Translations under genes and position numbers: made by a program
Notes under the pieces: model-generated
What the model saw: the letters and a program-made list of their open reading frames with translations, nothing else
Databases searched by the model: none
What the model was told of the DNA's origin: nothing
Shown here: positions 1-64,000 of the stretch, piece after piece
How the letters are laid out: every line of letters begins with the position of its first letter
Numbering within the stretch: position 1 is the stretch's first letter
Source of the DNA: Candidatus Desulforudis audaxviator MP104C
GTDB lineage: Bacteria > Bacillota > Desulfotomaculia > Desulfotomaculales > Desulforudaceae
Length of the DNA: 64,000 nucleotides
NCBI RefSeq assembly: GCF_000018425.1
Contig: NC_010424.1
Coordinates: forward strand, 1,364,001 to 1,428,000
Direction: 5' to 3'

Positions 1-1259
1 ACTATGCGACCTCCTGCACAATCAGTCCAGATAGCCTCATGGCCGCGAAGCTGGAATGCACCACGCAGAAGCTGGTATGGGGTAAGAATACGCACCGGGG
101 CAACATGCAACCTTCCGAGATTGATCTCTCGCTCAGCCTGGTTCTTTGCTTCTCCCGGAGTGTAACCACGGTCCAATAACTGCCGGTAAAGGGCCTGCAA
201 GGCACGGGAATGCTGCAACACCACCCGGTCGTCACCGAAGCGCTCGCCCAAGCGACTACGCATCGCATTCAGGCTAGCCTGGTAAGGAAGCACATAGAAA
301 AGCGGAGGGTTTCCAACGGTTTGTCGCCCGTTTGCGGCGGCCCATAGTAAAGCGGCCTCGGTCTTGCCGCTCCCCGTCGGGGCTACCAGAACAGCGCACC
401 CCGGCGTCTCGCTGGCGTGGGTTTGATGGGCATAGACCTCATCTCCAGTCTTTGCAGGCGGTGGCAAATCCAGCACCCTTGCCATGATGGCTGGAGATGC
501 AAGAGACTCCAACTTCGCAAATGCCTGCCAAGCTGACCCCGCATGATCCGCCAAGATCAACACGCCCCTTGTAAATCGTCCGGCTAGGGCTGCTGAGGAA
601 CGAGCATCCTCTTTGCGAAGGCGGACGACCAGTTGAGCGTAGGCGTCCAATGCCCGCCGCGCAAACCCCGGGAAGGTTGACCGATCAAAGGTTCCATCTG
701 AAGCCGGAAGGATGAACCGTTCATTCGACGCCAACAACAAACACCCTTTTAGTAACGGCAACAAGCCATACAAGACCATTTTCGGGGCAAGATGGAAAAA
801 CTCTTCGTCCAGATCCAGGGCCACTTGCTCCAAAGAATCGGACAGTGGAGGCTCCTCCCAGTCGCAACCCGGAGGAAAATCCCGCTCAAGAATCGAAAAA
901 TCCTTGTGATGAGACAGAATCCCGGCAGCCACCCACGGCAGATCCTGATGCGGGTCGTTGTCTAGAAGCCAAGGAAGAAAGGCGGCAGAAAGGACTTCAT
1001 GCCGGAATGGAAACTCTCCATTGCCTCTGAGCATTTTCTGGAATCCACCGGCACATTTCCCGACATCGTGGAGAACCGCTGCCAGGGCCATTCGCGACCA
1101 GAAACGCGGCATTTGAGAAAGCTGATCCAATTCCGGCATACGCGCATGCAAAGCAACAACATTGGCAAGGACCCGTTGAGTATGACTGACTAACGTCTCT
1201 CCACTGGTTGCCTTGCCAACCCGGCTTTTGGCCCAAATATGATCAAAATCTGGCAACAC
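1..1259 (-). CDS. cas3: Cas3 HD nuclease-helicase, type I-B, 3' end outside window
   Basis: CRISPR interference nuclease-helicase, recruited by Cascade to unwind and degrade target DNA. About 419 codons are visible; the C-terminal part lies beyond position 1. The N-terminal HD nuclease domain shows LHDVGK (HD near residues 64-65) and a later LSHHK motif. A Walker A motif, APTGSGKT, opens the helicase part near positions 360-395. The start chosen is GTG at 1259, because GGAG at 1269-1272 gives normal spacing; an in-frame ATG at 1268 directly abuts that GGAG and is an alternative. The start overlaps the end of cas5, so translation is probably coupled. Fused HD and helicase domains match the usual type I-B arrangement. 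Confidence 0.93.
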   Translation of the reverse strand, partial: MLPDFDHIWAKSRVGKATSGETLVSHTQRVLANVVALHARMPELDQLSQMPRFWSRMALAAVLHDVGKCAGGFQKMLRGNGEFPFRHEVLSAAFLPWLLDNDPHQDLPWVAAGILSHHKDFSILERDFPPGCDWEEPPLSDSLEQVALDLDEEFFHLAPKMVLYGLLPLLKGCLLLASNERFILPASDGTFDRSTFPGFARRALDAYAQLVVRLRKEDARSSAALAGRFTRGVLILADHAGSAWQAFAKLESLASPAIMARVLDLPPPAKTGDEVYAHQTHASETPGCAVLVAPTGSGKTEAALLWAAANGRQTVGNPPLFYVLPYQASLNAMRSRLGERFGDDRVVLQHSRALQALYRQLLDRGYTPGEAKNQAEREINLGRLHVAPVRILTPYQLLRGAFQLRGHEAIWTDCAGGRI

Positions 1260-2010
1260 TATCTTCATCTCCGACAAACGAGTGGAAAACAAGTCCCCTT
1301 CTCGCCCCTTCGTGTTTTGCGGGCGAATATGGGTCTACTAACCATCCCTCCGGTGCCCGATCTTTATGCTGAAGCAACCGGTTGGTATGGGGAACCTCTC
1401 CGGCGTAAACCAGATCAAAGAGCATGATGTATCTACCGAAATGCGGTTCCCTGCCCGGAGGTGGCTCAATGTAGCGAGGCATGAGGACGGTCACCCCGCG
1501 TCCAAGCAGTGGCCGCATGGCAAACGGCAGCAAGGTCTGTTCCAAATAGGCTCCTTTTGCCTTCTCTAATTCAATCACTTCAACCGAGGTAATGCTCGCC
1601 AGATCTTGAGACCGTCCTAGAATTACGCAAAACACCGGATTGCGAAAAGCTTCGGCCAAATCTGGCGGGTAGAGGTAAAGGGTCAACCGGCAGCCGAACA
1701 AAAAATCCCGTAGATGTGGTTGAACTACAGCCTGAGTGGAAACAGGATATTTCCTTTCTCCCCATTTGAAAGTTTGGCCGCCTTTGGTGATCACATGCTG
1801 GTGTTCCAAGTCACTCCCTTTAGCTTGAAAACTAAATTGGTAAGCAAACTTAACGGTTGCTGGGTTGAACCATTCGCCCACCGCGCTTGCAATATGACCG
1901 TAAATGGTCGAGGGCGGCGGCATATCAAAACTGGTCTGCCGCCCGATCAAAAAATGAGGGTAGCGAAACGAGGCGATAGGTGCTTCAATATGCACTTTAG
2001 CCACTCTCAT
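1243..2010 (-). CDS. cas5: Cas5, type I-B (Cas5t) Cascade subunit
   Basis: 255-aa RAMP-family Cascade subunit that normally caps the 5' handle of the crRNA and contacts the large subunit. The N-terminus carries the family signature (IEAPIASFRYPHF, then PPPSTIYGH), followed by a glycine-rich region near residue 170. Its ATG overlaps the cas7 stop by four bases (ATGA), and its own 3' end overlaps cas3, giving a tightly coupled cas7-cas5-cas3 order. That order and the sequence type fit subtype I-B of the Tneap kind. Family assignment is by recognised motifs and context. Confidence 0.92.
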   Translation of the reverse strand: MRVAKVHIEAPIASFRYPHFLIGRQTSFDMPPPSTIYGHIASAVGEWFNPATVKFAYQFSFQAKGSDLEHQHVITKGGQTFKWGERKYPVSTQAVVQPHLRDFLFGCRLTLYLYPPDLAEAFRNPVFCVILGRSQDLASITSVEVIELEKAKGAYLEQTLLPFAMRPLLGRGVTVLMPRYIEPPPGREPHFGRYIMLFDLVYAGEVPHTNRLLQHKDRAPEGWLVDPYSPAKHEGARRGLVFHSFVGDEDSVARF

Positions 2011-3074
2011 TCGTACCAGGCCTCATTATCAGAGTCGGCCAACTTGTCAGCCATCGCTTGGATCGCTTCCCGAGGATGCTGCAAATGAATCGTCAGACTG
2101 CTAGCTGCGGCAACAATGGCGTCCTGTAAGGCTTGACGCTCTTCGTCCAGAAAACCCTTGGCCCACCCTATATGGATGTCGGACAAGAAGTCTTCCTTGT
2201 AAACCCTTAGAATCTCGGCAAATGCTTCCCGGTCAAATTCGGTCTGATGGGTTTTTGAAGCCCTCAACGCCCGATAGAAAGGATTGTTGCCGTTCTTCAC
2301 CACGGCGAGGAAAACAATAGCCGGAACCAAATCCGTGTAATGAAGGGCCTGCTTCGCTCCGCCGCTCAGTTCAGCTAACGCTCTAACTAGAGTAGACACG
2401 CGCTGGCAGCGTTTTTCAATTGGTAAACGCAATGCCATTTGCTTGCGAACTTTGACCTCCCGGCAGCCTTCGTTCTGCGCCTCTTCCCGCCGGTAGGTAT
2501 CAAGATTCTTATAACCTACCCGCTCACTGTCAAAGAAAGTCCCGGCGCAGGTAAGGTCAAGAGAAAACAAGCCCCGGAGATGAGCACGGTAAAACTCGTG
2601 CTCGTGCGGTACGGGATCGCCATCCTGGCGGGTCATAGTCCCAAAATCAGACACAATTGGAGACGGAGCAATGGCCACAAAAGTCCCCACCCGGAATGGT
2701 GAAACACGGGTGATCTCCCGGTCTTTCTCCAACGGAGTTGTCTCCTTGGCCTTTACTGCATCAGTTTTTTTGGAAGGGGCACGCATGTAACCAAAAAGAT
2801 CGTCGTCCCAATTCCTAACGGGGTTTGCATCGGTGTAGGCTATTTTACCTTCACGAAATACGGGTGCCGCTACCCAATCACCACCCGAGGTTTCCAGTCC
2901 GGTGCGCAGCCAATACCGAAAGGCCTGCGCTGATACGTACGGAAGTACACCCTGTGGTGTTCTGATTTTTTTCACGGCGATAGTGTTGTCCGTTCGGGCT
3001 CCGGCATCAGCTCCAGCGTTATTCAGGGCGGAGGCCGGAGCATCCAAAACCAACAGTCCTGCCAGAAAAGCCAT
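2007..3074 (-). CDS. cas7: Cas7 / Cst2 / DevR, Cascade backbone subunit
   Basis: 355-aa RAMP protein of the Cst2/DevR family, which polymerises along the crRNA spacer to form the Cascade backbone. The N-terminus has the typical FLAGLLVLDAPASALNNAG block, then a basic stretch and YVSAQAFRYWLR, which is characteristic of type I-B Cas7. The ATG at 3074 follows a GAGGAG ribosome site and lies 21 bp after the cas8 stop. The end overlaps the cas5 start by four bases. No unusual breaks are seen. Confidence 0.94.
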   Translation of the reverse strand: MAFLAGLLVLDAPASALNNAGADAGARTDNTIAVKKIRTPQGVLPYVSAQAFRYWLRTGLETSGGDWVAAPVFREGKIAYTDANPVRNWDDDLFGYMRAPSKKTDAVKAKETTPLEKDREITRVSPFRVGTFVAIAPSPIVSDFGTMTRQDGDPVPHEHEFYRAHLRGLFSLDLTCAGTFFDSERVGYKNLDTYRREEAQNEGCREVKVRKQMALRLPIEKRCQRVSTLVRALAELSGGAKQALHYTDLVPAIVFLAVVKNGNNPFYRALRASKTHQTEFDREAFAEILRVYKEDFLSDIHIGWAKGFLDEERQALQDAIVAAASSLTIHLQHPREAIQAMADKLADSDNEAWYE

Positions 3075-3095
3075 GCTAATCTCTCCTCATAAATC

Positions 3096-4652
3096 TTAAT
3101 TGGTCTCTTCGTCTACCTGTATCTCGGGTTCAGCTAAAAGTTCACGATTATCTTCCCGGCCAAAAAACCCTTTACCGTAAAGCTGTTCTACTAGTCGAAT
3201 AGAAATCAGGTCCCTTGACAGGCTCCAGTCGCTACGCCCGACAGCGTGATCGGCCTCGAAAACATCCAAATATTCATCCAGCCCGAAGAGTAATCGGCCG
3301 TGATCTTTGGCCTGATTGCGCTGGGCCTTGGTCAAGGCGTTGCGTACCTCCCAAGGCCGTTGACCGTATACCAGGTCCCGAAACAACCCCTTGTCATTCG
3401 TTTGGCTTATATGATCAGCCAAACGGTCGGCGAACTGCTTGATAGCTTCAATTCGCCGTTCATCCACACCCATCACCTCTTTCAGAAAAATTTTAGTTAA
3501 AGACCAATCCGTCATTTTCGGCTCCCGCAATTTCACAACTCCCGAAACCGGAGTATCTCCCCGCAAGTGACGCCTTAAGAAGTTCCTAGCGGCACCCAAA
3601 TCCATAAATCCGTGCTCATAGATCGCAAACAAGTCCGCGATGACATCGTTCCGGGAACGACCGGGGCCGCCCGGTAACTGTTGAGTATCCCGCTTTTTTC
3701 TTCCACCACCCTTGTTTTCCTCTTTACCTTCGGGGACTGGCGTTTCCTGGGCGTAAGGACGCCGCCAAGCCTTGGCTACCAGGCTTCGCCACCGTATCCC
3801 ATAAGGTGCTGCATCCACAATTGTCAAAAACCGCGTCACCTGTATCGGAAGATGAAAGATTTCCAAAGAAGGTCCTTGTCCCGAATTACTCAACCAATAG
3901 GCAGTTACCGAAACATCCCGGCGAGTCCTAAACTCATTCCCCATACGCACACGATAGATATCCATGAGGTCATTCATAATTAAAGTGGCTGGCGCCTTGG
4001 CATCCGGATACTTGACCCGGTGCTTGGAAGTACCCGCAGCCTGTTCGCGCTCCAAATCTAGGGAAGGGCCTTTTGTTCGAGGTAGAGTACCGCTTTTGGC
4101 CAAATTTAGCAGCCGCTGATTATCAGCCAAATACCTTTCAGCAAAAGCCAAAGTGATAGCAGGATCATCTCCGTGAGCGATCAAGAGTCGTCCTTCGGCC
4201 CGCCGCCCTCCCAGCGGCAGTGCCTGCAGTGCTACCAAATAGGGACCGAAGATCGGGAGAAAGCTGTGACCTTCGGGATAGAAATTCAGCACATTCTCTC
4301 CGGTAAGCAGCGGCATTTGCCTTCTCTCAATCAAATGGGTCGCAGGTTTGCCGGAAAAGGGGCAAGTAAAATGCTTCGCTCCGGAATCCGGCATTGAGCG
4401 ATGTGCACGTAGTACTCTATTCTCATACTCTTTTCTCTTTTCAGGCCCGGAAGTGGGGTTGTCATAGGCATTCATTGTAAAAACACAGGCGTTGTAACTG
4501 GTCATTAACCCGCTGAAATAGTATTCCGCCATCCGATCGGCCGCCGAATCCAAATCCTCCATCGTAAGGTCCCGAGGATCGTTTTTCCGGCACATCACAC
4601 ATAATGTAGCAATCCCGACATCAACCAAAGGGTGTCCAGTCCAAGTTAGCAT
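3096..4652 (-). CDS. cas8: Cas8a1/Cst1-type large Cascade subunit
   Basis: 518-aa large subunit of a type I-B (Tneap) effector, which would recognise the PAM and hold the complex together. The opening WTGHPLVDVGIATL and a CxxC at residues 18-21 fit the Cst1 (CXXC-CXXC) family. The second pair expected in the name-giving motif is degenerate here (CPFSGK near residue 97, a single Cys). The start ATG follows an excellent AAGGAGGTGA site, at plus-strand positions 4661-4670. It begins the cas8-cas7-cas5-cas3 run. The upstream 312 bp hold CRISPR-repeat-like motifs described separately. The exact Cas8 subfamily name is less certain than the role. Confidence 0.82.
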   Translation of the reverse strand: MLTWTGHPLVDVGIATLCVMCRKNDPRDLTMEDLDSAADRMAEYYFSGLMTSYNACVFTMNAYDNPTSGPEKRKEYENRVLRAHRSMPDSGAKHFTCPFSGKPATHLIERRQMPLLTGENVLNFYPEGHSFLPIFGPYLVALQALPLGGRRAEGRLLIAHGDDPAITLAFAERYLADNQRLLNLAKSGTLPRTKGPSLDLEREQAAGTSKHRVKYPDAKAPATLIMNDLMDIYRVRMGNEFRTRRDVSVTAYWLSNSGQGPSLEIFHLPIQVTRFLTIVDAAPYGIRWRSLVAKAWRRPYAQETPVPEGKEENKGGGRKKRDTQQLPGGPGRSRNDVIADLFAIYEHGFMDLGAARNFLRRHLRGDTPVSGVVKLREPKMTDWSLTKIFLKEVMGVDERRIEAIKQFADRLADHISQTNDKGLFRDLVYGQRPWEVRNALTKAQRNQAKDHGRLLFGLDEYLDVFEADHAVGRSDWSLSRDLISIRLVEQLYGKGFFGREDNRELLAEPEIQVDEETN

Positions 4653-4807
4653 TCCTCCTTCACCTCCTTAGAGTCTTAATGTCATAAGCCCTGGACAGGT
4701 TGCATATCTCTATTGAAGTAGATGCAAGACAGCTAATGTGAGGAGTACAAGTGCCAAGCTAAGCAATAGGAGTATGGTCATTGTTATTGGACTCACCGTC
4801 CTTATCC

Positions 4808-4825
4808 CAATCCTGGGATTGAAAT
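4808..4825 (+). repeat. CRISPR-repeat-like motif 1
   Basis: Eighteen bases with a short inverted repeat (CAATCC/GGATTG) ending in GGGATTGAAAT, like the 3' end of many type I-B repeats. It matches motif 2 at 16 of 18 positions. The seven bases that follow (4826-4832, AGAGTCT) recur at 4670-4676, directly next to the cas8 ribosome-binding site. A relic repeat or crRNA-like regulator is inferred, not shown. Confidence 0.35.
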
Positions 4826-4914
4826 AGAGTCTGCTCCATATTTATGTGGACGGTAGGTCCTATATGCTTGGGCTATTTACTTCCTTAACTTTCCTCCAAA
4901 TCAGGATACTGAAA

Positions 4915-4932
4915 CAATCCAGGTATTGAAAT
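4915..4932 (+). repeat. CRISPR-repeat-like motif 2
   Basis: Second copy of the motif at 4808-4825, differing at two positions and also ending in ATTGAAAT. A weaker related stretch (AATCAGGATACTGAAAC) lies immediately upstream at about 4899-4915. The distance from motif 1 (107 bp start to start) is longer than one normal repeat-spacer unit, so this is not an ordinary array. Confidence 0.33.
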
Positions 4933-4964
4933 TACTCTTAAACTAGGACCCGATGAAAAGGGGA

Positions 4965-5975
4965 CTATCTTTTAGCATATACCTCTCCCATCCTCTTCAC
5001 CTCCGCCGCAACATCTTCATGTAGGCGGGCCGGGGCCAAAACCTCGGCCCGGGAACCGAAGCTCATCACCCACCGTTTCACCTCGCCTAGGCCGCGCACC
5101 CGAAGGATGAGGGTCAGTGAGCCGTCCGGGTGTTCTTCGATCTCTTGACTGGGATGCCACTGGCGTTCGCGGATGTACCGGGCTTGGAAGGAGTCGAAGC
5201 GGATGCGGACCTCTTCCAGTTCCCCGCCGCGTTCGAGGGCGAGGCTGTCCCCCAGGTAGGCGTTGATGTCGAAGGCCGGGTCGGGCGTGAAGTGGGCGTC
5301 CGTCACCCGGAGGTTGGTGATCCGGTCGAGGGCGAACATGCGCACTTCGTTCCGGAAATGGCAGTGGCCGATGAGGTACCACGCCCCCTGGTGGTGGCGC
5401 AGGTGGTAGGGGTCTACCCGGCGGGAGGTGTCGGCGTCCCGGCTGGCGGAGTAATAATCCAGATCCACGGTGCACCGTTCGCGCAGGGCCCGGCCCAGCA
5501 GTTCCTGCAAGTGCAGCAAGTGTTGCTCGTCGCCCCGGGGCCGCTCCACGGCAAAGGAGATGGTCTGGTTGACCAGAGAGAAATCCAGGGAAACCGTTTC
5601 GGGCATTGCCAGGCAGATCTTTTCGAAGGCGTCCGTGATCAGTTTTTCGAAGGGCGTCCCCCGGTACTGGGAGAGGAGTTTACTTCCCAGAAACAGGGCG
5701 AGCACTTCGCCTTCAGACAGGGTGAAGGGCGGCAGTTGAAAGTCGCGCGCGTAATAGTAACCGCCCCGCGTCCGGTCGTACTTCAGGGGAGCGTTCAGTT
5801 GGTCGCGCAGGTACTCAAGGTCGCGCTCGATGGTGCGCCGGCTGGTCTCAAATTCCTCAACCAACCGGGCAACGCTGGGAAACGTACGGACGCGCACCAA
5901 GGCGTCGATATGGTAAATACGCCCCAGAGCCGAGCGATTACGGTTCCCGAAGGCCTTTTTCGGGTCTTTGCCCAT
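4965..5975 (-). CDS. WYL-domain transcriptional regulator of the CRISPR locus
   Basis: 336-aa DNA-binding regulator of the HTH_11-WYL-WCX type. A helix-turn-helix covers roughly residues 15-75 (SVARLVEEF, SRRTIERDL). The WYL sensor domain, probably binding a nucleotide or nucleic-acid ligand, includes AWYLIGHC and the Arg-rich VDPYHLRHH region, with a C-terminal WCX-like extension. An open frame extends to a TTG at 6041, but ATG 5975 is preferred because AGGTGA lies at the right distance upstream. It sits between cas6 and cas8 on the same strand; WYL proteins often control cas genes, so cas regulation is the obvious inference. Its ligand and operator are unknown. Confidence 0.88.
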   Translation of the reverse strand: MGKDPKKAFGNRNRSALGRIYHIDALVRVRTFPSVARLVEEFETSRRTIERDLEYLRDQLNAPLKYDRTRGGYYYARDFQLPPFTLSEGEVLALFLGSKLLSQYRGTPFEKLITDAFEKICLAMPETVSLDFSLVNQTISFAVERPRGDEQHLLHLQELLGRALRERCTVDLDYYSASRDADTSRRVDPYHLRHHQGAWYLIGHCHFRNEVRMFALDRITNLRVTDAHFTPDPAFDINAYLGDSLALERGGELEEVRIRFDSFQARYIRERQWHPSQEIEEHPDGSLTLILRVRGLGEVKRWVMSFGSRAEVLAPARLHEDVAAEVKRMGEVYAKR

Positions 5976-6141
5976 ATTGTCATCACCTGGCGCCTTGGTA
6001 CCATTAATAACCTTTATATCCAATTTCGACGTGATCACCAAATATCCCTTCCGAATCCTGATTATTACACAAGACCGGCATCGCGATCAGCACGGCAACA
6101 ACCGCAAACGGTCATCAAGTCATGCACTCATGATAAACGCT

Positions 6142-6166
6142 GACCCCGCCAAATACTGGCGGGGTC
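6142..6166 (-). terminator. Stem-loop after cas6
   Basis: Perfect inverted repeat GACCCCGCC/GGCGGGGTC around a 7-base loop, lying 13 bp after the cas6 stop. The T-run on the minus strand is weak, so termination is plausible rather than certain. It would separate cas6 from the WYL gene. Confidence 0.5.
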
Positions 6167-6178
6167 TGACTTGTGCCT

Positions 6179-7174
6179 TTATTCTATGCTCTCGATCCGG
6201 TACTTCCCCATTCCGAAGACGGCGCCCTTGCCGACGTGAACGTATTCGCCGATTTTCAGCAGGGGCCGGAACTCGGCCGCATCTCCGGTGTAGATCACCT
6301 TGCCGACCAGGCCGCCCATGGTGATGCGGGCGTCACGGCGGCCGGAATACCGGTCCCAATCCACCCAGCGCGTGTCTTCGGACAGGGTGCGGACTCGCTC
6401 GGCGCGCTCGATAAGGCCCGTAAAGTCAACGTCCAGTTCTTCTCCCTGGTGGAAGTACATCAAGGATGAGATCCGGCGCAGCAGTCCGCGGAGCAACACG
6501 TGAAACGGAAGCGCGGTCACGAACCGGTCATGGTGTTTCAGCCGGGTCATGGTCAGTAACCTTATTTGCAGACGGTCATTCGCAGCATTGGGGGTGGTCT
6601 GGCTCATGATTTCGGCCCCGCTCAACGAGGTCCCGGGATCACGCACGGTACGGTCGGAGGCGCAGAAAATGGTTTTCTCGACCCCATCCAGCCCGACGAA
6701 GTTCACCGTGCGCAGCAGGTAGGGACGTCTTCCCTTGCCGATGCCGACACGCCCCAGTTCATCGAGGCTGACGATGAAGTAAGGAAGGAACTTGATGCCC
6801 TTCCCGACGAGCACCAGGTGAAAGGACAGTTTCTCTCCGGGTTTGTATTCCTGTTGGGTTTCCAAGGGTGGTTCAATAACAAAGGGGCGCGGAATGTTCT
6901 CCAGGTTCCGCAGGGCCTGCGCGCCGGCAGGCGGCGCAGTCTCAAATACGTAGGCGAACGGGCAGGACTCCCGGAGCAGGCAGCCGTGACATTCGTCCTG
7001 CCTTTGGGCGCAGCATATTCGGCGGAAGACACGTCCGAACCCCCCACGTAGGGTGGAACCCTTGTAGCGAGGTAGAATCAGTCCATCAGCACCCGCTTCC
7101 AGTTCAACCCGGTAACGGGCGATGCGAAGATTGGAGAGACCGGAAGTGGAGAGTTCGTTAAGGCTCTGATTCAT
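6179..7174 (-). CDS. cas6: Cas6 pre-crRNA processing endoribonuclease
   Basis: 331-aa Cas6 of the PF10040 RAMP type, expected to cut pre-crRNA in the repeat and leave an 8-nt 5' handle. An N-terminal segment carries a Cys cluster (CC, then CHGC and a further Cys around residues 55-75) seen in this Cas6 branch. The C-terminus has the Gly-rich signature GKGAVFGMGKYRI. ATG 7174 is chosen because GGGAAG lies upstream; a GTG at 7180 is also in frame. The start overlaps the end of the HEAT-repeat gene by 17 bp, so the two are co-transcribed and probably translationally coupled. A stem-loop follows its stop. Confidence 0.9.
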   Translation of the reverse strand: MNQSLNELSTSGLSNLRIARYRVELEAGADGLILPRYKGSTLRGGFGRVFRRICCAQRQDECHGCLLRESCPFAYVFETAPPAGAQALRNLENIPRPFVIEPPLETQQEYKPGEKLSFHLVLVGKGIKFLPYFIVSLDELGRVGIGKGRRPYLLRTVNFVGLDGVEKTIFCASDRTVRDPGTSLSGAEIMSQTTPNAANDRLQIRLLTMTRLKHHDRFVTALPFHVLLRGLLRRISSLMYFHQGEELDVDFTGLIERAERVRTLSEDTRWVDWDRYSGRRDARITMGGLVGKVIYTGDAAEFRPLLKIGEYVHVGKGAVFGMGKYRIESIE

Positions 7175-7925
7175 TGCCACTCTTCCCTAAGCGCTGCTGC
7201 GCCTTTCGGACCCATTCGGCGTCCAGGCGGGTGAGCCTTTGTTTTTTCAGGTTCTCGCGCATGATCCAGAGTATGTCCTTGTCCCGGGACGAAAACCACT
7301 TCTCCATCAGTTCCTTGCCGGGAGCGGGCAGGGCGGTTACGGCCACGCTCCAGCAGTAACCGAGCGCTTTTCTCAAGATGCTGAACCCGGGGCTCGTACG
7401 GTCCTCCACCGTGATGAGCCCGGCGGTGATCCGGTCGAGGAGCGCGAGCACGGCCATGGCGTGTTTTCTCTCGGCCAGCAGGCGCGGTTCGCAAAGGCCC
7501 ACCGCCGCGGCCCGCTGTTCGTAGAGGCTGCCCCGGCTCCAGCCGTCCATTTCCCGGAGCAAAAAGTCCATGTCGGCGTCGCCGATGTACTGGAGGGCGA
7601 TGGCCACGCTCTCCCGGACCCGCCAGCGGGGGTCGGGGGCGTGCCGGCGCAGTTCGGGCAGAAGCCCGGTGTCGCCCCAAGCGATCAGTTTACCGAGCCC
7701 GGCGACCCCGCACGCGGCGAGGAACTCATGGGGCGAGTCGGCGGACGCCTTTTCCGGGGTGAAGGCGGCCAGTTCCAGGAAGAGTTCCCTGGTGCCCTCC
7801 GCGGCTACCGCTTCGAGCAGCTCCAGGTTGGCCCGTTTTCCCGGCAGGCCGGACTCCGCCAGCAGGAACGGTTTCCAGTCCGCGAGGGATTTCAGGCGGT
7901 TCCGGTATTCATCCACCTTCCCCAT
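7158..7925 (-). CDS. HEAT-repeat protein encoded directly upstream of and overlapping cas6
   Basis: 255-aa soluble alpha-helical protein whose middle (about residues 85-215) reads as HEAT repeats (for example DPRWRVRESVAIALQYIGD). It has no visible catalytic motif or signal peptide. It resembles HEAT or DNA-alkylation-repair-like scaffolds, which generally bind proteins or DNA. ATG 7925 is preceded by GGGAG. Its 3' end overlaps cas6, which makes it part of the CRISPR locus by transcription; a CRISPR-related role is inference from position alone. A perfect 17-bp palindrome lies just upstream. Confidence 0.75.
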   Translation of the reverse strand: MGKVDEYRNRLKSLADWKPFLLAESGLPGKRANLELLEAVAAEGTRELFLELAAFTPEKASADSPHEFLAACGVAGLGKLIAWGDTGLLPELRRHAPDPRWRVRESVAIALQYIGDADMDFLLREMDGWSRGSLYEQRAAAVGLCEPRLLAERKHAMAVLALLDRITAGLITVEDRTSPGFSILRKALGYCWSVAVTALPAPGKELMEKWFSSRDKDILWIMRENLKKQRLTRLDAEWVRKAQQRLGKSGNESEP

Positions 7926-7941
7926 GCGCGCTCCCGTTCTT

Positions 7942-7958
7942 ACTATCCAATGGATAGT
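7942..7958. promoter_or_regulatory. Palindromic operator candidate upstream of HEAT gene-cas6
   Basis: Perfect inverted repeat ACTATCCA-A-TGGATAGT, 17-33 bp upstream of the HEAT-gene start codon on the minus strand. Its position suits repressor binding over a promoter. The WYL protein encoded nearby is a possible ligand of the site, but nothing in the sequence proves it. Confidence 0.45.
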
Positions 7959-8040
7959 TTTGTACGCGACCTCTTCCTGGGTATTTTCTACAGGCGTGCC
8001 CGTTTCCCCTGTGCGCCGCGGGCCGTTTTTTGGGTGCCGC

Positions 8041-8070
8041 CCCGGCCCCCGGGGCTTCCCGGGGCCGGGG
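8041..8070. other. Strong GC hairpin in the rqcH upstream region
   Basis: CCCGGCCCC pairs with GGGGCCGGG, with further pairing inside (CGGG/CCCG) around a CTT loop. It lies between the divergent HEAT-cas6 and rqcH genes. A TATACT -10-like box follows at 8087-8092. It could be a terminator of minus-strand antisense transcription or simply a structured spacer. Confidence 0.4.
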
Positions 8071-8131
8071 AACGGTGATATTGTGGTATACTGGTGAAGC
8101 GAATCGTAAACACAGGGGGCCTCTATTTAGC

Positions 8132-9892
8132 ATGCCTTACGACGGGCTGGTGCTCGCGGCGGTCTGCCGCGAACTGGAAGCGAAACTGGCCGGCAGCCGG
8201 ATCCAGCGGGTGCAGCAGCCGGAAAAGCTGACCCTGGTGCTGCAGTTCCGCACCCCGGGCATGACCTACCACCTGCTGCTCTCCGCCCACCCGCAGCAGG
8301 CGCGGGTGCACCTGACCGGGGAGCGGCTGGAGAACCCCCTCTCGCCCCCGCTCTTTTGCAGCGTGTGCCGCAAGCACCTGGAGGGCGGGCGGGTGGAGGC
8401 CTTTATCCAGCCCGGCTTTGAACGGGTGCTGCAGCTCGCCGTCCTGTCCCGGGACGAACTGGGGCGGGAAAGCAAAAAGCTCCTGATCGCCGAGATCATG
8501 GGCCGCCACAGCAACCTGGTGCTGGTCGACGCCGAATCCGGACTGATCCTGGACGCCGCCAAGCGCTACACCCACGCGGTGAGCCGCTACCGGGAGGTCC
8601 TGCCGGGCAAGCCCTACCTGGCCCCGCCCCGGGAGAAGGCCTCCCCCCCAGGGCTTGCGGCCGAGGAATTCGGCCAGTTGCTGCTGGAGATGCCCGTGCA
8701 CCTTCCGGTCTGGGAGGCGCTGCAGCGGCGGTTCGAGGGTTTGAGCCCCCTGATGGCCCGCGAGGTGGTGCACCGGAGCGGGCTGGACACCGAACTGACC
8801 CTGGACTTCTGCGGCGAACACGAGCTGGTCGCCCTCTGGGAGGCCTGCACCCGCCTTTTCACCCGGGCCGGACAGGGCCTTTTCGAGCCGACTGTTCTCC
8901 TCGGCCCCGGGGGCGCGGCGGTGGACTTCGCCGCTTTCAGCATCGGGCACCGGGCGAGCCGGACCGAGAACGAGGGAATGAACGCCCTGGTGGACCGGGT
9001 GTCCCGGGTGCGGGCGGGCGGCGAGCGGGTGAAGGGCCTCCGCGAGGGCCTTTTCGGCGCGGTGTCCCGGGCGCGCAAGCGCCTGGAGAAGCGCCTGGAG
9101 GGGTGCCACGAAACGGCCGCCGACGGGGCGAAGGCGGAAGAGTTGCGGCTGCTCGGGGAGGTGCTGACCGCCAACTTGTACCGGCTGGACGGGAACGCCG
9201 AGCGGGTCATACTGGAGGACTTCTATACCGGGCGGCCGGTGGAGATCACCCTGGATCCGCGGCTCTCTCCCGCCCAGAACGCGCAGGCTTACTTCAAGCG
9301 GTACAGCAAGCTGCGTAAGGGTGCCGAGCGGGCCCGCGCGGAACTGGCCGAGCTGGAGGCCGAGGCGGCCTACCTGGACGCGCTAGAGACGGCCATCGCC
9401 CTGGCCGAGACCCCGGCGGACCTGGAGGAGGTCCGGGAGGAACTGGCCGGCGCCGGCTATCTCCGTGACAAGGCCGGGGCCAGGCGGCCCAGGAAGGCGG
9501 CGGAACCCCGGCCCCTGGAACTGCAGACGGCCGACGGGGCCGTGGTGTACGTCGGCCGGAACAACCGCCAGAACGACCTGGTCACCTTCAAGATCGGGCG
9601 GCCGGACGACATCTGGCTGCACACCAAGAACATCCCGGGGGCGCACGTCATCATCCGCACCGGCGGGCGGCCGGTGAGCGACCGGACCCTCCTGGAGGCG
9701 GCCTCCTGGGCGGCTTACTTCAGCAAGGCCCGCCAGGGAAAAAAGGTGCCGGTGGATTACACCCTGCGCAAACACGTGCAAAAGCCCAAGGGCGCACGCC
9801 CCGGGTTCGTAATCTACACCCACGAGAAAACGGTGCTGGTGGACCCACGACCGGTGTGTTTACCTGGGCAGGAGGAGTCTGGGGGGCGGTAG
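8132..9892 (+). CDS. rqcH: RqcH / NFACT-family ribosome quality control protein
   Basis: 586-aa homologue of RqcH (fibronectin-binding A family), which binds stalled 50S-peptidyl-tRNA complexes and adds C-terminal Ala tails. The N-terminal NFACT-N region runs from MPYDGLVLAAVCREL. A long charged coiled coil spans roughly residues 290-460. The C-terminal NFACT-R (DUF814) domain shows IWLHTKNIPGAHVIIR. The open frame extends further upstream, but ATG 8132 begins the conserved sequence; its ribosome site is weak (AGGGGG, about 15 bp away). It stands alone and is followed by a repeat element. Confidence 0.93.
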   Translation: MPYDGLVLAAVCRELEAKLAGSRIQRVQQPEKLTLVLQFRTPGMTYHLLLSAHPQQARVHLTGERLENPLSPPLFCSVCRKHLEGGRVEAFIQPGFERVLQLAVLSRDELGRESKKLLIAEIMGRHSNLVLVDAESGLILDAAKRYTHAVSRYREVLPGKPYLAPPREKASPPGLAAEEFGQLLLEMPVHLPVWEALQRRFEGLSPLMAREVVHRSGLDTELTLDFCGEHELVALWEACTRLFTRAGQGLFEPTVLLGPGGAAVDFAAFSIGHRASRTENEGMNALVDRVSRVRAGGERVKGLREGLFGAVSRARKRLEKRLEGCHETAADGAKAEELRLLGEVLTANLYRLDGNAERVILEDFYTGRPVEITLDPRLSPAQNAQAYFKRYSKLRKGAERARAELAELEAEAAYLDALETAIALAETPADLEEVREELAGAGYLRDKAGARRPRKAAEPRPLELQTADGAVVYVGRNNRQNDLVTFKIGRPDDIWLHTKNIPGAHVIIRTGGRPVSDRTLLEAASWAAYFSKARQGKKVPVDYTLRKHVQKPKGARPGFVIYTHEKTVLVDPRPVCLPGQEESGGR

Positions 9893-9970
9893 GCGGTGCT
9901 GGCGGCGGCATGGGAGAGGGACTGCGTTGGTTGGGCTTGGCCTGGGAGAGGTGACAGTTGTTTTCGGGCC

Positions 9971-10066
9971 CGGCCTGGGAAAAGGGGACAGGCCCCATTT
10001 TCGGAACGGCAGTCTAACCGGTAAGTGCCATGTTGTCCTTCCGAAAATGGAGCCAGTCCCCGGCCG
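9971..10066. repeat. Long palindromic repeat element, copy 1
   Basis: Imperfect inverted repeat: the left arm contains GGGGACAGGC and CCATTTTCGGAA, and the right arm contains TTCCGAAAATGG and GCCAGTCCCC, around a roughly 30-base centre. The same element, including the centre, recurs at 13441-13548. The size and the GGGGAC...GTCCCC ends suggest a REP-like or MITE-like element. It lies in the convergent gap between rqcH and the AlkD-type gene, where it may also terminate transcription. Confidence 0.8.
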
Positions 10067-10118
10067 CCCCTCCCGCTTCCGTATCATACCACAGAAGCGG
10101 GGGACGGGCTATCACTAT

Positions 10119-10826
10119 TTATTTCAATTTGCATCTACGTGCCGCTCTCGTCCGGAGCCTTTCCTGGACGGCGTCTCCGGTCAGCTCCCGCAGAGCAGCA
10201 GCGGCGATCCAGCGGGCGCTCTTGCTGTTCTGCGTCTGGATCCGGTGGGCGGTGTCCACGGCGGCGGCGTTCAGTTCCCGGCTTCTCTTCCCGATCTGCC
10301 GCAGCGCCCAGTTCACCGCCTTTTTCACGTAGTTCCGGCTGTCGCCCGCCTCCCGCTCGATGAGGCGCAGGAACATCCGGAAGTCGGCGTCCCCCGCCTG
10401 CTCGTCCGCGACCGCCAGTCGGGCCATCAGGATAAAACCGGCCCTTTTCACGAACTCCTCAGGCCGCATGCCCCATTCCACGGCTTTGACGTAGGCGTAG
10501 GCGGTGTTCTGAAAGAGGTTCATGCAGGTCTGGTCGCAGACTTCCCAGTCGTGGAAGTCCCGGACCCAGTCCTCCATTTCTTGCTCGGTGACCTTCCTGG
10601 GTACGGCAACGAGCCCGGCGATGATCCGGGCCTCTCGCACACCCGTGACCCAGAGTTCCCGGGCCAGTCCATGGTCGCGGCCGATCTCCCTGGCCAGCTT
10701 CCGGAGCACGGGCACCCGCACCCCGTAGTTGTTTTCCGGGCTGATGCCGAACCGGGCCATTCCGGCCACCGCTGCCGGGTCAGCCAGGGTCTTCAATTGG
10801 CGCAAGATCTCTTCCGACCGGTTCAT
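10119..10826 (-). CDS. AlkD-family DNA alkylation repair protein
   Basis: 235-aa helical-repeat DNA glycosylase of the PF08713 family, which removes alkylated bases such as 3- and 7-methylpurines. Characteristic features are NNYGVRVPVLRKLAREIG, the HDWEVCDQ segment, and RNYVKKAVNWALRQIG near residue 180. ATG 10826 is selected because GGAGGG sits six bases upstream; an upstream ATG six codons earlier has no such site. It is located just downstream of pyrF on the same strand, with a roughly 100-bp gap and no obvious functional link to pyrimidine synthesis. Confidence 0.88.
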   Translation of the reverse strand: MNRSEEILRQLKTLADPAAVAGMARFGISPENNYGVRVPVLRKLAREIGRDHGLARELWVTGVREARIIAGLVAVPRKVTEQEMEDWVRDFHDWEVCDQTCMNLFQNTAYAYVKAVEWGMRPEEFVKRAGFILMARLAVADEQAGDADFRMFLRLIEREAGDSRNYVKKAVNWALRQIGKRSRELNAAAVDTAHRIQTQNSKSARWIAAAALRELTGDAVQERLRTRAARRCKLK

Positions 10827-10929
10827 TGTCAACCCTCCAGTCATGTTTATTTCTCACCAATGGCCATGAAGACGCCCACCGACGCCCGAATGCTTTCAAA
10901 ACAACCGGTATGAAGCGCCCCGCGCGCAC

Positions 10930-11679
10930 TCAGCCCGCCTCGCTCGCCGGCAGTTCCCGGACGATGGCCCGCGCGGCGGCCACGGGGTCCGGGGCCGCGG
11001 TAATGGGGCGGCCGATCACCAGGTAGTCGGCGCCGGCGCGCACGGCCTGGGCCGGGGTCATGACCCGCTTCTGGTCCTGTAGCTGGGCGCCCGCCGGGCG
11101 GATTCCCGGGGTGATCAGCAGGAAGTCCGGCCCCAGTGCGGCGCGGAGCGCCGTCAGTTCCAGCGGCGAGGACACCACGCCGTCCAGGCCGGCGGCCTTG
11201 GCCAGTCCGGCCCAGGCGAGCACGACGGACTCCAGGTCGTCTCCGAAGCCCAACTCCCGGCTTAAGTTTTCCTGTTCCAGGCTGGTCAGCACGGTAACGG
11301 CCACGAGCTTCGGAGCCGGGACCCCGGCGCGCGCCGCTTCCGTACGGGCCGCCTCGGCCGCCGCCCGCATCATGACCAAGCCCCCGGCGGCGTGGACGTT
11401 AATGATGTGCGCCCCCAGGCCCACCAGGGCCCGCACCCCCTGGGCCACCGTTTCGGGGATGTCGTGCAGTTTCAGGTCCAGAAACAACCGGCCGCCCACA
11501 CCGGCCAATTCCTCCACCATCCGCGGGCCGTGGCGGAAAAAGAGCCGCATGCCGATCTTGAAGCCGCCCACCTCGCCCCGGAGTTCCCGGGCCAGAGTCA
11601 GAGCCCGCTCCCGCTCGTCCACGTCCAACGCTACCAGAATCCGCTGACCCGCTTCAGCGGGTACCTCCGGTGCCGGCAC
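10930..11679 (-). CDS. pyrF: Orotidine 5'-phosphate decarboxylase
   Basis: 249-aa TIM-barrel enzyme that decarboxylates OMP to UMP, the last step of de novo pyrimidine synthesis. It shows LVALDVDE, the catalytic FLDLKLHDIP segment, and a phosphate-binding GRPI near the C-terminus. The start is GTG 11679, with GGAGG nine bases upstream inside the pyrD end; a TTG at 11688 is an alternative. The frame stays open far upstream against pyrD and pyrK, but that extension is not real. Residues near the N-terminus (VPAEAG) are encoded by a 24-bp palindromic element that also occurs in pyrK, carB and hemA. Confidence 0.95.
   Translation of the reverse strand: MPAPEVPAEAGQRILVALDVDERERALTLARELRGEVGGFKIGMRLFFRHGPRMVEELAGVGGRLFLDLKLHDIPETVAQGVRALVGLGAHIINVHAAGGLVMMRAAAEAARTEAARAGVPAPKLVAVTVLTSLEQENLSRELGFGDDLESVVLAWAGLAKAAGLDGVVSSPLELTALRAALGPDFLLITPGIRPAGAQLQDQKRVMTPAQAVRAGADYLVIGRPITAAPDPVAAARAIVRELPASEAG
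11644..11667. repeat. 24-bp coding-sequence palindrome, copy in pyrF
   Basis: Arms GACCCGCT and AGCGGGT flanking a two-base centre, followed by TACC. It differs by two bases from the CCGACCC...GGGTACCCC consensus shared with the other copies. It lies inside the 5' end of pyrF, keeps the frame open and encodes EVPAEAGQ. Confidence 0.75.
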
Positions 11680-11684
11680 TGCTT

Positions 11685-12608
11685 TCAACCTCCCGTCCGG
11701 TGGGCGGCGCCCACCAGTTCGTTTATGTCCCTGATCCCCTGTTCCGTTAGATATTGCTCCAGGTCCGCGGCCACCGCTGCGGCCGCGCCCGGGTTGACCA
11801 GGTTCGCCGTGCCGACGGCGACGGCGCGCGCCCCGGCCAGGATGAACTCCAGGGCGTCCCGCGCGGTCATGATGCCGCCCATGCCGATCAGAGGCAGCTC
11901 CACCGCCTGGTACACCTGCCAGACGGCGCGCACCGCCACCGGGCGGACGGCCGGCCCGGACAGGCCGCCGAACACGTTGCCCAAGAGCGGCCGCCGCCGC
12001 TCCACGTCGATGACCATCGCGGACAGCGTGTTGATCAGCGACAGGGCGTCGGCCCCCGCCCCAGCCGCGGCCAGGGCGATGGTCCGGATGTCGGTCACGT
12101 TGGGAGAAAGCTTGGCGATCACCGGCAGGCGGGTGTTTTCCCTGACCTGCCGGACGACCGCGGCCGTCATCGCGGGCTCGGTGCCGAAGGCGATCCCTCC
12201 GGCCTTCACGTTCGGGCAGGAGATGTTCACCTCCAGGGCGGCGATCCCCGGCACCCCGTCCAGCCGTCCCGCCAGGCGGGCGTACTCGTCCACCGTCTCG
12301 CCGGCGATGCTGACGATGACCGGGACATCGAAGCGTGCCAGCCGCGGCAGGATGTCCCTCACCAGGGCCTCCACGCCGGGGTTTTGCAGGCCCACCGCGT
12401 TGATCACCCCGGCCGGGGTCTCGGTGATTCGGGGCGGCGGGTTGCCGGCCCGGGGTTTTAGCGTCACGGTTTTGACCACCAGCGCGCCGAGCCCGGCGAG
12501 GTCCAGGTAGGGCGCGTACTCCTCGCCGAAGCCCACCGTTCCCGAGGCGGTGAGCACCGGGTTCTTCAGGGTGAGCCCGGCGATGGCAACGGCTGTTTTC
12601 ACCTTCAC
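11685..12608 (-). CDS. pyrD: Dihydroorotate dehydrogenase 1B, catalytic subunit
   Basis: 307-aa FMN TIM-barrel that oxidises dihydroorotate to orotate. The type 1B active-site Cys is in [12 protein letters not shown], and the FMN-binding GMGGI motif lies near residue 230. The GTG start at 12608 overlaps the pyrK stop by four bases (GTGA), as expected for the PyrD-PyrK heterotetramer; a GTG two codons later is possible. Electrons pass through PyrK to NAD. pyrF follows five bases after the stop. Confidence 0.95.
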
Positions 12609-13417
12609 TCCCAGACCACCTCCCGGGCGCCGAACACCGGGCCGTCGGCGCAGACCCGCCGGTACTCCCACCGGTCCGGAGCGCCGATGCGGCAGCTGCA
12701 GCACACGCAGGCCCCGATGCCGCAACCCATCCGCTCCTCCAGAGAGAACTCGCCGGAAAGCCCCAGGGTCTCCAGCGCGCCCGCCAGGGCCCGGAGCATT
12801 CCCGGAGGCCCGGCGGCCGACACCCAGTCCACGGGCTCATGGCACACGGTATCCAGAAACAGCTCGACCACCGAGCCAGCGTGCCCGCGGGAGCCGTCGT
12901 CGGTGGCCGTGAAAAGGTTGACCGGCAGAGTGGTGAAGTCCGCCACGTCCAGTTCGGCGGCGGTCCGGGCGCCCTGGAAAACGGTGACCGCTCGCCGGGG
13001 TACCCGCTTTAGCGGGTCGGCGGACAGCTCGCGGGCCAGGAAAAAGAGCGGGGCGATGCCGATGCCCCCGCCGACTACGGCCACGCGGCGGTGCTCCGCA
13101 GGCGGGTCAAAACCCCGGCCCAGCGGGCCGAGGACGTTCACGCGCCCGCCCTGCTTTTTCTGTGCCAAAAGCGCGGTGCCGCGGCCGACCACCCGGTAAA
13201 GGATGGTGACCGTGCCCCGCTCCCGGTCGGCGTCGTGCACGCTCAAGGGGCGGCGCAGCAGGGGGTCCGCCGTGCCGTCGCAGCGCACGTGCAGGAACTG
13301 CCCGGGCCTGACGGCCCGGGCGATTTCCGGGGCCGCGAGCACTAGGCGGCGGCAGCCGGCCGCCACCCGCCGGTGGGAAACCACCTTCGCGTCCGTGACG
13401 TAAGTCAACTCGTCCAC
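12605..13417 (-). CDS. pyrK: Dihydroorotate dehydrogenase electron-transfer subunit
   Basis: 270-aa iron-sulfur flavoprotein passing electrons from PyrD to NAD. It has an FAD-binding region ([10 protein letters not shown]), an NAD-binding [10 protein letters not shown], and a [2Fe-2S] site, [11 protein letters not shown], near residue 235. The start is GTG 13417 next to AGGAGG; the frame continues upstream into a dispersed repeat but that part is unlikely to be translated. An internal 24-bp palindrome at 12997-13020 adds ADPLKRVPR between strands of the NAD domain. It precedes and overlaps pyrD. Confidence 0.93.
12997..13020. repeat. 24-bp coding-sequence palindrome, copy in pyrK
   Basis: Left arm GGGGTACCCGCT and right arm AGCGGGTCGG. 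It is an in-frame segment of pyrK. Reverse-complemented it gives the consensus ends CCGACCC and GGGTACCCC found in the hemA and carB copies. Confidence 0.8.
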
Positions 13418-13440
13418 ACACCTCCTGCGGGCACCGGTAG

Positions 13441-13548
13441 GGGGCTCGGCCTGGGAGAGGGGGACAGGCACCATTTTCGGAACGGCAGTCTGACTGGTGA
13501 GTGCTACTGTTGTGTTCCGAAAATGGAGCCAGTCCCCGGCCGAGCCCC
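13441..13548. repeat. Long palindromic repeat element, copy 2
   Basis: Closely matches the element at 9971-10066 across both arms and centre. Here the outer arms are extended by a perfect 11-bp inverted repeat, GGGGCTCGGCC and GGCCGAGCCCC. It sits inside the pyr operon, between carB and the start of pyrK, and could influence transcript levels of the distal pyrKDF genes. Confidence 0.82.
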
Positions 13549-13746
13549 CTTGCCCTCGCAGTCAGGATGAGAACTCCTTTGAATGGTACGCTTCAGCTTT
13601 ATGACGAACCGTCAGTTCCACCGGATTGGGATCGCGCTTCTACCTTGGCCAAATGTGGCCACAGTCCACCTGCTTCCAACCCGTGCCGCCAGGAGTAGGA
13701 TGAAAACTTCTTTGGACCGGCTGGCGACGCCGCTAAGCGACAGGTT

Positions 13747-16700
13747 TCAGGACACGTACTCCTGGAGCGGGATCAGCGGCATCGTTTCGCCCCGCTGGCG
13801 CGCCCGCATCACTTCGATGACCACCCGGGCCGTATCCAGCGACGTCAGGCAGGGCACACCCATCTCCACCGCGGCCCGCCGGATCCGGAAACCGTCGCGG
13901 GTGGTCAGCTTGCCCTTGGTCAGGGTGTTCACCACTAGGTGGATCCGGTTTTCGCGGATTAGGTCCACGATGTTCGGGGAGCCCTCGTGCACTTTGCGGG
14001 CCACCTCCACGGTGATCGCCCGGCTGCGCAGGAACGCCGCCGTGCCCTCGGTGGCCACGATCTCAAACCCCAGGTTCACCAAGCTCCGGACCAGCGGCAG
14101 GGCCTCGTCCTTGTCCCGGTCGGCGATGGTCACCACCGCCTTGCCGCTCGAGGGCAGCGTGTAGCCGGCCGAGAGGCAGGCCTTGTAGAGCGCCAGGGCA
14201 TAGTCCTTCGACACGCCCATCACTTCCCCGGTGGACTTCATTTCGGGACCCAGGCACACGTCCACGTCCAAGAGTTTCGCGAAGGAGAAGACCGGCGCCT
14301 TCACCGCGATGTTCCGCGTCTCCTCGTACAGCCCGCCCCGGTACCCCAATTCCGGCAGCGTGGCCCCCAGGCAGATCCTGGTCGCCAGGTTCACCATCGG
14401 GATGCCGGTGACCTTGCTCAGGTAGGGCACGGTGCGGCTGGAGCGCGGGTTCACCTCCAGGACGAACACCCGCCCTTCGTGCAGGACGAACTGGATGTTC
14501 ACCAGGCCCCGGATCTTGAGCGCCCGGGCGATTTGCTGTGTGTACTCGAAAAGCTGCTCCTTGATCTCCGGGGTCAGGGTCTGCGGCGGGAACACCGCGA
14601 TGCTGTCCCCGGAGTGGATCCCGGCCCGTTCCACGTGCTCCATGATGCCCGGAACTAGAACGGTTTCGCCGTCGCAGACGGCGTCGACCTCCAACTCCTT
14701 GCCCAAAAGGTACTTGTCGACCAGCACCGGATGCTTCGGAGTCACCCGGACCGCGTCTGCCATGTACTCTAAAAGCTCCTGGGAGTTATACACGATCTCC
14801 ATCGCCCTTCCGCCCAGGACGTAGGACGGCCGGACCAGGACCGGGAAGCCCACCTGCTCCGCGATCCGCTGTGCTTCCTCGACCGAAAAGCCGGTCCCCC
14901 CGGGCGGCCGCGGGATGCCGAGTTCAGCCACGAGCTGGTCGAAGCGCTCCCGGTCCTCGGCGCGGTCGATGTCGGCCACCGAGGTGCCCAAGATGTTGAA
15001 GCCGGCCTTTTCCACCGGACGGGCCAGGTTGATCGCCGTCTGCCCGCCGAACTGCACGATCACCCCGTCGGGTTTTTCTTTGTGCAGGATGTTCATCACG
15101 TCCTCCGGGACCAGTGGCTCAAAGTACAGCCGGTCGGCGGTGTCGAAGTCAGTGCTGACCGTCTCCGGGTTGTTGTTGATGATGATCGCCTTGACGCCCT
15201 GCTCCTTCAAGGCCCATACCGAGTGCACCGAGCAGTAGTCGAACTCGATCCCCTGCCCGATCCGAATCGGGCCCGAGCCTAAAACGACCACCTTGCGTAC
15301 CGCTTGGGGCTCGGCCTCGTCCTCGTCCTCGTACGTGGAGTAGTAGTAGGGCGTGGTGGCCTCGAACTCTCCGGCGCAGGTATCCACCATCTTGTAGACC
15401 GGTTCCACCCCCAGCTCCCGGCGCAGGCGGTGGACCTCCCGGGAGGTGGTGCCCACCAGCTCCGCGATGGTGGTGTCGGAGAGGCCGATCCGCTTCACGC
15501 GCCGCAGGAGTTCGGGGGTCAGCCCGGCCGGGGCACCCACGCCCGTCGGGGTACCCACGTCAGTGGGTCGGGCCGCGCGCACCAACTCCTCGGCCTCGGT
15601 GATGTTCTTAATCTTGTCCAGGAAGAAGCGGTCGATCCGGGTGAGCTCGAAAATCTCGTTCACGGGGAAGCCCCGGCGCAGAGCCTCGGCCACCAGAAAC
15701 AGGCGCAGGTCGTCCGGTCTGGCCATCCGGGCGCGCAGTCGGTCGTTGTCCCACTCCCGGAGTTCGGGCAGGTTCATGCCCGTGACACCCGTTTCCAGTG
15801 AGCGCACCGCCTTCAGTAGCGCCTCCTCGAAGGTACGGCCGATGGCCATCACCTCGCCAGTCGACTTCATCTGGGTGCCGAGGTTCCGGTTGGCCAGGGA
15901 AAACTTGTCGAACGGCCAGCGTGGGTACTTCACCACCACGTAGTCCAGCGCCGGCTCGAAGCAGGCGTAGGTCTTGCCGGTGACCGCGTTCTTGATCTCG
16001 TCCAGGGTCAGGCCGACGGCCACCTTGGTCGCCACCTTGGCGATGGGATAGCCGGTGGCCTTGGACGCCAGGGCTGAGGAACGCGACAGGCGCGGGTTCA
16101 CCTCAATCACGTAGTAATCGTAGCTTTCCGGGTCCAGGGCGAACTGGACGTTGCAGCCGCCTTCCACCCCGAGGGCCCGGATGATCTTCAGTGAGGCGCT
16201 ACGCAGCATCTGGTGCTCCCGGTCGCTTAAGGTCTGGGTCGGGGCGACCACGATGCTGTCCCCGGTGTGGATGCCCATCGGGTCGATGTTCTCCATGCTG
16301 CAGATGGTGATGCAGTTGCCGGCGGCGTCGCGCATCACCTCGTACTCGATCTCCTTCCAGCCGAGCACGCATTTTTCCACCAGCACCTGGTGAATGATGC
16401 TCATGGTCAGCCCGCGGACGGCGATCTCCCGCAGTTCATCCTCGGAAAAGGCGACCCCGCCCCCGGTGCCGCCCAAGGTGTAAGCCGGGCGGACCACCAC
16501 CGGGTAGCCGATCTTCCGGGCGAAGGCCACGGCGGCGTCCACGTCGGAAATGATGCTGCTCTCGGGTACCGGCTCGCCGATCTCCAGGCACATGTTCTTG
16601 AAGTGTTCCCGGTCCTCGGCGCGCTTGATGGATTCCAGCGGCGTGCCCAAAAGTCGGACCCCGTACTGGTCCAGGATGCCCGCGTCCGCCACCTGCTTGG

Positions 16701-16995
16701 CCAGGTTCAGACCGGTCTGCCCGCCCAGGGTGGGCAGCAACGCGTCCGGCCTTTCCTGGCTGATGACCTTGGCCACGAATTCCGGGGTGAGCGGCTCAAT
16801 ATAAATCCGGTCAGCCATGTTGGCGTCGGTCATGATGGTGGCCGGGTTGGAGTTGATGAGGACCACCTCGAGGCCCTCCTCACGGAGGGCGCGGCAGGCC
16901 TGGGTCCCGGCATAGTCGAACTCGGCCGCCTGGCCGATGATGATCGGACCGGAACCGATGACCATTACTTTCTTTAGCGCTTTGTCTTTCGGCAT
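13747..16995 (-). CDS. carB: Carbamoyl-phosphate synthase large subunit
   Basis: 1082-aa synthetase making carbamoyl phosphate from bicarbonate, ATP and glutamine-derived ammonia. It contains two ATP-grasp halves, each starting with a GSGPI(I/R)IGQ(A/G)xEFDY motif (residues about 13 and 570), an oligomerisation domain between them, and a C-terminal allosteric MGS-like domain. The ATG directly follows the carA stop. Between the halves, near residue 485, a Pro-Thr-Gly-rich insertion ([13 protein letters not shown]) is encoded by a 24-bp palindrome and a neighbouring partial copy. It functions with CarA. Confidence 0.97.
15548..15571. repeat. 24-bp coding-sequence palindrome, copy in carB
   Basis: Arms GGGGTACCCAC and GTGGGTCGG around a four-base centre, inside carB. 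It is identical to the hemA copy except in two central bases. Just 5' on the plus strand lies a further GGGGCACCCACG, which may be a decayed half copy. Confidence 0.82.
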
Positions 16996-18075
16996 TTAAT
17001 TCCCCTCCCGGCCTATTAGTTCCAGAAACTCGTCGAACAGGTACTCGGAATCGTGGGGACCCGGCCCGGCCTCTGGGTGATACTGGACGGCCATCACCGG
17101 CAGTTCCCGGTGGCGGAAGCCCTCCACCGTACCGTCATTCAGGCTCCGGTGCGTGATCACCAAGCCCGCAGGGCCCAGCGACTCCTCCGCGACCGAGAAC
17201 CCGTGGTTGTGGGAGCTGATGTACACCTTGCCGGTGGCCAGGTCTTTCACCGGGTGGTTCGAACCCCGGTGCCCAAACTTCAGCTTGTAGGTACGCGCCC
17301 CCAGGGCGAGCGCCAGCACCTGGTGCCCCAGGCAGATCCCGAAGAGCGGCTTTTTGCCGGCCAGTTCGCGCACGGCGGCAATGGCGGACACGGCCCGGAC
17401 CGGGTCGCCCGGCCCGTTGGAGATCACCACCCCGGCCGGGTCGAGGGCCAGAATATCCGCGGGCAGGGAATCCGGCGGGAACACGACCACCGTGCAACCG
17501 CGCCGCTGCAGGCAGCGGACGATGTTTTGCTTGGCCCCGAGGTCGATCAGAGCCACCACCGGGTCACCGCCGTCGTAACGCACGATCTCTTTCGTCGCCA
17601 CCGTGGGGATGAAGTCCTGCGCGCTGAAATCAGGGCAGGAACGGGCTTTCTCGATCAGGGTTTCCGGGTCGCTGGTTTTCGTGCTGATGATGCCGCGCAT
17701 GGTCCCCTTGGTGCGCAGCCGCCGGGTCAGGGCCCGGGTGTCCACCCCAGCTAGGCCGATGACCCCCTCGTTGGCCAGGAACTCCGCCAACGTGCCAGCC
17801 GCCTTCCAGTTGCTGGGCCGGTCGCAGACCTCGCGGACCACGAACCCGCGCACGAAACTGCCCCTGGACTCGAAATCTTCGCTGTTGATACCGTAGTTGC
17901 CCACCAGGGGGTAGGTCATAACCACGATTTGCCCGCAGTAGGATGGGTCGGTCAATACTCCTTCGTAGCCGGTCATCCCGGTGTTGAAGACCACCTCCCC
18001 CCAGTTCTCCCCGCCGGCACCGAATGCCCGGCCGTAGTACAAGGTTCCGTCTTCCAAAGCCAGTACCGCCTGCAA
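16996..18075 (-). CDS. carA: Carbamoyl-phosphate synthase small (glutaminase) subunit
   Basis: 359-aa subunit that hydrolyses glutamine and channels ammonia to CarB. The N-terminal CPSase_sm_chain domain starts QAVLALEDGTLYYG. The C-terminal class I amidotransferase has the nucleophile in FGICLGHQ (about residue 245) and the His/Glu pair in YHPEAGPGPHD. It begins at TTG 18075, eight bases after GGAGG. The stop abuts the carB start, in line with stoichiometric expression. Position in the PyrR-attenuated operon suggests pyrimidine control. Confidence 0.96.
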   Translation of the reverse strand: MQAVLALEDGTLYYGRAFGAGGENWGEVVFNTGMTGYEGVLTDPSYCGQIVVMTYPLVGNYGINSEDFESRGSFVRGFVVREVCDRPSNWKAAGTLAEFLANEGVIGLAGVDTRALTRRLRTKGTMRGIISTKTSDPETLIEKARSCPDFSAQDFIPTVATKEIVRYDGGDPVVALIDLGAKQNIVRCLQRRGCTVVVFPPDSLPADILALDPAGVVISNGPGDPVRAVSAIAAVRELAGKKPLFGICLGHQVLALALGARTYKLKFGHRGSNHPVKDLATGKVYISSHNHGFSVAEESLGPAGLVITHRSLNDGTVEGFRHRELPVMAVQYHPEAGPGPHDSEYLFDEFLELIGREGN

Positions 18076-18159
18076 ATGTCACACCTCCGCTTGGGTTTTG
18101 AGCGGCCCTGAGGCAGCCGCGTGGAAACTCGCCGCCGTCGGGCGCCTTATTGCGCGCCC

Positions 18160-19449
18160 TCAGCTCTCCGTAGGCCCCCGGGCCACCAGGTGGACCTCCC
18201 CGCCGATGATGGTGGCGTGGGGCAGTCCTTTCAGCCGGTAGCCGTGAAACGGCGTGTTCTTGCTCTTTCCTACCAACTCCCCCCGGTCAACGGTCCAGGC
18301 CGCAGCCGGGTCGATGACGGTGAGGTCCGCCACGGCGCCTGGTTCGATGACCCCGGCGGAGAGGCCCAGAACACGCGCCGGGTTGGTGCTCAGCTTGGCC
18401 ACCGCCGCCACGAGGTCCAGAACGCCTCCGGCCACCAGTTCGGTGAACACTAGGCCGACCGCCGTCTCCAGGCCCACCAGCCCGAACGGAGCCAGGTCGA
18501 ACTCCACTTCTTTTTCGTGCGCCGCGTGCGGGGCATGGTCGGTGGCAATCACGTCGATGGTGCCGTCGGCCAGCCCCTCCCGCACCGCGGCCACGTCGGC
18601 GTCGGTGCGCAGCGGCGGGTTCACCTTGGCGTTCGTGTTAAACCCGACCACCGCCCGGTCGGTCAGGGTAAAGTGGTGAGGGGTGGTCTCAGCCGTCACC
18701 CGCACGCCGCGGGCCTTGGCCTCGCGGATCAGGCGCACGGCGCCCGCCGTGGTCACGTGGGCCACGTGCAGGTGGCAGCCGGTCATCTCGGCCAGGATGA
18801 GGTCCCTGGCCACGGCAACGTCCTCGGCGGCCGCGGGGGTCCCTTTGAGCCCGAGCCTGGTGGAGACTAGGCCCTCGTGCATCACCCCGACCGCCAGCGC
18901 CGGTTCCTCGCAGTGGGAGATCACGGGCACCCCCAGCATCCGGGCGTACTCCAGCGCCCGGCGCATCACGTGCGCGTCCGCCACCGGTCGGCCGTCGTCC
19001 GAAAAGGCCACCGCCCCGGCGGCCCGCAAGGCGCCCATTTCGGTCAGTTCCCTGCCGCGGCTACCGACGGTGAGGGCCCCCACCGGGTAGACCCGCGCTC
19101 GCCCGGCCTCCCGGGCCTTTTCCAGCACGTACCGGATCACCCCAGGGGTATCGGCCACGGGGTCGGTGTTGGGCATCGCCGCCACGGCGGTGAAGCCGCC
19201 GTGCACGGCCGCCAGGGTGCCGCTCGCCACCGTCTCCTTGTGCTCCTGGCCGGGCTCCCGCAGGTGCACGTGCATGTCAATCAGACCGGGAACCACGAGT
19301 TTTCCGGCGGCGTCCAGGACACGCGCGCCCCGGGCGGTGATCTTCTTTTCCAGCGCCGCCACCCGGCCGTCTTTTACCAAAATGTCGGACTGAAAAGTGC
19401 GCCCCGCGGCCGGGTCGACCACCGTTCCGCCCCTTATCAGAAGCTCCAT
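18160..19449 (-). CDS. pyrC: Dihydroorotase
   Basis: 429-aa class I dihydroorotase, a zinc amidohydrolase closing carbamoyl-aspartate to dihydroorotate. Metal ligands are visible in DMHVHLREPG (HxH near residues 59-61), SHCEE and VAHVTTAGAV, and the C-terminal metal Asp is in IATDHAPH. The ATG overlaps the pyrB stop by one base (TGATG). An 84-bp gap follows before carA. Length and motifs are normal for the family. Confidence 0.96.
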   Translation of the reverse strand: MELLIRGGTVVDPAAGRTFQSDILVKDGRVAALEKKITARGARVLDAAGKLVVPGLIDMHVHLREPGQEHKETVASGTLAAVHGGFTAVAAMPNTDPVADTPGVIRYVLEKAREAGRARVYPVGALTVGSRGRELTEMGALRAAGAVAFSDDGRPVADAHVMRRALEYARMLGVPVISHCEEPALAVGVMHEGLVSTRLGLKGTPAAAEDVAVARDLILAEMTGCHLHVAHVTTAGAVRLIREAKARGVRVTAETTPHHFTLTDRAVVGFNTNAKVNPPLRTDADVAAVREGLADGTIDVIATDHAPHAAHEKEVEFDLAPFGLVGLETAVGLVFTELVAGGVLDLVAAVAKLSTNPARVLGLSAGVIEPGAVADLTVIDPAAAWTVDRGELVGKSKNTPFHGYRLKGLPHATIIGGEVHLVARGPTES

Positions 19450-20369
19450 CAGTCAACCCTCCCCAGCATCAGGAGGTACAGCACCGCCATGCGCACGGCC
19501 ACCCCGTTGGTCACCTGGTCGGTGATCACGGCACGCGTTCCGTCGGCAACGGTGTGCGCGATTTCGATGCCCCGGTTCATCGGGCCCGGGTGCATCACTA
19601 TGGCGTCCGGCCGGGTCAGGGCCAGGCGTTCGCTGTTCAAACCGTAAAGCCGCGCGTACTCCCGGACGTCCGGGATAAGGCCCTCCTGCTGACGTTCCCG
19701 CTGCAGGCGCAGGACCATCACCGCGCCCGCGTCGGGGAGGGCGTCCTCGGGCCGGTCGTGCACTGTCACCCCGAACGCGGCGATGCCGGCCGGGAGTAAA
19801 GTAGGCGGCGCCACCAGGTGGACATCCACCCCGAACCGGGTCAGGGCCCAGATGTTGGACCGCGCCACCCGGCTGTGCAGAATGTCGCCGATGATCACCA
19901 GTTTCAGGCCCTCCAGGTCGGGCCGTTTCTCGCGGAGCGTGAAGAGGTCCAAAAGGGCCTGCGTCGGGTGTTCGTGCATGCCGTCGCCGGCGTTCACCAC
20001 GGGGACGTCGATCATCCGCGCCAGGAGGTGCGGCGCGCCGGCGCACGGGTGTCTGAGCACCACCAGGTCAGCCCCCAGGGCGGCGATGGTCCGGGCGGTG
20101 TCCGCCAGGCTTTCGCCCTTGGTAGCACTCGAGGCGGACGCGGACACGTTCACGGTGTCGGCGCTCAAGTACTTGGCGGCCAACTCGAACGACATCCTGG
20201 TCCTGGTGCTCGGTTCGTAAAAGAGGGTGACCACCGTCTTCCCGCGGAGCGTGGGCACCTTCTTGATATCCCGGCTGATGATCTGCTTCATAGGCAGGGC
20301 GTTTTCCAGGAACTCGTTGATCTCGGCGGCCGGCATGTCCGCCAGCCCGAGCAGGTGTCGCACCGGCAT
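19449..20369 (-). CDS. pyrB: Aspartate carbamoyltransferase catalytic subunit
   Basis: 306-aa enzyme joining carbamoyl phosphate and aspartate. The phosphate-binding STRTRMSFE motif and the HPTQALLDLFT segment are both present. ATG 20369 has GGGGGG seven bases upstream. No pyrI regulatory subunit is encoded next to it, as usual for Firmicutes. It is preceded by a PyrR attenuator in the pyrR-pyrB gap and is translationally coupled to pyrC. Confidence 0.97.
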   Translation of the reverse strand: MPVRHLLGLADMPAAEINEFLENALPMKQIISRDIKKVPTLRGKTVVTLFYEPSTRTRMSFELAAKYLSADTVNVSASASSATKGESLADTARTIAALGADLVVLRHPCAGAPHLLARMIDVPVVNAGDGMHEHPTQALLDLFTLREKRPDLEGLKLVIIGDILHSRVARSNIWALTRFGVDVHLVAPPTLLPAGIAAFGVTVHDRPEDALPDAGAVMVLRLQRERQQEGLIPDVREYARLYGLNSERLALTRPDAIVMHPGPMNRGIEIAHTVADGTRAVITDQVTNGVAVRMAVLYLLMLGRVD

Positions 20370-20390
20370 CCGGCATCCCCCCTAACTGAA

Positions 20391-20465
20391 AAGGCCTCTC
20401 CGCGTGGAGAGGCCGGCACTTTCTGGCACCTCAGTTTTCCCTTGCCGGCCTCTCCGGACCGTTCT
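20391..20465 (-). promoter_or_regulatory. PyrR-dependent attenuator between pyrR and pyrB
   Basis: On the minus strand, the PyrR-binding loop GGTCCGGAGAGGCCGGCAAGG (20440-20460) is followed by a terminator, GGCCTCTCCACGCGGAGAGGCC, running into TTTTC (20391-20413). The order binding loop then terminator is the classical PyrR attenuation design: with UMP bound, PyrR favours termination before pyrB. Confidence 0.88.
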
Positions 20466-20489
20466 TAAAGGGAAGTCTTTTCGCTGTTG

Positions 20490-21044
<555 letters not shown>

Positions 21045-21063
21045 CTAGTCATCCCCCCGATGC

Positions 21064-21172
21064 AAAAAACCTACCCGCCACCTGTCGGCAAGTAGGCATA
21101 GTCCACCCGCGGTCCCCACGTTAGCGGGCCGGGATCAAATCTATGTTACCTTACCAGTCTCTCTGGACCGAT
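21064..21172 (-). promoter_or_regulatory. PyrR-dependent attenuator upstream of pyrR
   Basis: The minus strand shows the binding loop GGTCCAGAGAGACTGGTAAGG (21149-21169). It then has a terminator stem, CCTACTTGCC to GGCGGGTAGG, followed by six T (21064-21096). Between the two lies a degenerate copy of the 24-bp palindrome found in pyr and hem genes (21109-21132), which could itself fold and affect the antiterminator switch. Confidence 0.88.
21109..21132. repeat. Degenerate 24-bp palindrome in the pyrR leader
   Basis: About 21 of 24 positions match the CCGACCC...GGGTACCCC element seen in pyrF, pyrK, carB and hemA. This is the only copy outside a coding sequence in the window. Confidence 0.5.
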
Positions 21173-21243
21173 TTAAAGGTGGCTTGTTCTTAAACACATT
21201 ACTCTGTTTTCCGGGCGCTGTCAAGTGACTTGCCGGTAATTTT

Positions 21244-21507
21244 TCAGATATTTTTCAGGCCCAGGAAAATCAGCCCGACCCCGGCGAGAATCAGGATCAA
21301 ACCCACGGGTGCAACCTTGCCAGCCAGGCCCACCAGGCCAAGGGCGGTTACGGTGACCATTATAGTAGGGCCGACCAGCACCAGGCTGGCGTTGATCTTG
21401 AAGGCGGTCTCCACCCGGCCGAAGTAGAGCATCAGCATTGCGGCCGAAAACTCAATGGTGGCCGACATGAACCGGAGCGCCGCCATCCCCAGCACAATCT
21501 TATCCAC
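21244..21507 (-). CDS. YqhV-like small membrane protein (DUF2619)
   Basis: 87-aa hydrophobic protein with three predicted membrane segments (around residues 6-28, 38-60 and 64-84), matching the YqhV/DUF2619 family of endospore formers. Its function is unknown. GTG 21507 is preceded by GGGGG at good spacing. It is monocistronic, lying between the pyr leader and a divergent MFS gene. In Bacillus the homologue sits in the spoIIIA region; here it is elsewhere. Assignment rests on length, hydrophobic pattern and sequence recognition. Confidence 0.72.
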   Translation of the reverse strand: MDKIVLGMAALRFMSATIEFSAAMLMLYFGRVETAFKINASLVLVGPTIMVTVTALGLVGLAGKVAPVGLILILAGVGLIFLGLKNI

Positions 21508-21607
21508 TGGTGTACCCCCATCCTAGCACCGTTAGGAGTTTATATGCCGCCGTGGACGGGTATATGGCTCCTAGGGCCGAGATAAACTAACCGGCGGGAG
21601 GTTGCCA

Positions 21608-22822
21608 ATGGACACCAAACAGAAAATGATGCTGGCCGGACTCAGTTCCGTGCCCTTCGTGATGGTCCTGGGCAACTCCATGCTGATCCCGATCCTGCCT
21701 TCCATGCAGCGCGCGCTCGATCTGACCCCGCTTCAGGCGAGCCTCGTGATCACCATGTTCTCGGTGCCGGCCGGCCTGATGATTCCGCTTTCCGGCTTTC
21801 TTTCGGACTACTTCACCCGCAGAGTCGTGATCATCCCGGCGCTTATCTTGTACGGCACCGGGGGTCTGATCGCCGGGGGGGCAGCCCTGATCGGGGCGGG
21901 CCCGACCTACGCGATCATCATCGGGGGCCGTATCCTGCAGGGCATCGGCGCCGCCGGCACCGCGCCCATCGCCATGGCCCTGACCGGAGACCTGTTCAAA
22001 GGGCAAGAGCGCGGCCCGGCCTTGGGGGTGATCGAGGCGGCCAACGGGTTCGGGAAGGTGGTCAGCCCGGTGCTTGGCGCGGCGGTGGGGTTGATCATCT
22101 GGTTTGCACCCTTTTTCGTGTTTCCAGGTCTGACGGCGCTCTCGGCCGCGGCCGTCTGGCTCGCGGTCCGCGAACCAAAAAAGGAAAAGGAACCGCAGCC
22201 GCCCGCCCAGTATTTCCAGTCCATCCTGCAGGTGTTCGAAAAGAAGACTTCCCTGTTCCTCTCCGCTTTTCTGGCGGGGTCGCTGGCCCTGTTCGTCCTG
22301 TTCGGGATCCTGTTCTTCCTTTCCGAACACCTGGAGGAACGTTTTCACCTGTCCCTGATTATCAAGGGCCTGCTCCTGGCCATCCCGGTGCTGTTCATGT
22401 CGGTGACCTCGTTCATCACCGGGGCGGTGATCAAGCGCAAGGTGAAACTGATGAAGTTTTTGACCGTAACCGGGCTCGGACTGATGGCGGCGGCGCTGGT
22501 GGTGATGCCGCTCTCTGACAACACCTACCTTTTCTTCACCGCCATTTCCTTCATCGGGATCGGGGTAGGGCTGATCCTGCCGTGCCTGACCACCCTGATC
22601 ACCAGCAGCGTAGACCCGGCCAGGCGCGGCCTGGTCACCTCCCTCTACGGCGGGGTGCGGTTCTTCGGCGTGGCCGCCGGCCCGGCCGCCTTCGCCCTCT
22701 TGCTGGACCTGGGTATGAGACCGATGAGTTGGATTGTGGCCGGCGGCGCAATCGCCGCCGGCGTCGTCTTCCTGATTTTCGTCCGTACCAAGCTGCTCCA
22801 GCAGAGCCCCGACCCCGCCTGA
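21608..22822 (+). CDS. MFS transporter, 12-TM drug/metabolite efflux type
   Basis: 404-aa major facilitator with about twelve membrane helices. It has the loop 2-3 motif (GFLSDYFTRRVVI) and the helix-5 motif with GRILQGIGAAG, pointing to a DHA1-like efflux proton antiporter. A charged linker (REPKKEKEPQ) separates the two halves near residue 195. ATG 21608 is chosen because GGGAGG lies six bases upstream. The substrate cannot be told. It is followed by phosphosulfolactate synthase on the same strand after 136 bp, so a link to sulfonate export is possible but unproven. Confidence 0.87.
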   Translation: MDTKQKMMLAGLSSVPFVMVLGNSMLIPILPSMQRALDLTPLQASLVITMFSVPAGLMIPLSGFLSDYFTRRVVIIPALILYGTGGLIAGGAALIGAGPTYAIIIGGRILQGIGAAGTAPIAMALTGDLFKGQERGPALGVIEAANGFGKVVSPVLGAAVGLIIWFAPFFVFPGLTALSAAAVWLAVREPKKEKEPQPPAQYFQSILQVFEKKTSLFLSAFLAGSLALFVLFGILFFLSEHLEERFHLSLIIKGLLLAIPVLFMSVTSFITGAVIKRKVKLMKFLTVTGLGLMAAALVVMPLSDNTYLFFTAISFIGIGVGLILPCLTTLITSSVDPARRGLVTSLYGGVRFFGVAAGPAAFALLLDLGMRPMSWIVAGGAIAAGVVFLIFVRTKLLQQSPDPA

Positions 22823-22958
22823 TCAAAGCGGCAAACCGGCAACTCCCGTTCGCCAATGTCACAACTTGCCAGTATGGTGCATACATTACACCCAAACCAT
22901 CGAGCATAGCCGGCCGTAATACGCTATCATAGAGCATTCGACGAAAGGAGCTGGCAGT

Positions 22959-23747
22959 ATGGAGAGCTGGCGGGAGATGGTGGCTTTTCCGCTCACAGGC
23001 CGAAGCAGAAAGCCCAGGACCAGGGGCCTGACCATGGTCCTGGACAAGGGCTTGGGACTCGGCGAAACCAAGGACCTTCTGGACATCGCCGGGGACCACG
23101 TGGATCTTTTGAAGCTCGGGTTCGGGACCTCCGCCCTGTACGGGGACGGCATTCTCCAGGAGAAGATCAATCTGGTCCGGCGGTACGGTATCGACATCTA
23201 TCCCGGGGGCACCTTCATGGAAGTGGCCATTGCCCAGGGCCGTCTGCTCCCCTTCCTACGCACCGCCAGACAACTGGGGTTCACCGCCGTCGAAGTGTCG
23301 GACGGCACTCTGTTTCTTGATGCCGAAGTGCGCCGGGAAGCGATCATCCTGGCGTTGGAAAACGGTTTTAAAGTCTTAACCGAAGTGGGCAAAAAGCACG
23401 GCCACCCCAACTGCCTCGACCTCGCCCGGCAGGCCAAACTGGACATTAAGGCGGGCGCGAGCTGGGTGATCGTGGAGGGCCGCGAATTCGGGCGAGATGT
23501 GACGGTATACGACGGCAACGGCCGCGTGCGCGAGGAGCTACTCGCCCTTTTTCTGGAATGTGTCGAAGATCAAAACCTGATCATCTGGGAGGCGCCCCTC
23601 AAGGACCAGCAGGAGGAGCTAATTGTCCGGTTCGGTCCGGACGTAAACCTTGGCAATATCGCCCCGCAGGAACTTCTGTCGCTGGAGGCGCTGCGCGTGG
23701 GACTCAGGGGGGACACGCTGCGCCGCTGCTACCAACGCATGGTCTAA
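22959..23747 (+). CDS. comA: Phosphosulfolactate synthase (ComA family)
   Basis: 262-aa TIM-barrel enzyme of the ComA/YitD family, adding sulfite to phosphoenolpyruvate to give (2R)-phosphosulfolactate. Recognisable blocks are TMVLDKGLGLGE, DLLKLGFGTS, IDIYPGGTFMEVA and WVIVEGREFGRDV. In methanogens it opens coenzyme M synthesis; in spore formers sulfolactate accumulates in spores, which is the likelier use here. AAAGGAG lies upstream of ATG 22959. ComB and ComC homologues are not in the window. DUF441 follows 51 bp later. Confidence 0.9.
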   Translation: MESWREMVAFPLTGRSRKPRTRGLTMVLDKGLGLGETKDLLDIAGDHVDLLKLGFGTSALYGDGILQEKINLVRRYGIDIYPGGTFMEVAIAQGRLLPFLRTARQLGFTAVEVSDGTLFLDAEVRREAIILALENGFKVLTEVGKKHGHPNCLDLARQAKLDIKAGASWVIVEGREFGRDVTVYDGNGRVREELLALFLECVEDQNLIIWEAPLKDQQEELIVRFGPDVNLGNIAPQELLSLEALRVGLRGDTLRRCYQRMV

Positions 23748-23798
23748 TGCGGTAATATTGGGGGTTACGGTCGCATAGCTTGGCAAAAACGGTAGGCG

Positions 23799-24257
23799 AT
23801 GCCCGTGACCTCCGAATTGATTCTGGCGGCGCTCCTTCTGGTCGGTGTCCTGGCCAAATCACACCTGATAGCTGCCGCCGCCTGCATTCTGTTGTTCATC
23901 AAGCTGGCCAGGTTTGACCTGGCTTTCAACTTCCTGGAGCAAAAGGGGCTGGAACTCGGCCTCTTAATCCTGCTGCTCACGATCATGGTGCCCCTGGCCA
24001 ACGGCAAAATCAGTGAGCGCGACATTATCTACAACCTGACCTCGATTCCGGGTCTTCTGGCCATTCTGGGCGGCGCTCTGGCCACCCACCTCAACAGTCA
24101 GGGTCTCCAGATGATGCAGGCCGACCCGGCGATCATCTTCGGACTTATTATCGGGTCCATTTTCGGGATCCTTTTCCTGGGCGGCATGCCGGTGGGGCCC
24201 CTGATGGCCGCCGGCATCGCCGCCCTGTTCATGGAGTTTTTCAAGTATACAAAGTGA
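23799..24257 (+). CDS. DUF441 family membrane protein
   Basis: 152-aa integral membrane protein of the DUF441 (YtwI/YeaL) family with four to five hydrophobic segments. The conserved VPLANGKIS follows the third segment. Its function is unknown. ATG 23799 follows a weak GGTAGG site. It is probably co-transcribed with the preceding phosphosulfolactate synthase. An export role for sulfolactate would be speculative. Confidence 0.85.
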   Translation: MPVTSELILAALLLVGVLAKSHLIAAAACILLFIKLARFDLAFNFLEQKGLELGLLILLLTIMVPLANGKISERDIIYNLTSIPGLLAILGGALATHLNSQGLQMMQADPAIIFGLIIGSIFGILFLGGMPVGPLMAAGIAALFMEFFKYTK

Positions 24258-24327
24258 AAACCAAGAACCATTATGGGGCTGAAGCTACCGCAACAGGATT
24301 CCGGATGAATCCACCCTAGCGGTTAGA

Positions 24328-25236
24328 TTAAGGCGAGCACTTGGCGCAAATGGACCGAAACAGCGTGGTGCTCAAGTACCGCTCCCCGCGGTCCGGCAGA
24401 ATCACCACTATGGTGCCCGAATCCATCTCCTCCGCGACCCGTAGCGCCCCGACCACCGCGGCGCCGCTGGACATCCCCACGAAGATCCCGAGCCTGGTGG
24501 CCAAAAGTCTCGCCATGGCAAACGCCTCGTCGTCAAACACGGTCACCTTGCCGCTTAAGGACTCGGGGTGGTAGATGCCGGGCACGATCGACTCCTGCAT
24601 GTTTTTCAGTCCTTGGATGGCGTGGCCCAGGACCGGCTCCACGCCGATGACCTTCGCTTCGGGCTTCTTCTCCCGCAGGTACCGGGCCACCCCCATCAGG
24701 GTACCCGTCGTGCCCATCCCGGCCACAAATACGTCGACCTCGCCGTTGGTCTGGTCGTAGATCTCCGGGCCGGTGGTCTCGTAATGGGCCAGAGGGTTGT
24801 TTTCGTTTTCGAACTGGTTGAGCATGAAATAACGCTCCGGTTCATCGGCGGCCATCTGGAGCGCTCTCCTGATGGCCCCGTCCGTGCCCTCCTGCGCCGG
24901 GGTCAGCACGGTTTCCGCGCCGAACGCCTCCAGCATCCGGCACCGCTCCACGCTTACGCACTCCGGCATCACCAGCTTGGTGTGGTAACCCTTGGCCGCC
25001 CCGATCATCGCCAGGGCGATTCCGGTGTTCCCGGACGTGGGTTCCAGGATGGTCTTCCCCGGAGTCAACTGCCCCGCTTCCTCGGCTTTTTTCAACATGT
25101 AGTAAGCCGGACGGTCCTTGACCGAACCCCCTGGATTGCACCCTTCCATTTTGGCCAGGATTCTTACCCCGGGTTTCGGGCTCAGGGTCTTCAGTTCAAC
25201 AAGCGGCGTGTTGCCGATGAGGGACAGGATGTCCAT
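24328..25236 (-). CDS. cysK: Cysteine synthase / PLP-dependent beta-replacement enzyme
   Basis: 302-aa fold-type II PLP enzyme making cysteine from O-acetylserine (or O-phosphoserine) and sulfide. The PLP Lys is in NPGGSVKDR near residue 41; TSGNTG binds the substrate carboxylate; and GTGGT-like GMGTTGT binds the PLP phosphate. The frame is open 37 codons further upstream, but ATG 25236 has GGAGG and starts the conserved MDILSLIGNTPLV. The C-terminus ends in a Cys pair (ICAKC) not needed for catalysis. CysM is an alternative name. Confidence 0.92.
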   Translation of the reverse strand: MDILSLIGNTPLVELKTLSPKPGVRILAKMEGCNPGGSVKDRPAYYMLKKAEEAGQLTPGKTILEPTSGNTGIALAMIGAAKGYHTKLVMPECVSVERCRMLEAFGAETVLTPAQEGTDGAIRRALQMAADEPERYFMLNQFENENNPLAHYETTGPEIYDQTNGEVDVFVAGMGTTGTLMGVARYLREKKPEAKVIGVEPVLGHAIQGLKNMQESIVPGIYHPESLSGKVTVFDDEAFAMARLLATRLGIFVGMSSGAAVVGALRVAEEMDSGTIVVILPDRGERYLSTTLFRSICAKCSP

Positions 25237-25805
25237 TCGCTTCCCGCCTCCAAAGAATTTGCTGGGTAGGGTTTCACCCTGCCCGACTGCCTTTCCTGCC
25301 TCCTGATTGGTTGTGAAAAAAGGTTTTAACGGTACCCCCGACACCACGGCGGCAAACCATAAGCCCAGAGGCCGGTTGAACGCCGAAACAAGTCAGGGAG
25401 GAACACAAAGTTGGACGACAAAAGAGCTGTTCATTCGGGAGCGATCTACAGCAGCACCCCGGGCCGCCTGGAGTGGAAGAAGCTCCGAATGGCCGCCACC
25501 CCCAAAACCCCGTGACCACACCTCCGGAGCCGGATGGCGGGCCGGTTCGGTGTCCAAGCCGGCTCCGGCCCCGCAGGGAGCGGGCTAATGCACCAGCCGC
25601 CAGGTCGCCAGCCAGGCGCGGAATTCCCAAACCTTACCGCGAAAGCTCAAAATCATCAAAGCCGTGCAACCCCCTTCGCTTAGATTGTCCAATTTATATG
25701 AGGGCCACACCCGGCTTGATGCTCTATTCCGCCAACGCAGTGTGCTATCCGGCAACTTCGTATTCACATTTCATCCGCGCGGCCTCCTGCCTGCGACAGT
25801 GGTTC
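25237..25805. other. 569-bp region without a confident gene
   Basis: Lies between the cysK start and the cobU end. A short frame of 34 codons (TTG 25411 to TGA 25515, plus strand) has a good GGGAGG site nine bases upstream. No T-box, riboswitch or tRNA was recognised. The part from 25585 to 25767 is open on the minus strand, but the peptide is not recognisable and may be a decayed gene. Confidence 0.5.
25411..25515 (+). CDS. Possible 34-aa small protein
   Basis: TTG start nine bases after GGGAGG, reading LDDKRAVHSGAIYSSTPG and ending KTP before TGA. The peptide is hydrophilic and basic, without a recognisable domain. It may equally be the 5' remnant of a lost gene divergent from cysK. The only support is the ribosome-binding site. 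Confidence 0.22.
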   Translation: MDDKRAVHSGAIYSSTPGRLEWKKLRMAATPKTP

Positions 25806-26408
25806 CTAGCCCGGTTCCGATACGCTTCCGGGAAGAACAGGAAACTTACCTCCCGTCTTGATCTGAAGTGGAACACCGGCCACCATAAGGAAAACCTCTT
25901 CCGCCTCCCGCGCCAGTAACTGATTGGCTAGCCCCAGGGCGTCCCGGTAGCGGCGGGCCAAGGCGTTGTCCGGGACAATTCCCATCCCGACCTCGTTGGA
26001 GACAACGACGCAACAGACCCGATAGTTACTCAGGATCCGTACGATTTCCTCTATTTCCCGGCGCACCGCTTCCAGACCAGCATCCGGTTCCAAACCGGAA
26101 AACGTAACCGCCTGGCCGGACAGTATGATGTTGGCCACAAGCATTGAGAGGCAATCCACTATTACGGTTCTCACACCGTCAAGATGTCCGGCCAGACTCT
26201 GCCCCACCCTAAGCGGAGCCTCCAGCAGGCACCAGTCCGCAGGCCGTTCCCGGCGGTGGGCTTCAATGCGCGCCCGCATTTCCGGATCCCCCGGCTCCGC
26301 GGTCGCGACGAAAAGTACGCGGCCTGACTTACGGAGGGCTATATCCACAGCAAAGCGGCTTTTGCCACTCTTGGCGCCGCCAAGAACCAAAACAATTCTA
26401 TGCCTCAA
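25806..26408 (-). CDS. cobU: Adenosylcobinamide kinase / guanylyltransferase
   Basis: 200-aa bifunctional enzyme phosphorylating adenosylcobinamide and then forming GDP-cobinamide. The P-loop GGAKSGKS is near residue 10, followed by AHRRERP and the SNEVGMGIVP motif typical of CobU. The likely start is TTG 26408, with GGGAGG ten bases upstream inside cobS; no ATG fits. It is the last gene of the cobalamin cluster and lies two bases after the cobS stop. The long upstream extension of the frame over cobS is not real. Confidence 0.92.
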   Translation of the reverse strand: MRHRIVLVLGGAKSGKSRFAVDIALRKSGRVLFVATAEPGDPEMRARIEAHRRERPADWCLLEAPLRVGQSLAGHLDGVRTVIVDCLSMLVANIILSGQAVTFSGLEPDAGLEAVRREIEEIVRILSNYRVCCVVVSNEVGMGIVPDNALARRYRDALGLANQLLAREAEEVFLMVAGVPLQIKTGGKFPVLPGSVSEPG

Positions 26409-26410
26409 CT

Positions 26411-27169
26411 TTACAAAGCCTCCCAGGCGAAAATCGTTATCACCAGGACGGCAGTTTCCACGAACTCGCAAATCATTCCGTAGGTGTCCCCGGTCAGGCC
26501 GCCGAGCCGACGTGCCAACCACCACCCCAGGCCCAAGGCCAGGGGGATTACGGCCGTCAGGGCCACAGCCGGTCGCCACGGCATTAGTACGAAAACCAGG
26601 ACCAGGCTGAAAACCGTGGATGCCACCAGGCCTGGAATGCCTGTACCCCGCTTGAACTGGTAGCCGAGGCCGCCGGGCCCGCGGGCGTACGGGAAGACTG
26701 TTATCACCAGAGTTATGGTCCACCGGCCCAGAAGCGGCGCCGCAACCAGGGCTGCTGGCAACGCCCCCGGTCCCAGGGAAGCCAGGGCGGCAAATTTTAC
26801 TATCAATAGGGAGACAACCCCGACCACCCCGTACGCGCCCGTCCTCACGTCTTCCATAATGGCCAGCCTGCGCTCCGGAGTCATTCCGGCCAACCCGTCA
26901 CAGGTGTCGGCGAGTCCGTCCAGGTGCAAAGCCCCGGTCGCCACCACCCAGGCGAGAAGGAGCAGCGCACCGCGCAGCAGTTCGGGTAAGTCTGCCAGCA
27001 ACGAATTCAGTCCTGCAAGTGCCATGCCCAGGAAAGCTCCAACCAGGGGGAAAAATGTAGCCGCGCCGCCCAGTTCCGTGGCGCTGGGGGCGTTGCGGCC
27101 CAGGGGCAAAACGGTGAGCAACCGCACCGCTGCCAGAAAGGAACCCGTCAGTTCTCTTAGTTTAATCAT
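26411..27169 (-). CDS. cobS: Cobalamin synthase (adenosylcobinamide-GDP ribazoletransferase)
   Basis: 252-aa polytopic membrane enzyme that joins GDP-cobinamide and alpha-ribazole. The signature HLDGLADTCDGLAG lies near residue 80, and there are several hydrophobic helices. ATG 27169 overlaps the cobT stop (ATGATTAA), so it is coupled to CobT, which makes the alpha-ribazole phosphate. The frame stays open upstream but that stretch is against cobT. Length is normal. Confidence 0.94.
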   Translation of the reverse strand: MIKLRELTGSFLAAVRLLTVLPLGRNAPSATELGGAATFFPLVGAFLGMALAGLNSLLADLPELLRGALLLLAWVVATGALHLDGLADTCDGLAGMTPERRLAIMEDVRTGAYGVVGVVSLLIVKFAALASLGPGALPAALVAAPLLGRWTITLVITVFPYARGPGGLGYQFKRGTGIPGLVASTVFSLVLVFVLMPWRPAVALTAVIPLALGLGWWLARRLGGLTGDTYGMICEFVETAVLVITIFAWEAL

Positions 27170-28223
27170 TCTTAGCCTGGGAAACACCCGCATCCTGAAA
27201 CGTGGCCATCTCCGCCTGAATTGCCGCCGCCGCAGCCACCAGGGACATTCCCAGGCAAGCCCCGGTACCCTCTCCAAGCCTCATCCCAAGGCAAAGCAAG
27301 GGGTCCAGTCCCAGATGCGCGAGGAGTACGGCGTGCCCAGGCTCGGCGGAAAGGTGACCGGCAATCATATAGTCCCGCACCTGGGGAGCCAAGCCTACTG
27401 CGATCAAAGCCGCAGCCCCGGACACAAAGCCATCGATGACAATCGGAATCCGGTGGGCGGCCGCCGCAAGGATGACACCGGCAAGCGCTCCTATTTCGAA
27501 TCCACCGACTTTGGCGAGTACGTCAAGAGGATCGGCCGGGTCAGGTCTGTTTACTGCCAGCGCTCTCCGGATCACCGCACACTTCTTGGCCAAGCCGGCA
27601 TCATCAAGACCGGTGCCCCTCCCGGTCACCTCTTCAACAGGTTTTCCCGTCAGCACGGAACAAATAGCGCTGCTTGGTGTGGTATTGCCGATACCCATAT
27701 CCCCGGTTGCAGCAATATCCACGCCCCGGGGTAGTTCCGCCTCCAAAACCTCGATTCCGGCTTGCACCGCCGCTACGGCTTCTGCACGGCTCATAGCGGG
27801 TCCAACGGCCATGTTTTTGCTGCCGGCGGCGATTTTTTTCGAAATAAGGTTACCTACCCCGCCGGTATCCGACTTGGTTCCCACGTCCACTACCACCACC
27901 CGGGCGCCGACCTGCCGGGCCAGCACGTTAATACCGGCCCCCCCGCGCTCAAAGTTGAACATCATTTGGGTGGTTACCTCCTGAGGGTAAAGACTGGTTC
28001 CCTCCTCCGCCACGCCGTGGTCGGCGGCTATTACGAAGACCGTCTTCCGGTCCAGCCGCGTTTTGACCTGTCCCGTAATGCCGGAAACCAGCACCCCCAA
28101 GTCCTCCAGGCGCCCCAGGCTGCCACGGGGTTTGGTCAAATCATCCTGCCTCTCCCGTGCGGCGCGCATCGCGGCCTGATCCAAAGGACCGATGCGTTCT
28201 ATTGTCCGTCTTAAAACATCCAA
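27162..28223 (-). CDS. cobT: Nicotinate-nucleotide-dimethylbenzimidazole phosphoribosyltransferase
   Basis: 353-aa enzyme activating the lower-ligand base. Conserved blocks include PRGSLGRLEDL, ADHGVAEEG, GDMGIGNTT and the catalytic RLGEGTGA near the C-terminus. The start is placed at TTG 28223, with GGGAGGGG nine bases upstream; ATG 28247 is in frame but lacks such a site. It is followed by cobS with overlap. With btuFCD upstream it forms an import-plus-assembly cluster under one riboswitch. Confidence 0.93.
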   Translation of the reverse strand: MDVLRRTIERIGPLDQAAMRAARERQDDLTKPRGSLGRLEDLGVLVSGITGQVKTRLDRKTVFVIAADHGVAEEGTSLYPQEVTTQMMFNFERGGAGINVLARQVGARVVVVDVGTKSDTGGVGNLISKKIAAGSKNMAVGPAMSRAEAVAAVQAGIEVLEAELPRGVDIAATGDMGIGNTTPSSAICSVLTGKPVEEVTGRGTGLDDAGLAKKCAVIRRALAVNRPDPADPLDVLAKVGGFEIGALAGVILAAAAHRIPIVIDGFVSGAAALIAVGLAPQVRDYMIAGHLSAEPGHAVLLAHLGLDPLLCLGMRLGEGTGACLGMSLVAAAAAIQAEMATFQDAGVSQAKND

Positions 28224-28333
28224 ACCCTTACCCCTCCCGGATATCATATTTTTAGGACCAGGATTCCATGTCGCAATAACCATGCCCGGCACAATGCTCC
28301 AGCCCCTACGCAGTCCCCTGTACCATCAGCGCC

Positions 28334-29137
28334 CTAGCCTTCAACAGTACCGGTCCTCCCCGACAAGAGCATAACCTGCGGGCGGCCGACCTCGGGGTGG
28401 TCAACGACCACAACCGCACCCCGGTACGTCTGCAGGATAAGCTCCGGTGTAATGACCTCGTCCGGTGTACCCAGAGCCATGTTACGGCCCTGGGCCAGCA
28501 GCAGCACCCGGTCGGCGTAAAGGCCCGTAAGATTGAGATCGTGGAAGACCCCGACCACAGTGATCCGCTGTTCATGGCTCAATTTCAACAGCAAATCCAT
28601 GATGGCGATTTGATGGTTAAGATCGAGATGCGCCACCGGTTCGTCAAGAAGCAGACATTCCGGCTCCTGGGCCAAAGCCCGTGCCAGCAGCACGCGTTGC
28701 CGCTCCCCGCCGCTGATGGTGGTGACCAGCCTGGATGCCAAATGCTCTACACCTACGTCCGCCATGGCGCGCCGCGTGATCTCACGGTCTATCGGACCCT
28801 CATGTCCAAATCGGGGGAGGTGCGGGTAACGTCCCATCAGCACCACTTCTTCCACCGTAAAGGAAAAGTCCAAGTGCGTTTCCTGCCCCACAGCCGCTAT
28901 CCGCAGGGCACGCTGGCGTGCATTCAAGGCGCGCAGCGGAATGCCATCAAGTCTTATCCGACCGGACAAGGGCGCCAAGGTCCCTCCCAAAAGGCGCAAG
29001 AGGGTCGTCTTTCCGGCCCCGTTAGGCCCGATAATCGCAAACAGTTCCCCACGGCCAACCGAAAAGCTCAGATCGCTGATCACTGGCACACCAGCATAAG
29101 CAAAACAAATACTCTGAACTGAAAGATAGTCTTTCAT
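28334..29137 (-). CDS. btuD: Cobalamin/corrinoid ABC transporter ATPase
   Basis: 267-aa ABC ATPase of the FepC/BtuD type. Walker A GPNGAGKTT is near residue 38; the signature is TISGGERQRV; Walker B is ECLLLDEPVAHLD; and the H-loop is VFHDLNLTG. ATG 29137 overlaps the btuC stop by four bases. A siderophore or heme substrate would be possible from sequence alone; the cobalamin riboswitch and the following cob genes make corrinoid the likely cargo. Confidence 0.9.
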   Translation of the reverse strand: MKDYLSVQSICFAYAGVPVISDLSFSVGRGELFAIIGPNGAGKTTLLRLLGGTLAPLSGRIRLDGIPLRALNARQRALRIAAVGQETHLDFSFTVEEVVLMGRYPHLPRFGHEGPIDREITRRAMADVGVEHLASRLVTTISGGERQRVLLARALAQEPECLLLDEPVAHLDLNHQIAIMDLLLKLSHEQRITVVGVFHDLNLTGLYADRVLLLAQGRNMALGTPDEVITPELILQTYRGAVVVVDHPEVGRPQVMLLSGRTGTVEG

Positions 29138-30150
29138 AACTGACCGAACAGCCCCCCCCTCCGCCGCCAAAGTAAGTAGAGAAAAAACGGACCGCCTGTG
29201 AGTGCGGTAATAATTCCAAGGGGAATCTCGACGGGACCGATGACGGTCCGCGCGATAACGTCGGCCGTAACCAGAAAGGCACCACCCGCCAAAGCGGAAA
29301 CTGGAAGTAACACCCTATGATCCGGTCCGGCCAAAATCCTGACAACGTGCGGGACCACCAGTCCCACAAAGCCGATCAGGCCGCCGACCGCTACTGCGGC
29401 CGCCGTCAGGAGCGCCGCCGCAAAAATGAGCACCATCTTTGCTCGTTCCACATCCACCCCTATCTGCGCGGCGGTCTCCTCGCCGCCTAACAACAGGTTC
29501 AGTTCCTTGGCCCAAGCAAATACCAGACCTAGTCCAACCGCTATGTAAGGGAGACACAGGGTGACGTGGCTCCAGTTACGTCCCGCAAAACCGCCCATCA
29601 GCCAGAAGATAACCTGATGCATCCGCTCCTGCCCCCAGAAGATCAGCAGTGACGCCAGAGCCGCCAACAGATAGCCGACAGCCACTCCGGCCAGAATTAG
29701 AACGAAAACCGGCAGTTTGCCGTTAACCCGGGCTAGTTGATAGACCAGCCAAACAGCAACTATAGCCCCCGCAAACGCCGCCAAGGGTACCACGCTAAAT
29801 CCCCAGATGCTCCCGGCCAAGCCGGTTACAATGACTGCGGTGGCGCCGAACGCGGCCCCCGCCGAAACACCGAGCAGGTACGGGTCGGCGAGCGGGTTGC
29901 GCAACAGCCCCTGCAGCACCGCACCTGAAACCGCCAGGGCGCTTCCTACCAGGGCCGCTAGAATCACGCGCGGCAGCCGGATTTCCCACAGGATGAGCGC
30001 GGTGGGCGGCGCGGTCGCCTCGCCCGAACGTAAAGCCAGGAAAATCTCGGTCAGACCGATGGGTACCGGTCCGCTCGCCACGCCCGCCACCAGGGCAAGG
30101 AGCAGCGATAGACCGACAATGATGAACAGCACTCTTGGTGACACGCGCAC
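29134..30150 (-). CDS. btuC: Cobalamin/corrinoid ABC transporter permease
   Basis: 338-aa FecCD-family permease with about ten membrane helices. Characteristic blocks are RLPRVILAALVGSALAVSG, LLRNPLADPYLLGVSAGAA and GFVGLVVPHVVR. GTG 30150 follows TAGGAG at seven bases and lies shortly after the btuF stop. It overlaps btuD by four bases. With BtuF and BtuD it makes a complete importer. Confidence 0.92.
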   Translation of the reverse strand: MRVSPRVLFIIVGLSLLLALVAGVASGPVPIGLTEIFLALRSGEATAPPTALILWEIRLPRVILAALVGSALAVSGAVLQGLLRNPLADPYLLGVSAGAAFGATAVIVTGLAGSIWGFSVVPLAAFAGAIVAVWLVYQLARVNGKLPVFVLILAGVAVGYLLAALASLLIFWGQERMHQVIFWLMGGFAGRNWSHVTLCLPYIAVGLGLVFAWAKELNLLLGGEETAAQIGVDVERAKMVLIFAAALLTAAAVAVGGLIGFVGLVVPHVVRILAGPDHRVLLPVSALAGGAFLVTADVIARTVIGPVEIPLGIITALTGGPFFLYLLWRRRGGLFGQL

Positions 30151-30160
30151 GAGATGACTC

Positions 30161-31084
30161 CTAGCGGCCAAAGACTTCCGGGTGCAGCACCCGGGCCACC
30201 GCCTCCAGGGCATCGACCAGGCGCGGACCCGCCCGATTTATCAAGTCGGCATCAATGGCGTACACCCGTCCGGACTTAACGCAACTCACGTTTGACCACC
30301 CGGGACGCCGGGCGATTTCTTCCAGTGTTTGCAGCGCCGCAGCCCCGTGCCCGTACGAGTGCAGCATCACCTCCGGGTTTTTCTGCACAATGACCTCGGT
30401 GTTGTACTGTGGCCAGGGCACAGGTGCGTCCGCCGCCACGTTGATCCCACCGGCCAAACCAATGAGGTCATCGATGAAAGTTCCCGGACCGGCCGTGCAG
30501 AGGGGTTCGTGCCAGACCTCATAGTAAACCCGGGGACGTTTTGATGGAGCTATTTTTGACGTCCGTTCGGTAACGGCCTCGACCCGCGCCCGTAATTCGC
30601 CTGCGAGACGTTCGGCTTCTTTCTCCAGACCGGTCACTCGACCTACCAGGACAATATCGTTCAGCACTTCTTCCACGCTATGCGCGTTCAGGACAACCAC
30701 CGGTATCTTCAGGTTGTCCAACTGCAACACAAGCTCCCGGTGCAGGTCGGCCGCAACCACCAGGTCCGGCTCAAGGAATACAATCTTTTCCAGGCTCGGA
30801 TTGGCGAACCCCCCCACCCGTTCCTTTGCCAGGGCCTCAACCGGATAGTTGCAGAAATCGGTCACCCCCACTATCTTCGGCCCGAGACCAAGTGCAAAGA
30901 GAATCTCCGTATTACTTGGTGCCAGTGAAATGATTCGCCCGGGTGACGCCGTGACCGTCACTTCGCGGCCGACGTCATCGGTTACCGTAATCGGAAAGTC
31001 CGCCCCCAAAGCCGCCTCTTTCGGCAGATCGCCGCAACCGGCGCAAAGCAGGGCCAAGAGCAGAATTACCGTAATAAGCCGCAC
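30161..31084 (-). CDS. btuF: Corrinoid-binding lipoprotein (BtuF-like)
   Basis: 307-aa periplasmic-binding-type lipoprotein. The signal peptide ends in lipobox LCAGC with the lipidated Cys at residue 17. The helical-backbone binding fold contains RIISLAPSNTEILFALG and, later, the conserved SNVSCVKSGRVYAID. GTG 31084 has AAGGAAG eight bases upstream. It is the first gene after the cobalamin riboswitch, so expression should fall when adenosylcobalamin is plentiful. Confidence 0.92.
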   Translation of the reverse strand: MRLITVILLLALLCAGCGDLPKEAALGADFPITVTDDVGREVTVTASPGRIISLAPSNTEILFALGLGPKIVGVTDFCNYPVEALAKERVGGFANPSLEKIVFLEPDLVVAADLHRELVLQLDNLKIPVVVLNAHSVEEVLNDIVLVGRVTGLEKEAERLAGELRARVEAVTERTSKIAPSKRPRVYYEVWHEPLCTAGPGTFIDDLIGLAGGINVAADAPVPWPQYNTEVIVQKNPEVMLHSYGHGAAALQTLEEIARRPGWSNVSCVKSGRVYAIDADLINRAGPRLVDALEAVARVLHPEVFGR

Positions 31085-31125
31085 TTTTGCAGCTTCCTTT
31101 CACTGTAGATTTCACCAAACATAAA

Positions 31126-31160
31126 CAAGAAACCCCGTCTCCTGACAAGACCGGGGTTTT
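31126..31160 (-). terminator. Terminator of the cobalamin riboswitch expression platform
   Basis: On the minus strand AAACCCCG pairs with CGGGGTTT, followed by a T-rich stretch, 40-75 bp before the btuF start codon. Its location after the riboswitch aptamer implies transcriptional control. Confidence 0.78.
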
Positions 31161-31229
31161 CAAGGTCAGCCGCCGCCTGGTGAAAAACGACGCATGGCCC
31201 GCGCTCCCCCCTCTCCCGCGGAGGTGATT

Positions 31230-31402
31230 GTGGCGCCGTATCCAGGCAGGTCTCCTGACTGAGGTTCACCGCGCCTGCCGCCTTCCCAGGCTTTCCGCCT
31301 AGTGGCTTTTACAGGCAGGCGCTCCCCATCACAGTGGCGGGGCCGTCCGGGATTCGCACCCGGTTCCCTTTTTCACCCTGCGCCGCGCAGGGCACCTGAA
31401 TA
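31230..31402 (-). ncRNA. Cobalamin riboswitch
   Basis: The minus strand begins with a GGTGCCC-type stem and shows GCCACTGTGATGGGGAG-like core bases. It then has AAGCCTGGGAAGG and the B12 box AGTCAGGAGACCTGCC (about 31239-31256). The order and spacing match the adenosylcobalamin aptamer. It controls btuFCD-cobTSU through the terminator at 31126-31160. Confidence 0.93.
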
Positions 31403-31423
31403 CTTTATGAAGTTATACATGTT

Positions 31424-32068
31424 CTAGCACAGGTCCGGGCGGTTGTCTATCCTGGTTGTGCCAGGAAATTCCCCGGGGAGTCCGGGGGAGGGGGTTGACC
31501 GGCACCGGTCGCCCCGTTTCTCCAGTTCCCGGATGCGCCCCAGCGCCAGGCTCAGCCGTTCCTCGAGACCGCCCCGCAGGGTGAATATTTTCCCGGGCGG
31601 AACCAGCCCCCGGAGAACGGTCCGGATCAGCCAGTCCATTTCCGCCTGGTAGTCCGTGTTCACGGTGCGGAAACCGTTCGACACGAGCGGGATCTCGGGC
31701 GGGACGTAGAGCATCAAATCGTAAGTTTGGGCGTGCCGCTCACACTCTCGGTAATAATCCACATTGGCCCGGCTGGTGGACCGCCCGGATCGCCACTTCA
31801 GCCAGTAAGCGGCGTTGTCGATCACGGTGCGGTCGGCGATGAACCGACCCAGTTCGTCCTCGGCTCGGATCTGGGCCTTCAGGCATTTCCACTGAAAGGA
31901 CCGGGAGAGCTGCGGGCGGCCCTTCAGCTTCCGGAGATGATCCAGACCAAGTTCCCTGGCCACCACCCGGGCCTGCTCCTCGACGAGCGGCAGTCCGGTT
32001 TCCCTGGCCAGCGCCCCGGCCAGGGTGGTCTTGCCCACCCCTTGCGCCCCGCTCAGACCGATGCGCAC
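31424..32068 (-). CDS. P-loop ATPase/kinase, NadR-like AAA_28 domain
   Basis: 214-aa protein with P-loop GAQGVGKTT at residues 7-15, a probable DR(T/S) acidic motif (IADRTVIDNAAYW) and a nucleoside-kinase-like layout, as in the NadR kinase AAA_28 family. GTG 32068 follows GAGGTGG. The C-terminal twenty or so residues (Pro-rich) look like read-through tail rather than domain. It lies just upstream of the riboswitch, but its transcript should end before or within it. The substrate is unknown. Confidence 0.75.
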   Translation of the reverse strand: MRIGLSGAQGVGKTTLAGALARETGLPLVEEQARVVARELGLDHLRKLKGRPQLSRSFQWKCLKAQIRAEDELGRFIADRTVIDNAAYWLKWRSGRSTSRANVDYYRECERHAQTYDLMLYVPPEIPLVSNGFRTVNTDYQAEMDWLIRTVLRGLVPPGKIFTLRGGLEERLSLALGRIRELEKRGDRCRSTPSPGLPGEFPGTTRIDNRPDLC

Positions 32069-32125
32069 CCGTACCCACCTCTTTCAACCCGTGTCCCGCT
32101 GCTAGTGTTCCCCTGGAGCGGCGGG

Positions 32126-32428
32126 TTGCTTCCCTATTTTTTGAATTTGGGCGCCTGGAAGGCTCAGGCGCGTGGGGCGGGCGTCATCCTGCAGACCGTG
32201 CGCGAGGGACGGCTCAACATCCGCGACATCTATATCGTGAACGTCTTCCTGGTGATCTGCCACGGGATCATCGACGATACGGCGATCTTCATCGCGATCG
32301 GGGCTGAAGGCCTGTGGATAGTCCTGCCGCGGGTGATCACCGCGCTGGTCGTCTGCTACCTCCTCTCCCGGATCCTGAAACCCGCCGCCGAACCAGAAGT
32401 GCCCCAGGCCCCGGCAACCCCCAGGTAG
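32126..32428 (+). pseudogene. 5'-truncated nucleoside-recognition (gate) membrane protein
   Basis: The frame encodes only the C-terminal half of a small gate-domain protein. GAGVILQTVREGRLNIRD, then VFLVICHGIIDDTAIF and a final membrane helix, align with the end of roughly 150-aa homologues. The expected N-terminal half is absent; instead the sequence runs into the 5' end of the divergent kinase gene. A TTG at 32126 or GTG at 32105 could still give a product. Deletion at the kinase boundary is inferred. Confidence 0.55.
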
Positions 32429-32652
32429 GGTACTTGCAACATCGTTACATGCACCAGCTATCGGCAGTGGCCCAAATCCCCGCCACCTCGGGTAAGATAT
32501 TTGTGCCCCAACCACCCCCGGCTTTTTGGACCAGACCCGGTCCCCAAGGCCAAAGCCCGACGCTTGCGGCCGGTGTTTCGGTCGCGCAAGGCATATTCCC
32601 TCGCTTCACGACATAGTCATTTTAGAAATCTACGGCGGGAGGGATCATCCCG

Positions 32653-33051
32653 ATGGCTTTTCCGAGCGACCAGCCTGCGCGGCAACCCATGAACTGGATC
32701 GCGATGGGCCGGGGTCTTCTAGTCGCGCTGGCCTTGGCCATCGTGCTCAGTCTGGTGTCCACCGTACTGCTTTACTTCTCGAACTTCTCGGAGAAGTTCA
32801 TGCCCTGGATCGCCGCCTTCATCGTATTCGCCGGGGTGTTCTTCGGCGCCGCCCTGGCAAGCGCCCGCGCCGGATCCAAGGGGCTCTATCACGGGCTTGG
32901 CGTGGGGCTTGGGTTTTTTCTTCTGATGTGGGGATTGGGGACGCTCCTGTTCCCTGGACCGATAACCGTGATCGGGTTGCTGGAAAAGCTCCTGCTGACC
33001 GGTTCAGCCGGTGCTCTCGGCGGCATCGTGGGCGTGAGCATCAGCGACTGA
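32653..33051 (+). CDS. TIGR04086 family membrane protein
   Basis: 132-aa protein with four hydrophobic segments (roughly residues 18-42, 50-70, 80-100 and 108-130), typical in length and pattern of the clostridial TIGR04086 family, of unknown function. ATG 32653 follows GGGAGGGA. It stands alone and is followed by a terminator-like repeat hairpin. There is no sign of a signal peptide cleavage site. Confidence 0.8.
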   Translation: MAFPSDQPARQPMNWIAMGRGLLVALALAIVLSLVSTVLLYFSNFSEKFMPWIAAFIVFAGVFFGAALASARAGSKGLYHGLGVGLGFFLLMWGLGTLLFPGPITVIGLLEKLLLTGSAGALGGIVGVSISD

Positions 33052-33066
33052 CATACCACACCCCCA

Positions 33067-33106
33067 GGAAAGTCAAAAGGTAAAAAGGGGCCAGGCCCCT
33101 TTTTTA
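33067..33106 (+). terminator. AAAAAGGGG/CCCCTTTTT hairpin repeat, copy 1
   Basis: GAAAGTCA, then GGTAAAAAGGGG-CCAGG-CCCCTTTTTT. The stem and T-run fit a terminator for the TIGR04086 gene. The flank GAAAGTCA and the stem recur at 55426-55466 and 55748-55787, so it belongs to a dispersed family. Confidence 0.75.
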
Positions 33107-33110
33107 AATA

Positions 33111-34340
33111 TTAGGGGAGTTCGATTATTTCGTCAGGGTAGTTGGTGAGCCGTTCGAGCCCGTTTCCCGTGATCACGAAAGTGTTCTCGATGCCGACCAC
33201 CCCAATGCCCGGGAAGGCGAACTTCGGTTCTACGGCGATGACCATGTTCGCCTCCAGCCTGGTTTCCCGGCCGGGGGCCAGCACCGGCAGTTCGTTGAGT
33301 TCCAGGCCCACCCCGTGACCCACGAACCGGACCGGATTGTCATAACCCATGAAGTGAGCCGCGAGCCCGGCCTCATCCGCCAGCGCCCGGGCCCGCTCGT
33401 ACACTTCGGCAGTGGTCTTCCCGGGACGGATTTCCGCCGCCAGGGTGTTCTGGATCTCCAGGGCGGTCCGGTGCGCCCGCTGCAGCGTTTCGGGCAGTGT
33501 GCCGGCCACGAAAATCCGGGTCATGTCCACAATGTAGCCGCGGAAGATGCCCGGGTAGTCCACCACCACCGGCTCGTTGCGGGCCAGTTTCTTGAAGGAG
33601 GCGCCGAACCGGAACTCCGGGCCGACCCCCGTCCCGCCCGTCGCGCCGTCGAAAAAGCCGGCCTGGGTGGCGGTCACCCCCGTCATCAGATGCCCCCAGA
33701 AGGTTTCGGCGTTCAAGCCCCGCATACGCAAAAGTCCCTGGTGACCCTCCCGGCGGGCCACAGCCTCAAACAGGCCGGCCATCTCCACCTCGGTGCGCCC
33801 TTCCCGGATGATGCCCGGCAGGGAAGCGAACATCGCGTCCGCCCGGCGTCCGGCGTCGCGCAGGAGGGTAAGCTCGTAGGGCGTCTTAACGGCTCGTAGC
33901 TCCTTGATAAGAGACGAGCAATCGACCAATTCGGCCCCCGGGAACGCCTTCTGGTATCGGAAGTAGGTCTGCACCGGCAGCACGTCCAACTCCAGGCCGA
34001 GCCGCCGGGGCACGGGGTATCCCGCTTCCCGGATGAGTCCGGGCAGTTGGCTGAAACTCTGGATGGGCACCACGTCGTCCAGGGCGGCGTCGGCCCGGGC
34101 GGAAGCCCAGTCCCGGCGGACCATGAACCGGGGCGTGCCCTGGGCCGGGATGTACAGGTGACCGTCTTGGAAGGTGCCCGTGAAGTACACCAGGTCGGCG
34201 CTTTGCACCAGCAGCGCCCCGTCAATCCCGTGTTCTTGCAGACGCTCCTGGAATCTCAGCCAACGGGCGGCGAATTCGCCCGGCGGGCGTTCAATTTCCG
34301 GCAGCACTTCGACAACTACCCCCTGTCCGTTCAAAGTCAA
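33111..34340 (-). CDS. M24-family peptidase (Xaa-Pro dipeptidase-like)
   Basis: 409-aa protein with an N-terminal creatinase-type domain and a C-terminal pita-bread metallopeptidase domain. Probable metal ligands are in VVDYPG and YIVDMTR, GHGVGLELNE, and the two Glu in AVEPKF and GIENTF. It is expected to split Xaa-Pro peptides. The start is uncertain: TTG 34340 is the most upstream, while GTG 34307 has AGGGGG nearby. It is monocistronic, downstream of glgA on the same strand but separated by a terminator. Confidence 0.85.
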   Translation of the reverse strand: MTLNGQGVVVEVLPEIERPPGEFAARWLRFQERLQEHGIDGALLVQSADLVYFTGTFQDGHLYIPAQGTPRFMVRRDWASARADAALDDVVPIQSFSQLPGLIREAGYPVPRRLGLELDVLPVQTYFRYQKAFPGAELVDCSSLIKELRAVKTPYELTLLRDAGRRADAMFASLPGIIREGRTEVEMAGLFEAVARREGHQGLLRMRGLNAETFWGHLMTGVTATQAGFFDGATGGTGVGPEFRFGASFKKLARNEPVVVDYPGIFRGYIVDMTRIFVAGTLPETLQRAHRTALEIQNTLAAEIRPGKTTAEVYERARALADEAGLAAHFMGYDNPVRFVGHGVGLELNELPVLAPGRETRLEANMVIAVEPKFAFPGIGVVGIENTFVITGNGLERLTNYPDEIIELP

Positions 34341-34390
34341 GGATTTCCACTAATGCTAGCGCCCCCGGCCCATGCTTGTCAATACGAAAA

Positions 34391-34416
34391 GACGGCCGCC
34401 CCCCGGGGCGGCCGTC
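34391..34416 (-). terminator. Terminator after glgA
   Basis: A perfect 12-bp stem, GACGGCCGCCCC/GGGGCGGCCGTC, with a two-base centre. On the minus strand it is followed by TTTTCG. It lies 30 bp after the glgA stop and ends the galT-glgA unit. Confidence 0.85.
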
Positions 34417-34445
34417 CTGTGCACGGCTTTGCGCGCCGCCTGGCG

Positions 34446-35948
34446 TCAAGCGATGCGGATGCCTCTTTCCTCGCTGACCTTTTCCATTGCGTCCCGGTAC
34501 ACCTGGAGGTACTCCACGGCCGAACGGGCCCAGGAGAAGTCCATCTCCATGGCGTTCCGCACCAGCCGGCCCCAGGCTTCCTGATCCTCGCGGTAAAGCT
34601 TGAGGGCCCGGGCGATAGCGCTGTACAGGGCCCGGGCGTCGTACTCCTTAAAGACAAAGCCGTTACCGCCGCCGGTGGCCAGATCGTACTCGTTCACCGT
34701 ATCGGCCAGGCCGCCGGTTTCCCGGACGATGGGAATGGTTCCGTAGCGCAGGCTGATCAATTGTCCCAGCCCGCAGGGCTCAAATCGGGAAGGCATGAGG
34801 AACATGTCCGAGCCGGCGTAAATCCGCTGGGCCAGAACAACGTTGAAACCGATGTGGGCAGCGATCTTCCCGGGATGCTGCACCTTCATCTCCCGGAACA
34901 TGTCCTCGTAGTACTTGTCGCCCTTGCCCAGAATCACCATCTGTATATCCAGACGCATCAATTCGTCGATGATCTCCGCGATCAGGTCCAGGCCCTTCTG
35001 GTCCACCAGCCGCGTGATCAGCCCCAGCACCGGAACATCCCGGACCGGCAGGTTCATTTCCCGCTGCAGGGTGAACTTGTTTTCCTTTTTGTGCTCCCAG
35101 TGGTCCACATCGTAGTTCCGGTGCAGGCGCGGGTCGGTTTTTGGGTCGAACTCGTGGTAGTTGATCCCGTTCACGATGCCGTAAAGTTCGTGCGCGCGCT
35201 GCCGTAGCACGCCCTCCATCCGCTGCCCGTATTCGGGGGTCTGAATCTCCCGGGCGTAGGTCCGGCTTACGGTGGTAAGCACGTCGGCGTACTGGATGCC
35301 GGCCTTCATGAAGCTCACGCTGCCGTAAAACTCCAGTGCTTCCGGCCGGAAGTACTCCTTGCCCAAGCCCAGCATGTGCAGCACCTCCTTGGGGAAGTTC
35401 CCCTGGTACTGCAAGTTGTGGATGGTAAAGACGGTGGCCATGCGGCTGAAGAACGGGTCCCCGCGATAGTGTGTCTTCAAGAACAGCGGGATCGGGCCGC
35501 ACTGCCAGTCGTTACAGTGGATCACGTCCGGCTGCCAGCCCAGCCTCGGCAGCATCTCCAACACCGCTTTGCAAAAGAATCCGAAACGCTCGGCCTCGTC
35601 GTCGAAGACGTAGATTCCGTCCCGGTAGTAGTACTGGTAGTTGTCAATCATGTACACGGGGACGGTGTGGCGCGCGCCCTGGAACTGAGCCTCGATTTCA
35701 CGCTGGCGGATGATCGCCTCGTGGTTTTTGTCCGCGAACCAGACCGGAAAGTCGGTCACGTACCGGGCGTCCTCGATCATTTTGTAACGTGGCATCGCCA
35801 CCCGGACGTCGTGATGCGACAGCCCGTGGTCGACAACAGTCGCGAGCGCCTTGGGCAGGGAGCCAGCGACATCGGCCAGTCCCCCGGTCTTGGCGAACGG
35901 AACCACTTCCGAAGATACGAAAAGTATTTTCAGCGGACGGTCAAACAT
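34446..35948 (-). CDS. glgA: Glycogen synthase (ADP-glucose type)
   Basis: 500-aa GT5 glucosyltransferase extending alpha-1,4-glucan from ADP-glucose. The nucleotide-sugar loop KTGGLADVAGSLPKAL is near residue 20. The C-terminal GT-B half has FEPCGLGQL and TGGLADTV. It begins within the end of galT (8-bp overlap). No glgB, glgC or glgP is nearby. A reserve-glycogen or spore-carbon role is likely. Confidence 0.94.
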   Translation of the reverse strand: MFDRPLKILFVSSEVVPFAKTGGLADVAGSLPKALATVVDHGLSHHDVRVAMPRYKMIEDARYVTDFPVWFADKNHEAIIRQREIEAQFQGARHTVPVYMIDNYQYYYRDGIYVFDDEAERFGFFCKAVLEMLPRLGWQPDVIHCNDWQCGPIPLFLKTHYRGDPFFSRMATVFTIHNLQYQGNFPKEVLHMLGLGKEYFRPEALEFYGSVSFMKAGIQYADVLTTVSRTYAREIQTPEYGQRMEGVLRQRAHELYGIVNGINYHEFDPKTDPRLHRNYDVDHWEHKKENKFTLQREMNLPVRDVPVLGLITRLVDQKGLDLIAEIIDELMRLDIQMVILGKGDKYYEDMFREMKVQHPGKIAAHIGFNVVLAQRIYAGSDMFLMPSRFEPCGLGQLISLRYGTIPIVRETGGLADTVNEYDLATGGGNGFVFKEYDARALYSAIARALKLYREDQEAWGRLVRNAMEMDFSWARSAVEYLQVYRDAMEKVSEERGIRIA

Positions 35949-36996
35949 GTTTCGGCACCTCCTCTGGAATAGTGTACGCGTGGGGCGGCGGCACGGCGCC
36001 TTCGAGCGCGTCCCGGAGAGCCTCGGCCGCGAGTTCCGGGGGTGTCGGGTTGATGAAGTACCCCGTCCCCAGTTCGTAGCCGGCCGTGATGGTCAGGCGG
36101 GGCATGATCTCGAAGTGCCAGTGATAGAACAGCTCCCCGCCGACGTTAATGGGCGAGGTGTGGAGCACCAGGTTGTACGGCGGCCGGCAGACGGCCTCCG
36201 AGAGTCTGAGCAGAGCCTCCCGCAAGACCGGGGCCAGATCGCGGATGTCGTCTTCGCCGATCTGGCCGAAGTCAGCCTGGTGTTCCTTGGGCAAGATCCA
36301 CATCTCAAACGGGTAGCGGGCGGCAAAAGGCACCAGGCACACAAAACGGCCGCTCTCCCGCACCACCCGGTCCCGTCCGGACAGTTCCTGGTGAACCACG
36401 TCGCAGTAGGCACAGGTGTTCCGGTGCCGCCGGTATTCGTGGAGCCCGGCCAACTCCTCGGCCACATCGGCCGGAACCATGGGGATGGCGATCAATTGGG
36501 AATGGGTGTGCTCCAGCGAGGCACCCCCGGTGCGCCCCTTGTTCTTGAAAATTTGAATGTACTTCAGCCTGGTGTCGTGGCGCAAATCCAGTAATCGGGC
36601 CCTCCAGGCCCAGAGCACCTCCTCCACCTGCCGGTCGGACTGGTTGACCAGGTCCGGTTCGTGGTCGGTGGACTCCACGATCACTTCGTGGACCCCGATC
36701 CCGTTCATGGCTTCGTAGATGCCGTCTTGCCACGCATAGTAGCCCTCGTTGGGAAGGACGGCCGGAAACTTGTTCGGCACAACCCGGATCCACCAACCCG
36801 GCTGGTTGGCGGGGGAGTCGGCATCCCGGAAAGCCAGGACTTCCGGGGGAGTCTTGTCTTCGTTACCTACACACAGGGGGCAGTCGCCCGAATTGAGCTG
36901 GTCAGGGGGGCAGCGGAAATCGTGGGGGCGCTTCGCCCTTTCCGTGGCGATGATCACCCACCGGTCCACCACCGGGTCCTTGCGCCACTCCGGCAT
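35941..36996 (-). CDS. galT: Galactose-1-phosphate uridylyltransferase
   Basis: 351-aa HIT-superfamily enzyme exchanging UMP between UDP-glucose and galactose-1-phosphate. Zinc-binding Cys pairs are in CPLC and CAYC. The active site is EHTHSQLIAIP, with His-x-His-x-Gln near residue 155. ATG 36996 is preferred over an upstream start, because AAAGGAGG lies ten bases before it and homology starts there. It is coupled to glgA, an arrangement that suggests the pair feeds sugar phosphates into glucan. Confidence 0.92.
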   Translation of the reverse strand: MPEWRKDPVVDRWVIIATERAKRPHDFRCPPDQLNSGDCPLCVGNEDKTPPEVLAFRDADSPANQPGWWIRVVPNKFPAVLPNEGYYAWQDGIYEAMNGIGVHEVIVESTDHEPDLVNQSDRQVEEVLWAWRARLLDLRHDTRLKYIQIFKNKGRTGGASLEHTHSQLIAIPMVPADVAEELAGLHEYRRHRNTCAYCDVVHQELSGRDRVVRESGRFVCLVPFAARYPFEMWILPKEHQADFGQIGEDDIRDLAPVLREALLRLSEAVCRPPYNLVLHTSPINVGGELFYHWHFEIMPRLTITAGYELGTGYFINPTPPELAAEALRDALEGAVPPPHAYTIPEEVPKHV

Positions 36997-37160
36997 GGAT
37001 TTAGAGCCTCCTTTCAAAACAGGACTAATGCGAATAATGTTCCCTGCTACACTAAAATGGTGTACTTGATACGGTTTTTTTATGCCCAAGGAGGAAAAAA
37101 GTCATCTCTGATCGAAATAGCGTGGGAGGGCAAACTCGGCAACACAGGAAGGGATTAACT

Positions 37161-37784
37161 TTGTCGAGCGAAGTGCAAATCAAGGGCACCCGGCACGGGT
37201 TGATGATCCTTATTCCCCAGACGGGTGATTTTGACGAACTAAAGGATACCCTGCGCCGAAAGATGGAGTCGGCCAACGGGTTTTTCCGCGGGGCGCACTT
37301 TTTCCTGCGCCCGGAGCAGGCTTCCCTGACAGCGCACCAGCAGGAGGAGCTGGAGCTAATGCTGGTCGGATACGGTCTGGTGCCGCTCCCGAGCGCCACT
37401 CCCCCGCGCCCGCCGTCCCGCCCCAAGCCGGCGGCGCCGCCGGCCGGCGACCGCACGCACATCATCTGGCGCACCATCCGCTCGGGCCAGCGGGCCCGCA
37501 ATGATCTCGGCCACCTGGTGATTATGGGGGATGTGCACTCCGGCGCCCTGGTCGAGGCCGGGGGCCATGTATTGATCATGGGCAGTTCGTGGGGCGCGGT
37601 CCGGGCCGGGATATACGGCGACCGGCAGGCAAAGGTGACCGGTCTGGATTTCCGCGGGGGCGTGGTCTCCATCGCAGACGCCGTTGCCCTCATCGGGGAG
37701 TCCGAAGCCAGTCCCCAACCGGGACCGCACCAGGCGTTGCTCAAAGACGAAGGGATAGTCTTTGTGCCGTTTCCGGCAAAGTAG
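37161..37784 (+). CDS. minC: Septum site-determining protein MinC
   Basis: 207-aa inhibitor of FtsZ polymerisation. An N-terminal domain (residues 1-75) is followed by a Pro-rich linker (about residues 80-100). The C-terminal beta-helix shows GDVHSGALVEAGGHVLIMG and GIYGDRQAKVTGLDFRGG. Start TTG 37161 has AGGAAGGGA in place. minC normally lies beside minD, but here no minD or mre gene is adjacent, so it is a detached gene. Confidence 0.9.
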   Translation: MSSEVQIKGTRHGLMILIPQTGDFDELKDTLRRKMESANGFFRGAHFFLRPEQASLTAHQQEELELMLVGYGLVPLPSATPPRPPSRPKPAAPPAGDRTHIIWRTIRSGQRARNDLGHLVIMGDVHSGALVEAGGHVLIMGSSWGAVRAGIYGDRQAKVTGLDFRGGVVSIADAVALIGESEASPQPGPHQALLKDEGIVFVPFPAK

Positions 37785-37834
37785 GGTGGAACGCGGACTC
37801 CGGACGTGTTTGACTCCTGTCTGTCCCGGTTCAT

Positions 37835-38416
37835 TCAGCCCATTTCCCGCGCCACCGTCAGCAATCCCACTAGTGACTTGCCGTCCCGGATCGTACCCTC
37901 GCTGATCATTGCCAGCGCCTCTTCCAGCGGGACAAGCTCCACCTCGATGAACTCGTCTGCGTCCGCGGACACTTCTTTGGCTTTGAGCTCTGTAGCCAGA
38001 AACACATACATCCGCTCACTGGTGAAGCCCGGCGTGGAGTAGTAGCTGCACACCAGACGCCAATCCCGGGCCGCGAAACCGGTTTCCTCCAGCAGTTCCC
38101 GCCGGGCGCAGGCCAGCGGGTCCTCTCCGGCCTCCAGCTTCCCCGCCGGGATTTCAAGCAACTCTTCTCCCACGGGGTAACGGTACTGGCGCACCAGCAC
38201 CACCCGACCGAGGGCGTCCAGCGCGACAACGGCCACCGCGCCCGCGTATTCCACCACCTCGCGGGATCCGGTGCGGCCATCCGGCAGCAGCACCGTGTCC
38301 ACCCGAACGCGCAGGATCTTGCCGCGAAAAACATACTCGGAAGCCAACCTTTTTTCTTTCAGACTCAAGCCCGCACACTCTCCGTTTTCGAAAAAGTCCT
38401 GGTCTAACATAACCAC
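37835..38416 (-). CDS. Nudix hydrolase, ADP-ribose pyrophosphatase type
   Basis: 193-aa Nudix enzyme with the box GKLEAGEDPLACARRELLEETGF near residues 92-114 matching GX5EX7REUXEEXGU. The upstream YRYPVGEELLEIPAG and downstream YSTPGFTSERMYVF are typical of the ADP-ribose branch. The start is GTG 38416 or ATG 38410; no strong ribosome site is seen. It is convergent with minC and divergent from the biotin operon across 373 bp. Confidence 0.9.
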   Translation of the reverse strand: MVMLDQDFFENGECAGLSLKEKRLASEYVFRGKILRVRVDTVLLPDGRTGSREVVEYAGAVAVVALDALGRVVLVRQYRYPVGEELLEIPAGKLEAGEDPLACARRELLEETGFAARDWRLVCSYYSTPGFTSERMYVFLATELKAKEVSADADEFIEVELVPLEEALAMISEGTIRDGKSLVGLLTVAREMG

Positions 38417-38789
38417 TTTCGCTGCTCGCCAGAAGGTTCCCTGCCGATGGGGAGGTGTGACGCGGGAAGTGGGCGGTGAGATGTGCGTCCAGGATGAAGA
38501 TCCGGGGTACCTGGAAGTCTTGGCATAAGACTTTTAAAAAGGCCAAAGCAGCCATCGACAAGTGTCCTGAAATCCGGCAGTTTGCCGGTACGTAAGCCCG
38601 CCGCGTCCGGCCGATTCTCCTTGACACCACAGCGGCAGCGGGTCTAAACTATATTGTAAAATTGTAAACTTGGATTGCTTACAATGGTTGACATTTTGAC
38701 AATCGGACGCGAAAATTAGAATACAGAAGCTAAAAGACAAGGATCGGCAGGGAACTTGACACCCTATTCTTTGCGGGAGCCATAATCCA
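38417..38789. other. Upstream region of the biotin operon
   Basis: 373 bp, with the downstream half rich in A and T. It contains a short hairpin, CCGGCA-GTT-TGCCGG (about 38573-38587), the BirA-type operator, and TTGACA boxes at 38688 and 38696. A TAGAAT -10-like box is at 38717-38722. No gene was recognised. The base composition changes abruptly relative to the flanking genes. Confidence 0.6.
38662..38694. promoter_or_regulatory. BirA operator candidate (biotin operon)
   Basis: TTGTAAACT, fifteen bases, then GGTTGACAT. This fits the BirA consensus TTGTAAACC-N15-GGTTTACAA with few mismatches. It overlaps a TTGACA -35-like element about 95 bp upstream of bioF, so biotinyl-AMP-BirA repression is expected. 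birA itself is not in the window. Confidence 0.75.
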
Positions 38790-39944
38790 ATGAGGGAATT
38801 CCTGGAAGAAACCCTTCAGAAAATAGAGGCCGCCGGGCTCAGGCGTTCTCTGCGGCCTCTGGAGCCGCTGGGACCTACCCGGGCGCTTTTTAACGGCCGT
38901 GAGGTCACTCTTTTCTGCACCAACAACTACCTGGGGCTGACCCACCACCCCCGGGTGACTGCCCGCGCGCAGGAAGCGCTCCGGAAATACGGCACCGGAA
39001 GCGGTGCCGCCCGTCTGGTAAGCGGACACAACCCTTTACTTCAGGCTCTGGAAGAAGCCCTCGCGCGCTGCAAAGGATCTCCCCGCGCCCTCGTTTTCCC
39101 CACGGGATATACGGCCAACTTGGCGGTTATCGGCACCCTCGCCGGCCGGGAAGACGTTATCTTCTGCGACCGGCTCTGCCACGCCTCGCTCCTGGACGGC
39201 TGTCTCTTAAGCGGCGCTAAACTCGTTCGTTTTTCCCACAACGACGCCGATTCGCTGCGCCGACTGCTTAACCAGCATACCGGTCGGCGGCGCTTCATCG
39301 TCACCGAGGGGCTTTTCTCGATGGATGGCGACATCCCGCCGCTCCCGGAATTTTATACCCTGGCCCAGGAGTTTGAGGCCATACTCATCGTTGACGACGC
39401 TCACGGCACCGGCGTGCTCGGTCCTAACGGCAGGGGAACGGTTGCTGACGCAGGCATACCAGCGGAAAGAATTGTTATTTCCGGTACGCTTTCGAAGGCC
39501 CTGGCCTCGCTCGGCGGCTTTGTTACAGGCCCCGGCCTTTTAAGCGAATTTCTTTTAAACCGCGCCCGCTCTTTCATCTTCACTACGGCACTGCCTCCGG
39601 TTTCGGCCGCCGCCGCCCTGGCTGCGCTGGAAGTACTGGAAGCAGAACCAGCGATTTTAGAAGGCCTTTGGGAAAATGTAATGCGGTTCCGCCAGGGGCT
39701 GAACGCCCGCGGTCTTCCGGCAAGCGGAAACTCTCCAATCATCCCGCTTATCCTGGGTAGCCCGGAACGGGCGCTACGCGCCGCGGAAAACCTCCTGGAG
39801 CAAGGCTACTACGTCCCGGCGATTCGGCCGCCGGCGGTGCCACCGGGAACCGCCCGGCTCCGCATTACGGTGAGTGCTGCTCACACCCCGGCAGAGATAG
39901 ACGGCTTCCTGAACGCACTTGGAAAAGCCTTAGAGGAGGCATAA
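38790..39944 (+). CDS. bioF: 8-amino-7-oxononanoate synthase
   Basis: 384-aa alpha-oxoamine synthase condensing pimeloyl-ACP and alanine. TNNYLGLTHHP, the PLP-stacking LCHASLLDG, DDAHGTGVLG and the PLP Lys in GTLSKALASLGG (about residue 235) are all present. The length is normal for BioF rather than for threonine aldolase-like paralogues. It is the first gene of the operon; the spacing to bioD is six bases. Confidence 0.95.
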   Translation: MREFLEETLQKIEAAGLRRSLRPLEPLGPTRALFNGREVTLFCTNNYLGLTHHPRVTARAQEALRKYGTGSGAARLVSGHNPLLQALEEALARCKGSPRALVFPTGYTANLAVIGTLAGREDVIFCDRLCHASLLDGCLLSGAKLVRFSHNDADSLRRLLNQHTGRRRFIVTEGLFSMDGDIPPLPEFYTLAQEFEAILIVDDAHGTGVLGPNGRGTVADAGIPAERIVISGTLSKALASLGGFVTGPGLLSEFLLNRARSFIFTTALPPVSAAAALAALEVLEAEPAILEGLWENVMRFRQGLNARGLPASGNSPIIPLILGSPERALRAAENLLEQGYYVPAIRPPAVPPGTARLRITVSAAHTPAEIDGFLNALGKALEEA

Positions 39945-39950
39945 AAGGAA

Positions 39951-40742
39951 TTGCCTGGAACAGCAGGAGCGACAAAACCAAAGCCGCCCTCCCTATTTAT
40001 TACCGGAACCGACACCGGCGTAGGGAAAACCATCCTGAGCGCCCTGATCGGTCTCATCTACAAGGCGACAGGCCTCACCGTCGGCTACCTTAAACCGGTA
40101 GAAACCGGGGCAGTCAGCGTAAACGGCGAACTGGTGCCCCCGGATGCCTCTTTCCTGGCCCGGGTTTTAGGTCTGGAAGACGAACCGCTGGAGATGCTCT
40201 GCCCCTACCGCTTCGAACTTCCCGCCTCACCCCATCTGGCGGCCCGCCTGGCCGGGAAAAGGATAAAGCCGGACGTCATCCGGGAATGTTTTAACTACTT
40301 CGACCGGCGCTACGATACCGTCATCGTCGAAGGCGCGGGCGGCCTTTTTGTTCCGCTGAAAAGCGAGTACCTGGTGGCCGACCTGGCGCGCGACTTGAAA
40401 CTCCCGCTTGTAATCGCCGCCCGGCCGGGACTCGGCACCATCAACCACACCCTTTTAACGATCGCCGCCGCCCTCCGAGCGGGACTGGCTGTGGCCGGCG
40501 TCATCATAAACCGGTATCCGGTGGATCCGGACCCCGTGGTTAAAGATAACCCGAAAGCGATCACCTTCTTCAGCGGTGTACCAGTGCTGGCGCTGGTCCC
40601 GGAAATCGCCGGCCTAGAGAAGAGAGAGCCAGTGCTTAGGCTGATAGAGGAGGCAGCGGCAAAAGTCGAGGAAACTTACCGGTTGAGCGTTGCCCTGGCA
40701 AGACGAGCAGTCCAGGAGGAAAACCCGGGAGGGCCACTCTGA
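39951..40742 (+). CDS. bioD: Dethiobiotin synthetase
   Basis: 263-aa ATP-dependent synthetase closing the ureido ring of dethiobiotin. The P-loop TGTDTGVGKT is near residue 19, LKPVETG follows, and VEGAGGLFVPL is the third motif. TTG 39951 is the only reasonable start, with AGGAGG twelve bases upstream. The stop overlaps the bioA ATG (TGATG). It is slightly longer than average at the C-terminus (a basic tail). Confidence 0.94.
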   Translation: MPGTAGATKPKPPSLFITGTDTGVGKTILSALIGLIYKATGLTVGYLKPVETGAVSVNGELVPPDASFLARVLGLEDEPLEMLCPYRFELPASPHLAARLAGKRIKPDVIRECFNYFDRRYDTVIVEGAGGLFVPLKSEYLVADLARDLKLPLVIAARPGLGTINHTLLTIAAALRAGLAVAGVIINRYPVDPDPVVKDNPKAITFFSGVPVLALVPEIAGLEKREPVLRLIEEAAAKVEETYRLSVALARRAVQEENPGGPL

Positions 40743-42103
40743 TGTATACCTCTGAAGAGATCGCACGGCTCAAGGAACTTGACCGTGCTCTTATCTGGCA
40801 TCCCTTCACTCAGATGAAGGAATACGTCGCGGAAGACGCCCCCATCATCGCTGCGGGCGAGGGCTGCTACCTGATAGACATCTACGGACGGCGCTACCTC
40901 GACGGCGTCAGCTCCCTCTGGGTCACCGTTCACGGTCACCGGGTGGCCGCTATTGACCTGGCCATTCAAGAACAACTGGGGAGGATCGCCCATTCCACCC
41001 TACTGGGTCTCGGAAACATTCCTTCGATCCTACTGGCAGAAAAGTTGGTAAGCCTCGCCCCGTTGGGCCTGAAAAAGGTTTTTTATTCCGACAACGGCTC
41101 GACCGGCGTGGAGATCGCGCTTAAGATCGCCTTTCAGTACTGGCGGAATACCGGACAGCCGCAAAAAAAACGCTTCCTTTCATTTTACAACGCCTATCAC
41201 GGCGATACGCTGGGTGCGGTAGGCGCGGGAGGCATCGAACTTTTTCACCACATCTACGGGCCGCTGGTGGTAAGTTCCCTCAAGGTTCCTTCGGCCTACT
41301 GCTACCGCTGTCCCTATGGAGACGCCGGTACAGAAGACTGCCGGCGTGACTGCTTCGGGGCAGTCGCCCGCACCATCGAAGCACACGCACCGGAACTAGC
41401 CGCCGTCATCATCGAGCCGTTAATCCAGGGTGCCGCCGGGATGCTCACCTGGCCCCCGGGCTACCTCCGCCACCTGCGGGAGATTTGCGATGCCTACGAC
41501 GTACTGCTCATCGCCGACGAGGTGGCCACCGGTTTTGGCCGCACTGGCAAGCTCTTTGCCTGCGAGCACGAAGGCGTCTCCCCGGACCTGATGGTTGTAG
41601 CCAAAGGAATCACCGGCGGTTACCTCCCCCTGTCCGCCACTCTGACCACGGAAAGGATTTACGAGGCCTTTTATGCCGATTACGCGGAGCTGAAAACCTT
41701 CTTCCATGGCCATACCTATACCGGCAACCCCCTGGCCTGCGCGGCGGCGCTGGCCAACCTCCGGCTCTTTAAAGAGGTGAAACTCATTGAAAAGCTCCAG
41801 CCGAAAATAGCGCGGCTCCAGGAATTGCTGGTCGGTTTTTGGGACCTTCCGCACGTGGGCGACATCCGGCAGGCCGGTTTTATGGTGGGCGTCGAACTGG
41901 TGAAAGATAAAGAAACCAAAGAACCCTTTCCGCTCGCCCGCCGGACTGGACGGCGGGTGATCCTCAAGGCCCGGGAGAAGGGGGTCATCATCCGGCCCCT
42001 GGGCGACGTAGTGGTACTGATGCCGCCGCTGGCTATTTCGGAAGAAGAGCTATCGCATCTCTGCGAAGTGGTGGCCGTCAGCATCCGGGAGGCGGCGGGA
42101 TGA
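40742..42103 (+). CDS. bioA: Adenosylmethionine-8-amino-7-oxononanoate aminotransferase
   Basis: 453-aa class III aminotransferase making 7,8-diaminopelargonate. WHPFTQM at residue 20 is diagnostic of BioA; IADEVATGFGRTG and the PLP Lys in VAKGITGGYLPLSAT follow. The start overlaps bioD by one base, and the end overlaps the alpha/beta-hydrolase gene by four. Whether SAM or lysine is the amino donor cannot be judged safely. Confidence 0.95.
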   Translation: MYTSEEIARLKELDRALIWHPFTQMKEYVAEDAPIIAAGEGCYLIDIYGRRYLDGVSSLWVTVHGHRVAAIDLAIQEQLGRIAHSTLLGLGNIPSILLAEKLVSLAPLGLKKVFYSDNGSTGVEIALKIAFQYWRNTGQPQKKRFLSFYNAYHGDTLGAVGAGGIELFHHIYGPLVVSSLKVPSAYCYRCPYGDAGTEDCRRDCFGAVARTIEAHAPELAAVIIEPLIQGAAGMLTWPPGYLRHLREICDAYDVLLIADEVATGFGRTGKLFACEHEGVSPDLMVVAKGITGGYLPLSATLTTERIYEAFYADYAELKTFFHGHTYTGNPLACAAALANLRLFKEVKLIEKLQPKIARLQELLVGFWDLPHVGDIRQAGFMVGVELVKDKETKEPFPLARRTGRRVILKAREKGVIIRPLGDVVVLMPPLAISEEELSHLCEVVAVSIREAAG

Positions 42104-42771
42104 TCGCGCCCGGCGTTCCTAAGGACAAAGCCATAACGGTGCAACGGGTGACGGCCGCCGGGGCGCCCGCCTATCTGCTGGTGCCGGAAGGTGCCGAAGG
42201 ATGCGCAGTCGTCCTACACGGATACGGGGGCTGCAAGGAGGAGGTGTTGGGCCTGGGACTGGCGGTGGCCGCCGCCGGCTTTACCGCCTGCGTTCCCGAT
42301 CTGCCGGGCCACGGGGAGCACCTCGAAACGCTGACAGGGGAAAGCATCGAAAGATTCACCGCCAACGTCAAAAACGCCGGTTTTGTAGCCGCCGTCGGGC
42401 ACAGTTTAGGCGGGCGGATGGCGCTGGCCCTCGGGATAAAACCCCTCTGTCTCCTCTCTGTACCGTTGCAGGCCCGTTTCGACGGCCGGAAAAGTGAGCT
42501 TTTGCGAGTGCTTCGCGCCCGCCGGGTACGCGAGCCGAAACCTTTCGCGGGGTTGGAAGAGGCGCTCGCGGCGCTGGGCGACTCCCGGCCGGGGCCGCCG
42601 GTCCTGCTCCTGCACGCCGCCCGGGACCTCCCGACCTGTCTTGAGGCGGCAGTTCGGGCAAAGGATGCCGGCTGGACGGTGATTGCTGTCCGCGGCATCG
42701 GGCACACAGACATCATCAGCGCCCCTGAAGCGGTCGCGGCGGTTACTGCATGGTTTAAAGGAGTGGATTAG
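42100..42771 (+). CDS. Alpha/beta hydrolase in BioH position
   Basis: 223-aa hydrolase with oxyanion motif HGYGG (about 40-44), nucleophile Ser102 in GHSLGG, and probable Asp176 (AARD) and His202 (GIGHTD). It lies between bioA and bioC in a fully overlapping operon. The missing activity there is the pimeloyl-ACP methyl ester esterase that removes the methyl group added by BioC. It does not look like a standard BioH, BioG, BioK or BioJ, so a non-orthologous BioH is the best inference. The start ATGA overlaps bioA. Confidence 0.8.
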   Translation: MIAPGVPKDKAITVQRVTAAGAPAYLLVPEGAEGCAVVLHGYGGCKEEVLGLGLAVAAAGFTACVPDLPGHGEHLETLTGESIERFTANVKNAGFVAAVGHSLGGRMALALGIKPLCLLSVPLQARFDGRKSELLRVLRARRVREPKPFAGLEEALAALGDSRPGPPVLLLHAARDLPTCLEAAVRAKDAGWTVIAVRGIGHTDIISAPEAVAAVTAWFKGVD

Positions 42772-43518
42772 GTGCCCACGGCGGAAGTTTTCAACGCCAA
42801 CAGCAACCTGTACGCCACAGCGGTCAACGAGCGCTTCTATACCCGGATTGCCGGCGCTTTAGCCAAAAAGGTAGCTAGACGGCTTACGCCCCGGCGAATC
42901 CTGGAGCTTGGTGCCGGCACCGGTGCGGGAACGGTGGTACTCCGGCGCTATTTCCCCACCGCCGCGATCCTGGCCACCGACCCGAGCAAAAAGATGCTCG
43001 CTTACAACCAGGAGAAGGCGCTCAGGGGTGTCACCTATGGTATCCTCGCCGCCGAAGAAGTCAACTGCCTGGATGAGAAGTTCGATCTGGTCTTCGGCAA
43101 CATGTGCCACCACTGGTTCGCCCCGGGAACCACTTCAAAGCTCGCGGCTCTCCTCGCCCCCGGCGGTGCTGCCGCCTTCTCCGTTCCGGTAAGCGGCCTG
43201 GAAAAGGGGAACGGCAATCTGCTCCTGCTCCGGATTTGTAAGGAGTTGGGTGGCCGGCAAAACCACCGGCGCTTACCCTGCCCAGCCCGCCTGCGCCGGG
43301 ATTTCGAGAGTTTCGGCACTTACTTCGCCGAAAAGATAATCCTCCGGGAGACACACTCCCCTGCTTTCTGGGCGACCCTCTTGCGGGCGCGCGGCTCCTG
43401 GGCTTACCTCTTCGGCAACCAGGCCGCCCAAGCCGAAAGCCTATGGCAAAAACTCAGCGCGGGTTGCGACGCCGTAACCCTCTACTGGCACATCGTCCTG
43501 GTGGTGGCAAAAAAATGA
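42772..43518 (+). CDS. bioC: Malonyl-ACP O-methyltransferase (BioC)
   Basis: 248-aa class I SAM methyltransferase. The SAM motif ILELGAGTGAGT lies at residues 44-55, the acidic end of beta-2 at LATDPSKKM, and FGNMCHHWF near residue 110 corresponds to the BioC active-site region. It methylates malonyl-ACP to prime pimelate synthesis. GTG 42772 follows AAAGGAG and lies right after the hydrolase stop. The sequence is divergent, so the name relies partly on operon context. Confidence 0.85.
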   Translation: MPTAEVFNANSNLYATAVNERFYTRIAGALAKKVARRLTPRRILELGAGTGAGTVVLRRYFPTAAILATDPSKKMLAYNQEKALRGVTYGILAAEEVNCLDEKFDLVFGNMCHHWFAPGTTSKLAALLAPGGAAAFSVPVSGLEKGNGNLLLLRICKELGGRQNHRRLPCPARLRRDFESFGTYFAEKIILRETHSPAFWATLLRARGSWAYLFGNQAAQAESLWQKLSAGCDAVTLYWHIVLVVAKK

Positions 43519-44501
43519 ATCTGCAGGAGAAAACCGCGTGGATCACCCACGTCGCCCGGCGGGTAATAGATGGCGACACCCTCTCTTTCGAAGAAGCAAC
43601 CGCTCTCCTCCAGCTACCTGACGCTGTAACCCCCTTTTTGCTCGGCTGGGCCGACGTGGTAAGAAAGTGCTTCCACGGCAACCGGGTTGACCTCTGTGCC
43701 ATCGTGAACGCCCGCGCCGGGCGCTGCTCCGAGGACTGCCGCTTTTGCACCCAAGCCGCTTGCTACCACACGCGGGCGCCGGTTTATCCCCTGCTTCCGG
43801 CAGAAGGAATCATCCGTCGGGCTAGAGCAGTCCGGTCCCAGGGCATAAAACGCTTTTCCTTGGTTACCAGCGGGCGCGACCCCGGTGGTGATTTCGAAAA
43901 AATCCTCGGTATCACCCGACAGCTCAAAAGAGAAGTCCCGGAACTGAAGCTCTGCGCTTCGCTTGGCATCATCTCGCCTACCGAAGCCCGCGCCTTAAAA
44001 GAAGCTGGTCTTGATCGCTATCATCACAATCTGGAAACAGCGGCGAGCTTTTTCCCAGAAGTCTGTACCACCCACCGCTACGAGGACCGGGTCGCTACCA
44101 TCCGTGCCGCGCAGAAAGTGGGCCTTGAGGTCTGTGCCGGCGGCATCATCGGCCTGGGTGAAAAACCGGAGCAGCGGGTAGAGCTGGCCCTCGCCCTGCG
44201 CGAACTCGGCGTCACCTCGGTGCCGGTGAATATCCTTCACCCGGTCCCCGGCACCCCGCTGGCCACCCAGCCGCCGCTCCCAGCGCTGGAGATACTGCGT
44301 ACCCTGGCAGTCTTTCGCTTGCTGCTGCCGGCGACCACCATCCGTTATGCTGGCGGTCGGGAGCACAACCTCCGCGACACTCAGGTGCTGGGGCTCGCCG
44401 GCGGCGTCGACGCGCTCATCACCGGTGACTACCTCACCACCGCCGGCCAGGGCACCGCTCGCGACCGGCAGCTCATCCGCGACCTGGGACTGGAGGGCTG
44501 A
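43515..44501 (+). CDS. bioB: Biotin synthase
   Basis: 328-aa radical SAM enzyme inserting sulfur into dethiobiotin. The [4Fe-4S] motif CSEDCRFC (CxxxCxxC) is near residue 75. Auxiliary-cluster and SAM residues are in ITRQLK, YHHNLETA and VNILHPVPGTPL. ATG 43515 overlaps the bioC stop (ATGA); an upstream extension of 24 codons inside bioC is unlikely. It is the last gene of the operon, and its stop is immediately followed by a GGDEF gene fragment. Confidence 0.95.
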   Translation: MNLQEKTAWITHVARRVIDGDTLSFEEATALLQLPDAVTPFLLGWADVVRKCFHGNRVDLCAIVNARAGRCSEDCRFCTQAACYHTRAPVYPLLPAEGIIRRARAVRSQGIKRFSLVTSGRDPGGDFEKILGITRQLKREVPELKLCASLGIISPTEARALKEAGLDRYHHNLETAASFFPEVCTTHRYEDRVATIRAAQKVGLEVCAGGIIGLGEKPEQRVELALALRELGVTSVPVNILHPVPGTPLATQPPLPALEILRTLAVFRLLLPATTIRYAGGREHNLRDTQVLGLAGGVDALITGDYLTTAGQGTARDRQLIRDLGLEG

Positions 44502-44576
44502 GCCGCCGCGGACAGCGCCCTCTATGCGGCAAAGGCGGCGGGCAAGGACCGCATCGTCGCTGGCGGGCAGGCGTGA
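44502..44576 (+). pseudogene. C-terminal fragment of a GGDEF (diguanylate cyclase) gene
   Basis: In frame directly after the bioB stop, the sequence reads ADSALYAAKAAGKDRIV and ends at TGA 44574. This is the typical last helix and strand of a GGDEF domain (ADxALYxAKxxGRNRV). No start codon or upstream GGDEF core exists, so the rest was evidently lost or replaced when the biotin operon arrived. Confidence 0.7.
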
Positions 44577-44931
44577 CGGGACGCACACCCCTGATTCAAC
44601 GGGCCCGGGCCCAGGCGGCCACCTGCGGCCAGCTTTCCCGCGTGACGAAAGCGAAGGACCAGAGGTAGCTCAGGACAAACCCCAGGTAGACAGGGTAAAG
44701 GTAACGCCACCGCCAGCGCGCGAAGATGTTCCTGTAGGTGCACAAGAGGTGCCAGCCGCCGAATACCTAGCGTTGTGGCACGGGACGAGGAAATTCATAT
44801 GGAATCCTTCAGGGGTTCTCTGTGAAAGTAGCCTCGGGATTTCGCGGGTGGTCGCGGACGGTCGGGCGGTATAGAAAAACACATGTTAGAAACAATATCA
44901 AGAACAAAAGAAATAACAGGAGGTCGGAACC
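44577..44931. other. Non-coding gap between gene relics and hsp20
   Basis: Apart from the glycosyltransferase relic, nothing recognisable is encoded. The last 60 bp become A-rich before the hsp20 ribosome site AGGAGG and probably contain its promoter. No CIRCE or other heat-shock operator was seen. Confidence 0.5.
44596..44766 (-). pseudogene. C-terminal fragment of a membrane glycosyltransferase gene
   Basis: After an in-frame TAG at 44767-44769, the minus strand encodes CTYRNIFARWRWRYLYPVY, then a hydrophobic segment (LGFVLSYLWSFAFVT) and a basic end before TGA 44596. The Tyr/Trp/Arg-rich membrane-proximal pattern resembles the C-terminus of GT2 family transferases. No N-terminal part is present. 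Family assignment is tentative. Confidence 0.45.
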
Positions 44932-45360
44932 ATGGGCCTGAGACGTTGGGACCCCCCCGAACTGACGACCCTGCGCGAACAGATGAACCGGCTGTGGGAC
45001 ACGCTGCGGACCGGAACGCGGGAGGCCGCCGCCCCGCGGGTCGACGTGCACCAGACAGAGAACGAGGTGGTAGCGGTGGCGGAGCTGCCGGGCGTGCCCT
45101 CCAAGGACGACATCGAGGTGCAGGTAACCAAGGACAGCATCTCCATCCGCGGGGAGATCAAACGGGTGCACGACGTCCGCGAAGAGGACTTCATCCACAG
45201 CGAGCGGTTCTACGGCAGTTTTTCACGGATCCTGCCCCTGCCGGTCGAGGTCAAGCCGAATGAAGCGACGGGGCGATTCGAGAACGGGATTCTGGAAATA
45301 CGGATTCCCAAGACCGAAGCCGGCCGCAGACCGAAGGCGCACCGCGTGGACATCAACTAA
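44932..45360 (+). CDS. Hsp20 / alpha-crystallin small heat-shock protein
   Basis: 142-aa ATP-independent holdase. The alpha-crystallin domain spans about residues 38-128, with VAELPGVPSKDDIEVQV, a GSFSRILPLP block and the A-x-x-x-GxL-type ENGILEIRIPK. The N-terminal arm is short. AGGAGG lies before ATG 44932. It is followed by two DUF3231 genes on the same strand, possibly but not certainly one transcript. Confidence 0.93.
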   Translation: MGLRRWDPPELTTLREQMNRLWDTLRTGTREAAAPRVDVHQTENEVVAVAELPGVPSKDDIEVQVTKDSISIRGEIKRVHDVREEDFIHSERFYGSFSRILPLPVEVKPNEATGRFENGILEIRIPKTEAGRRPKAHRVDIN

Positions 45361-45438
45361 GCGGGGAAACTCCAGACCGCGGTAGAATCGTAGCACAGGC
45401 TATCCGTCGAATGATAAGCGCCGAGGAGGCTCCTGGCT

Positions 45439-45945
45439 GTGAAGCTTACAGATATTGCCAAGATGGCAGGGGTTCAGGGTGGTCACTTACCGCTGCTGGC
45501 CGGTGAGGCTCACGCCATCTGGCGGTTCCTGACGTTACGTTATACCTTCTTTGAGTTTACCCAACTTGTGAGCAACTATATTGAGGACACCGAGTTGAAA
45601 GCGGGAGTAATGAGGGGCGTGTCCTCCACTTTGCAGAGGCAAATCAGAAAGACGGAGGAACTCCTGGACGCTTTTGGGATTCCCCTGCCGCCCAAACCGC
45701 CGAAGTCGGTGAGCGCCGTGGTGAAATCAGAGACTATGCGGGATGAGACCATCTACCGCATGCTGCTGATCGGCATCCAGTACTTTCAGGAAACTCATAC
45801 GGAAATACAGCGCATGATGAATGACGACAAGCTGCGCAACCTCTTCATGGGTTGGATGAAGGAAGAAATGAAAATGTATGACCTTATGGTCAAATATGGC
45901 AAGATGAAGGGCTGGTACTGGAGCGCCCCCCAGTACAAGCATTAG
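45439..45945 (+). CDS. DUF3231 family protein, copy A
   Basis: 168-aa alpha-helical protein recognised as DUF3231 by its pattern GEAHAIWRFLTLRYTFFEF, then a FGIPLPPKPP turn, and the ending MVKYGKMKGWYWSAPQY. The family is found in spore formers and is related to spore coat and ferritin-like helical proteins; its function is unknown. GTG 45439 follows GAGGAGG. It forms a tandem pair with the next gene, sharing length and all major motifs, so a duplication is clear. Confidence 0.8.
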   Translation: MKLTDIAKMAGVQGGHLPLLAGEAHAIWRFLTLRYTFFEFTQLVSNYIEDTELKAGVMRGVSSTLQRQIRKTEELLDAFGIPLPPKPPKSVSAVVKSETMRDETIYRMLLIGIQYFQETHTEIQRMMNDDKLRNLFMGWMKEEMKMYDLMVKYGKMKGWYWSAPQYKH

Positions 45946-45959
45946 GAGGTAGCCGACTT

Positions 45960-46484
45960 TTGGTCCAGTTGTCGGACATAATGGACGCGCTCAGCAGCGC
46001 AACCACAGGGCAACGGCAGAGCAAGTTATATGCCGGAGAAGCCCACATCCTGTGGGAAACCCTGCAGCAGCGTTACGACTACTACGAATTCAGCCAGATC
46101 GTGATCAACAATATCAGCGACTCGGAATTCAAGATACTGGCGTCCAAAGGCGTCGGGGACACGATGAGGACCCAGATCAACAGGTTGGAGGACCTACTGA
46201 ACACGTTCGGCATACCCCTCCCAAAGCGACCGCCCGAAACCGTGATCGAGTCCGGCGAGACTGACGTCTGGCGGGACGACACAATTTTTAACCTGTTGCT
46301 GATGGGTATTCAAAACTTCCTGGGCGTCCATCTCAGAGGAGTTAAACTGTTTGTATCCGACGGGCTGCGAAACCTGTACAATGAGTTTATGGTAGAAGAA
46401 CTGAAGGTGCACGACAATCTCGTAAAGTACGGCAAGCTTAAGGGTTGGCTGCCAAGCCCGCCGGCGTACAGACAACGGGCCTGA
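45960..46484 (+). CDS. DUF3231 family protein, copy B
   Basis: 174-aa paralogue of the preceding gene: GEAHILWETLQQRYDYYEF, FGIPLPKRPP and LVKYGKLKGWLPSPPAY align directly. TTG 45960 lies after GGAGG and 14 bp downstream of copy A, so they are co-transcribed. The two copies differ enough to suggest separate partners in a heteromer or successive use, which is inference. No signal or membrane segment is seen. Confidence 0.8.
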   Translation: MVQLSDIMDALSSATTGQRQSKLYAGEAHILWETLQQRYDYYEFSQIVINNISDSEFKILASKGVGDTMRTQINRLEDLLNTFGIPLPKRPPETVIESGETDVWRDDTIFNLLLMGIQNFLGVHLRGVKLFVSDGLRNLYNEFMVEELKVHDNLVKYGKLKGWLPSPPAYRQRA

Positions 46485-46580
46485 GGGGATCTGTACGAGA
46501 GTCGGGAACCACTTTGGGGTTGGAGTCGAGGTCCTCGCCCCGTATGGGGCACCAAAACTGAATTCATGCTGCTCAAGGGC

Positions 46581-46922
46581 TCACAACGCCTGAATGCCCA
46601 ATTCGGCCAAGTGGGCGACGATCGCCTGCAGGTCCAGCCGCCCCTGGAGAATGACCTTGCCGTTGACCGCCAGGGCCGGCAACGGGTAGGCGTCGCGGCG
46701 CAAACCCTCGTCCGCGATGGTTTCGCGCTGCCGGTAAGCCACCGCCACCCGGTCACCGTAGCGGAGACGCAGCACCTTTTGCAGCAATTTGAACTGGGCA
46801 TCCACGGGGAGCACGTCCCCCACGCTGTCTGGCGGTCAGCAGGGCGCCTCGACGCCTTCGGGGGTTTCGCCGATCACCCACACCACGGCCTCCGCCGTCA
46901 TCCCGTTTCTACTCTCGGTCAA
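46581..46922 (-). CDS. Candidate selenoprotein, thioredoxin-like fold, Cys-Sec motif
   Basis: A frame that is coding-like on both sides of one UGA (46836-46838). ATG 46901 gives 106 residues, and TTG 46922, with GGTGAT six bases upstream, gives 113. It reads VVWVIGETPEGVEAPC, then UGA, then PPDSVGDVLPVDAQFKLLQ, and further on YPLPALAVNGKVILQGRLD. A beta strand followed by a redox Cys pair, a helix and a cis-Pro-like LPALAV is the thioredoxin pattern (YuzD-like small proteins). UGA falls at the second redox position, and a SECIS-like hairpin starts ten bases later. A shorter protein from GTG 46823 would lose the active site. It lies after hydA, behind a terminator. Confidence 0.62.
46798..46825 (-). 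promoter_or_regulatory. bSECIS-like hairpin after the in-frame UGA
   Basis: On the minus strand, GCGT and ATGC pair as outer stem, GGGG and CCCC as inner stem. There is a GTGG bulge on the 3' side and a loop ACGTGC containing GT. The distance to the UGA is ten bases to the stem, which fits bacterial selenocysteine insertion elements. Confidence 0.45.
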
Positions 46923-46944
46923 CCCATCATCACCATCCGATCCG

Positions 46945-46966
46945 GAAAAAGGGGGCCTAGCCCCTA
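46945..46966 (-). terminator. Terminator after hydA
   Basis: The minus strand reads AGGGGCTAGGCCCCCTTTTT: a GC stem followed by five T, 20-40 bp after the hydA stop. It resembles the AAAAAGGGG hairpin family elsewhere in the window but lacks the GAAAGTCA flank. Confidence 0.8.
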
Positions 46967-46983
46967 TTTTGTGTCCCCTGTTT

Positions 46984-48756
46984 TTACCTGACTTGGGGAG
47001 CTGGACTACTCGCTCTCGCCAACTCCGGGTGGGCCGACCGCGGCGTGTAGCTGGTATGCAAAAGCTTGTGCGATTTTTCGCCCAGCGGTTCGCCCAGGAA
47101 CCGTTCGTACAGCTCGATGATGGCCGGGTTCTCGTGGGACTTGCGCAGCTTCATCCCCTTGTCCAGGCGGTAGATCCCGGCGGCGCGCCGCTGCCGGACA
47201 TCGGGATTGGCACAGATCGGCTGGCCGCCCCCGCCGATGCAGCCGCCGGGACAAGCCATCACCTCGATGAAGTGGCAGTCCTTCAACTCGCCAGCCTTCA
47301 GCTTCTCCATCAACATCCGGGCGTGACCCAGACCGTGGGCCACCATCACCCTGACGGGGTTGCCCTCCAGGTCGATGGCCGCCTGCCGGACACCGTCCAG
47401 CCCGCGCACCACCTCGATGTCGATTCCGGGTAAAGGTTTCCCGGTGAGCAGTTCGTAGGCTGTGCGCAGCGCCGCCTCCATCACCCCACCCGTGGCGCCA
47501 AAGATGGCCCCGGCGCCCGTGGAGAGGCCCATGGGGCGGTCGTACTCCTCATCCGGCATATTGTTCAGGTCGATGCACGCCTCGTGGAGCATCCGGACCA
47601 GTTCCCGGGTAGTGAGCACCATGTCCACGTCCCGGTAGCCGCTGGCGTTCATCTCCGGCCGGCCCGCCTCGAATTTCTTGGCGGTGCAGGGCATGATCGA
47701 GACCACCACCATATCCTTCGGGTCGATCCCGGCCTGTTCCGCATAGTAGGTCTTGGCCAGCGCCCCGAACATCTGCTGCGGCGACTTGGCGGTGGACAGG
47801 TGCGGCAGGAACTCGGGATAGAAATGCTCGATGAACTTGATCCACCCCGGGCTGCAGGACGTGATCATCGGCAGCGGGCCGCCTTTGGTGAGGCGGTGGA
47901 TCAACTCGTTCCCTTCCTCGACAATGGTCAGGTCCGCCGTGAAGTCCGTGTCGAACACCCGGTCGAAACCGAGCCGGCGCAGGGCGGCCACCATCTTGCC
48001 GGTCACCGGCGTGCCCGGGGGCAAGCCGAACGCCTCGCCCAGTGTAACCCGGGTTGCGGGCGCGGTCTGCACCACCACGTGTTTGGCGGGGTCGGCCAGC
48101 GCCGCCCAGACGGCCCCAGTGTCGTCACGCTCGTAGATAGCGCCCACGGGGCACACCAGCGCGCACTGTCCGCAGTGTACGCAAACCGAATCGCCCAGGG
48201 GCAGGTTGTAAGGGGGCGCGATCACCGTGGCAAAGCCCCGCAGCTGCGGCCCGATGGCGTGCACCGTCTGCACTTCGGCGCAGACCGTGACGCAGCGCCG
48301 GCAGTAAATGCACTTCTGGGGCTCCCGGATAATCGCCGGGCTGGAGTCGTCCTTCTTGTAAAGGGTCCGGGACATCCGCTGGAACCGGATCTCCCGGAGG
48401 CCCATCAGGTTCGCGGCCGCCTGCAGTTCACAACTGCCGCTCCGGATGCAGAGCAGGCACTCGTTCGGGTGGTCGGAGAGCATCAGCTCTAGGATCATCC
48501 GTCGGGCCTCCCGGACGCCGGGCGTGCCGGTCCGCACCACCATCCCTTCGGTGGCCGGCAGGGTGCAGGAGGCCAGGTATGTCCGGGCACCCTCGACCTC
48601 CACGATGCACATGCGACAGGCCCCGGCCCGGTGGTTCAACTGCTTCAGGTAGCAGAGGGTCGGGATGGCAATGCCCAACTGCCGGGCCGCGTCCAGCACG
48701 GTGGTCCCCGGTTCAACCGTCACGGGCCGGCCATCTATGGTCAGAGTAACGGCCAT
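46984..48756 (-). CDS. hydA: [FeFe] hydrogenase catalytic subunit, trimeric HydA/HndD type
   Basis: 590-aa catalytic subunit. The N-terminal NuoG-like part has a [2Fe-2S] ferredoxin domain (about residues 1-80), a His-ligated [4Fe-4S] segment (DHPNECLLCIRSGSC) and two [4Fe-4S] clusters (CIYCRRCVTVC, CVHCGQCALVC). H-cluster motifs are TSCSPGWIKF, MPCTAKKFE and EVMACPGGCIGGGG, followed by the small-subunit-like C-terminus. ATG 48756 has GGGAGGGAG upstream. With HydB and HydC it should form a cytosolic complex that couples H2 with NAD(P)H, probably together with ferredoxin by electron bifurcation. Confidence 0.95.
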   Translation of the reverse strand: MAVTLTIDGRPVTVEPGTTVLDAARQLGIAIPTLCYLKQLNHRAGACRMCIVEVEGARTYLASCTLPATEGMVVRTGTPGVREARRMILELMLSDHPNECLLCIRSGSCELQAAANLMGLREIRFQRMSRTLYKKDDSSPAIIREPQKCIYCRRCVTVCAEVQTVHAIGPQLRGFATVIAPPYNLPLGDSVCVHCGQCALVCPVGAIYERDDTGAVWAALADPAKHVVVQTAPATRVTLGEAFGLPPGTPVTGKMVAALRRLGFDRVFDTDFTADLTIVEEGNELIHRLTKGGPLPMITSCSPGWIKFIEHFYPEFLPHLSTAKSPQQMFGALAKTYYAEQAGIDPKDMVVVSIMPCTAKKFEAGRPEMNASGYRDVDMVLTTRELVRMLHEACIDLNNMPDEEYDRPMGLSTGAGAIFGATGGVMEAALRTAYELLTGKPLPGIDIEVVRGLDGVRQAAIDLEGNPVRVMVAHGLGHARMLMEKLKAGELKDCHFIEVMACPGGCIGGGGQPICANPDVRQRRAAGIYRLDKGMKLRKSHENPAIIELYERFLGEPLGEKSHKLLHTSYTPRSAHPELARASSPAPQVR

Positions 48757-48769
48757 AAAATCTCCCTCC

Positions 48770-50488
48770 CTACTTCTTGGCCTGCGCCGGGCCGATGCGC
48801 ATGGGACAGACGCCGGTTGGACATTGTTTTTCAACCGCGTGCCGGTCGTACTCATGCCGGTAGTGCCGGGTCGTGCTTAAGACCGGGTTCCCGGCGGTCT
48901 GACCCAACCCGCAAAGCGCGGTCTTTTTGACCACGTTGGCCAGTTCGATCAAAAGCTCCACGTCTTCCTTCGTCGCCCGGCCCTGGGTCAGCCGGGTCAG
49001 GATCTCCAGCATCCGCCTGGTGCCGATCCGGCACGGCGTGCACTTCCCGCAGGACTCGTCCTGCACGAAATCCATGAAAAACCGGGCCACGTCGACCATG
49101 CAGCTGTCCTCGTCCAGGACGATCATGCCGCCCGACCCCATGATCGAGTCGAGCGCGGCCAGGGCCTCGTAGTCGATCGGCGTGTCAATGTACTCCGCGG
49201 GGATGGCGCCCCCCGAGGGTCCGCCGCTCTGGATCGCCTTTAAGCTTTTGCCGTTTTTCATTCCGCCGCCGATGTCGTACACCACTTCCCGCAGGGTGGT
49301 GCCCAGAGGCACTTCCACCAGGCCGGTGTTGACGATTTTGCCGGCCAGGGCGAAAACCTTGGTCCCCTTGCTCTTCTCGGTGCCGATGCCCGCGTACCAG
49401 TCGCCGCCGCGCAGGATGATCGGGGCGATGTTCGCCCAGGTCTCCACGTTGTTAATCACCGTGGGCTTGTCGAACAAGCCGCACTGGGCCGGAAACGGCG
49501 GGCGCGGGCGCGGTTCGCCGCGCTTGCCCGCGATGGAATGAAGGAGCGCCGTTTCCTCGCCGCATACGAAAGCGCCGGCGCCGACACGGATCTCGACGTC
49601 AAAGCTGAAACCCGAGTCCAGGATATCCGTGCCGAGAAGACCCATCTCCCGGGCGCTCTTAATGGCGGCCCCGAAGTTCTTGATCGCCAGCGGATACTCC
49701 GCCCGGATATAGGCGTAACCCTTGGAAGCCCCCACGGCGTAACCGCCGATAGCCATTCCCTCCAGCACCGAGTGCGGGTCGCCCTCCAAAACGCTCCGGT
49801 CCATGAACGCCCCGGGGTCACCCTCGTCGCCGTTGCAGACCACGTACTTGGGCTCGTCCTCGGCCTGCAAGGTGAACTGCCACTTCAGGCCAGTGGGGAA
49901 ACCCGCCCCGCCGCGCCCGCGCAGCCCGGACTTCTTAATCTCCTCCACGACCTGCTCCCTGGTCATCCCGTTCAGCACGCGGGCCAGTGCCGTGTAACCG
50001 TCGCGGCCGATGTACTCCTCGATGGAAAGGGGGTCGATAATCCCACAGTTCCGCAGCACAATCCGCTTTTGCCGGTTGAAGAAGGGGATCTCGGGCAGGC
50101 GCGCCAGCACTCTGCCGGTGTCCGGACACCGGTGCAGCAGACGGTTCACCGGGCGGCCCTCCCGCAGGTGCTCAGTGACCACTGATTCCACGTCCCCGGC
50201 CGTAACCTTCTCGTAGAAAATCCCGTCCGGGTAGACGGTGATCATCGGTCCCAGGTTGCACGGCCCCAGGCAGCCGGTTTCAATCACCCGCACCTTCGCT
50301 TCCAGGCCCTGCTTTCTTATCTCATCAACCAGCGCGCTTTTCACGGACTTGCAGCCGGAGGAAACACAGCCGGTGCCCCCGCAGACCAGGGCGTGGTATT
50401 CGTACCCGTCGACCGGGCGTTCATTCGCCCGCAGCCGCAGCGCCTCGTGCGCCTTGGCCCGCAACTCCGCCAGTCCGGTAATGTTCAT
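48770..50488 (-). CDS. hydB: NuoF-like hydrogenase subunit HydB/HndC
   Basis: 572-aa flavoprotein subunit. The N-terminal thioredoxin-like [2Fe-2S] domain ends in ETGCLGPCNLGP. The FMN/NADH module has GRGGAGFPTGLKW and CNGDEGDPGAFMDR. A [4Fe-4S] site is ESCGKCTPCR with a later Cys in ALCGLG. The C-terminus stops shortly after CPTGVCPMR, so the two-cluster ferredoxin domain often present at the end of HydB is missing. It starts at ATG 50488 after GGGGGAGGTGG and is followed by hydA within 14 bp. Confidence 0.94.
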   Translation of the reverse strand: MNITGLAELRAKAHEALRLRANERPVDGYEYHALVCGGTGCVSSGCKSVKSALVDEIRKQGLEAKVRVIETGCLGPCNLGPMITVYPDGIFYEKVTAGDVESVVTEHLREGRPVNRLLHRCPDTGRVLARLPEIPFFNRQKRIVLRNCGIIDPLSIEEYIGRDGYTALARVLNGMTREQVVEEIKKSGLRGRGGAGFPTGLKWQFTLQAEDEPKYVVCNGDEGDPGAFMDRSVLEGDPHSVLEGMAIGGYAVGASKGYAYIRAEYPLAIKNFGAAIKSAREMGLLGTDILDSGFSFDVEIRVGAGAFVCGEETALLHSIAGKRGEPRPRPPFPAQCGLFDKPTVINNVETWANIAPIILRGGDWYAGIGTEKSKGTKVFALAGKIVNTGLVEVPLGTTLREVVYDIGGGMKNGKSLKAIQSGGPSGGAIPAEYIDTPIDYEALAALDSIMGSGGMIVLDEDSCMVDVARFFMDFVQDESCGKCTPCRIGTRRMLEILTRLTQGRATKEDVELLIELANVVKKTALCGLGQTAGNPVLSTTRHYRHEYDRHAVEKQCPTGVCPMRIGPAQAKK

Positions 50489-50509
50489 CGGTCCACCTCC
50501 CCCTTGCAG

Positions 50510-50977
50510 CTACTTGTATTGCTCCAGAATCTCCGGCACCTTTTCCGGTTCAACCCCGGCGTGCACGTCCTCGTCCACCGTCATTACCGGCGCCAGGGCG
50601 CAGCAGCCGATACACCGGACCACGTCCAGGGAGAAGCGCCGGTCCGGCGTAGTGTCTCCGGCCTTGATCCCCAGCTCTTGTTCCAGCCGGACCTTCACCG
50701 CGGCCGAACCCTTGACGTAGCAGGCGGTGCCGTTGCACAGGGCGATGCCGTGACGGCCGCGCGGCCGGAAGGTGAAAAAGGCGTAAAAGGAAGCCGTTCC
50801 ATAGACCTCGGTCAAAGAAAGCCCCAGTTTATCGGCCACCTCCACCAGCACGGGCTTCGGCAGGTAACCGACGGTCTGCTGGACGTGGGACAGCACCTGG
50901 ATCAGGCTGGACGGCTCACCGCGATGGGCCTCTATGTAACTGACCAACCGGTCCAAAAGAGGTTCTTGCTGAGGCAT
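50510..50977 (-). CDS. hydC: NuoE-like hydrogenase subunit HydC/HndA
   Basis: 155-aa [2Fe-2S] subunit. Four conserved Cys lie in CNGTACYVKG and VVRCIGCCALAP, the NuoE pattern. The N-terminal helical bundle contains HVQQTVGYLP and the EVYGTASFY block. ATG 50977 follows AAGGGAG at six bases; an upstream ATG at 51013 lacks such a site. It is the first gene of the hydC-hydB-hydA operon and passes electrons between the flavin and the other clusters. Confidence 0.93.
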   Translation of the reverse strand: MPQQEPLLDRLVSYIEAHRGEPSSLIQVLSHVQQTVGYLPKPVLVEVADKLGLSLTEVYGTASFYAFFTFRPRGRHGIALCNGTACYVKGSAAVKVRLEQELGIKAGDTTPDRRFSLDVVRCIGCCALAPVMTVDEDVHAGVEPEKVPEILEQYK

Positions 50978-51093
50978 AGGCGACTCCCTTCTTTCGTCAC
51001 TAGTTTCTACCATCTGTTCTAATATTCACATAACTTTGACGGACACCGGATTTCTCCTGCCCAATAATTAAGAAAATTCAGCTTAAAACCGGC

Positions 51094-51134
51094 CAAAAAA
51101 AGGCCGCCGGGAGGCGCTCGAAATGCCGGCGGAT
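51094..51134 (-). terminator. Terminator after hemL
   Basis: On the minus strand, CCGCCGG and CCGGCGG pair around a 15-base loop and are followed by CC and seven T. It lies 35-75 bp after the hemL stop and closes the heme operon. Confidence 0.88.
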
Positions 51135-51168
51135 CAGGAATGGTATCTAAGCCAAGATTATAACGCTC

Positions 51169-52467
51169 CTACCCGGAAAAAGCAAAACGGAATGCTTCCT
51201 CGCAGGCCTCCAGGGTCCGGTCGATGTGTTCGTCGGTGTGTGCCGTCGACAGAAACAGCGCCTCGAACTGGGCCGGGGCGATGTACACCCCGCGCTCCAG
51301 GAGCGCCTGGAAGTAACGGCTGTACCGCGCGGTGTCCGAACGCAGCGCCCCCGCAAAGTCGGTCACCGGGCCGGGCTGGAAGAATACGCACAGCATCGAG
51401 CCGGTTTGAGTGATGTACACTTCGGCCCCGGCCCGGGCCGCCGCCTCCTCCAATCCCCGGGCCAACCGCAGGGTCTTCGACTCCAGGGCCTCGTAAACGC
51501 CCGGCTCGGCCAGCGCTTTGATGGTCGAAATCCCGGCCGCCATCGCCAGGGGATTTCCGGACAGGGTTCCAGCCTGGTAGACCGGCCCGGACGGGGCCAC
51601 CTGTTCCATAATGTCGCGGCGCCCTCCATAGGCCCCCACCGGCAGTCCGCCCCCGATGATCTTTCCGAGGCAGGTCAGGTCAGGCTGAACGCCATAAAGA
51701 TTCTGGGCCCCGCCGTAACTCAGCCGGAACCCGGTGATCACCTCGTCAAAAACTAGCAGGGCACCGTACGCCGCGGTCAGATCCCGAAGCCCCTTCAGGA
51801 AACCGGGCCGGGGCAGGACAAGCCCCATATTCGCAGGGACCGGCTCGACGATCACGGCCGCGATCTCCTCCCCGAGCCGGGCGAAAAGCTCCTTCAGGCC
51901 TTCCAGGTCGTTAAAACCGGCCACGACTGTGTTCCGAGCCGTGTCCTCCGGCACCCCGGGGCTGGTCGGCACCCCGAGGGTCAGCGCCCCGGAACCGGCC
52001 TTTACCAGCAGCGCGTCGGCGTGGCCATGGTAGCAGCCCTCGAACTTCACGATTTTTTCACGCTTGGTGTAGGCCCGCGCCAGCCGCAGGGCGCTCATGG
52101 TCGCCTCGGTGCCGGAATTGACCAGCCGGACCATTTCCACGGACGGTAGGGCCTCCACCAGGAGCCGCGCCAGCTCGATCTCCAGTTCGTTCGGCGCCCC
52201 AAAACTGGTCCCGAACTCGGCGCACTCCTTCACGGCCCGGACCACCAGCGGGTGGGCATGCCCCAGGATCAGGGGGCCCCACGAGGCCACGTAGTCGATG
52301 TACCGGTTGCCGTCCACGTCAAACAGGAGCGCCCCTTCCCCGCGCAAAAAAAATATCGGGTCGCCCCCCACCGCCTTGAAGGCGCGGACCGGGCTGTTCA
52401 CGCCGCCCGGCATGTACTTCTGGGCCTCGGCGAACATCTGGGCCGACCGGAAATGATCCCGTGTCAT
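51169..52467 (-). CDS. hemL: Glutamate-1-semialdehyde 2,1-aminomutase
   Basis: 432-aa PLP enzyme forming 5-aminolevulinate in the C5 pathway. [35 protein letters not shown] and the PLP Lys in [14 protein letters not shown] are all present. It is the last gene of the heme operon, 49 bp after ahbB, and precedes a strong terminator. Together with HemA it supplies ALA to HemB. The length is normal. Confidence 0.97.
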
Positions 52468-52515
52468 GATATCACTCCTTCTGCTTCCGGAATCCCCTGC
52501 TGTCCCGGGAATCTC

Positions 52516-52983
52516 CTATCGGAAATACTGCATGCTGCTCCGTTTGAGTTCGGCCGTGCTGAAGAGCACAACGTACTCGCCGATGCCGACCGCGGCACTG
52601 ATCTGCCGCACCAGTTCCCGGCACTCGGCCTCAGTGGGACGGTGCACCATGGCGTAGAGGCTATACGGCCAGCCGGGCGCGGTAGCCCGCTGGTAGCAGT
52701 GGGTCACCTCGGGGTAAGCGGCGATCGCCAGCCCGACTCGCTCGATCTCCTCCGGCGGCACCACCCAGGCCACCAGGGCGTTGCCGCTGTAGCCGACCCG
52801 CTGGTGCCGCAGGGCAGCCCCGAAGCGCCGCATCAGGCCCCGCTGCAGAAAATCCGCGACCGTCTCCAGGAGCTTTTCCTCGGTTACTCCGAGACGCCGG
52901 GCCATCCCGGCGAAAGGACGGCTCTCGACCGGCAGGTCCCCCTGAAGCTCGCGTATGGCTTGCTTTTCGAAGTCACTCAGCAT
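52516..52983 (-). CDS. ahbB: Siroheme decarboxylase subunit AhbB
   Basis: 155-aa Lrp/AsnC-like protein which, with AhbA, decarboxylates siroheme to 12,18-didecarboxysiroheme. The N-terminal winged-helix-like part (residues 1-60) shows MRRFGAALRHQRVGYSGNALVAW. The ending KRSSMQYF is typical of AhbB. It overlaps ahbA by 11 bp. These proteins resemble DNA-binding regulators, but operon context makes enzyme function by far the more likely. Confidence 0.92.
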   Translation of the reverse strand: MLSDFEKQAIRELQGDLPVESRPFAGMARRLGVTEEKLLETVADFLQRGLMRRFGAALRHQRVGYSGNALVAWVVPPEEIERVGLAIAAYPEVTHCYQRATAPGWPYSLYAMVHRPTEAECRELVRQISAAVGIGEYVVLFSTAELKRSSMQYFR

Positions 52984-53446
52984 CGGTCACCTCGGGTACC
53001 TTAAACCGTACTTTGATTTTAAAGACGCGTTCGGCCGGCAGGCTCAAGATGTGGTCGATACCGGCACGCGTTTTAATTTCGTTAATGATTTGCTGAACCG
53101 CCTCGGCGGACGGGGCCAGCACCGTAAACCACATATTGTACTCGTGGTCACGGAGGTAGTTGTGGCTGACCTCTGGGTAGGCGTTGACCACTGCGGCCAC
53201 CCCGTTGATCCGTTCCCCGGGGACCCGCATGGCGCAGAGCGTGCCGGTGTAGCCGAGCTTGCGCGAATCGAAGAAGCCACCCATCCGCCGGATGATCTTG
53301 GCTTCCCGGAGCCGCACCAGGCGCTCGAGCACCTCGGCCTCCTGCACCCCGAGTTCGGCCGCGATCTCCCGGTACGGCCGAATGGAAAGCGGGATCTGCT
53401 GCTGGATCAGCTCCAAGAGCCGCCGGTCGGTATCGTCAAGCTTCAT
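52973..53446 (-). CDS. ahbA: Siroheme decarboxylase subunit AhbA
   Basis: 157-aa partner of AhbB with the same Lrp-like fold: KIIRRMGGFFDSRKLGYTG, VSHNYLRDHEYNMWFTV and the LSLPAERVFKIKVRF ending. ATG 53446 starts the conserved MKLDDTDRR; the open frame upstream overlaps ahbD and is not used. It overlaps ahbD by 11 bp, so ahbD, ahbA and ahbB are tightly coupled. Confidence 0.92.
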   Translation of the reverse strand: MKLDDTDRRLLELIQQQIPLSIRPYREIAAELGVQEAEVLERLVRLREAKIIRRMGGFFDSRKLGYTGTLCAMRVPGERINGVAAVVNAYPEVSHNYLRDHEYNMWFTVLAPSAEAVQQIINEIKTRAGIDHILSLPAERVFKIKVRFKVPEVTDAE

Positions 53447-54440
53447 GTGTCGCCACCCGCCCCCCGCGATAAAGGCACCAGGGTTCCTCGGCCATGTAAT
53501 CCCCGTGGTAGAACTGGGCCCGCGCCCGGCAGCCGCCGCAGGTGTCACGGTACTCGCAGGTGCCGCACTTTCCGGAGTAGCGCCGGGAACGCAGTACCCG
53601 GAACAGTTCGGCCTCCCGCCACATCTTCCCGAACAGGGTTTCCCGCACGTTGCCGACGGCCTTGTCCAGGTAGGCGCAGGCCTGCAGGTCGCCGACCGGG
53701 TTCACCAGGCAGTAGGCGATGCCGGCCAGGCAGCCGCGCGTGAACCGCGTTTTTGCCCCGAGCTGGTCGGCCACCCGGATGAACTGCGGGGCGCAGGTCG
53801 GCTTCACTTCCAGTCCCGCCGTTTGCTGCTTCTTGAGCAGCCGGCGCAGCAACTGCTCGTATTGCCGGGCGCGCAGGGTGGTGTGCTCGATGGCAAGAGC
53901 CCTGCCGGTCGGTACCAGGAAAAACACGTGGTGGGCTATGCCGCCCAGTTCCACGGCCAAGTCGGTCAGCCCTTCCACTTCTTCCTCGTTCCAGTCCATC
54001 ACCGTGGTGTGCACCTGGAAGGGCAGGCCCGCCGCGCGGCAGTTCTTCATCCCTTCCACCGCCGCCTGCCAGGAGCCTTTCTCGGCCCGGAAACCGTCGT
54101 GGGCACCCGGGTCCACGCTGTCCAGACTGATCCCGATCGCTCGCGCTCCGGCCTGAACCAGCCGGCCGGCCACTTCCGGGGTGATCAGAGTGCCGTTGGA
54201 GCCCAGCACCGGACGCAGTCCCCGGGACGCGGCATAGGCGATAAGGTCATAGATGTCGGGCCGCATGAGCGGCTCACCGCCGGAGAAGATCATGATCTTG
54301 AACCCGGCCCCGGCGATTTCGTCGATGAGGGCCTTGCCCTCAGCCGTGCTCAATTCGTCCTCGGCCTTTTGACCCGCGTCGCGGTAGCAGTGGGCGCAAG
54401 CCAGGTTGCACATGTTTGTGGTATTCCAGGATACCAGCAT
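53436..54440 (-). CDS. ahbD: Radical SAM heme synthase AhbD / NirJ2
   Basis: 334-aa radical SAM/SPASM protein. CxxxCxxC is in NMCNLACAHCYRD at residues 11-18. C-terminal Cys clusters (CGTCEYRDTCGGC, then a later Cys) bind auxiliary iron-sulfur. The beginning MLVSWNTTN is the NirJ2 style, equivalent to AhbD, which oxidatively decarboxylates two propionates of Fe-coproporphyrin III to give heme b. ATG 54440 follows GGAAGAGGG and begins just past the hemB stop. Substrate assignment is from operon content. Confidence 0.88.
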   Translation of the reverse strand: MLVSWNTTNMCNLACAHCYRDAGQKAEDELSTAEGKALIDEIAGAGFKIMIFSGGEPLMRPDIYDLIAYAASRGLRPVLGSNGTLITPEVAGRLVQAGARAIGISLDSVDPGAHDGFRAEKGSWQAAVEGMKNCRAAGLPFQVHTTVMDWNEEEVEGLTDLAVELGGIAHHVFFLVPTGRALAIEHTTLRARQYEQLLRRLLKKQQTAGLEVKPTCAPQFIRVADQLGAKTRFTRGCLAGIAYCLVNPVGDLQACAYLDKAVGNVRETLFGKMWREAELFRVLRSRRYSGKCGTCEYRDTCGGCRARAQFYHGDYMAEEPWCLYRGGRVATHEA

Positions 54441-54442
54441 TT

Positions 54443-55411
54443 CTATCCCTCTTCCAGCCAACGAGCGACGTCGAGGGCGAAGTAGGTCAGGATGATGTCG
54501 GCGCCCGCGCGCTTCATTCCGGTCAGCATCTCCAGGACCAGCGCCCGCTCGTCTATCCAGCCCTTCTGGGCCGCGGCCTTAACCAGGGCGTACTCGCCAC
54601 TCACGTTGTAGACCGCCACCGGCACCTCGAAAGTGTCTTTCACCCGCCGGATGATGTCTAGGTAGGCCAGCGCCGGTTTGACCATCACGATGTCGGCTCC
54701 TTCCTCCAGGTCCAGGGCCACCTCGCGCAACGCTTCGAGCGCGTTGGCCGGGTCCATCTGGTAGGACCGGCGGTCGCCGAACTGCGGCGCCGACCCGGCG
54801 GCGTTCCGGAAGGGACCGTAAAAGGCGGAAGCGTACTTGGCCGCGTAGGACATCACCGGCACCTCTTCAAACCCTTCCGCGTCCAGGAGCGCGCGAATGG
54901 CCCCCACCCGGCCGTCCATCATGTCGGACGGGGCGACCATGTCGGCGCCCGCCCGCACGTGCGACAGGGCGGTTTCCGCCAGGAGTTCCACCGAGGGGTC
55001 GTTCAGGACGGCCCCGTTTTCCACCAGCCCGCAGTGACCGTGGTCGGTGTAGGCGCAGAGGCACACGTCAGTAATCACCAGGAGGCCCGGGTAGCGGTCC
55101 TTGATGGCCGCCACCCCCCGCTGGACCACTCCGTCGGCGGCGTAGGCCCCGAAGGCCCGGGCATCCTTGGCCGCCGGCACCCCGAACACGATGATCCCCG
55201 GAATCCCGAAGGCCACCACCTCTTGCAAAAGGGCAGACAGGGTGTCCACCGAATAGCGGTACACCCCGGGCATGGACGGCACAGGCTCAACCACACCCCG
55301 GCCTTCCGCGATGAAAACCGGCAAGATCAAGTCGTCCACGTCCAGCCTGGTCTCTCGGACCAGGCGCCGGACAGCCGGCTCCCGGCGCAATCTCCGCATC
55401 CGCGTCCTCAC
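54443..55411 (-). CDS. hemB: Porphobilinogen synthase (ALA dehydratase)
   Basis: 322-aa TIM-barrel enzyme joining two ALA molecules. A metal-binding Cys cluster is in DVCLCAYTDHGHCG, and the Schiff-base Lys are in MSYAAKYASAFYGPFR and VMVKPALAYLD. GTG 55411 has GGAGG nine bases upstream; ATG 55399 would start just before MRRLRREPAVRRLV. A terminator-like repeat hairpin ends directly before the ribosome site, so hemB to hemL may need read-through or a separate promoter. Confidence 0.95.
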   Translation of the reverse strand: MRTRMRRLRREPAVRRLVRETRLDVDDLILPVFIAEGRGVVEPVPSMPGVYRYSVDTLSALLQEVVAFGIPGIIVFGVPAAKDARAFGAYAADGVVQRGVAAIKDRYPGLLVITDVCLCAYTDHGHCGLVENGAVLNDPSVELLAETALSHVRAGADMVAPSDMMDGRVGAIRALLDAEGFEEVPVMSYAAKYASAFYGPFRNAAGSAPQFGDRRSYQMDPANALEALREVALDLEEGADIVMVKPALAYLDIIRRVKDTFEVPVAVYNVSGEYALVKAAAQKGWIDERALVLEMLTGMKRAGADIILTYFALDVARWLEEG

Positions 55412-55425
55412 CCACACCCACCTCC

Positions 55426-55466
55426 AAAAAGGGGTCAGGCCCCTTTTTACTTTCCCTGACTTTCCC
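55426..55466 (-). repeat. AAAAAGGGG/CCCCTTTTT hairpin repeat, copy 2
   Basis: In transcript sense (minus) it reads GAAAGTCA..., then AAAAAGGGG-CCTGA-CCCCTTTTT, ending immediately before the hemB GGAGG. A 9-bp stem with five T makes it a plausible terminator or attenuator. It is the inverted counterpart of the copy at 55748-55787. Confidence 0.8.
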
Positions 55467-55747
55467 TCGGCCCCCAAAGGGGTTGCTTTTGCATGAGCGG
55501 CAAAGTCGCTTTTCTGTCTTCTCTGACTCTTGAGGCATTTTCGTAAAAGGGGTCACACACGATCCCAGACCCAAGAGCAGCCAGAAACCTAAATTATGCC
55601 TGGAATGCACTCTGCCTACATCATAATTGGAATCAGCCTGTTCCCGCCAGCCGCCTTACAGAAGACTAAAACTATGAGTATGCGGGCACTTCGGTAATCC
55701 GGATCACCACTTTAATCCTTTAAGAGAAAGGCGTTGGTACCGTTTTT
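55467..55747. other. Non-coding insert between hemB and ahbC
   Basis: A 281-bp stretch without a gene, bounded by two oppositely oriented copies of the hairpin repeat. It is richer in A and T than the heme genes. It may hold an internal promoter for hemB-ahbD-ahbA-ahbB-hemL. No protein remnant was recognised. Confidence 0.55.
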
Positions 55748-55787
55748 TGAAAGTCAAAGAAGGTAAAAAGGGGCCTGACCCCTTTTT
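55748..55787 (+). repeat. AAAAAGGGG/CCCCTTTTT hairpin repeat, copy 3
   Basis: GAAAGTCA, then GGTAAAAAGGGG-CCTGA-CCCCTTTTT on the plus strand. Its last bases touch the ahbC stop codon, so on the minus strand it forms a terminator-like hairpin with T-run right after ahbC. It shares about forty bases with copy 2 in inverted orientation and with the copy at 33067-33106. Confidence 0.82.
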
Positions 55788-56959
55788 CACCCGGGTTGGA
55801 TCTCGGCTTCGGTCAGGTAGCAGGCCGGGTCGGCGGCCCAGAAATCGCCGCTCACCGCCTCGGCCCGCGGCCGGAAGTTGCCGTTGCAGATTTCCAGCCA
55901 GCGGCAGGCCGCGCAGCGGCCGCGCAGGAGCGGCCGGCGGTTTTTCAGCCCGGCCAGGATCGGGTTTTGAGTATCGGTCCAGATGTCCCCGAACTTGCGC
56001 TCCCGGACGTTGCCCAGGTCGTGGTTCATGGTGAACTGGTCCGGGTGCACGTTCCCGTACCAGTCCACGGCCCCGATGGCGATGCCGCTCCGGTTGCCCC
56101 CGGAGGTTTTCAGCCACTCCCAGACCCGGGCGGCCCGCTCCGGCTGCTCGCGCTTCAGTCTCAGGTAGATGTAAGCGGCGTCGGCGTGGTTGTCCACCGT
56201 CAGGATTTCCTTCTCCAGCCCCCGCCGGAACAGGTCGGCCGTCCGGTCGTAAATCAGGTCCAGGACCGCGCGTTTTTCTTCCGGGGCCAGGTCCTGTTCC
56301 ACCAGCCGGCTCCCCCTGCCGGAGTACACCAGGTGGTAGAAGCACACCCGGTTCACCTCCTCGGCCTCGATCAGGTCGAAGATGGTGTCGATCTCCCGAT
56401 AGTTGTAGCGCGTGATGGTGAACCTTAAGCCCACCCGCTGCCCGACGGCCACGCAGTGGCGGATGCCCTCCAGCGCCGCCTCGAAGGCGCCGTCGAACCC
56501 GCGGATCCGGTCGTTGGTCTCCCGGATGCCGTCGATGCTCACCCCCACGTAGCCGACCCCGGTCTCCTTCAGTTTCCAGGCTGTTTCCCGGGTGATAAAG
56601 GTGCCGTTCGTGGAAACCACGGGCCTTAAGCCCCGCTCCCGGGCGTAGGCCGCCAGTTCATAGACATCGGGCCGCAACAGCGGCTCGCCCCCGGAAAACA
56701 ATAGCACGGGTACGCGAAACTCGGCCAGGTCGTCGATCAGCCGCCGGGCTTCGGCCGTGGTCAGCTCTTCCGGATCCGGCTCGGCCGTGGCGCTGGCGTA
56801 GCAGTGTTTGCACTTCAGGTTGCAGGCCCGGGTCGAGTTCCAGACCACCACCGGGCCTATGCCGTCCGACCCGCTGGCACTGGTGCCCCGGCGCTGGTAG
56901 CGCAGGTGGTCCCCCGATTCGTTTTTCCCGGAAACCATTTTGGAAATGCTAAGCAACAC
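55787..56959 (-). CDS. ahbC: Radical SAM didecarboxysiroheme deacetylase AhbC / NirJ1
   Basis: 390-aa radical SAM/SPASM enzyme removing acetate side chains to yield Fe-coproporphyrin III. NirJ1-type opening LLSISKMVSG, then CxxxCxxC in NSTRACNLKCKHCYAS, a GGEPLLRPD motif, and C-terminal CAACRWLEICNGN. The start is likely GTG 56959 with GGGAG upstream; other GTG codons lie at 56965 and 56971. It overlaps the cobA-hemD stop. It works between AhbAB and AhbD. The terminal Cys cluster suggests auxiliary iron-sulfur centres. Confidence 0.88.
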   Translation of the reverse strand: MLLSISKMVSGKNESGDHLRYQRRGTSASGSDGIGPVVVWNSTRACNLKCKHCYASATAEPDPEELTTAEARRLIDDLAEFRVPVLLFSGGEPLLRPDVYELAAYARERGLRPVVSTNGTFITRETAWKLKETGVGYVGVSIDGIRETNDRIRGFDGAFEAALEGIRHCVAVGQRVGLRFTITRYNYREIDTIFDLIEAEEVNRVCFYHLVYSGRGSRLVEQDLAPEEKRAVLDLIYDRTADLFRRGLEKEILTVDNHADAAYIYLRLKREQPERAARVWEWLKTSGGNRSGIAIGAVDWYGNVHPDQFTMNHDLGNVRERKFGDIWTDTQNPILAGLKNRRPLLRGRCAACRWLEICNGNFRPRAEAVSGDFWAADPACYLTEAEIQPG

Positions 56960-58487
56960 CTTCACTCCCACCGAAGTACTCCCGCACGGCCTGAACCAGG
57001 CCGTCGATCGTGTATTCGCGGGCCACCGCCGCCACCTTGAGGCCCAACTCCCGGGCCGTTTGCGCGGTCACCGGCCCGATGCAGATCACCGCCGACCGGG
57101 CTAACAAACTGGGGAGGTCTTCCGCCCCCAGGGCGCCCACGAAATTGCGCACCGTCGAGGAACTGGTGAAGGTCACCGCGTGCACCCGCCCCTCGGCGAG
57201 CAGCCGGCGCACGGGGGCCGCATTTCCGCCCACGGCGACCGTGCGGTAGGCGGTGACGTCGCTGACGGCCGCCCCCGCCCGGGTCAGCGCCTCGGCCAGG
57301 TCGGACGGCGCGATGTCGGCCCGGGGCAGCAGGACCCGCTCCCCGGGGGCCAAAAGCGCGCCCATCCCGTCCGCGATCCGCTCGGCCCGGTATTCCTCCG
57401 GGATGTAGGCCACCTTCAGGCCGCGGCCGACCAGCGCATCCCTGGTGCGCGGCCCGATGGCGCAGAGCCGCGCCGGGCCGAGTTCCCGGATGTCCCGCTC
57501 CAGTTCCCGGAAGCGGTTGAAGAAATAGTCGACCCCGTTCACACTGGTGAACACGATCCACTGGTAGGTGTCAATTTCACTGATGGCCAGATCCAAAGGG
57601 CCGTAGTCGTCCGGCGGGCGGATGGCGATGGTCGGAAACTCCAGAGCCTCGCCCCCCAGCCGGGCGATCCGCTCCGACAGCGCGCTGGCCTGCTCCCGCG
57701 ACCGGGTGACCAGAATCCGCCGGCCGAAGAGCGGCTTTTGCTCGAACCAGCGCAGGTGCGGCCGCATCCGGCACACCTCGCCCACCACAATGACGGCCGG
57801 GTTCTTCAGCCCGGCTGCCCGGACCCGTTCCACGATGTCGTCCAGGGTGCCCTCCACCGTTTCCTGCTCGGGCAGCGTCCCCCAACGGATGACGGCCACC
57901 GGGGTGGATCCGGCCCGGCCGTGCCGGACAAGCCGCGCCACGATGTCGGGCAGGTTGGCCATACCCATCAGGAACACGATGGTGCCGGCCCCGGTGCTTA
58001 GTTTGTCCCACGCAATGGCGGTTTCGTCTTTGGTGGGGTCTTCATTGCCGGTGATCACGGCCACCGAGGCCGTGAAATCCCGGTGGGTCAGCGGGATGCC
58101 CGCGTACGCGGGCGCCGCCACCGCCGAGGTCACCCCGGGCACCACTTCGAAAGGAATGCCCCGTTCCGCCAGGTACTCGGCTTCCTCGCCGCCGCGGCCG
58201 AAAACGAAGGGGTCACCCCCTTTGAGCCGGGCCACCGTCAGCCCTTCCCCGGCCCTGGCGGCCAGTAAGCCGTTAATCGCGTCCTGCGTCAGGGTGTGCC
58301 CTTCGGGAGATTTCCCGGCAAAAACCAGTTCGGCTTCCGGCCGGGCGTGCATCAGGATCCGCGAGTTGACCAGGCGGTCGTACACCACCACGTCCGCCTC
58401 CTGGATGCAGACTAGTCCTTTCAAGGTCAACAGGCCGGCGTCACCCGGGCCCGCCCCGACCAGGTACACTATGCCGCGAGGCATCAC
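56949..58487 (-). CDS. cobA-hemD: Fused uroporphyrinogen-III C-methyltransferase and uroporphyrinogen-III synthase
   Basis: 512-aa fusion. The N-terminal SUMT half (residues 1-245) has VYLVGAGPGDAGLLTLKG and RLKGGDPFVFGRGGEE. The C-terminal HemD half (about 255-505) has ILVTRSREQ and VTFTSSSTVRNF. It closes hydroxymethylbilane to uroporphyrinogen III and then methylates it to precorrin-2, committing flux to siroheme, cobalamin and Ahb heme. The start is GTG 58487 after AAGGAG; ATG 58484 is equally possible. It lies 12 bp after hemC. Confidence 0.96.
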   Translation of the reverse strand: MMPRGIVYLVGAGPGDAGLLTLKGLVCIQEADVVVYDRLVNSRILMHARPEAELVFAGKSPEGHTLTQDAINGLLAARAGEGLTVARLKGGDPFVFGRGGEEAEYLAERGIPFEVVPGVTSAVAAPAYAGIPLTHRDFTASVAVITGNEDPTKDETAIAWDKLSTGAGTIVFLMGMANLPDIVARLVRHGRAGSTPVAVIRWGTLPEQETVEGTLDDIVERVRAAGLKNPAVIVVGEVCRMRPHLRWFEQKPLFGRRILVTRSREQASALSERIARLGGEALEFPTIAIRPPDDYGPLDLAISEIDTYQWIVFTSVNGVDYFFNRFRELERDIRELGPARLCAIGPRTRDALVGRGLKVAYIPEEYRAERIADGMGALLAPGERVLLPRADIAPSDLAEALTRAGAAVSDVTAYRTVAVGGNAAPVRRLLAEGRVHAVTFTSSSTVRNFVGALGAEDLPSLLARSAVICIGPVTAQTARELGLKVAAVAREYTIDGLVQAVREYFGGSEGVA

Positions 58488-58499
58488 TTCTCCACTCCT

Positions 58500-59429
58500 T
58501 TACGCACCCGCACGCACCCGGGCCAGAATCTCGCCGGCGCCCATCTCCAGCAGCCGGACGGCCAGACTGTTGCCGAGAGCCTCCGGCCGGTCCGCCGGAC
58601 CGGACTCTTGGGCCCGCACCAATTCCGTCCCGTCCAGGGAGGCCACCACCGCCTCCAATACCAGGCGCCCGTCCCGGAACCGTCCCAGGGCCCCGACCGG
58701 TACCTGGCAGCCGCCTTCCAGGCGCCGCAACAGCGTCCTCTCGGCCTGCACGGCCGCGCGGGTCGGCGCGTGGTCAATCGTTCGCAGCATTTCGAGGATC
58801 TCAGCGTCGTCCGCACGCGCCTCGATCCCCAGCGCCCCCTGACCGACCGCCGGCAGGCACATGGCCACCGGTATGCGGTGGGTGACCCTCTCGGTAAGGC
58901 CCAACCGGAACAGCCCGGCCCAGGCCAGCACCAGGGCGTCCACCACGCCCTCGTCCAGTTTCCGGAGCCGGGTCTGGACGTTGCCCCGTACCGGGATCAC
59001 TTGCAGGTCGGGCCGGTAGGCCAGGAGCTGGGCCGTGCGCCGCAGGCTGCTGGTCCCGAGCACCGCGCCTGCCGGCAGCTCCTCCAGCCGCTCCCCCCCG
59101 CGGGAAATGAACACGTCGCCCGGGTACTCCCGGACGGAAACCGCCCCGATGACCAGACCCTCGGGCAGCCCGGTGGGCAGATCCTTCATGCTGTGCACCG
59201 CCAGGTCGATTTCCCGGTGGAGCAGCGCCTGCTCGAGTTCCTTGGTAAAAAGGCCCTTGTCGCCGATCTTGGCCAGGGCCACTTCCAGGATATTATCTCC
59301 GGTGGTCCGGATTTCCTTGCGCACGAAGCTCACCCGAGGGTAGCGCGCCCGCAGGTGGTCGATGACCCAGTCGGCCTGCGCCAGGGCCAGCCGGGACCCG
59401 CGCGTGCCGACCACAACCTCCCGCCGCAT
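58500..59429 (-). CDS. hemC: Hydroxymethylbilane synthase
   Basis: 309-aa porphobilinogen deaminase. GTRGSRLALAQA opens the protein; HSMKDLPTGLPEGL and RRTAQLLAYRPDL line the active site; and the dipyrromethane cofactor Cys is in EGGCQVPVGA near residue 240. ATG 59429 overlaps the hemA stop by one base (TGATG). It polymerises four porphobilinogens. The length is normal. Confidence 0.97.
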   Translation of the reverse strand: MRREVVVGTRGSRLALAQADWVIDHLRARYPRVSFVRKEIRTTGDNILEVALAKIGDKGLFTKELEQALLHREIDLAVHSMKDLPTGLPEGLVIGAVSVREYPGDVFISRGGERLEELPAGAVLGTSSLRRTAQLLAYRPDLQVIPVRGNVQTRLRKLDEGVVDALVLAWAGLFRLGLTERVTHRIPVAMCLPAVGQGALGIEARADDAEILEMLRTIDHAPTRAAVQAERTLLRRLEGGCQVPVGALGRFRDGRLVLEAVVASLDGTELVRAQESGPADRPEALGNSLAVRLLEMGAGEILARVRAGA

Positions 59430-60769
59430 CAACAGCCCTTTCCTTTCAGGCAGCTAACCGGGCAGGACTCCGTCCGACCCACTAGCGTGGGTACCCCACC
59501 GTTCTCCGGCTCCAGGTTGAAGAGCTTCTGCAGGGCATCCGAGTAGAAGTGGCCCTCGGGCGTTAAGGCCAGTTTCTTTAACCGGGTAATCGGCTCGTGC
59601 AGCAGTTGACTGACGATGGAGTTGGCCATGGAACTGATCACCTTCAACTCCCGTTCGGAGAGTTCGCCTCCAAGCCGGTTCAGCGCCCGGTCCAGCTCGT
59701 TCCGCTTGATCTCCTCGCCCCGCTTTTTCAAGGCCACCACGGTGGGGATGACGAAGCGTGACCCGAGCGCCAGCAGGAACTCGCGCACTTCGGCGTCGAT
59801 GATCCGTTCCGCCGCCACCGCAGCCCGCCGCCGTTCCGCCAGGTTGGCGTCGACCACGCTCTGCAGGCTGTCGATGTCGTAGAGCACAACGCCGGGCAGG
59901 TGCCCCACTGCCGGGTCCACGTCGCGGGGTACGGCGATGTCGATAAAAAAGATGGCGCGGCCTCCGCGCTCGGCCAGAACGGACGTCATCGGTTCGGCGC
60001 GGATCACGTAGTGACTGGCCGCCGTGCAGCTGATCACGATGTCGGCGTGTCCCATCCACCGGTACAACTCGTCGAAGCGGACCGCCCGGCCCCCGAACTG
60101 GGCGGCTAACTCCACCGCCCGGGGGTAGGACCGGTTGGACACGATGACGCCGGCCACCCCGTGCGACAGCAAGTGCTTTACGGTCAACTCGCTCATCTTG
60201 CCGGCCCCGACGATCAGGACCTCCCGGCCCTCCAGGCTGCCCAGGGTCTGCCGCGCCAGTTCCACGGCCGCGTAGCTGATGGAGACCGGATTCTTGTCGA
60301 TGCCCGTTTCAGTCCGGACCCGTTTCCCGACCGCCAACGCCTGCTGGAAGGCACAGTTCAAAAGCCAGTTCACCGTTCCGACTTGCTGGGCGAACTGGTA
60401 AGCCTGCTTCACCTGGCCCAGGATCTGAGTCTCGCCCAGGACCATGGAGTCCAGGCCGGAGGAGACCCGGAACAGATGACGCACGCTTTCCCCGAAGGAA
60501 TAGTTGTAGGTATGGCTTTTGATCGCTTCCACCGGGCTGCCGCAGCGTTCGGCCAGGAAGCACCAGATATTCTGCAGGCCGTCCTCTTCCGAGAGCACGG
60601 CATAGACCTCGGTACGGTTGCAGGTGGAGATAACCACGCAGCTTTCGACACCCTCCCGGTCGCTGAGGCCCCGCAACACCTCTTTCAAGGTGTGCTCCGG
60701 AAAGGAAAGCTTTTCACGCACGGCCAGCGGCGCCGTACGGTGGTTAAGACCCACCACCGTAATCAACAC
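59429..60769 (-). CDS. hemA: Glutamyl-tRNA reductase
   Basis: 446-aa NADPH enzyme reducing glutamyl-tRNA to glutamate-1-semialdehyde. The catalytic Cys is in VVISTCNRTEVY near residue 50; GETQILGQVKQAY and VGAGKMSEL (NADPH) follow; and a dimerisation helix lies in the C-terminal third. The last residues (GGVPTLVGRTE and a Cys-rich end) are encoded by a 24-bp palindrome and look like an added tail. The start is GTG 60769 or TTG 60766, overlapping sirC by 26 bp. Confidence 0.96.
   Translation of the reverse strand: MLITVVGLNHRTAPLAVREKLSFPEHTLKEVLRGLSDREGVESCVVISTCNRTEVYAVLSEEDGLQNIWCFLAERCGSPVEAIKSHTYNYSFGESVRHLFRVSSGLDSMVLGETQILGQVKQAYQFAQQVGTVNWLLNCAFQQALAVGKRVRTETGIDKNPVSISYAAVELARQTLGSLEGREVLIVGAGKMSELTVKHLLSHGVAGVIVSNRSYPRAVELAAQFGGRAVRFDELYRWMGHADIVISCTAASHYVIRAEPMTSVLAERGGRAIFFIDIAVPRDVDPAVGHLPGVVLYDIDSLQSVVDANLAERRRAAVAAERIIDAEVREFLLALGSRFVIPTVVALKKRGEEIKRNELDRALNRLGGELSERELKVISSMANSIVSQLLHEPITRLKKLALTPEGHFYSDALQKLFNLEPENGGVPTLVGRTESCPVSCLKGKGC
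59474..59497. repeat. 24-bp coding-sequence palindrome, copy in hemA
   Basis: CCGACCCAC and GTGGGTACCCC arms around a four-base centre, near the 3' end of hemA. In the coding sense it contributes GVPTLVGR to the protein tail. It matches the carB copy except for two central bases. Confidence 0.82.
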
Positions 60770-61385
60770 TGCCTACCAGCTCCTTCACCCTGTCGTAGTC
60801 GCCGTTCTCTAGCGCGTCTAAGATCTCCGGCGCGCAAAGCGCCTCCAGCAGTTGCTCTTTCCTGACCGGGTCGGATACGCTCCGAATGATATTATGGCGT
60901 ATTCGGCCGATAAGTGCAAGGTAGTCCCCGTACAGGGGGCCGTACTCGCGTTCCAGCTTTTCCCGGAGCCTGCGGGCCAGCAGGGGGCTTTGGCCGCCGG
61001 TGGAAACGGCGATGGTGAGGTCGCCTCGGCGCACACAGGCGGGTACGAAAAAAGTGCAGTTTTCCGGATCGTCAACCGCGTTCAAAAGAAGGCGCCGCTC
61101 CCGGCAGTCCGCGGCCACCATCCGGTTCGCCGCCGGATCGTTGGTGGCGCTGATCACCAGAAAAGCGCCCTCTACGTCTCCGGGGCGGTATCGGCCCCGC
61201 CGGTACTCGATCACCCCGGCGTCCGCCAGGGCCTGCAAGTCCGCGGTGAGCCGGGGGCTGATCACCCGCACCCGCGCCCCCGCTTCCAGCAGGGATTTGA
61301 CTTTGCGTTCGGCCACCCGTCCCCCGCCGATCACCAGGCAGAGCTCACCCTCCAGCTTGACCAGGACCGGATATAAGGCAGACAT
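60744..61385 (-). CDS. sirC: Precorrin-2 dehydrogenase (SirC-type)
   Basis: 213-aa NAD-dependent enzyme oxidising precorrin-2 to sirohydrochlorin. The Rossmann motif VIGGGRVAERKVKSLLEAGA is at residues 18-37; VISATNDPAANRMV and FVPACVRRGDLTIAVSTGG follow. It lacks the SUMT half of CysG, which is supplied by cobA-hemD. ATG 61385 follows GGAGGGAG. It is the first gene of the heme operon. A dedicated cobalt or iron chelatase is not in the window; Met8-like dual activity is possible. Confidence 0.93.
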   Translation of the reverse strand: MSALYPVLVKLEGELCLVIGGGRVAERKVKSLLEAGARVRVISPRLTADLQALADAGVIEYRRGRYRPGDVEGAFLVISATNDPAANRMVAADCRERRLLLNAVDDPENCTFFVPACVRRGDLTIAVSTGGQSPLLARRLREKLEREYGPLYGDYLALIGRIRHNIIRSVSDPVRKEQLLEALCAPEILDALENGDYDRVKELVGSVDYGGGS

Positions 61386-61466
61386 TCGCTCCCTCCAACC
61401 AGAGAAGACACCGGCTTCCTTGCTTCATCTCTCCGACTTCCGACTTCCGGCTTCCGACCTCTATTT

Positions 61467-62423
61467 TCAGTAGGTGCGCACCCGGACAAAGTCGGTCACC
61501 CGGGCGAAGTTCTCCCGGGCCGGGATGTCCGGCAGCATTTTCAGATAGCCGTGGGCCTTGTCCAGGTACTGGTCGGCAACCTGGAACGCCAAATCGACGC
61601 CGCCGTATTCCTTGGTCAGCCGGATCGCTTCCCGGACGTCTTCGGCGGTCTTTTCGGTCTTGTTCACGAGGGCCGCCAGCCTGCCGTCTTCCGGGCTCCG
61701 GGCCAGCGCCAGCATCACGGGGAGCGTGATGATGCCCTGGCGCAAGTCCCCCCCGGTGGGCTTGCCCAGGCGTTTCTGGTCGGCCACCATATCCAGGATG
61801 TCGTCAGTGATTTGAAAGGCCATGCCCAGACAATGGCCGAACCGCCCCAGCGGCTTGTACAGCTCGCGGGGCGCCCCGGTGGCCACCGCTCCGAGCTGAC
61901 ACGCGGCCTGGATCAGGAGCGCGGTCTTGTACTTGATCCGCCGCAGGTAGTCCCGGAGATCGCACTGGTTCAAGCCGGCGAACTGGATGATTTCCCCCTC
62001 GCACATCTTCACGCAGGAGTGGGCCAACACCCCGATAATTACCGGGCTCCGGTAAACGGATACCAGGATCATGGCCTTCGCCAGCAGGTAGTCGCCGGTA
62101 TGAACCGACACCTTGTTGCCCCAACGCGCTTTCACGGTCGGAATCCCCCGCCGCAGTTCGGCGCCGTCGACCACATCGTCGTGCACAAGGGTAGCCAGGT
62201 GCACCAACTCCAGCGCCATAGCCAGGGGCAGGACTTTCTGCAGGTCATAGTTGTAAAACTTGGCCGACAAAAGGGCGAGAGCCGGACGCAATCGTTTGCC
62301 GCCGGCCCGGAAAAGGTGGCTGGACGACTCGGTCAACAGCTGGTTGTTGCTTTTCAGGACGGCGTACAGTTCTCGCTCAACAATATCCAGGTCATCCCGA
62401 ACCACGTCCAGCAGGGGTAACAT
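61467..62423 (-). CDS. hepT: Polyprenyl (heptaprenyl) diphosphate synthase
   Basis: 318-aa trans-prenyltransferase. The first Asp-rich motif is LVHDDVVDGAELRRG near residue 83, and the second is QITDDILD near residue 207. RAGGKRLRPALALLSA starts the catalytic fold. It makes the menaquinone side chain; HepT (component II) is suggested by similarity, and the partner HepS is not seen here. It is separated from sirC by 81 bp containing short tandem repeats. Confidence 0.9.
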   Translation of the reverse strand: MLPLLDVVRDDLDIVERELYAVLKSNNQLLTESSSHLFRAGGKRLRPALALLSAKFYNYDLQKVLPLAMALELVHLATLVHDDVVDGAELRRGIPTVKARWGNKVSVHTGDYLLAKAMILVSVYRSPVIIGVLAHSCVKMCEGEIIQFAGLNQCDLRDYLRRIKYKTALLIQAACQLGAVATGAPRELYKPLGRFGHCLGMAFQITDDILDMVADQKRLGKPTGGDLRQGIITLPVMLALARSPEDGRLAALVNKTEKTAEDVREAIRLTKEYGGVDLAFQVADQYLDKAHGYLKMLPDIPARENFARVTDFVRVRTY

Positions 62424-62600
62424 TTTCTCGCAAGCCTTCTCTCTAATAAGAGCGCTGTTTTCATGTTTCGCCCGGCACCTCCGAAATCCTTCTCCAAACC
62501 GCCGGAAGGCCCCGGGACGGCAAAAACCTCAGTTCGTTGGTAGTCGGTGACGGGATCAGCCACTTAAAGTCTTTTCCCACCAACCACTGACCACCGACGA
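62424..62600. other. Spacer with short direct and inverted repeats
   Basis: About 180 bp between the yteA-like gene and the prenyl synthase. It includes related words such as GGTAGTCGGTGA and CCACTGACCACCGACGACTA, which partly pair. No gene or clear terminator was found; the hepT promoter presumably lies here. Confidence 0.4.
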
Positions 62601-63224
62601 CTAACGACCAAATTCCCCGGTGTCACCCCGCACCCGGGTGTCCTGGAAGAACATCCCATCCTCTTTGACGTAGGGGATCGCATCCACATCCTCCGTATGG
62701 CCGCGGTCCTCCTCTTCCGAATTCTCGGTTTCGGTCGAAAGGCTGTCCTGCGACGCGTCCTGCCAAGCATCCTCCCGGTCGTACATCACGCTCTCGTTTC
62801 CCGGCGGGAGCCACGGACGGTTGAACACCTCTTCCTCCACCGGGCGCGCCCGCTCGTCTTTCCCCTCGGCCCGGGCCTTGCACTCCCGGCACTTGGTCGT
62901 GAACGGCACCGCCTCCAGCCGCTCGAGGTCGATGTCCACCCCGCATTCGTCACAGCGGCCGTAGGTGCCCCGGTCCATCCTGGCCAGCGCGTCCTCCACG
63001 GCCAGCAGGCGGAACCGGGCGTTCTCCCGCAGAGCAAAATCCTTGCTCCGTTCAAAAGTCTCGCTGGCTATATCTGCCGGATGGTTGTCGTAGGTGCTGA
63101 GCTCCCCGATGGTATCTTCCAGCGCCACGTCCATGGTCTGCTGGATGGCATTGATCTCCCGCTGCACGGCGGCCCTTTCCCGGAGCAGGCGGACGCGCAG
63201 TTGTTCGAGCTTGGCCGAATCCAC
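62601..63224 (-). CDS. TraR/DksA zinc-finger protein, YteA type
   Basis: 207-aa protein with an N-terminal coiled coil (residues 1-80, RLLRERAAVQREINAI). A C4 zinc finger, CDECGVDI and CRECK, lies near residues 98-122. A long acidic tail containing EDRGHTEDVDAIPYVKEDG, common in the YteA family of spore formers, follows. The true start is GTG 63224 with GGGGAG seven bases upstream; TTG 63239 is less likely. Its function is unknown, perhaps binding RNA polymerase like DksA. Confidence 0.88.
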   Translation of the reverse strand: MDSAKLEQLRVRLLRERAAVQREINAIQQTMDVALEDTIGELSTYDNHPADIASETFERSKDFALRENARFRLLAVEDALARMDRGTYGRCDECGVDIDLERLEAVPFTTKCRECKARAEGKDERARPVEEEVFNRPWLPPGNESVMYDREDAWQDASQDSLSTETENSEEEDRGHTEDVDAIPYVKEDGMFFQDTRVRGDTGEFGR

Positions 63225-63315
63225 TTTATCACTCCCCAAGTCTTTTGTCCCCGACTTCCCCCTGGGTCCCGGGCCGCACTACCGCGACGTCGGGCAGACA
63301 CCCGGCGGGTTCCGA

Positions 63316-63618
63316 TTAGCGGGCCAGGTTGATCTCCACCGCACGGACGATATCCGCGATAAAGCCCCCGATCAGCGGCAGGTTCAGCGTCACCAGCCGC
63401 TGGAGAACCAGCACCACCACCGCGCCCAGGATGGTGAAGCCGACGGCGATGCCGAGCCCCCGCGCGATGCCGGTGAGAAAGTTGATGTACAACAGGCGGT
63501 AGGGCCGGTCGAGCAGCGCCACGTATTCAGCCAGCCGCATCTTTTCCATGGCCACGCTCAGCTGGCGGACTTTTAGTTTGAGCTCCCACAAAACCCGGTT
63601 GTCAGCTTCCCTGGCCAT
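63316..63618 (-). CDS. DUF5665 family small membrane protein
   Basis: 100-aa protein with an amphipathic N-terminal region (VRQLSVAMEKMRLAEYVALL) and a single strong membrane segment (about residues 55-78, LGIAVGFTILGAVVVLVLQ). It matches the DUF5665 pattern common in Clostridia; its function is unknown. ATG 63618 follows AAGGAGG, though the spacing of twelve bases is long. It may be co-transcribed with the yteA-like gene, 91 bp downstream. Confidence 0.78.
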   Translation of the reverse strand: MAREADNRVLWELKLKVRQLSVAMEKMRLAEYVALLDRPYRLLYINFLTGIARGLGIAVGFTILGAVVVLVLQRLVTLNLPLIGGFIADIVRAVEINLAR

Positions 63619-63818
63619 ACGCGCCCCCGGCCTCCTTGGAAACATTATTTACCGCGGGGCAAAAAAAAATGAAACCTGCTCTGACTGGCTTCTCCAAAAC
63701 CGCAAACCCCCGGTTGTTCACATGAACGAGATGAACGAGACTCATCTCCGGAAGAAGAACTGTTTGCGCAATCGATGGGAAGATGTCCAAGGGAATGGGG
63801 CGGTACGCGGTGCTGATC

Positions 63819-64000
63819 TTAGTTGTTCAGGCTGCTGATCGGCGCGGGAATCCGCCCGCCCCGGTGCACGAACTTGGCGGCCCCGAAATGGTTGACTTCC
63901 ATTATCGGCGTCCGTCCCAGAAGGCCGCCGAATTCCACAAACTCCCCCGCTCTTTTTCCGGGCACAGGGATCAGCCGCACCGCCGTGGTCTTGTGGTTCA
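63819..64000 (-). CDS. UPF0210 / DUF711 (PFL) family protein, 5' end outside window
   Basis: Only the last 59 residues are visible. [18 protein letters not shown], then [11 protein letters not shown] and the end [14 protein letters not shown] fit the C-terminus of UPF0210 (DUF711) proteins, which resemble pyruvate formate-lyase-like barrels. The function is unknown; a partner ACT-domain protein is usually encoded nearby, outside this window. The stop is TAA at 63819-63821. It is on the same strand as DUF5665, with a 200-bp gap holding no recognised feature. Confidence 0.82.

Follow-up and report, generated by a model that had tools for sequence, protein, structure and literature searches.

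Probable UGA-encoded selenocysteine in a predicted thioredoxin-like protein of Candidatus Desulforudis audaxviator

A predicted protein of Candidatus Desulforudis audaxviator MP104C carries a selenocysteine (Sec) encoded by an in-frame UGA codon, a reading that is strongly supported by the retention of the UGA in homologues, by a SECIS-like hairpin and by the presence of Sec machinery in the genome. The gene lies in a stretch of 64,000 nucleotides (hereafter the window, to which coordinates refer unless another contig or locus is given) of a complete genome consisting of a single contig of 2,349,476 bases (G000), and had been proposed as a candidate selenoprotein in an initial annotation made from the letters alone. 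Our favored interpretation, which we consider reasonably probable as a whole, is a 106-residue selenoprotein of thioredoxin-like fold in which Sec22 is decoded by means of the hairpin and SelB and which probably acts as a thiol/selenol-disulfide oxidoreductase.

The selenoprotein gene (46581-46901, minus strand) was delimited by the open frame over one UGA, the starts of its homologues and the pattern of selection. It runs from an ATG at 46901-46899 to a TGA stop at 46583-46581 and is made up of 21 codons, the UGA and 84 further codons (105 sense codons in total), for a product of 106 amino acids. The Sec codon (46836-46838, minus strand) specifies residue 22 and is the only internal UGA in the frame 46581-46922; residue 21, directly 5' of it, is Cys (TGC, 46839-46841). 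Translated with UGA as Sec, 46581-46922 on the minus strand gives ...GVEAPC-U-PPDSVGDVLPVDAQ...YPLPALAVNGKVILQG..., with the frame open throughout. The proposal that this frame stays coding-like across the UGA holds, there being one open frame with conservation on both sides. As for its extent, initially given as 46581-46922, the stop end stands and the start does not, since the start shared with homologues is the ATG at 46901, not the TTG at 46922. The warning that gene callers might truncate the gene was also apt: the only product that the standard ORF list gives here is an 80-aa ORF opening at GTG 46823.

That list entry is the point in favor of a different interpretation, namely a pseudogene, or else a short gene starting past the UGA at GTG 46823, which we regard as highly improbable. 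The UGA and the region 5' of it are conserved in homologues: the UGA is invariant across 20 homologous loci (17 rows of the family alignment plus L042, L043 and L044) from eight GTDB families, down to ~24% protein identity, although the apparent recent transfer among L007, L009 and L010 (see below) makes the independent lines somewhat fewer than the loci counted. An order-level homologue search matched 18 of 113 genomes, most matches containing one in-frame TGA, and a search with the five-row family alignment yielded matches in Ca. Desulfopertinax cowenii, UBA3572 and Desulforudis sp. Kmv41. Some homologue matches ended just past the UGA; in-frame reading of each locus nonetheless placed a UGA at the same position in every near-family member. 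Homologues that begin past the UGA and have neither Cys nor Sec at the aligned site had been named as evidence that would weigh against the candidate, and what we found is the reverse, with the upstream part and the UGA both kept.

Substitution patterns point the same way. Between G000 and the same-genus genome G047, dS was 0.23 and dN 0.09 upstream of the UGA, an estimate that rests on 21 codons and so on small counts, and dS was 0.49 and dN 0.11 downstream of it. In other homologue pairs dS likewise exceeded dN upstream and downstream, and the upstream estimate is in line with the conservation of amino acids between far more distant sequences. From these comparisons, purifying selection acts both upstream and downstream of the UGA. 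An upstream region with dS > dN and conserved amino acids is at odds with a pseudogene or a downstream start; moreover, GTG 46823 sits within the hairpin described below and is not a conserved start.

Several features of individual homologues were recorded alongside. The Sec proteins encoded at L007, L009 and L010 (L073, L075 and L076), loci from three GTDB families, hardly differ (dS 0.1-0.2), and some neighboring ORFs are shared, a sign of recent horizontal transfer of the selenoprotein gene together with its SECIS hairpin. Directly upstream of the Sec gene of Desulforudis sp. Kmv41 is a tandem paralogue (L096:4513-4818; also at L020) with TCA (Ser) at the UGA site in the motif SFSPP and no nearby Cys; since the remainder of this protein is conserved, it may be a non-catalytic copy. 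A second tandem copy in UBA3572 (L019/L021, genome G044) has no Cys before the UGA and a frame broken further on, and is either a decayed gene or an assembly error.

A bSECIS-like hairpin follows the UGA, with its core at 46803-46824 (minus strand), inside the interval 46798-46825 for which a hairpin of the bacterial SECIS type had been proposed. It was identified by folding and by homologue hairpins of other sequence at the same spacing. In the window the hairpin is GGGGA-CGUGC-UCCCC, with C(12) pairing to G(33) after the UGA and the apical loop CGUGC ~20 nt past the UGA. The suggested comparison with bSECIS models gave a fit to the published model, which calls for a G within the first two positions of the loop, a spacing of 16-37 nt and a stable stem (PMC13188914). 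Tested alone against synonymous recoding, the window hairpin is borderline (p ~0.09). The fold of the whole stretch around it was no better than that of shuffled sequences (z = +0.88), and for this reason we used spacing-restricted synonymous-codon tests on the homologues. The stems of the latter differ in sequence between clades (GCGUU/AACGC, UUCUUC/GAAGAA, ACUUC/GAAGU, CGGC/GCCG) and keep the same spacing. Across 14 loci (one sequence per cluster; hairpins at 17-22 nt past the UGA), the summed hairpin energy was -76.0 against -27.8 +/- 10.2 for the synonymous-codon null, with none of 2000 nulls as low, and hairpins of ≤ -4 kcal/mol were present in 10 of the 14 loci against a null mean of 3.0. 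The hairpin is thus significant only as a homologue set, the window's own being borderline. An Rfam scan of the window had a cobalamin riboswitch as its sole match (RF00174, 127.4 bits; 31228-31414, minus strand).

Genes for Sec synthesis and insertion are present in G000. The initial annotation had proposed a search for selA, selB, selC and selD, with absence of selB or selC counting against Sec, and all four were found: selA is directly followed by selB, a tRNA-Sec with a UCA anticodon is encoded, and there are two selD genes (C1:1618939-1619862 and C1:2090681-2091601; L089 and L090), which appear to be selenoproteins themselves because each contains one in-frame TGA. SelB occurs in nearly all genomes examined, so its presence is of no use as a co-occurrence test. 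That the UGA specifies some other amino acid, whether by leaky readthrough or through TGA coding for Trp, is very hard to credit: the open frame would accommodate it and offers nothing more, whereas the tRNA detected with a UCA anticodon is tRNA-Sec, Sec agrees with the conserved SECIS-like hairpin, distant homologues carry Cys and not Trp at the approximately aligned position, and TGA is the selenoprotein gene's own stop. The computational support for Sec insertion is good.

The initial annotation had further described a Cys-UGA redox motif, and conservation of such a pair is not borne out by the homologues. Most family members have PG-U-PPEG-C, that is, Sec-x4-Cys (U-x4-C). The Desulforudis line has APC-U-PPD (PCUPPD in the window) and lacks the distal Cys, and the close relative Ca. 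Desulfopertinax cowenii (L003/L094) has APF-U-PPN, with Phe beside Sec and no Cys near. In this alignment, what is conserved is Sec and not the CU pair, and the resolving Cys is not conserved. In the wider alignment, where the motif loop is only approximately aligned between subfamilies, other subfamilies have C-x4-U (L045, L047, L064) or C-x4-C (L059), the CxxxxC of L059 standing beside the CxxxxU of L064, and some distant homologues carry Cys-rich motifs such as GCSCGCSSC. Cys-type homologues, subject to the same approximate loop alignment, are confined to the distant relatives L059, L049, L057, L058 and L065, with none in the near family.

One account of this variation, for which we put the chances at about even, is an uncatalogued family with Sec fixed across a broad clade and a thiol partner that drifts, Sec acting from either end of an ancestral C-x4-C or without an internal resolving thiol. 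The series would comprise the U-x4-C of most members, the CU of Desulforudis, the lone Sec of Desulfopertinax and the C-x4-U of a sister subfamily with SECIS hairpins of its own. As a separate observation, the distant subfamily of L045, L047, L050, L056 and L064 has a C-x4-U-G-P motif and strong hairpins 17 nt past the UGA, with a perfect 14-bp stem in L045, and seems to form another uncatalogued group of selenoproteins.

Statements about the fold rest on a structure model computed from the five-row alignment (pLDDT 80, pTM 0.67), the single-sequence model being poor (pLDDT 60). The modeled elements (E5-11, H33-51, E52-58, H65-70, E76-79, E82-86, H91-100) follow thioredoxin order, and Pro75 precedes strand 3, the cis-Pro position, in agreement with the small thioredoxin fold with a cis-Pro-like residue that had been read from the translation. 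Sec is placed in the loop after strand 1, in a region (residues 15-28) mostly with pLDDT < 50. Thioredoxin-like folds usually have their redox center in this loop, which joins the first strand to the first helix. The matches by structure were thioredoxins, 1xg8 (Z 8.2; 90 residues at 3.1 A) and the ArsD structure 3mwh (Z 7.0); at Z 7-8 such matches show a shared fold only, not a function. By sequence profile, 1xg8 was also the best solved-structure match (E 0.008). The protein is predicted to have a thioredoxin-like fold nearest to DUF1462, the family of 1xg8.

In the proposed mechanism, SelB with Sec-tRNA(UCA) would recognize the hairpin ~20 nt downstream, and UGA codon 22 would on that account be read as Sec, the UGA at the 3' end serving as an ordinary stop. 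The product, a cytosolic selenoprotein of 106 residues, would work as a thiol/selenol-disulfide oxidoreductase with Sec as its attacking nucleophile. For most family members the partner of Sec would be the Cys five residues on (U-x4-C), and in the Desulforudis line, where the distal Cys is lost, the Sec-adjacent Cys or an external thiol would resolve. We infer that Sec is a redox nucleophile whose partner has shifted in evolution. Thiol/selenol oxidoreductase is the most likely role, and metalloid binding is its main rival.

This rival, based on analogy with ArsD, supposes that the selenoprotein binds a soft metal or metalloid ion, for example As(III) or Hg(II), through CU or U-x4-C, and we consider it unlikely, though it is the main alternative. 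ArsD is itself thioredoxin-like with vicinal cysteines, relatives of the window protein give weak ArsD profile matches, the ArsD structure is among the fold matches noted above, the GCSCGCSSC-type motifs of distant homologues are Cys-rich, and several catalogued CU-motif selenoproteins are tied to metals or organometals (PMC13188914). These points are set against an ArsD profile that fell below the cut-off in every case tested, a lone Sec beside Phe in L003/L094 that would make a poor multidentate site, and the lack of recognizable ars or mer genes adjoining the gene in the loci read, for which part of the neighbors were scanned.

The neighborhood was likewise considered for what it may say about function. 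Upstream of the gene on the same strand lies a gene for the large subunit of an [FeFe]-hydrogenase of HydA type (46984-48855, minus strand; Pfam Fe_hyd_lg_C, 3.7e-101), with NADH-dehydrogenase-like HydB and HydC of the same hydrogenase at 48770-51013 (minus strand; Pfam Complex1_51K and 2Fe-2S_thioredx). The selenoprotein gene begins 82 nt downstream of hydA, and the adjacency recurs in G047 and G045, which would agree with a protein serving the hydrogenase, for example in redox repair or as an assembly factor. However, 18 of the 21 loci have no hydrogenase neighbor, and in both Desulforudis genomes a terminator-like hairpin separates the two genes, found by hairpin scan at 46951-46965 (both strands) in the window and present at the same place in G047 with another sequence and a T-run after it. 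An Hsp20 neighbor is more widely kept: the small heat-shock gene (44932-45360, plus strand; Pfam HSP20, 1.7e-17) is convergent, and in nine loci of two families it is convergent and close, as part of a longer run of genes in shared order, so that its position may reflect synteny rather than function. The partnership is therefore rejected on neighborhood evidence, with only a slight residual probability, and the position beside the hydrogenase operon, which the initial annotation had mentioned, is a local arrangement (3 of 21 loci, the window included). Elsewhere the neighbors include an HdrBC/ferredoxin-like operon (L084/L085), a radical SAM gene (L080) and an M48 peptidase gene (L082), and no conserved operon partner that would name a substrate was seen in the loci read. 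In the window, Hsp20 is separated from the selenoprotein gene by two tandem DUF3231 genes (45439-45945 and 45960-46484, plus strand); in G047 the two flanking genes are ~14 nt apart.

Because gene callers take UGA for a stop, annotation easily loses selenoproteins, and it seems to have missed this family in the well-known genome of a deep-subsurface sulfate reducer and in its relatives. With the family comes a thioredoxin-like selenoprotein that has neither UxxC nor CxxU, and the members together make a natural series on the function of Sec when the resolving partner shifts or vanishes. A family profile would let annotation pipelines recover such genes.

Comparison with known families was made by using Pfam and NCBIfam models and a catalogue from 2026 that lists 119 families and subfamilies of prokaryotic selenoproteins (PMC13188914), relative to which the family seems uncatalogued. 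No model scored above its cut-off for the window protein or four near-family relatives, and the catalogue lists none of this description; several of its families have CU or thioredoxin-like features (PMC13188914), with none of its thioredoxin-like selenoproteins having U-x4-C, C-x4-U or CU in a comparable setting. SaoT (NF040730), the HUIPC-motif (NF047660) and VPGUxxT (NF041383) proteins and Sec.1/Sec.2 (PF13192) are similarly small and thioredoxin-like with Sec in a redox-type motif, but their motifs are UxxC, VPGU, CxU and UxC, and the NCBIfam models of the catalogued thioredoxin-like selenoproteins stayed below cut-off on the Desulforudis family. The CC/Se motif selenoprotein of Moorella (NF041239) is also an anaerobic Firmicutes selenoprotein with Cys near Sec; its listed motif, however, is CxxU, and its model matched 0 of 15 sequences (the window protein and four relatives searched up to E = 10, ten more up to E = 1). 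Classical thioredoxin or glutaredoxin was rejected, as the motif PCUPPD contains no CxxC or UxxC and Pfam Thioredoxin_3 reached only E 0.14.

DUF1462 and ArsD are both placed in the thioredoxin-like clan (PMC3091736). ArsD metallochaperones (PF06953, 3mwh) share with the window protein the fold and vicinal Cys near the first strand, and differ in that Sec is present in our family, the distal Cys is absent in Desulforudis and no ars operon was recognized. The best relative scored 14.8 bits against an ArsD cut-off of 27 and the window protein had no match; with profiles below cut-off and the distal Cys missing from the As-binding triad in Desulforudis, membership was rejected. The DUF1462 profile (PF07315) gave no match to the window protein up to E = 1 and matched relatives at 0.2 to 6.2e-6, only the distant relative L046 (6.2e-6) passing the Pfam cut-off. 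Unlike DUF1462, the window protein has a CU motif without CxxC, with Sec in place of Cys; with DUF1462 (YuzD-like; S. aureus SA0798, 1xg8) it shares a thioredoxin-like fold, a similar length and a C-terminal half with YPLxxxNGExxxxG common to both.
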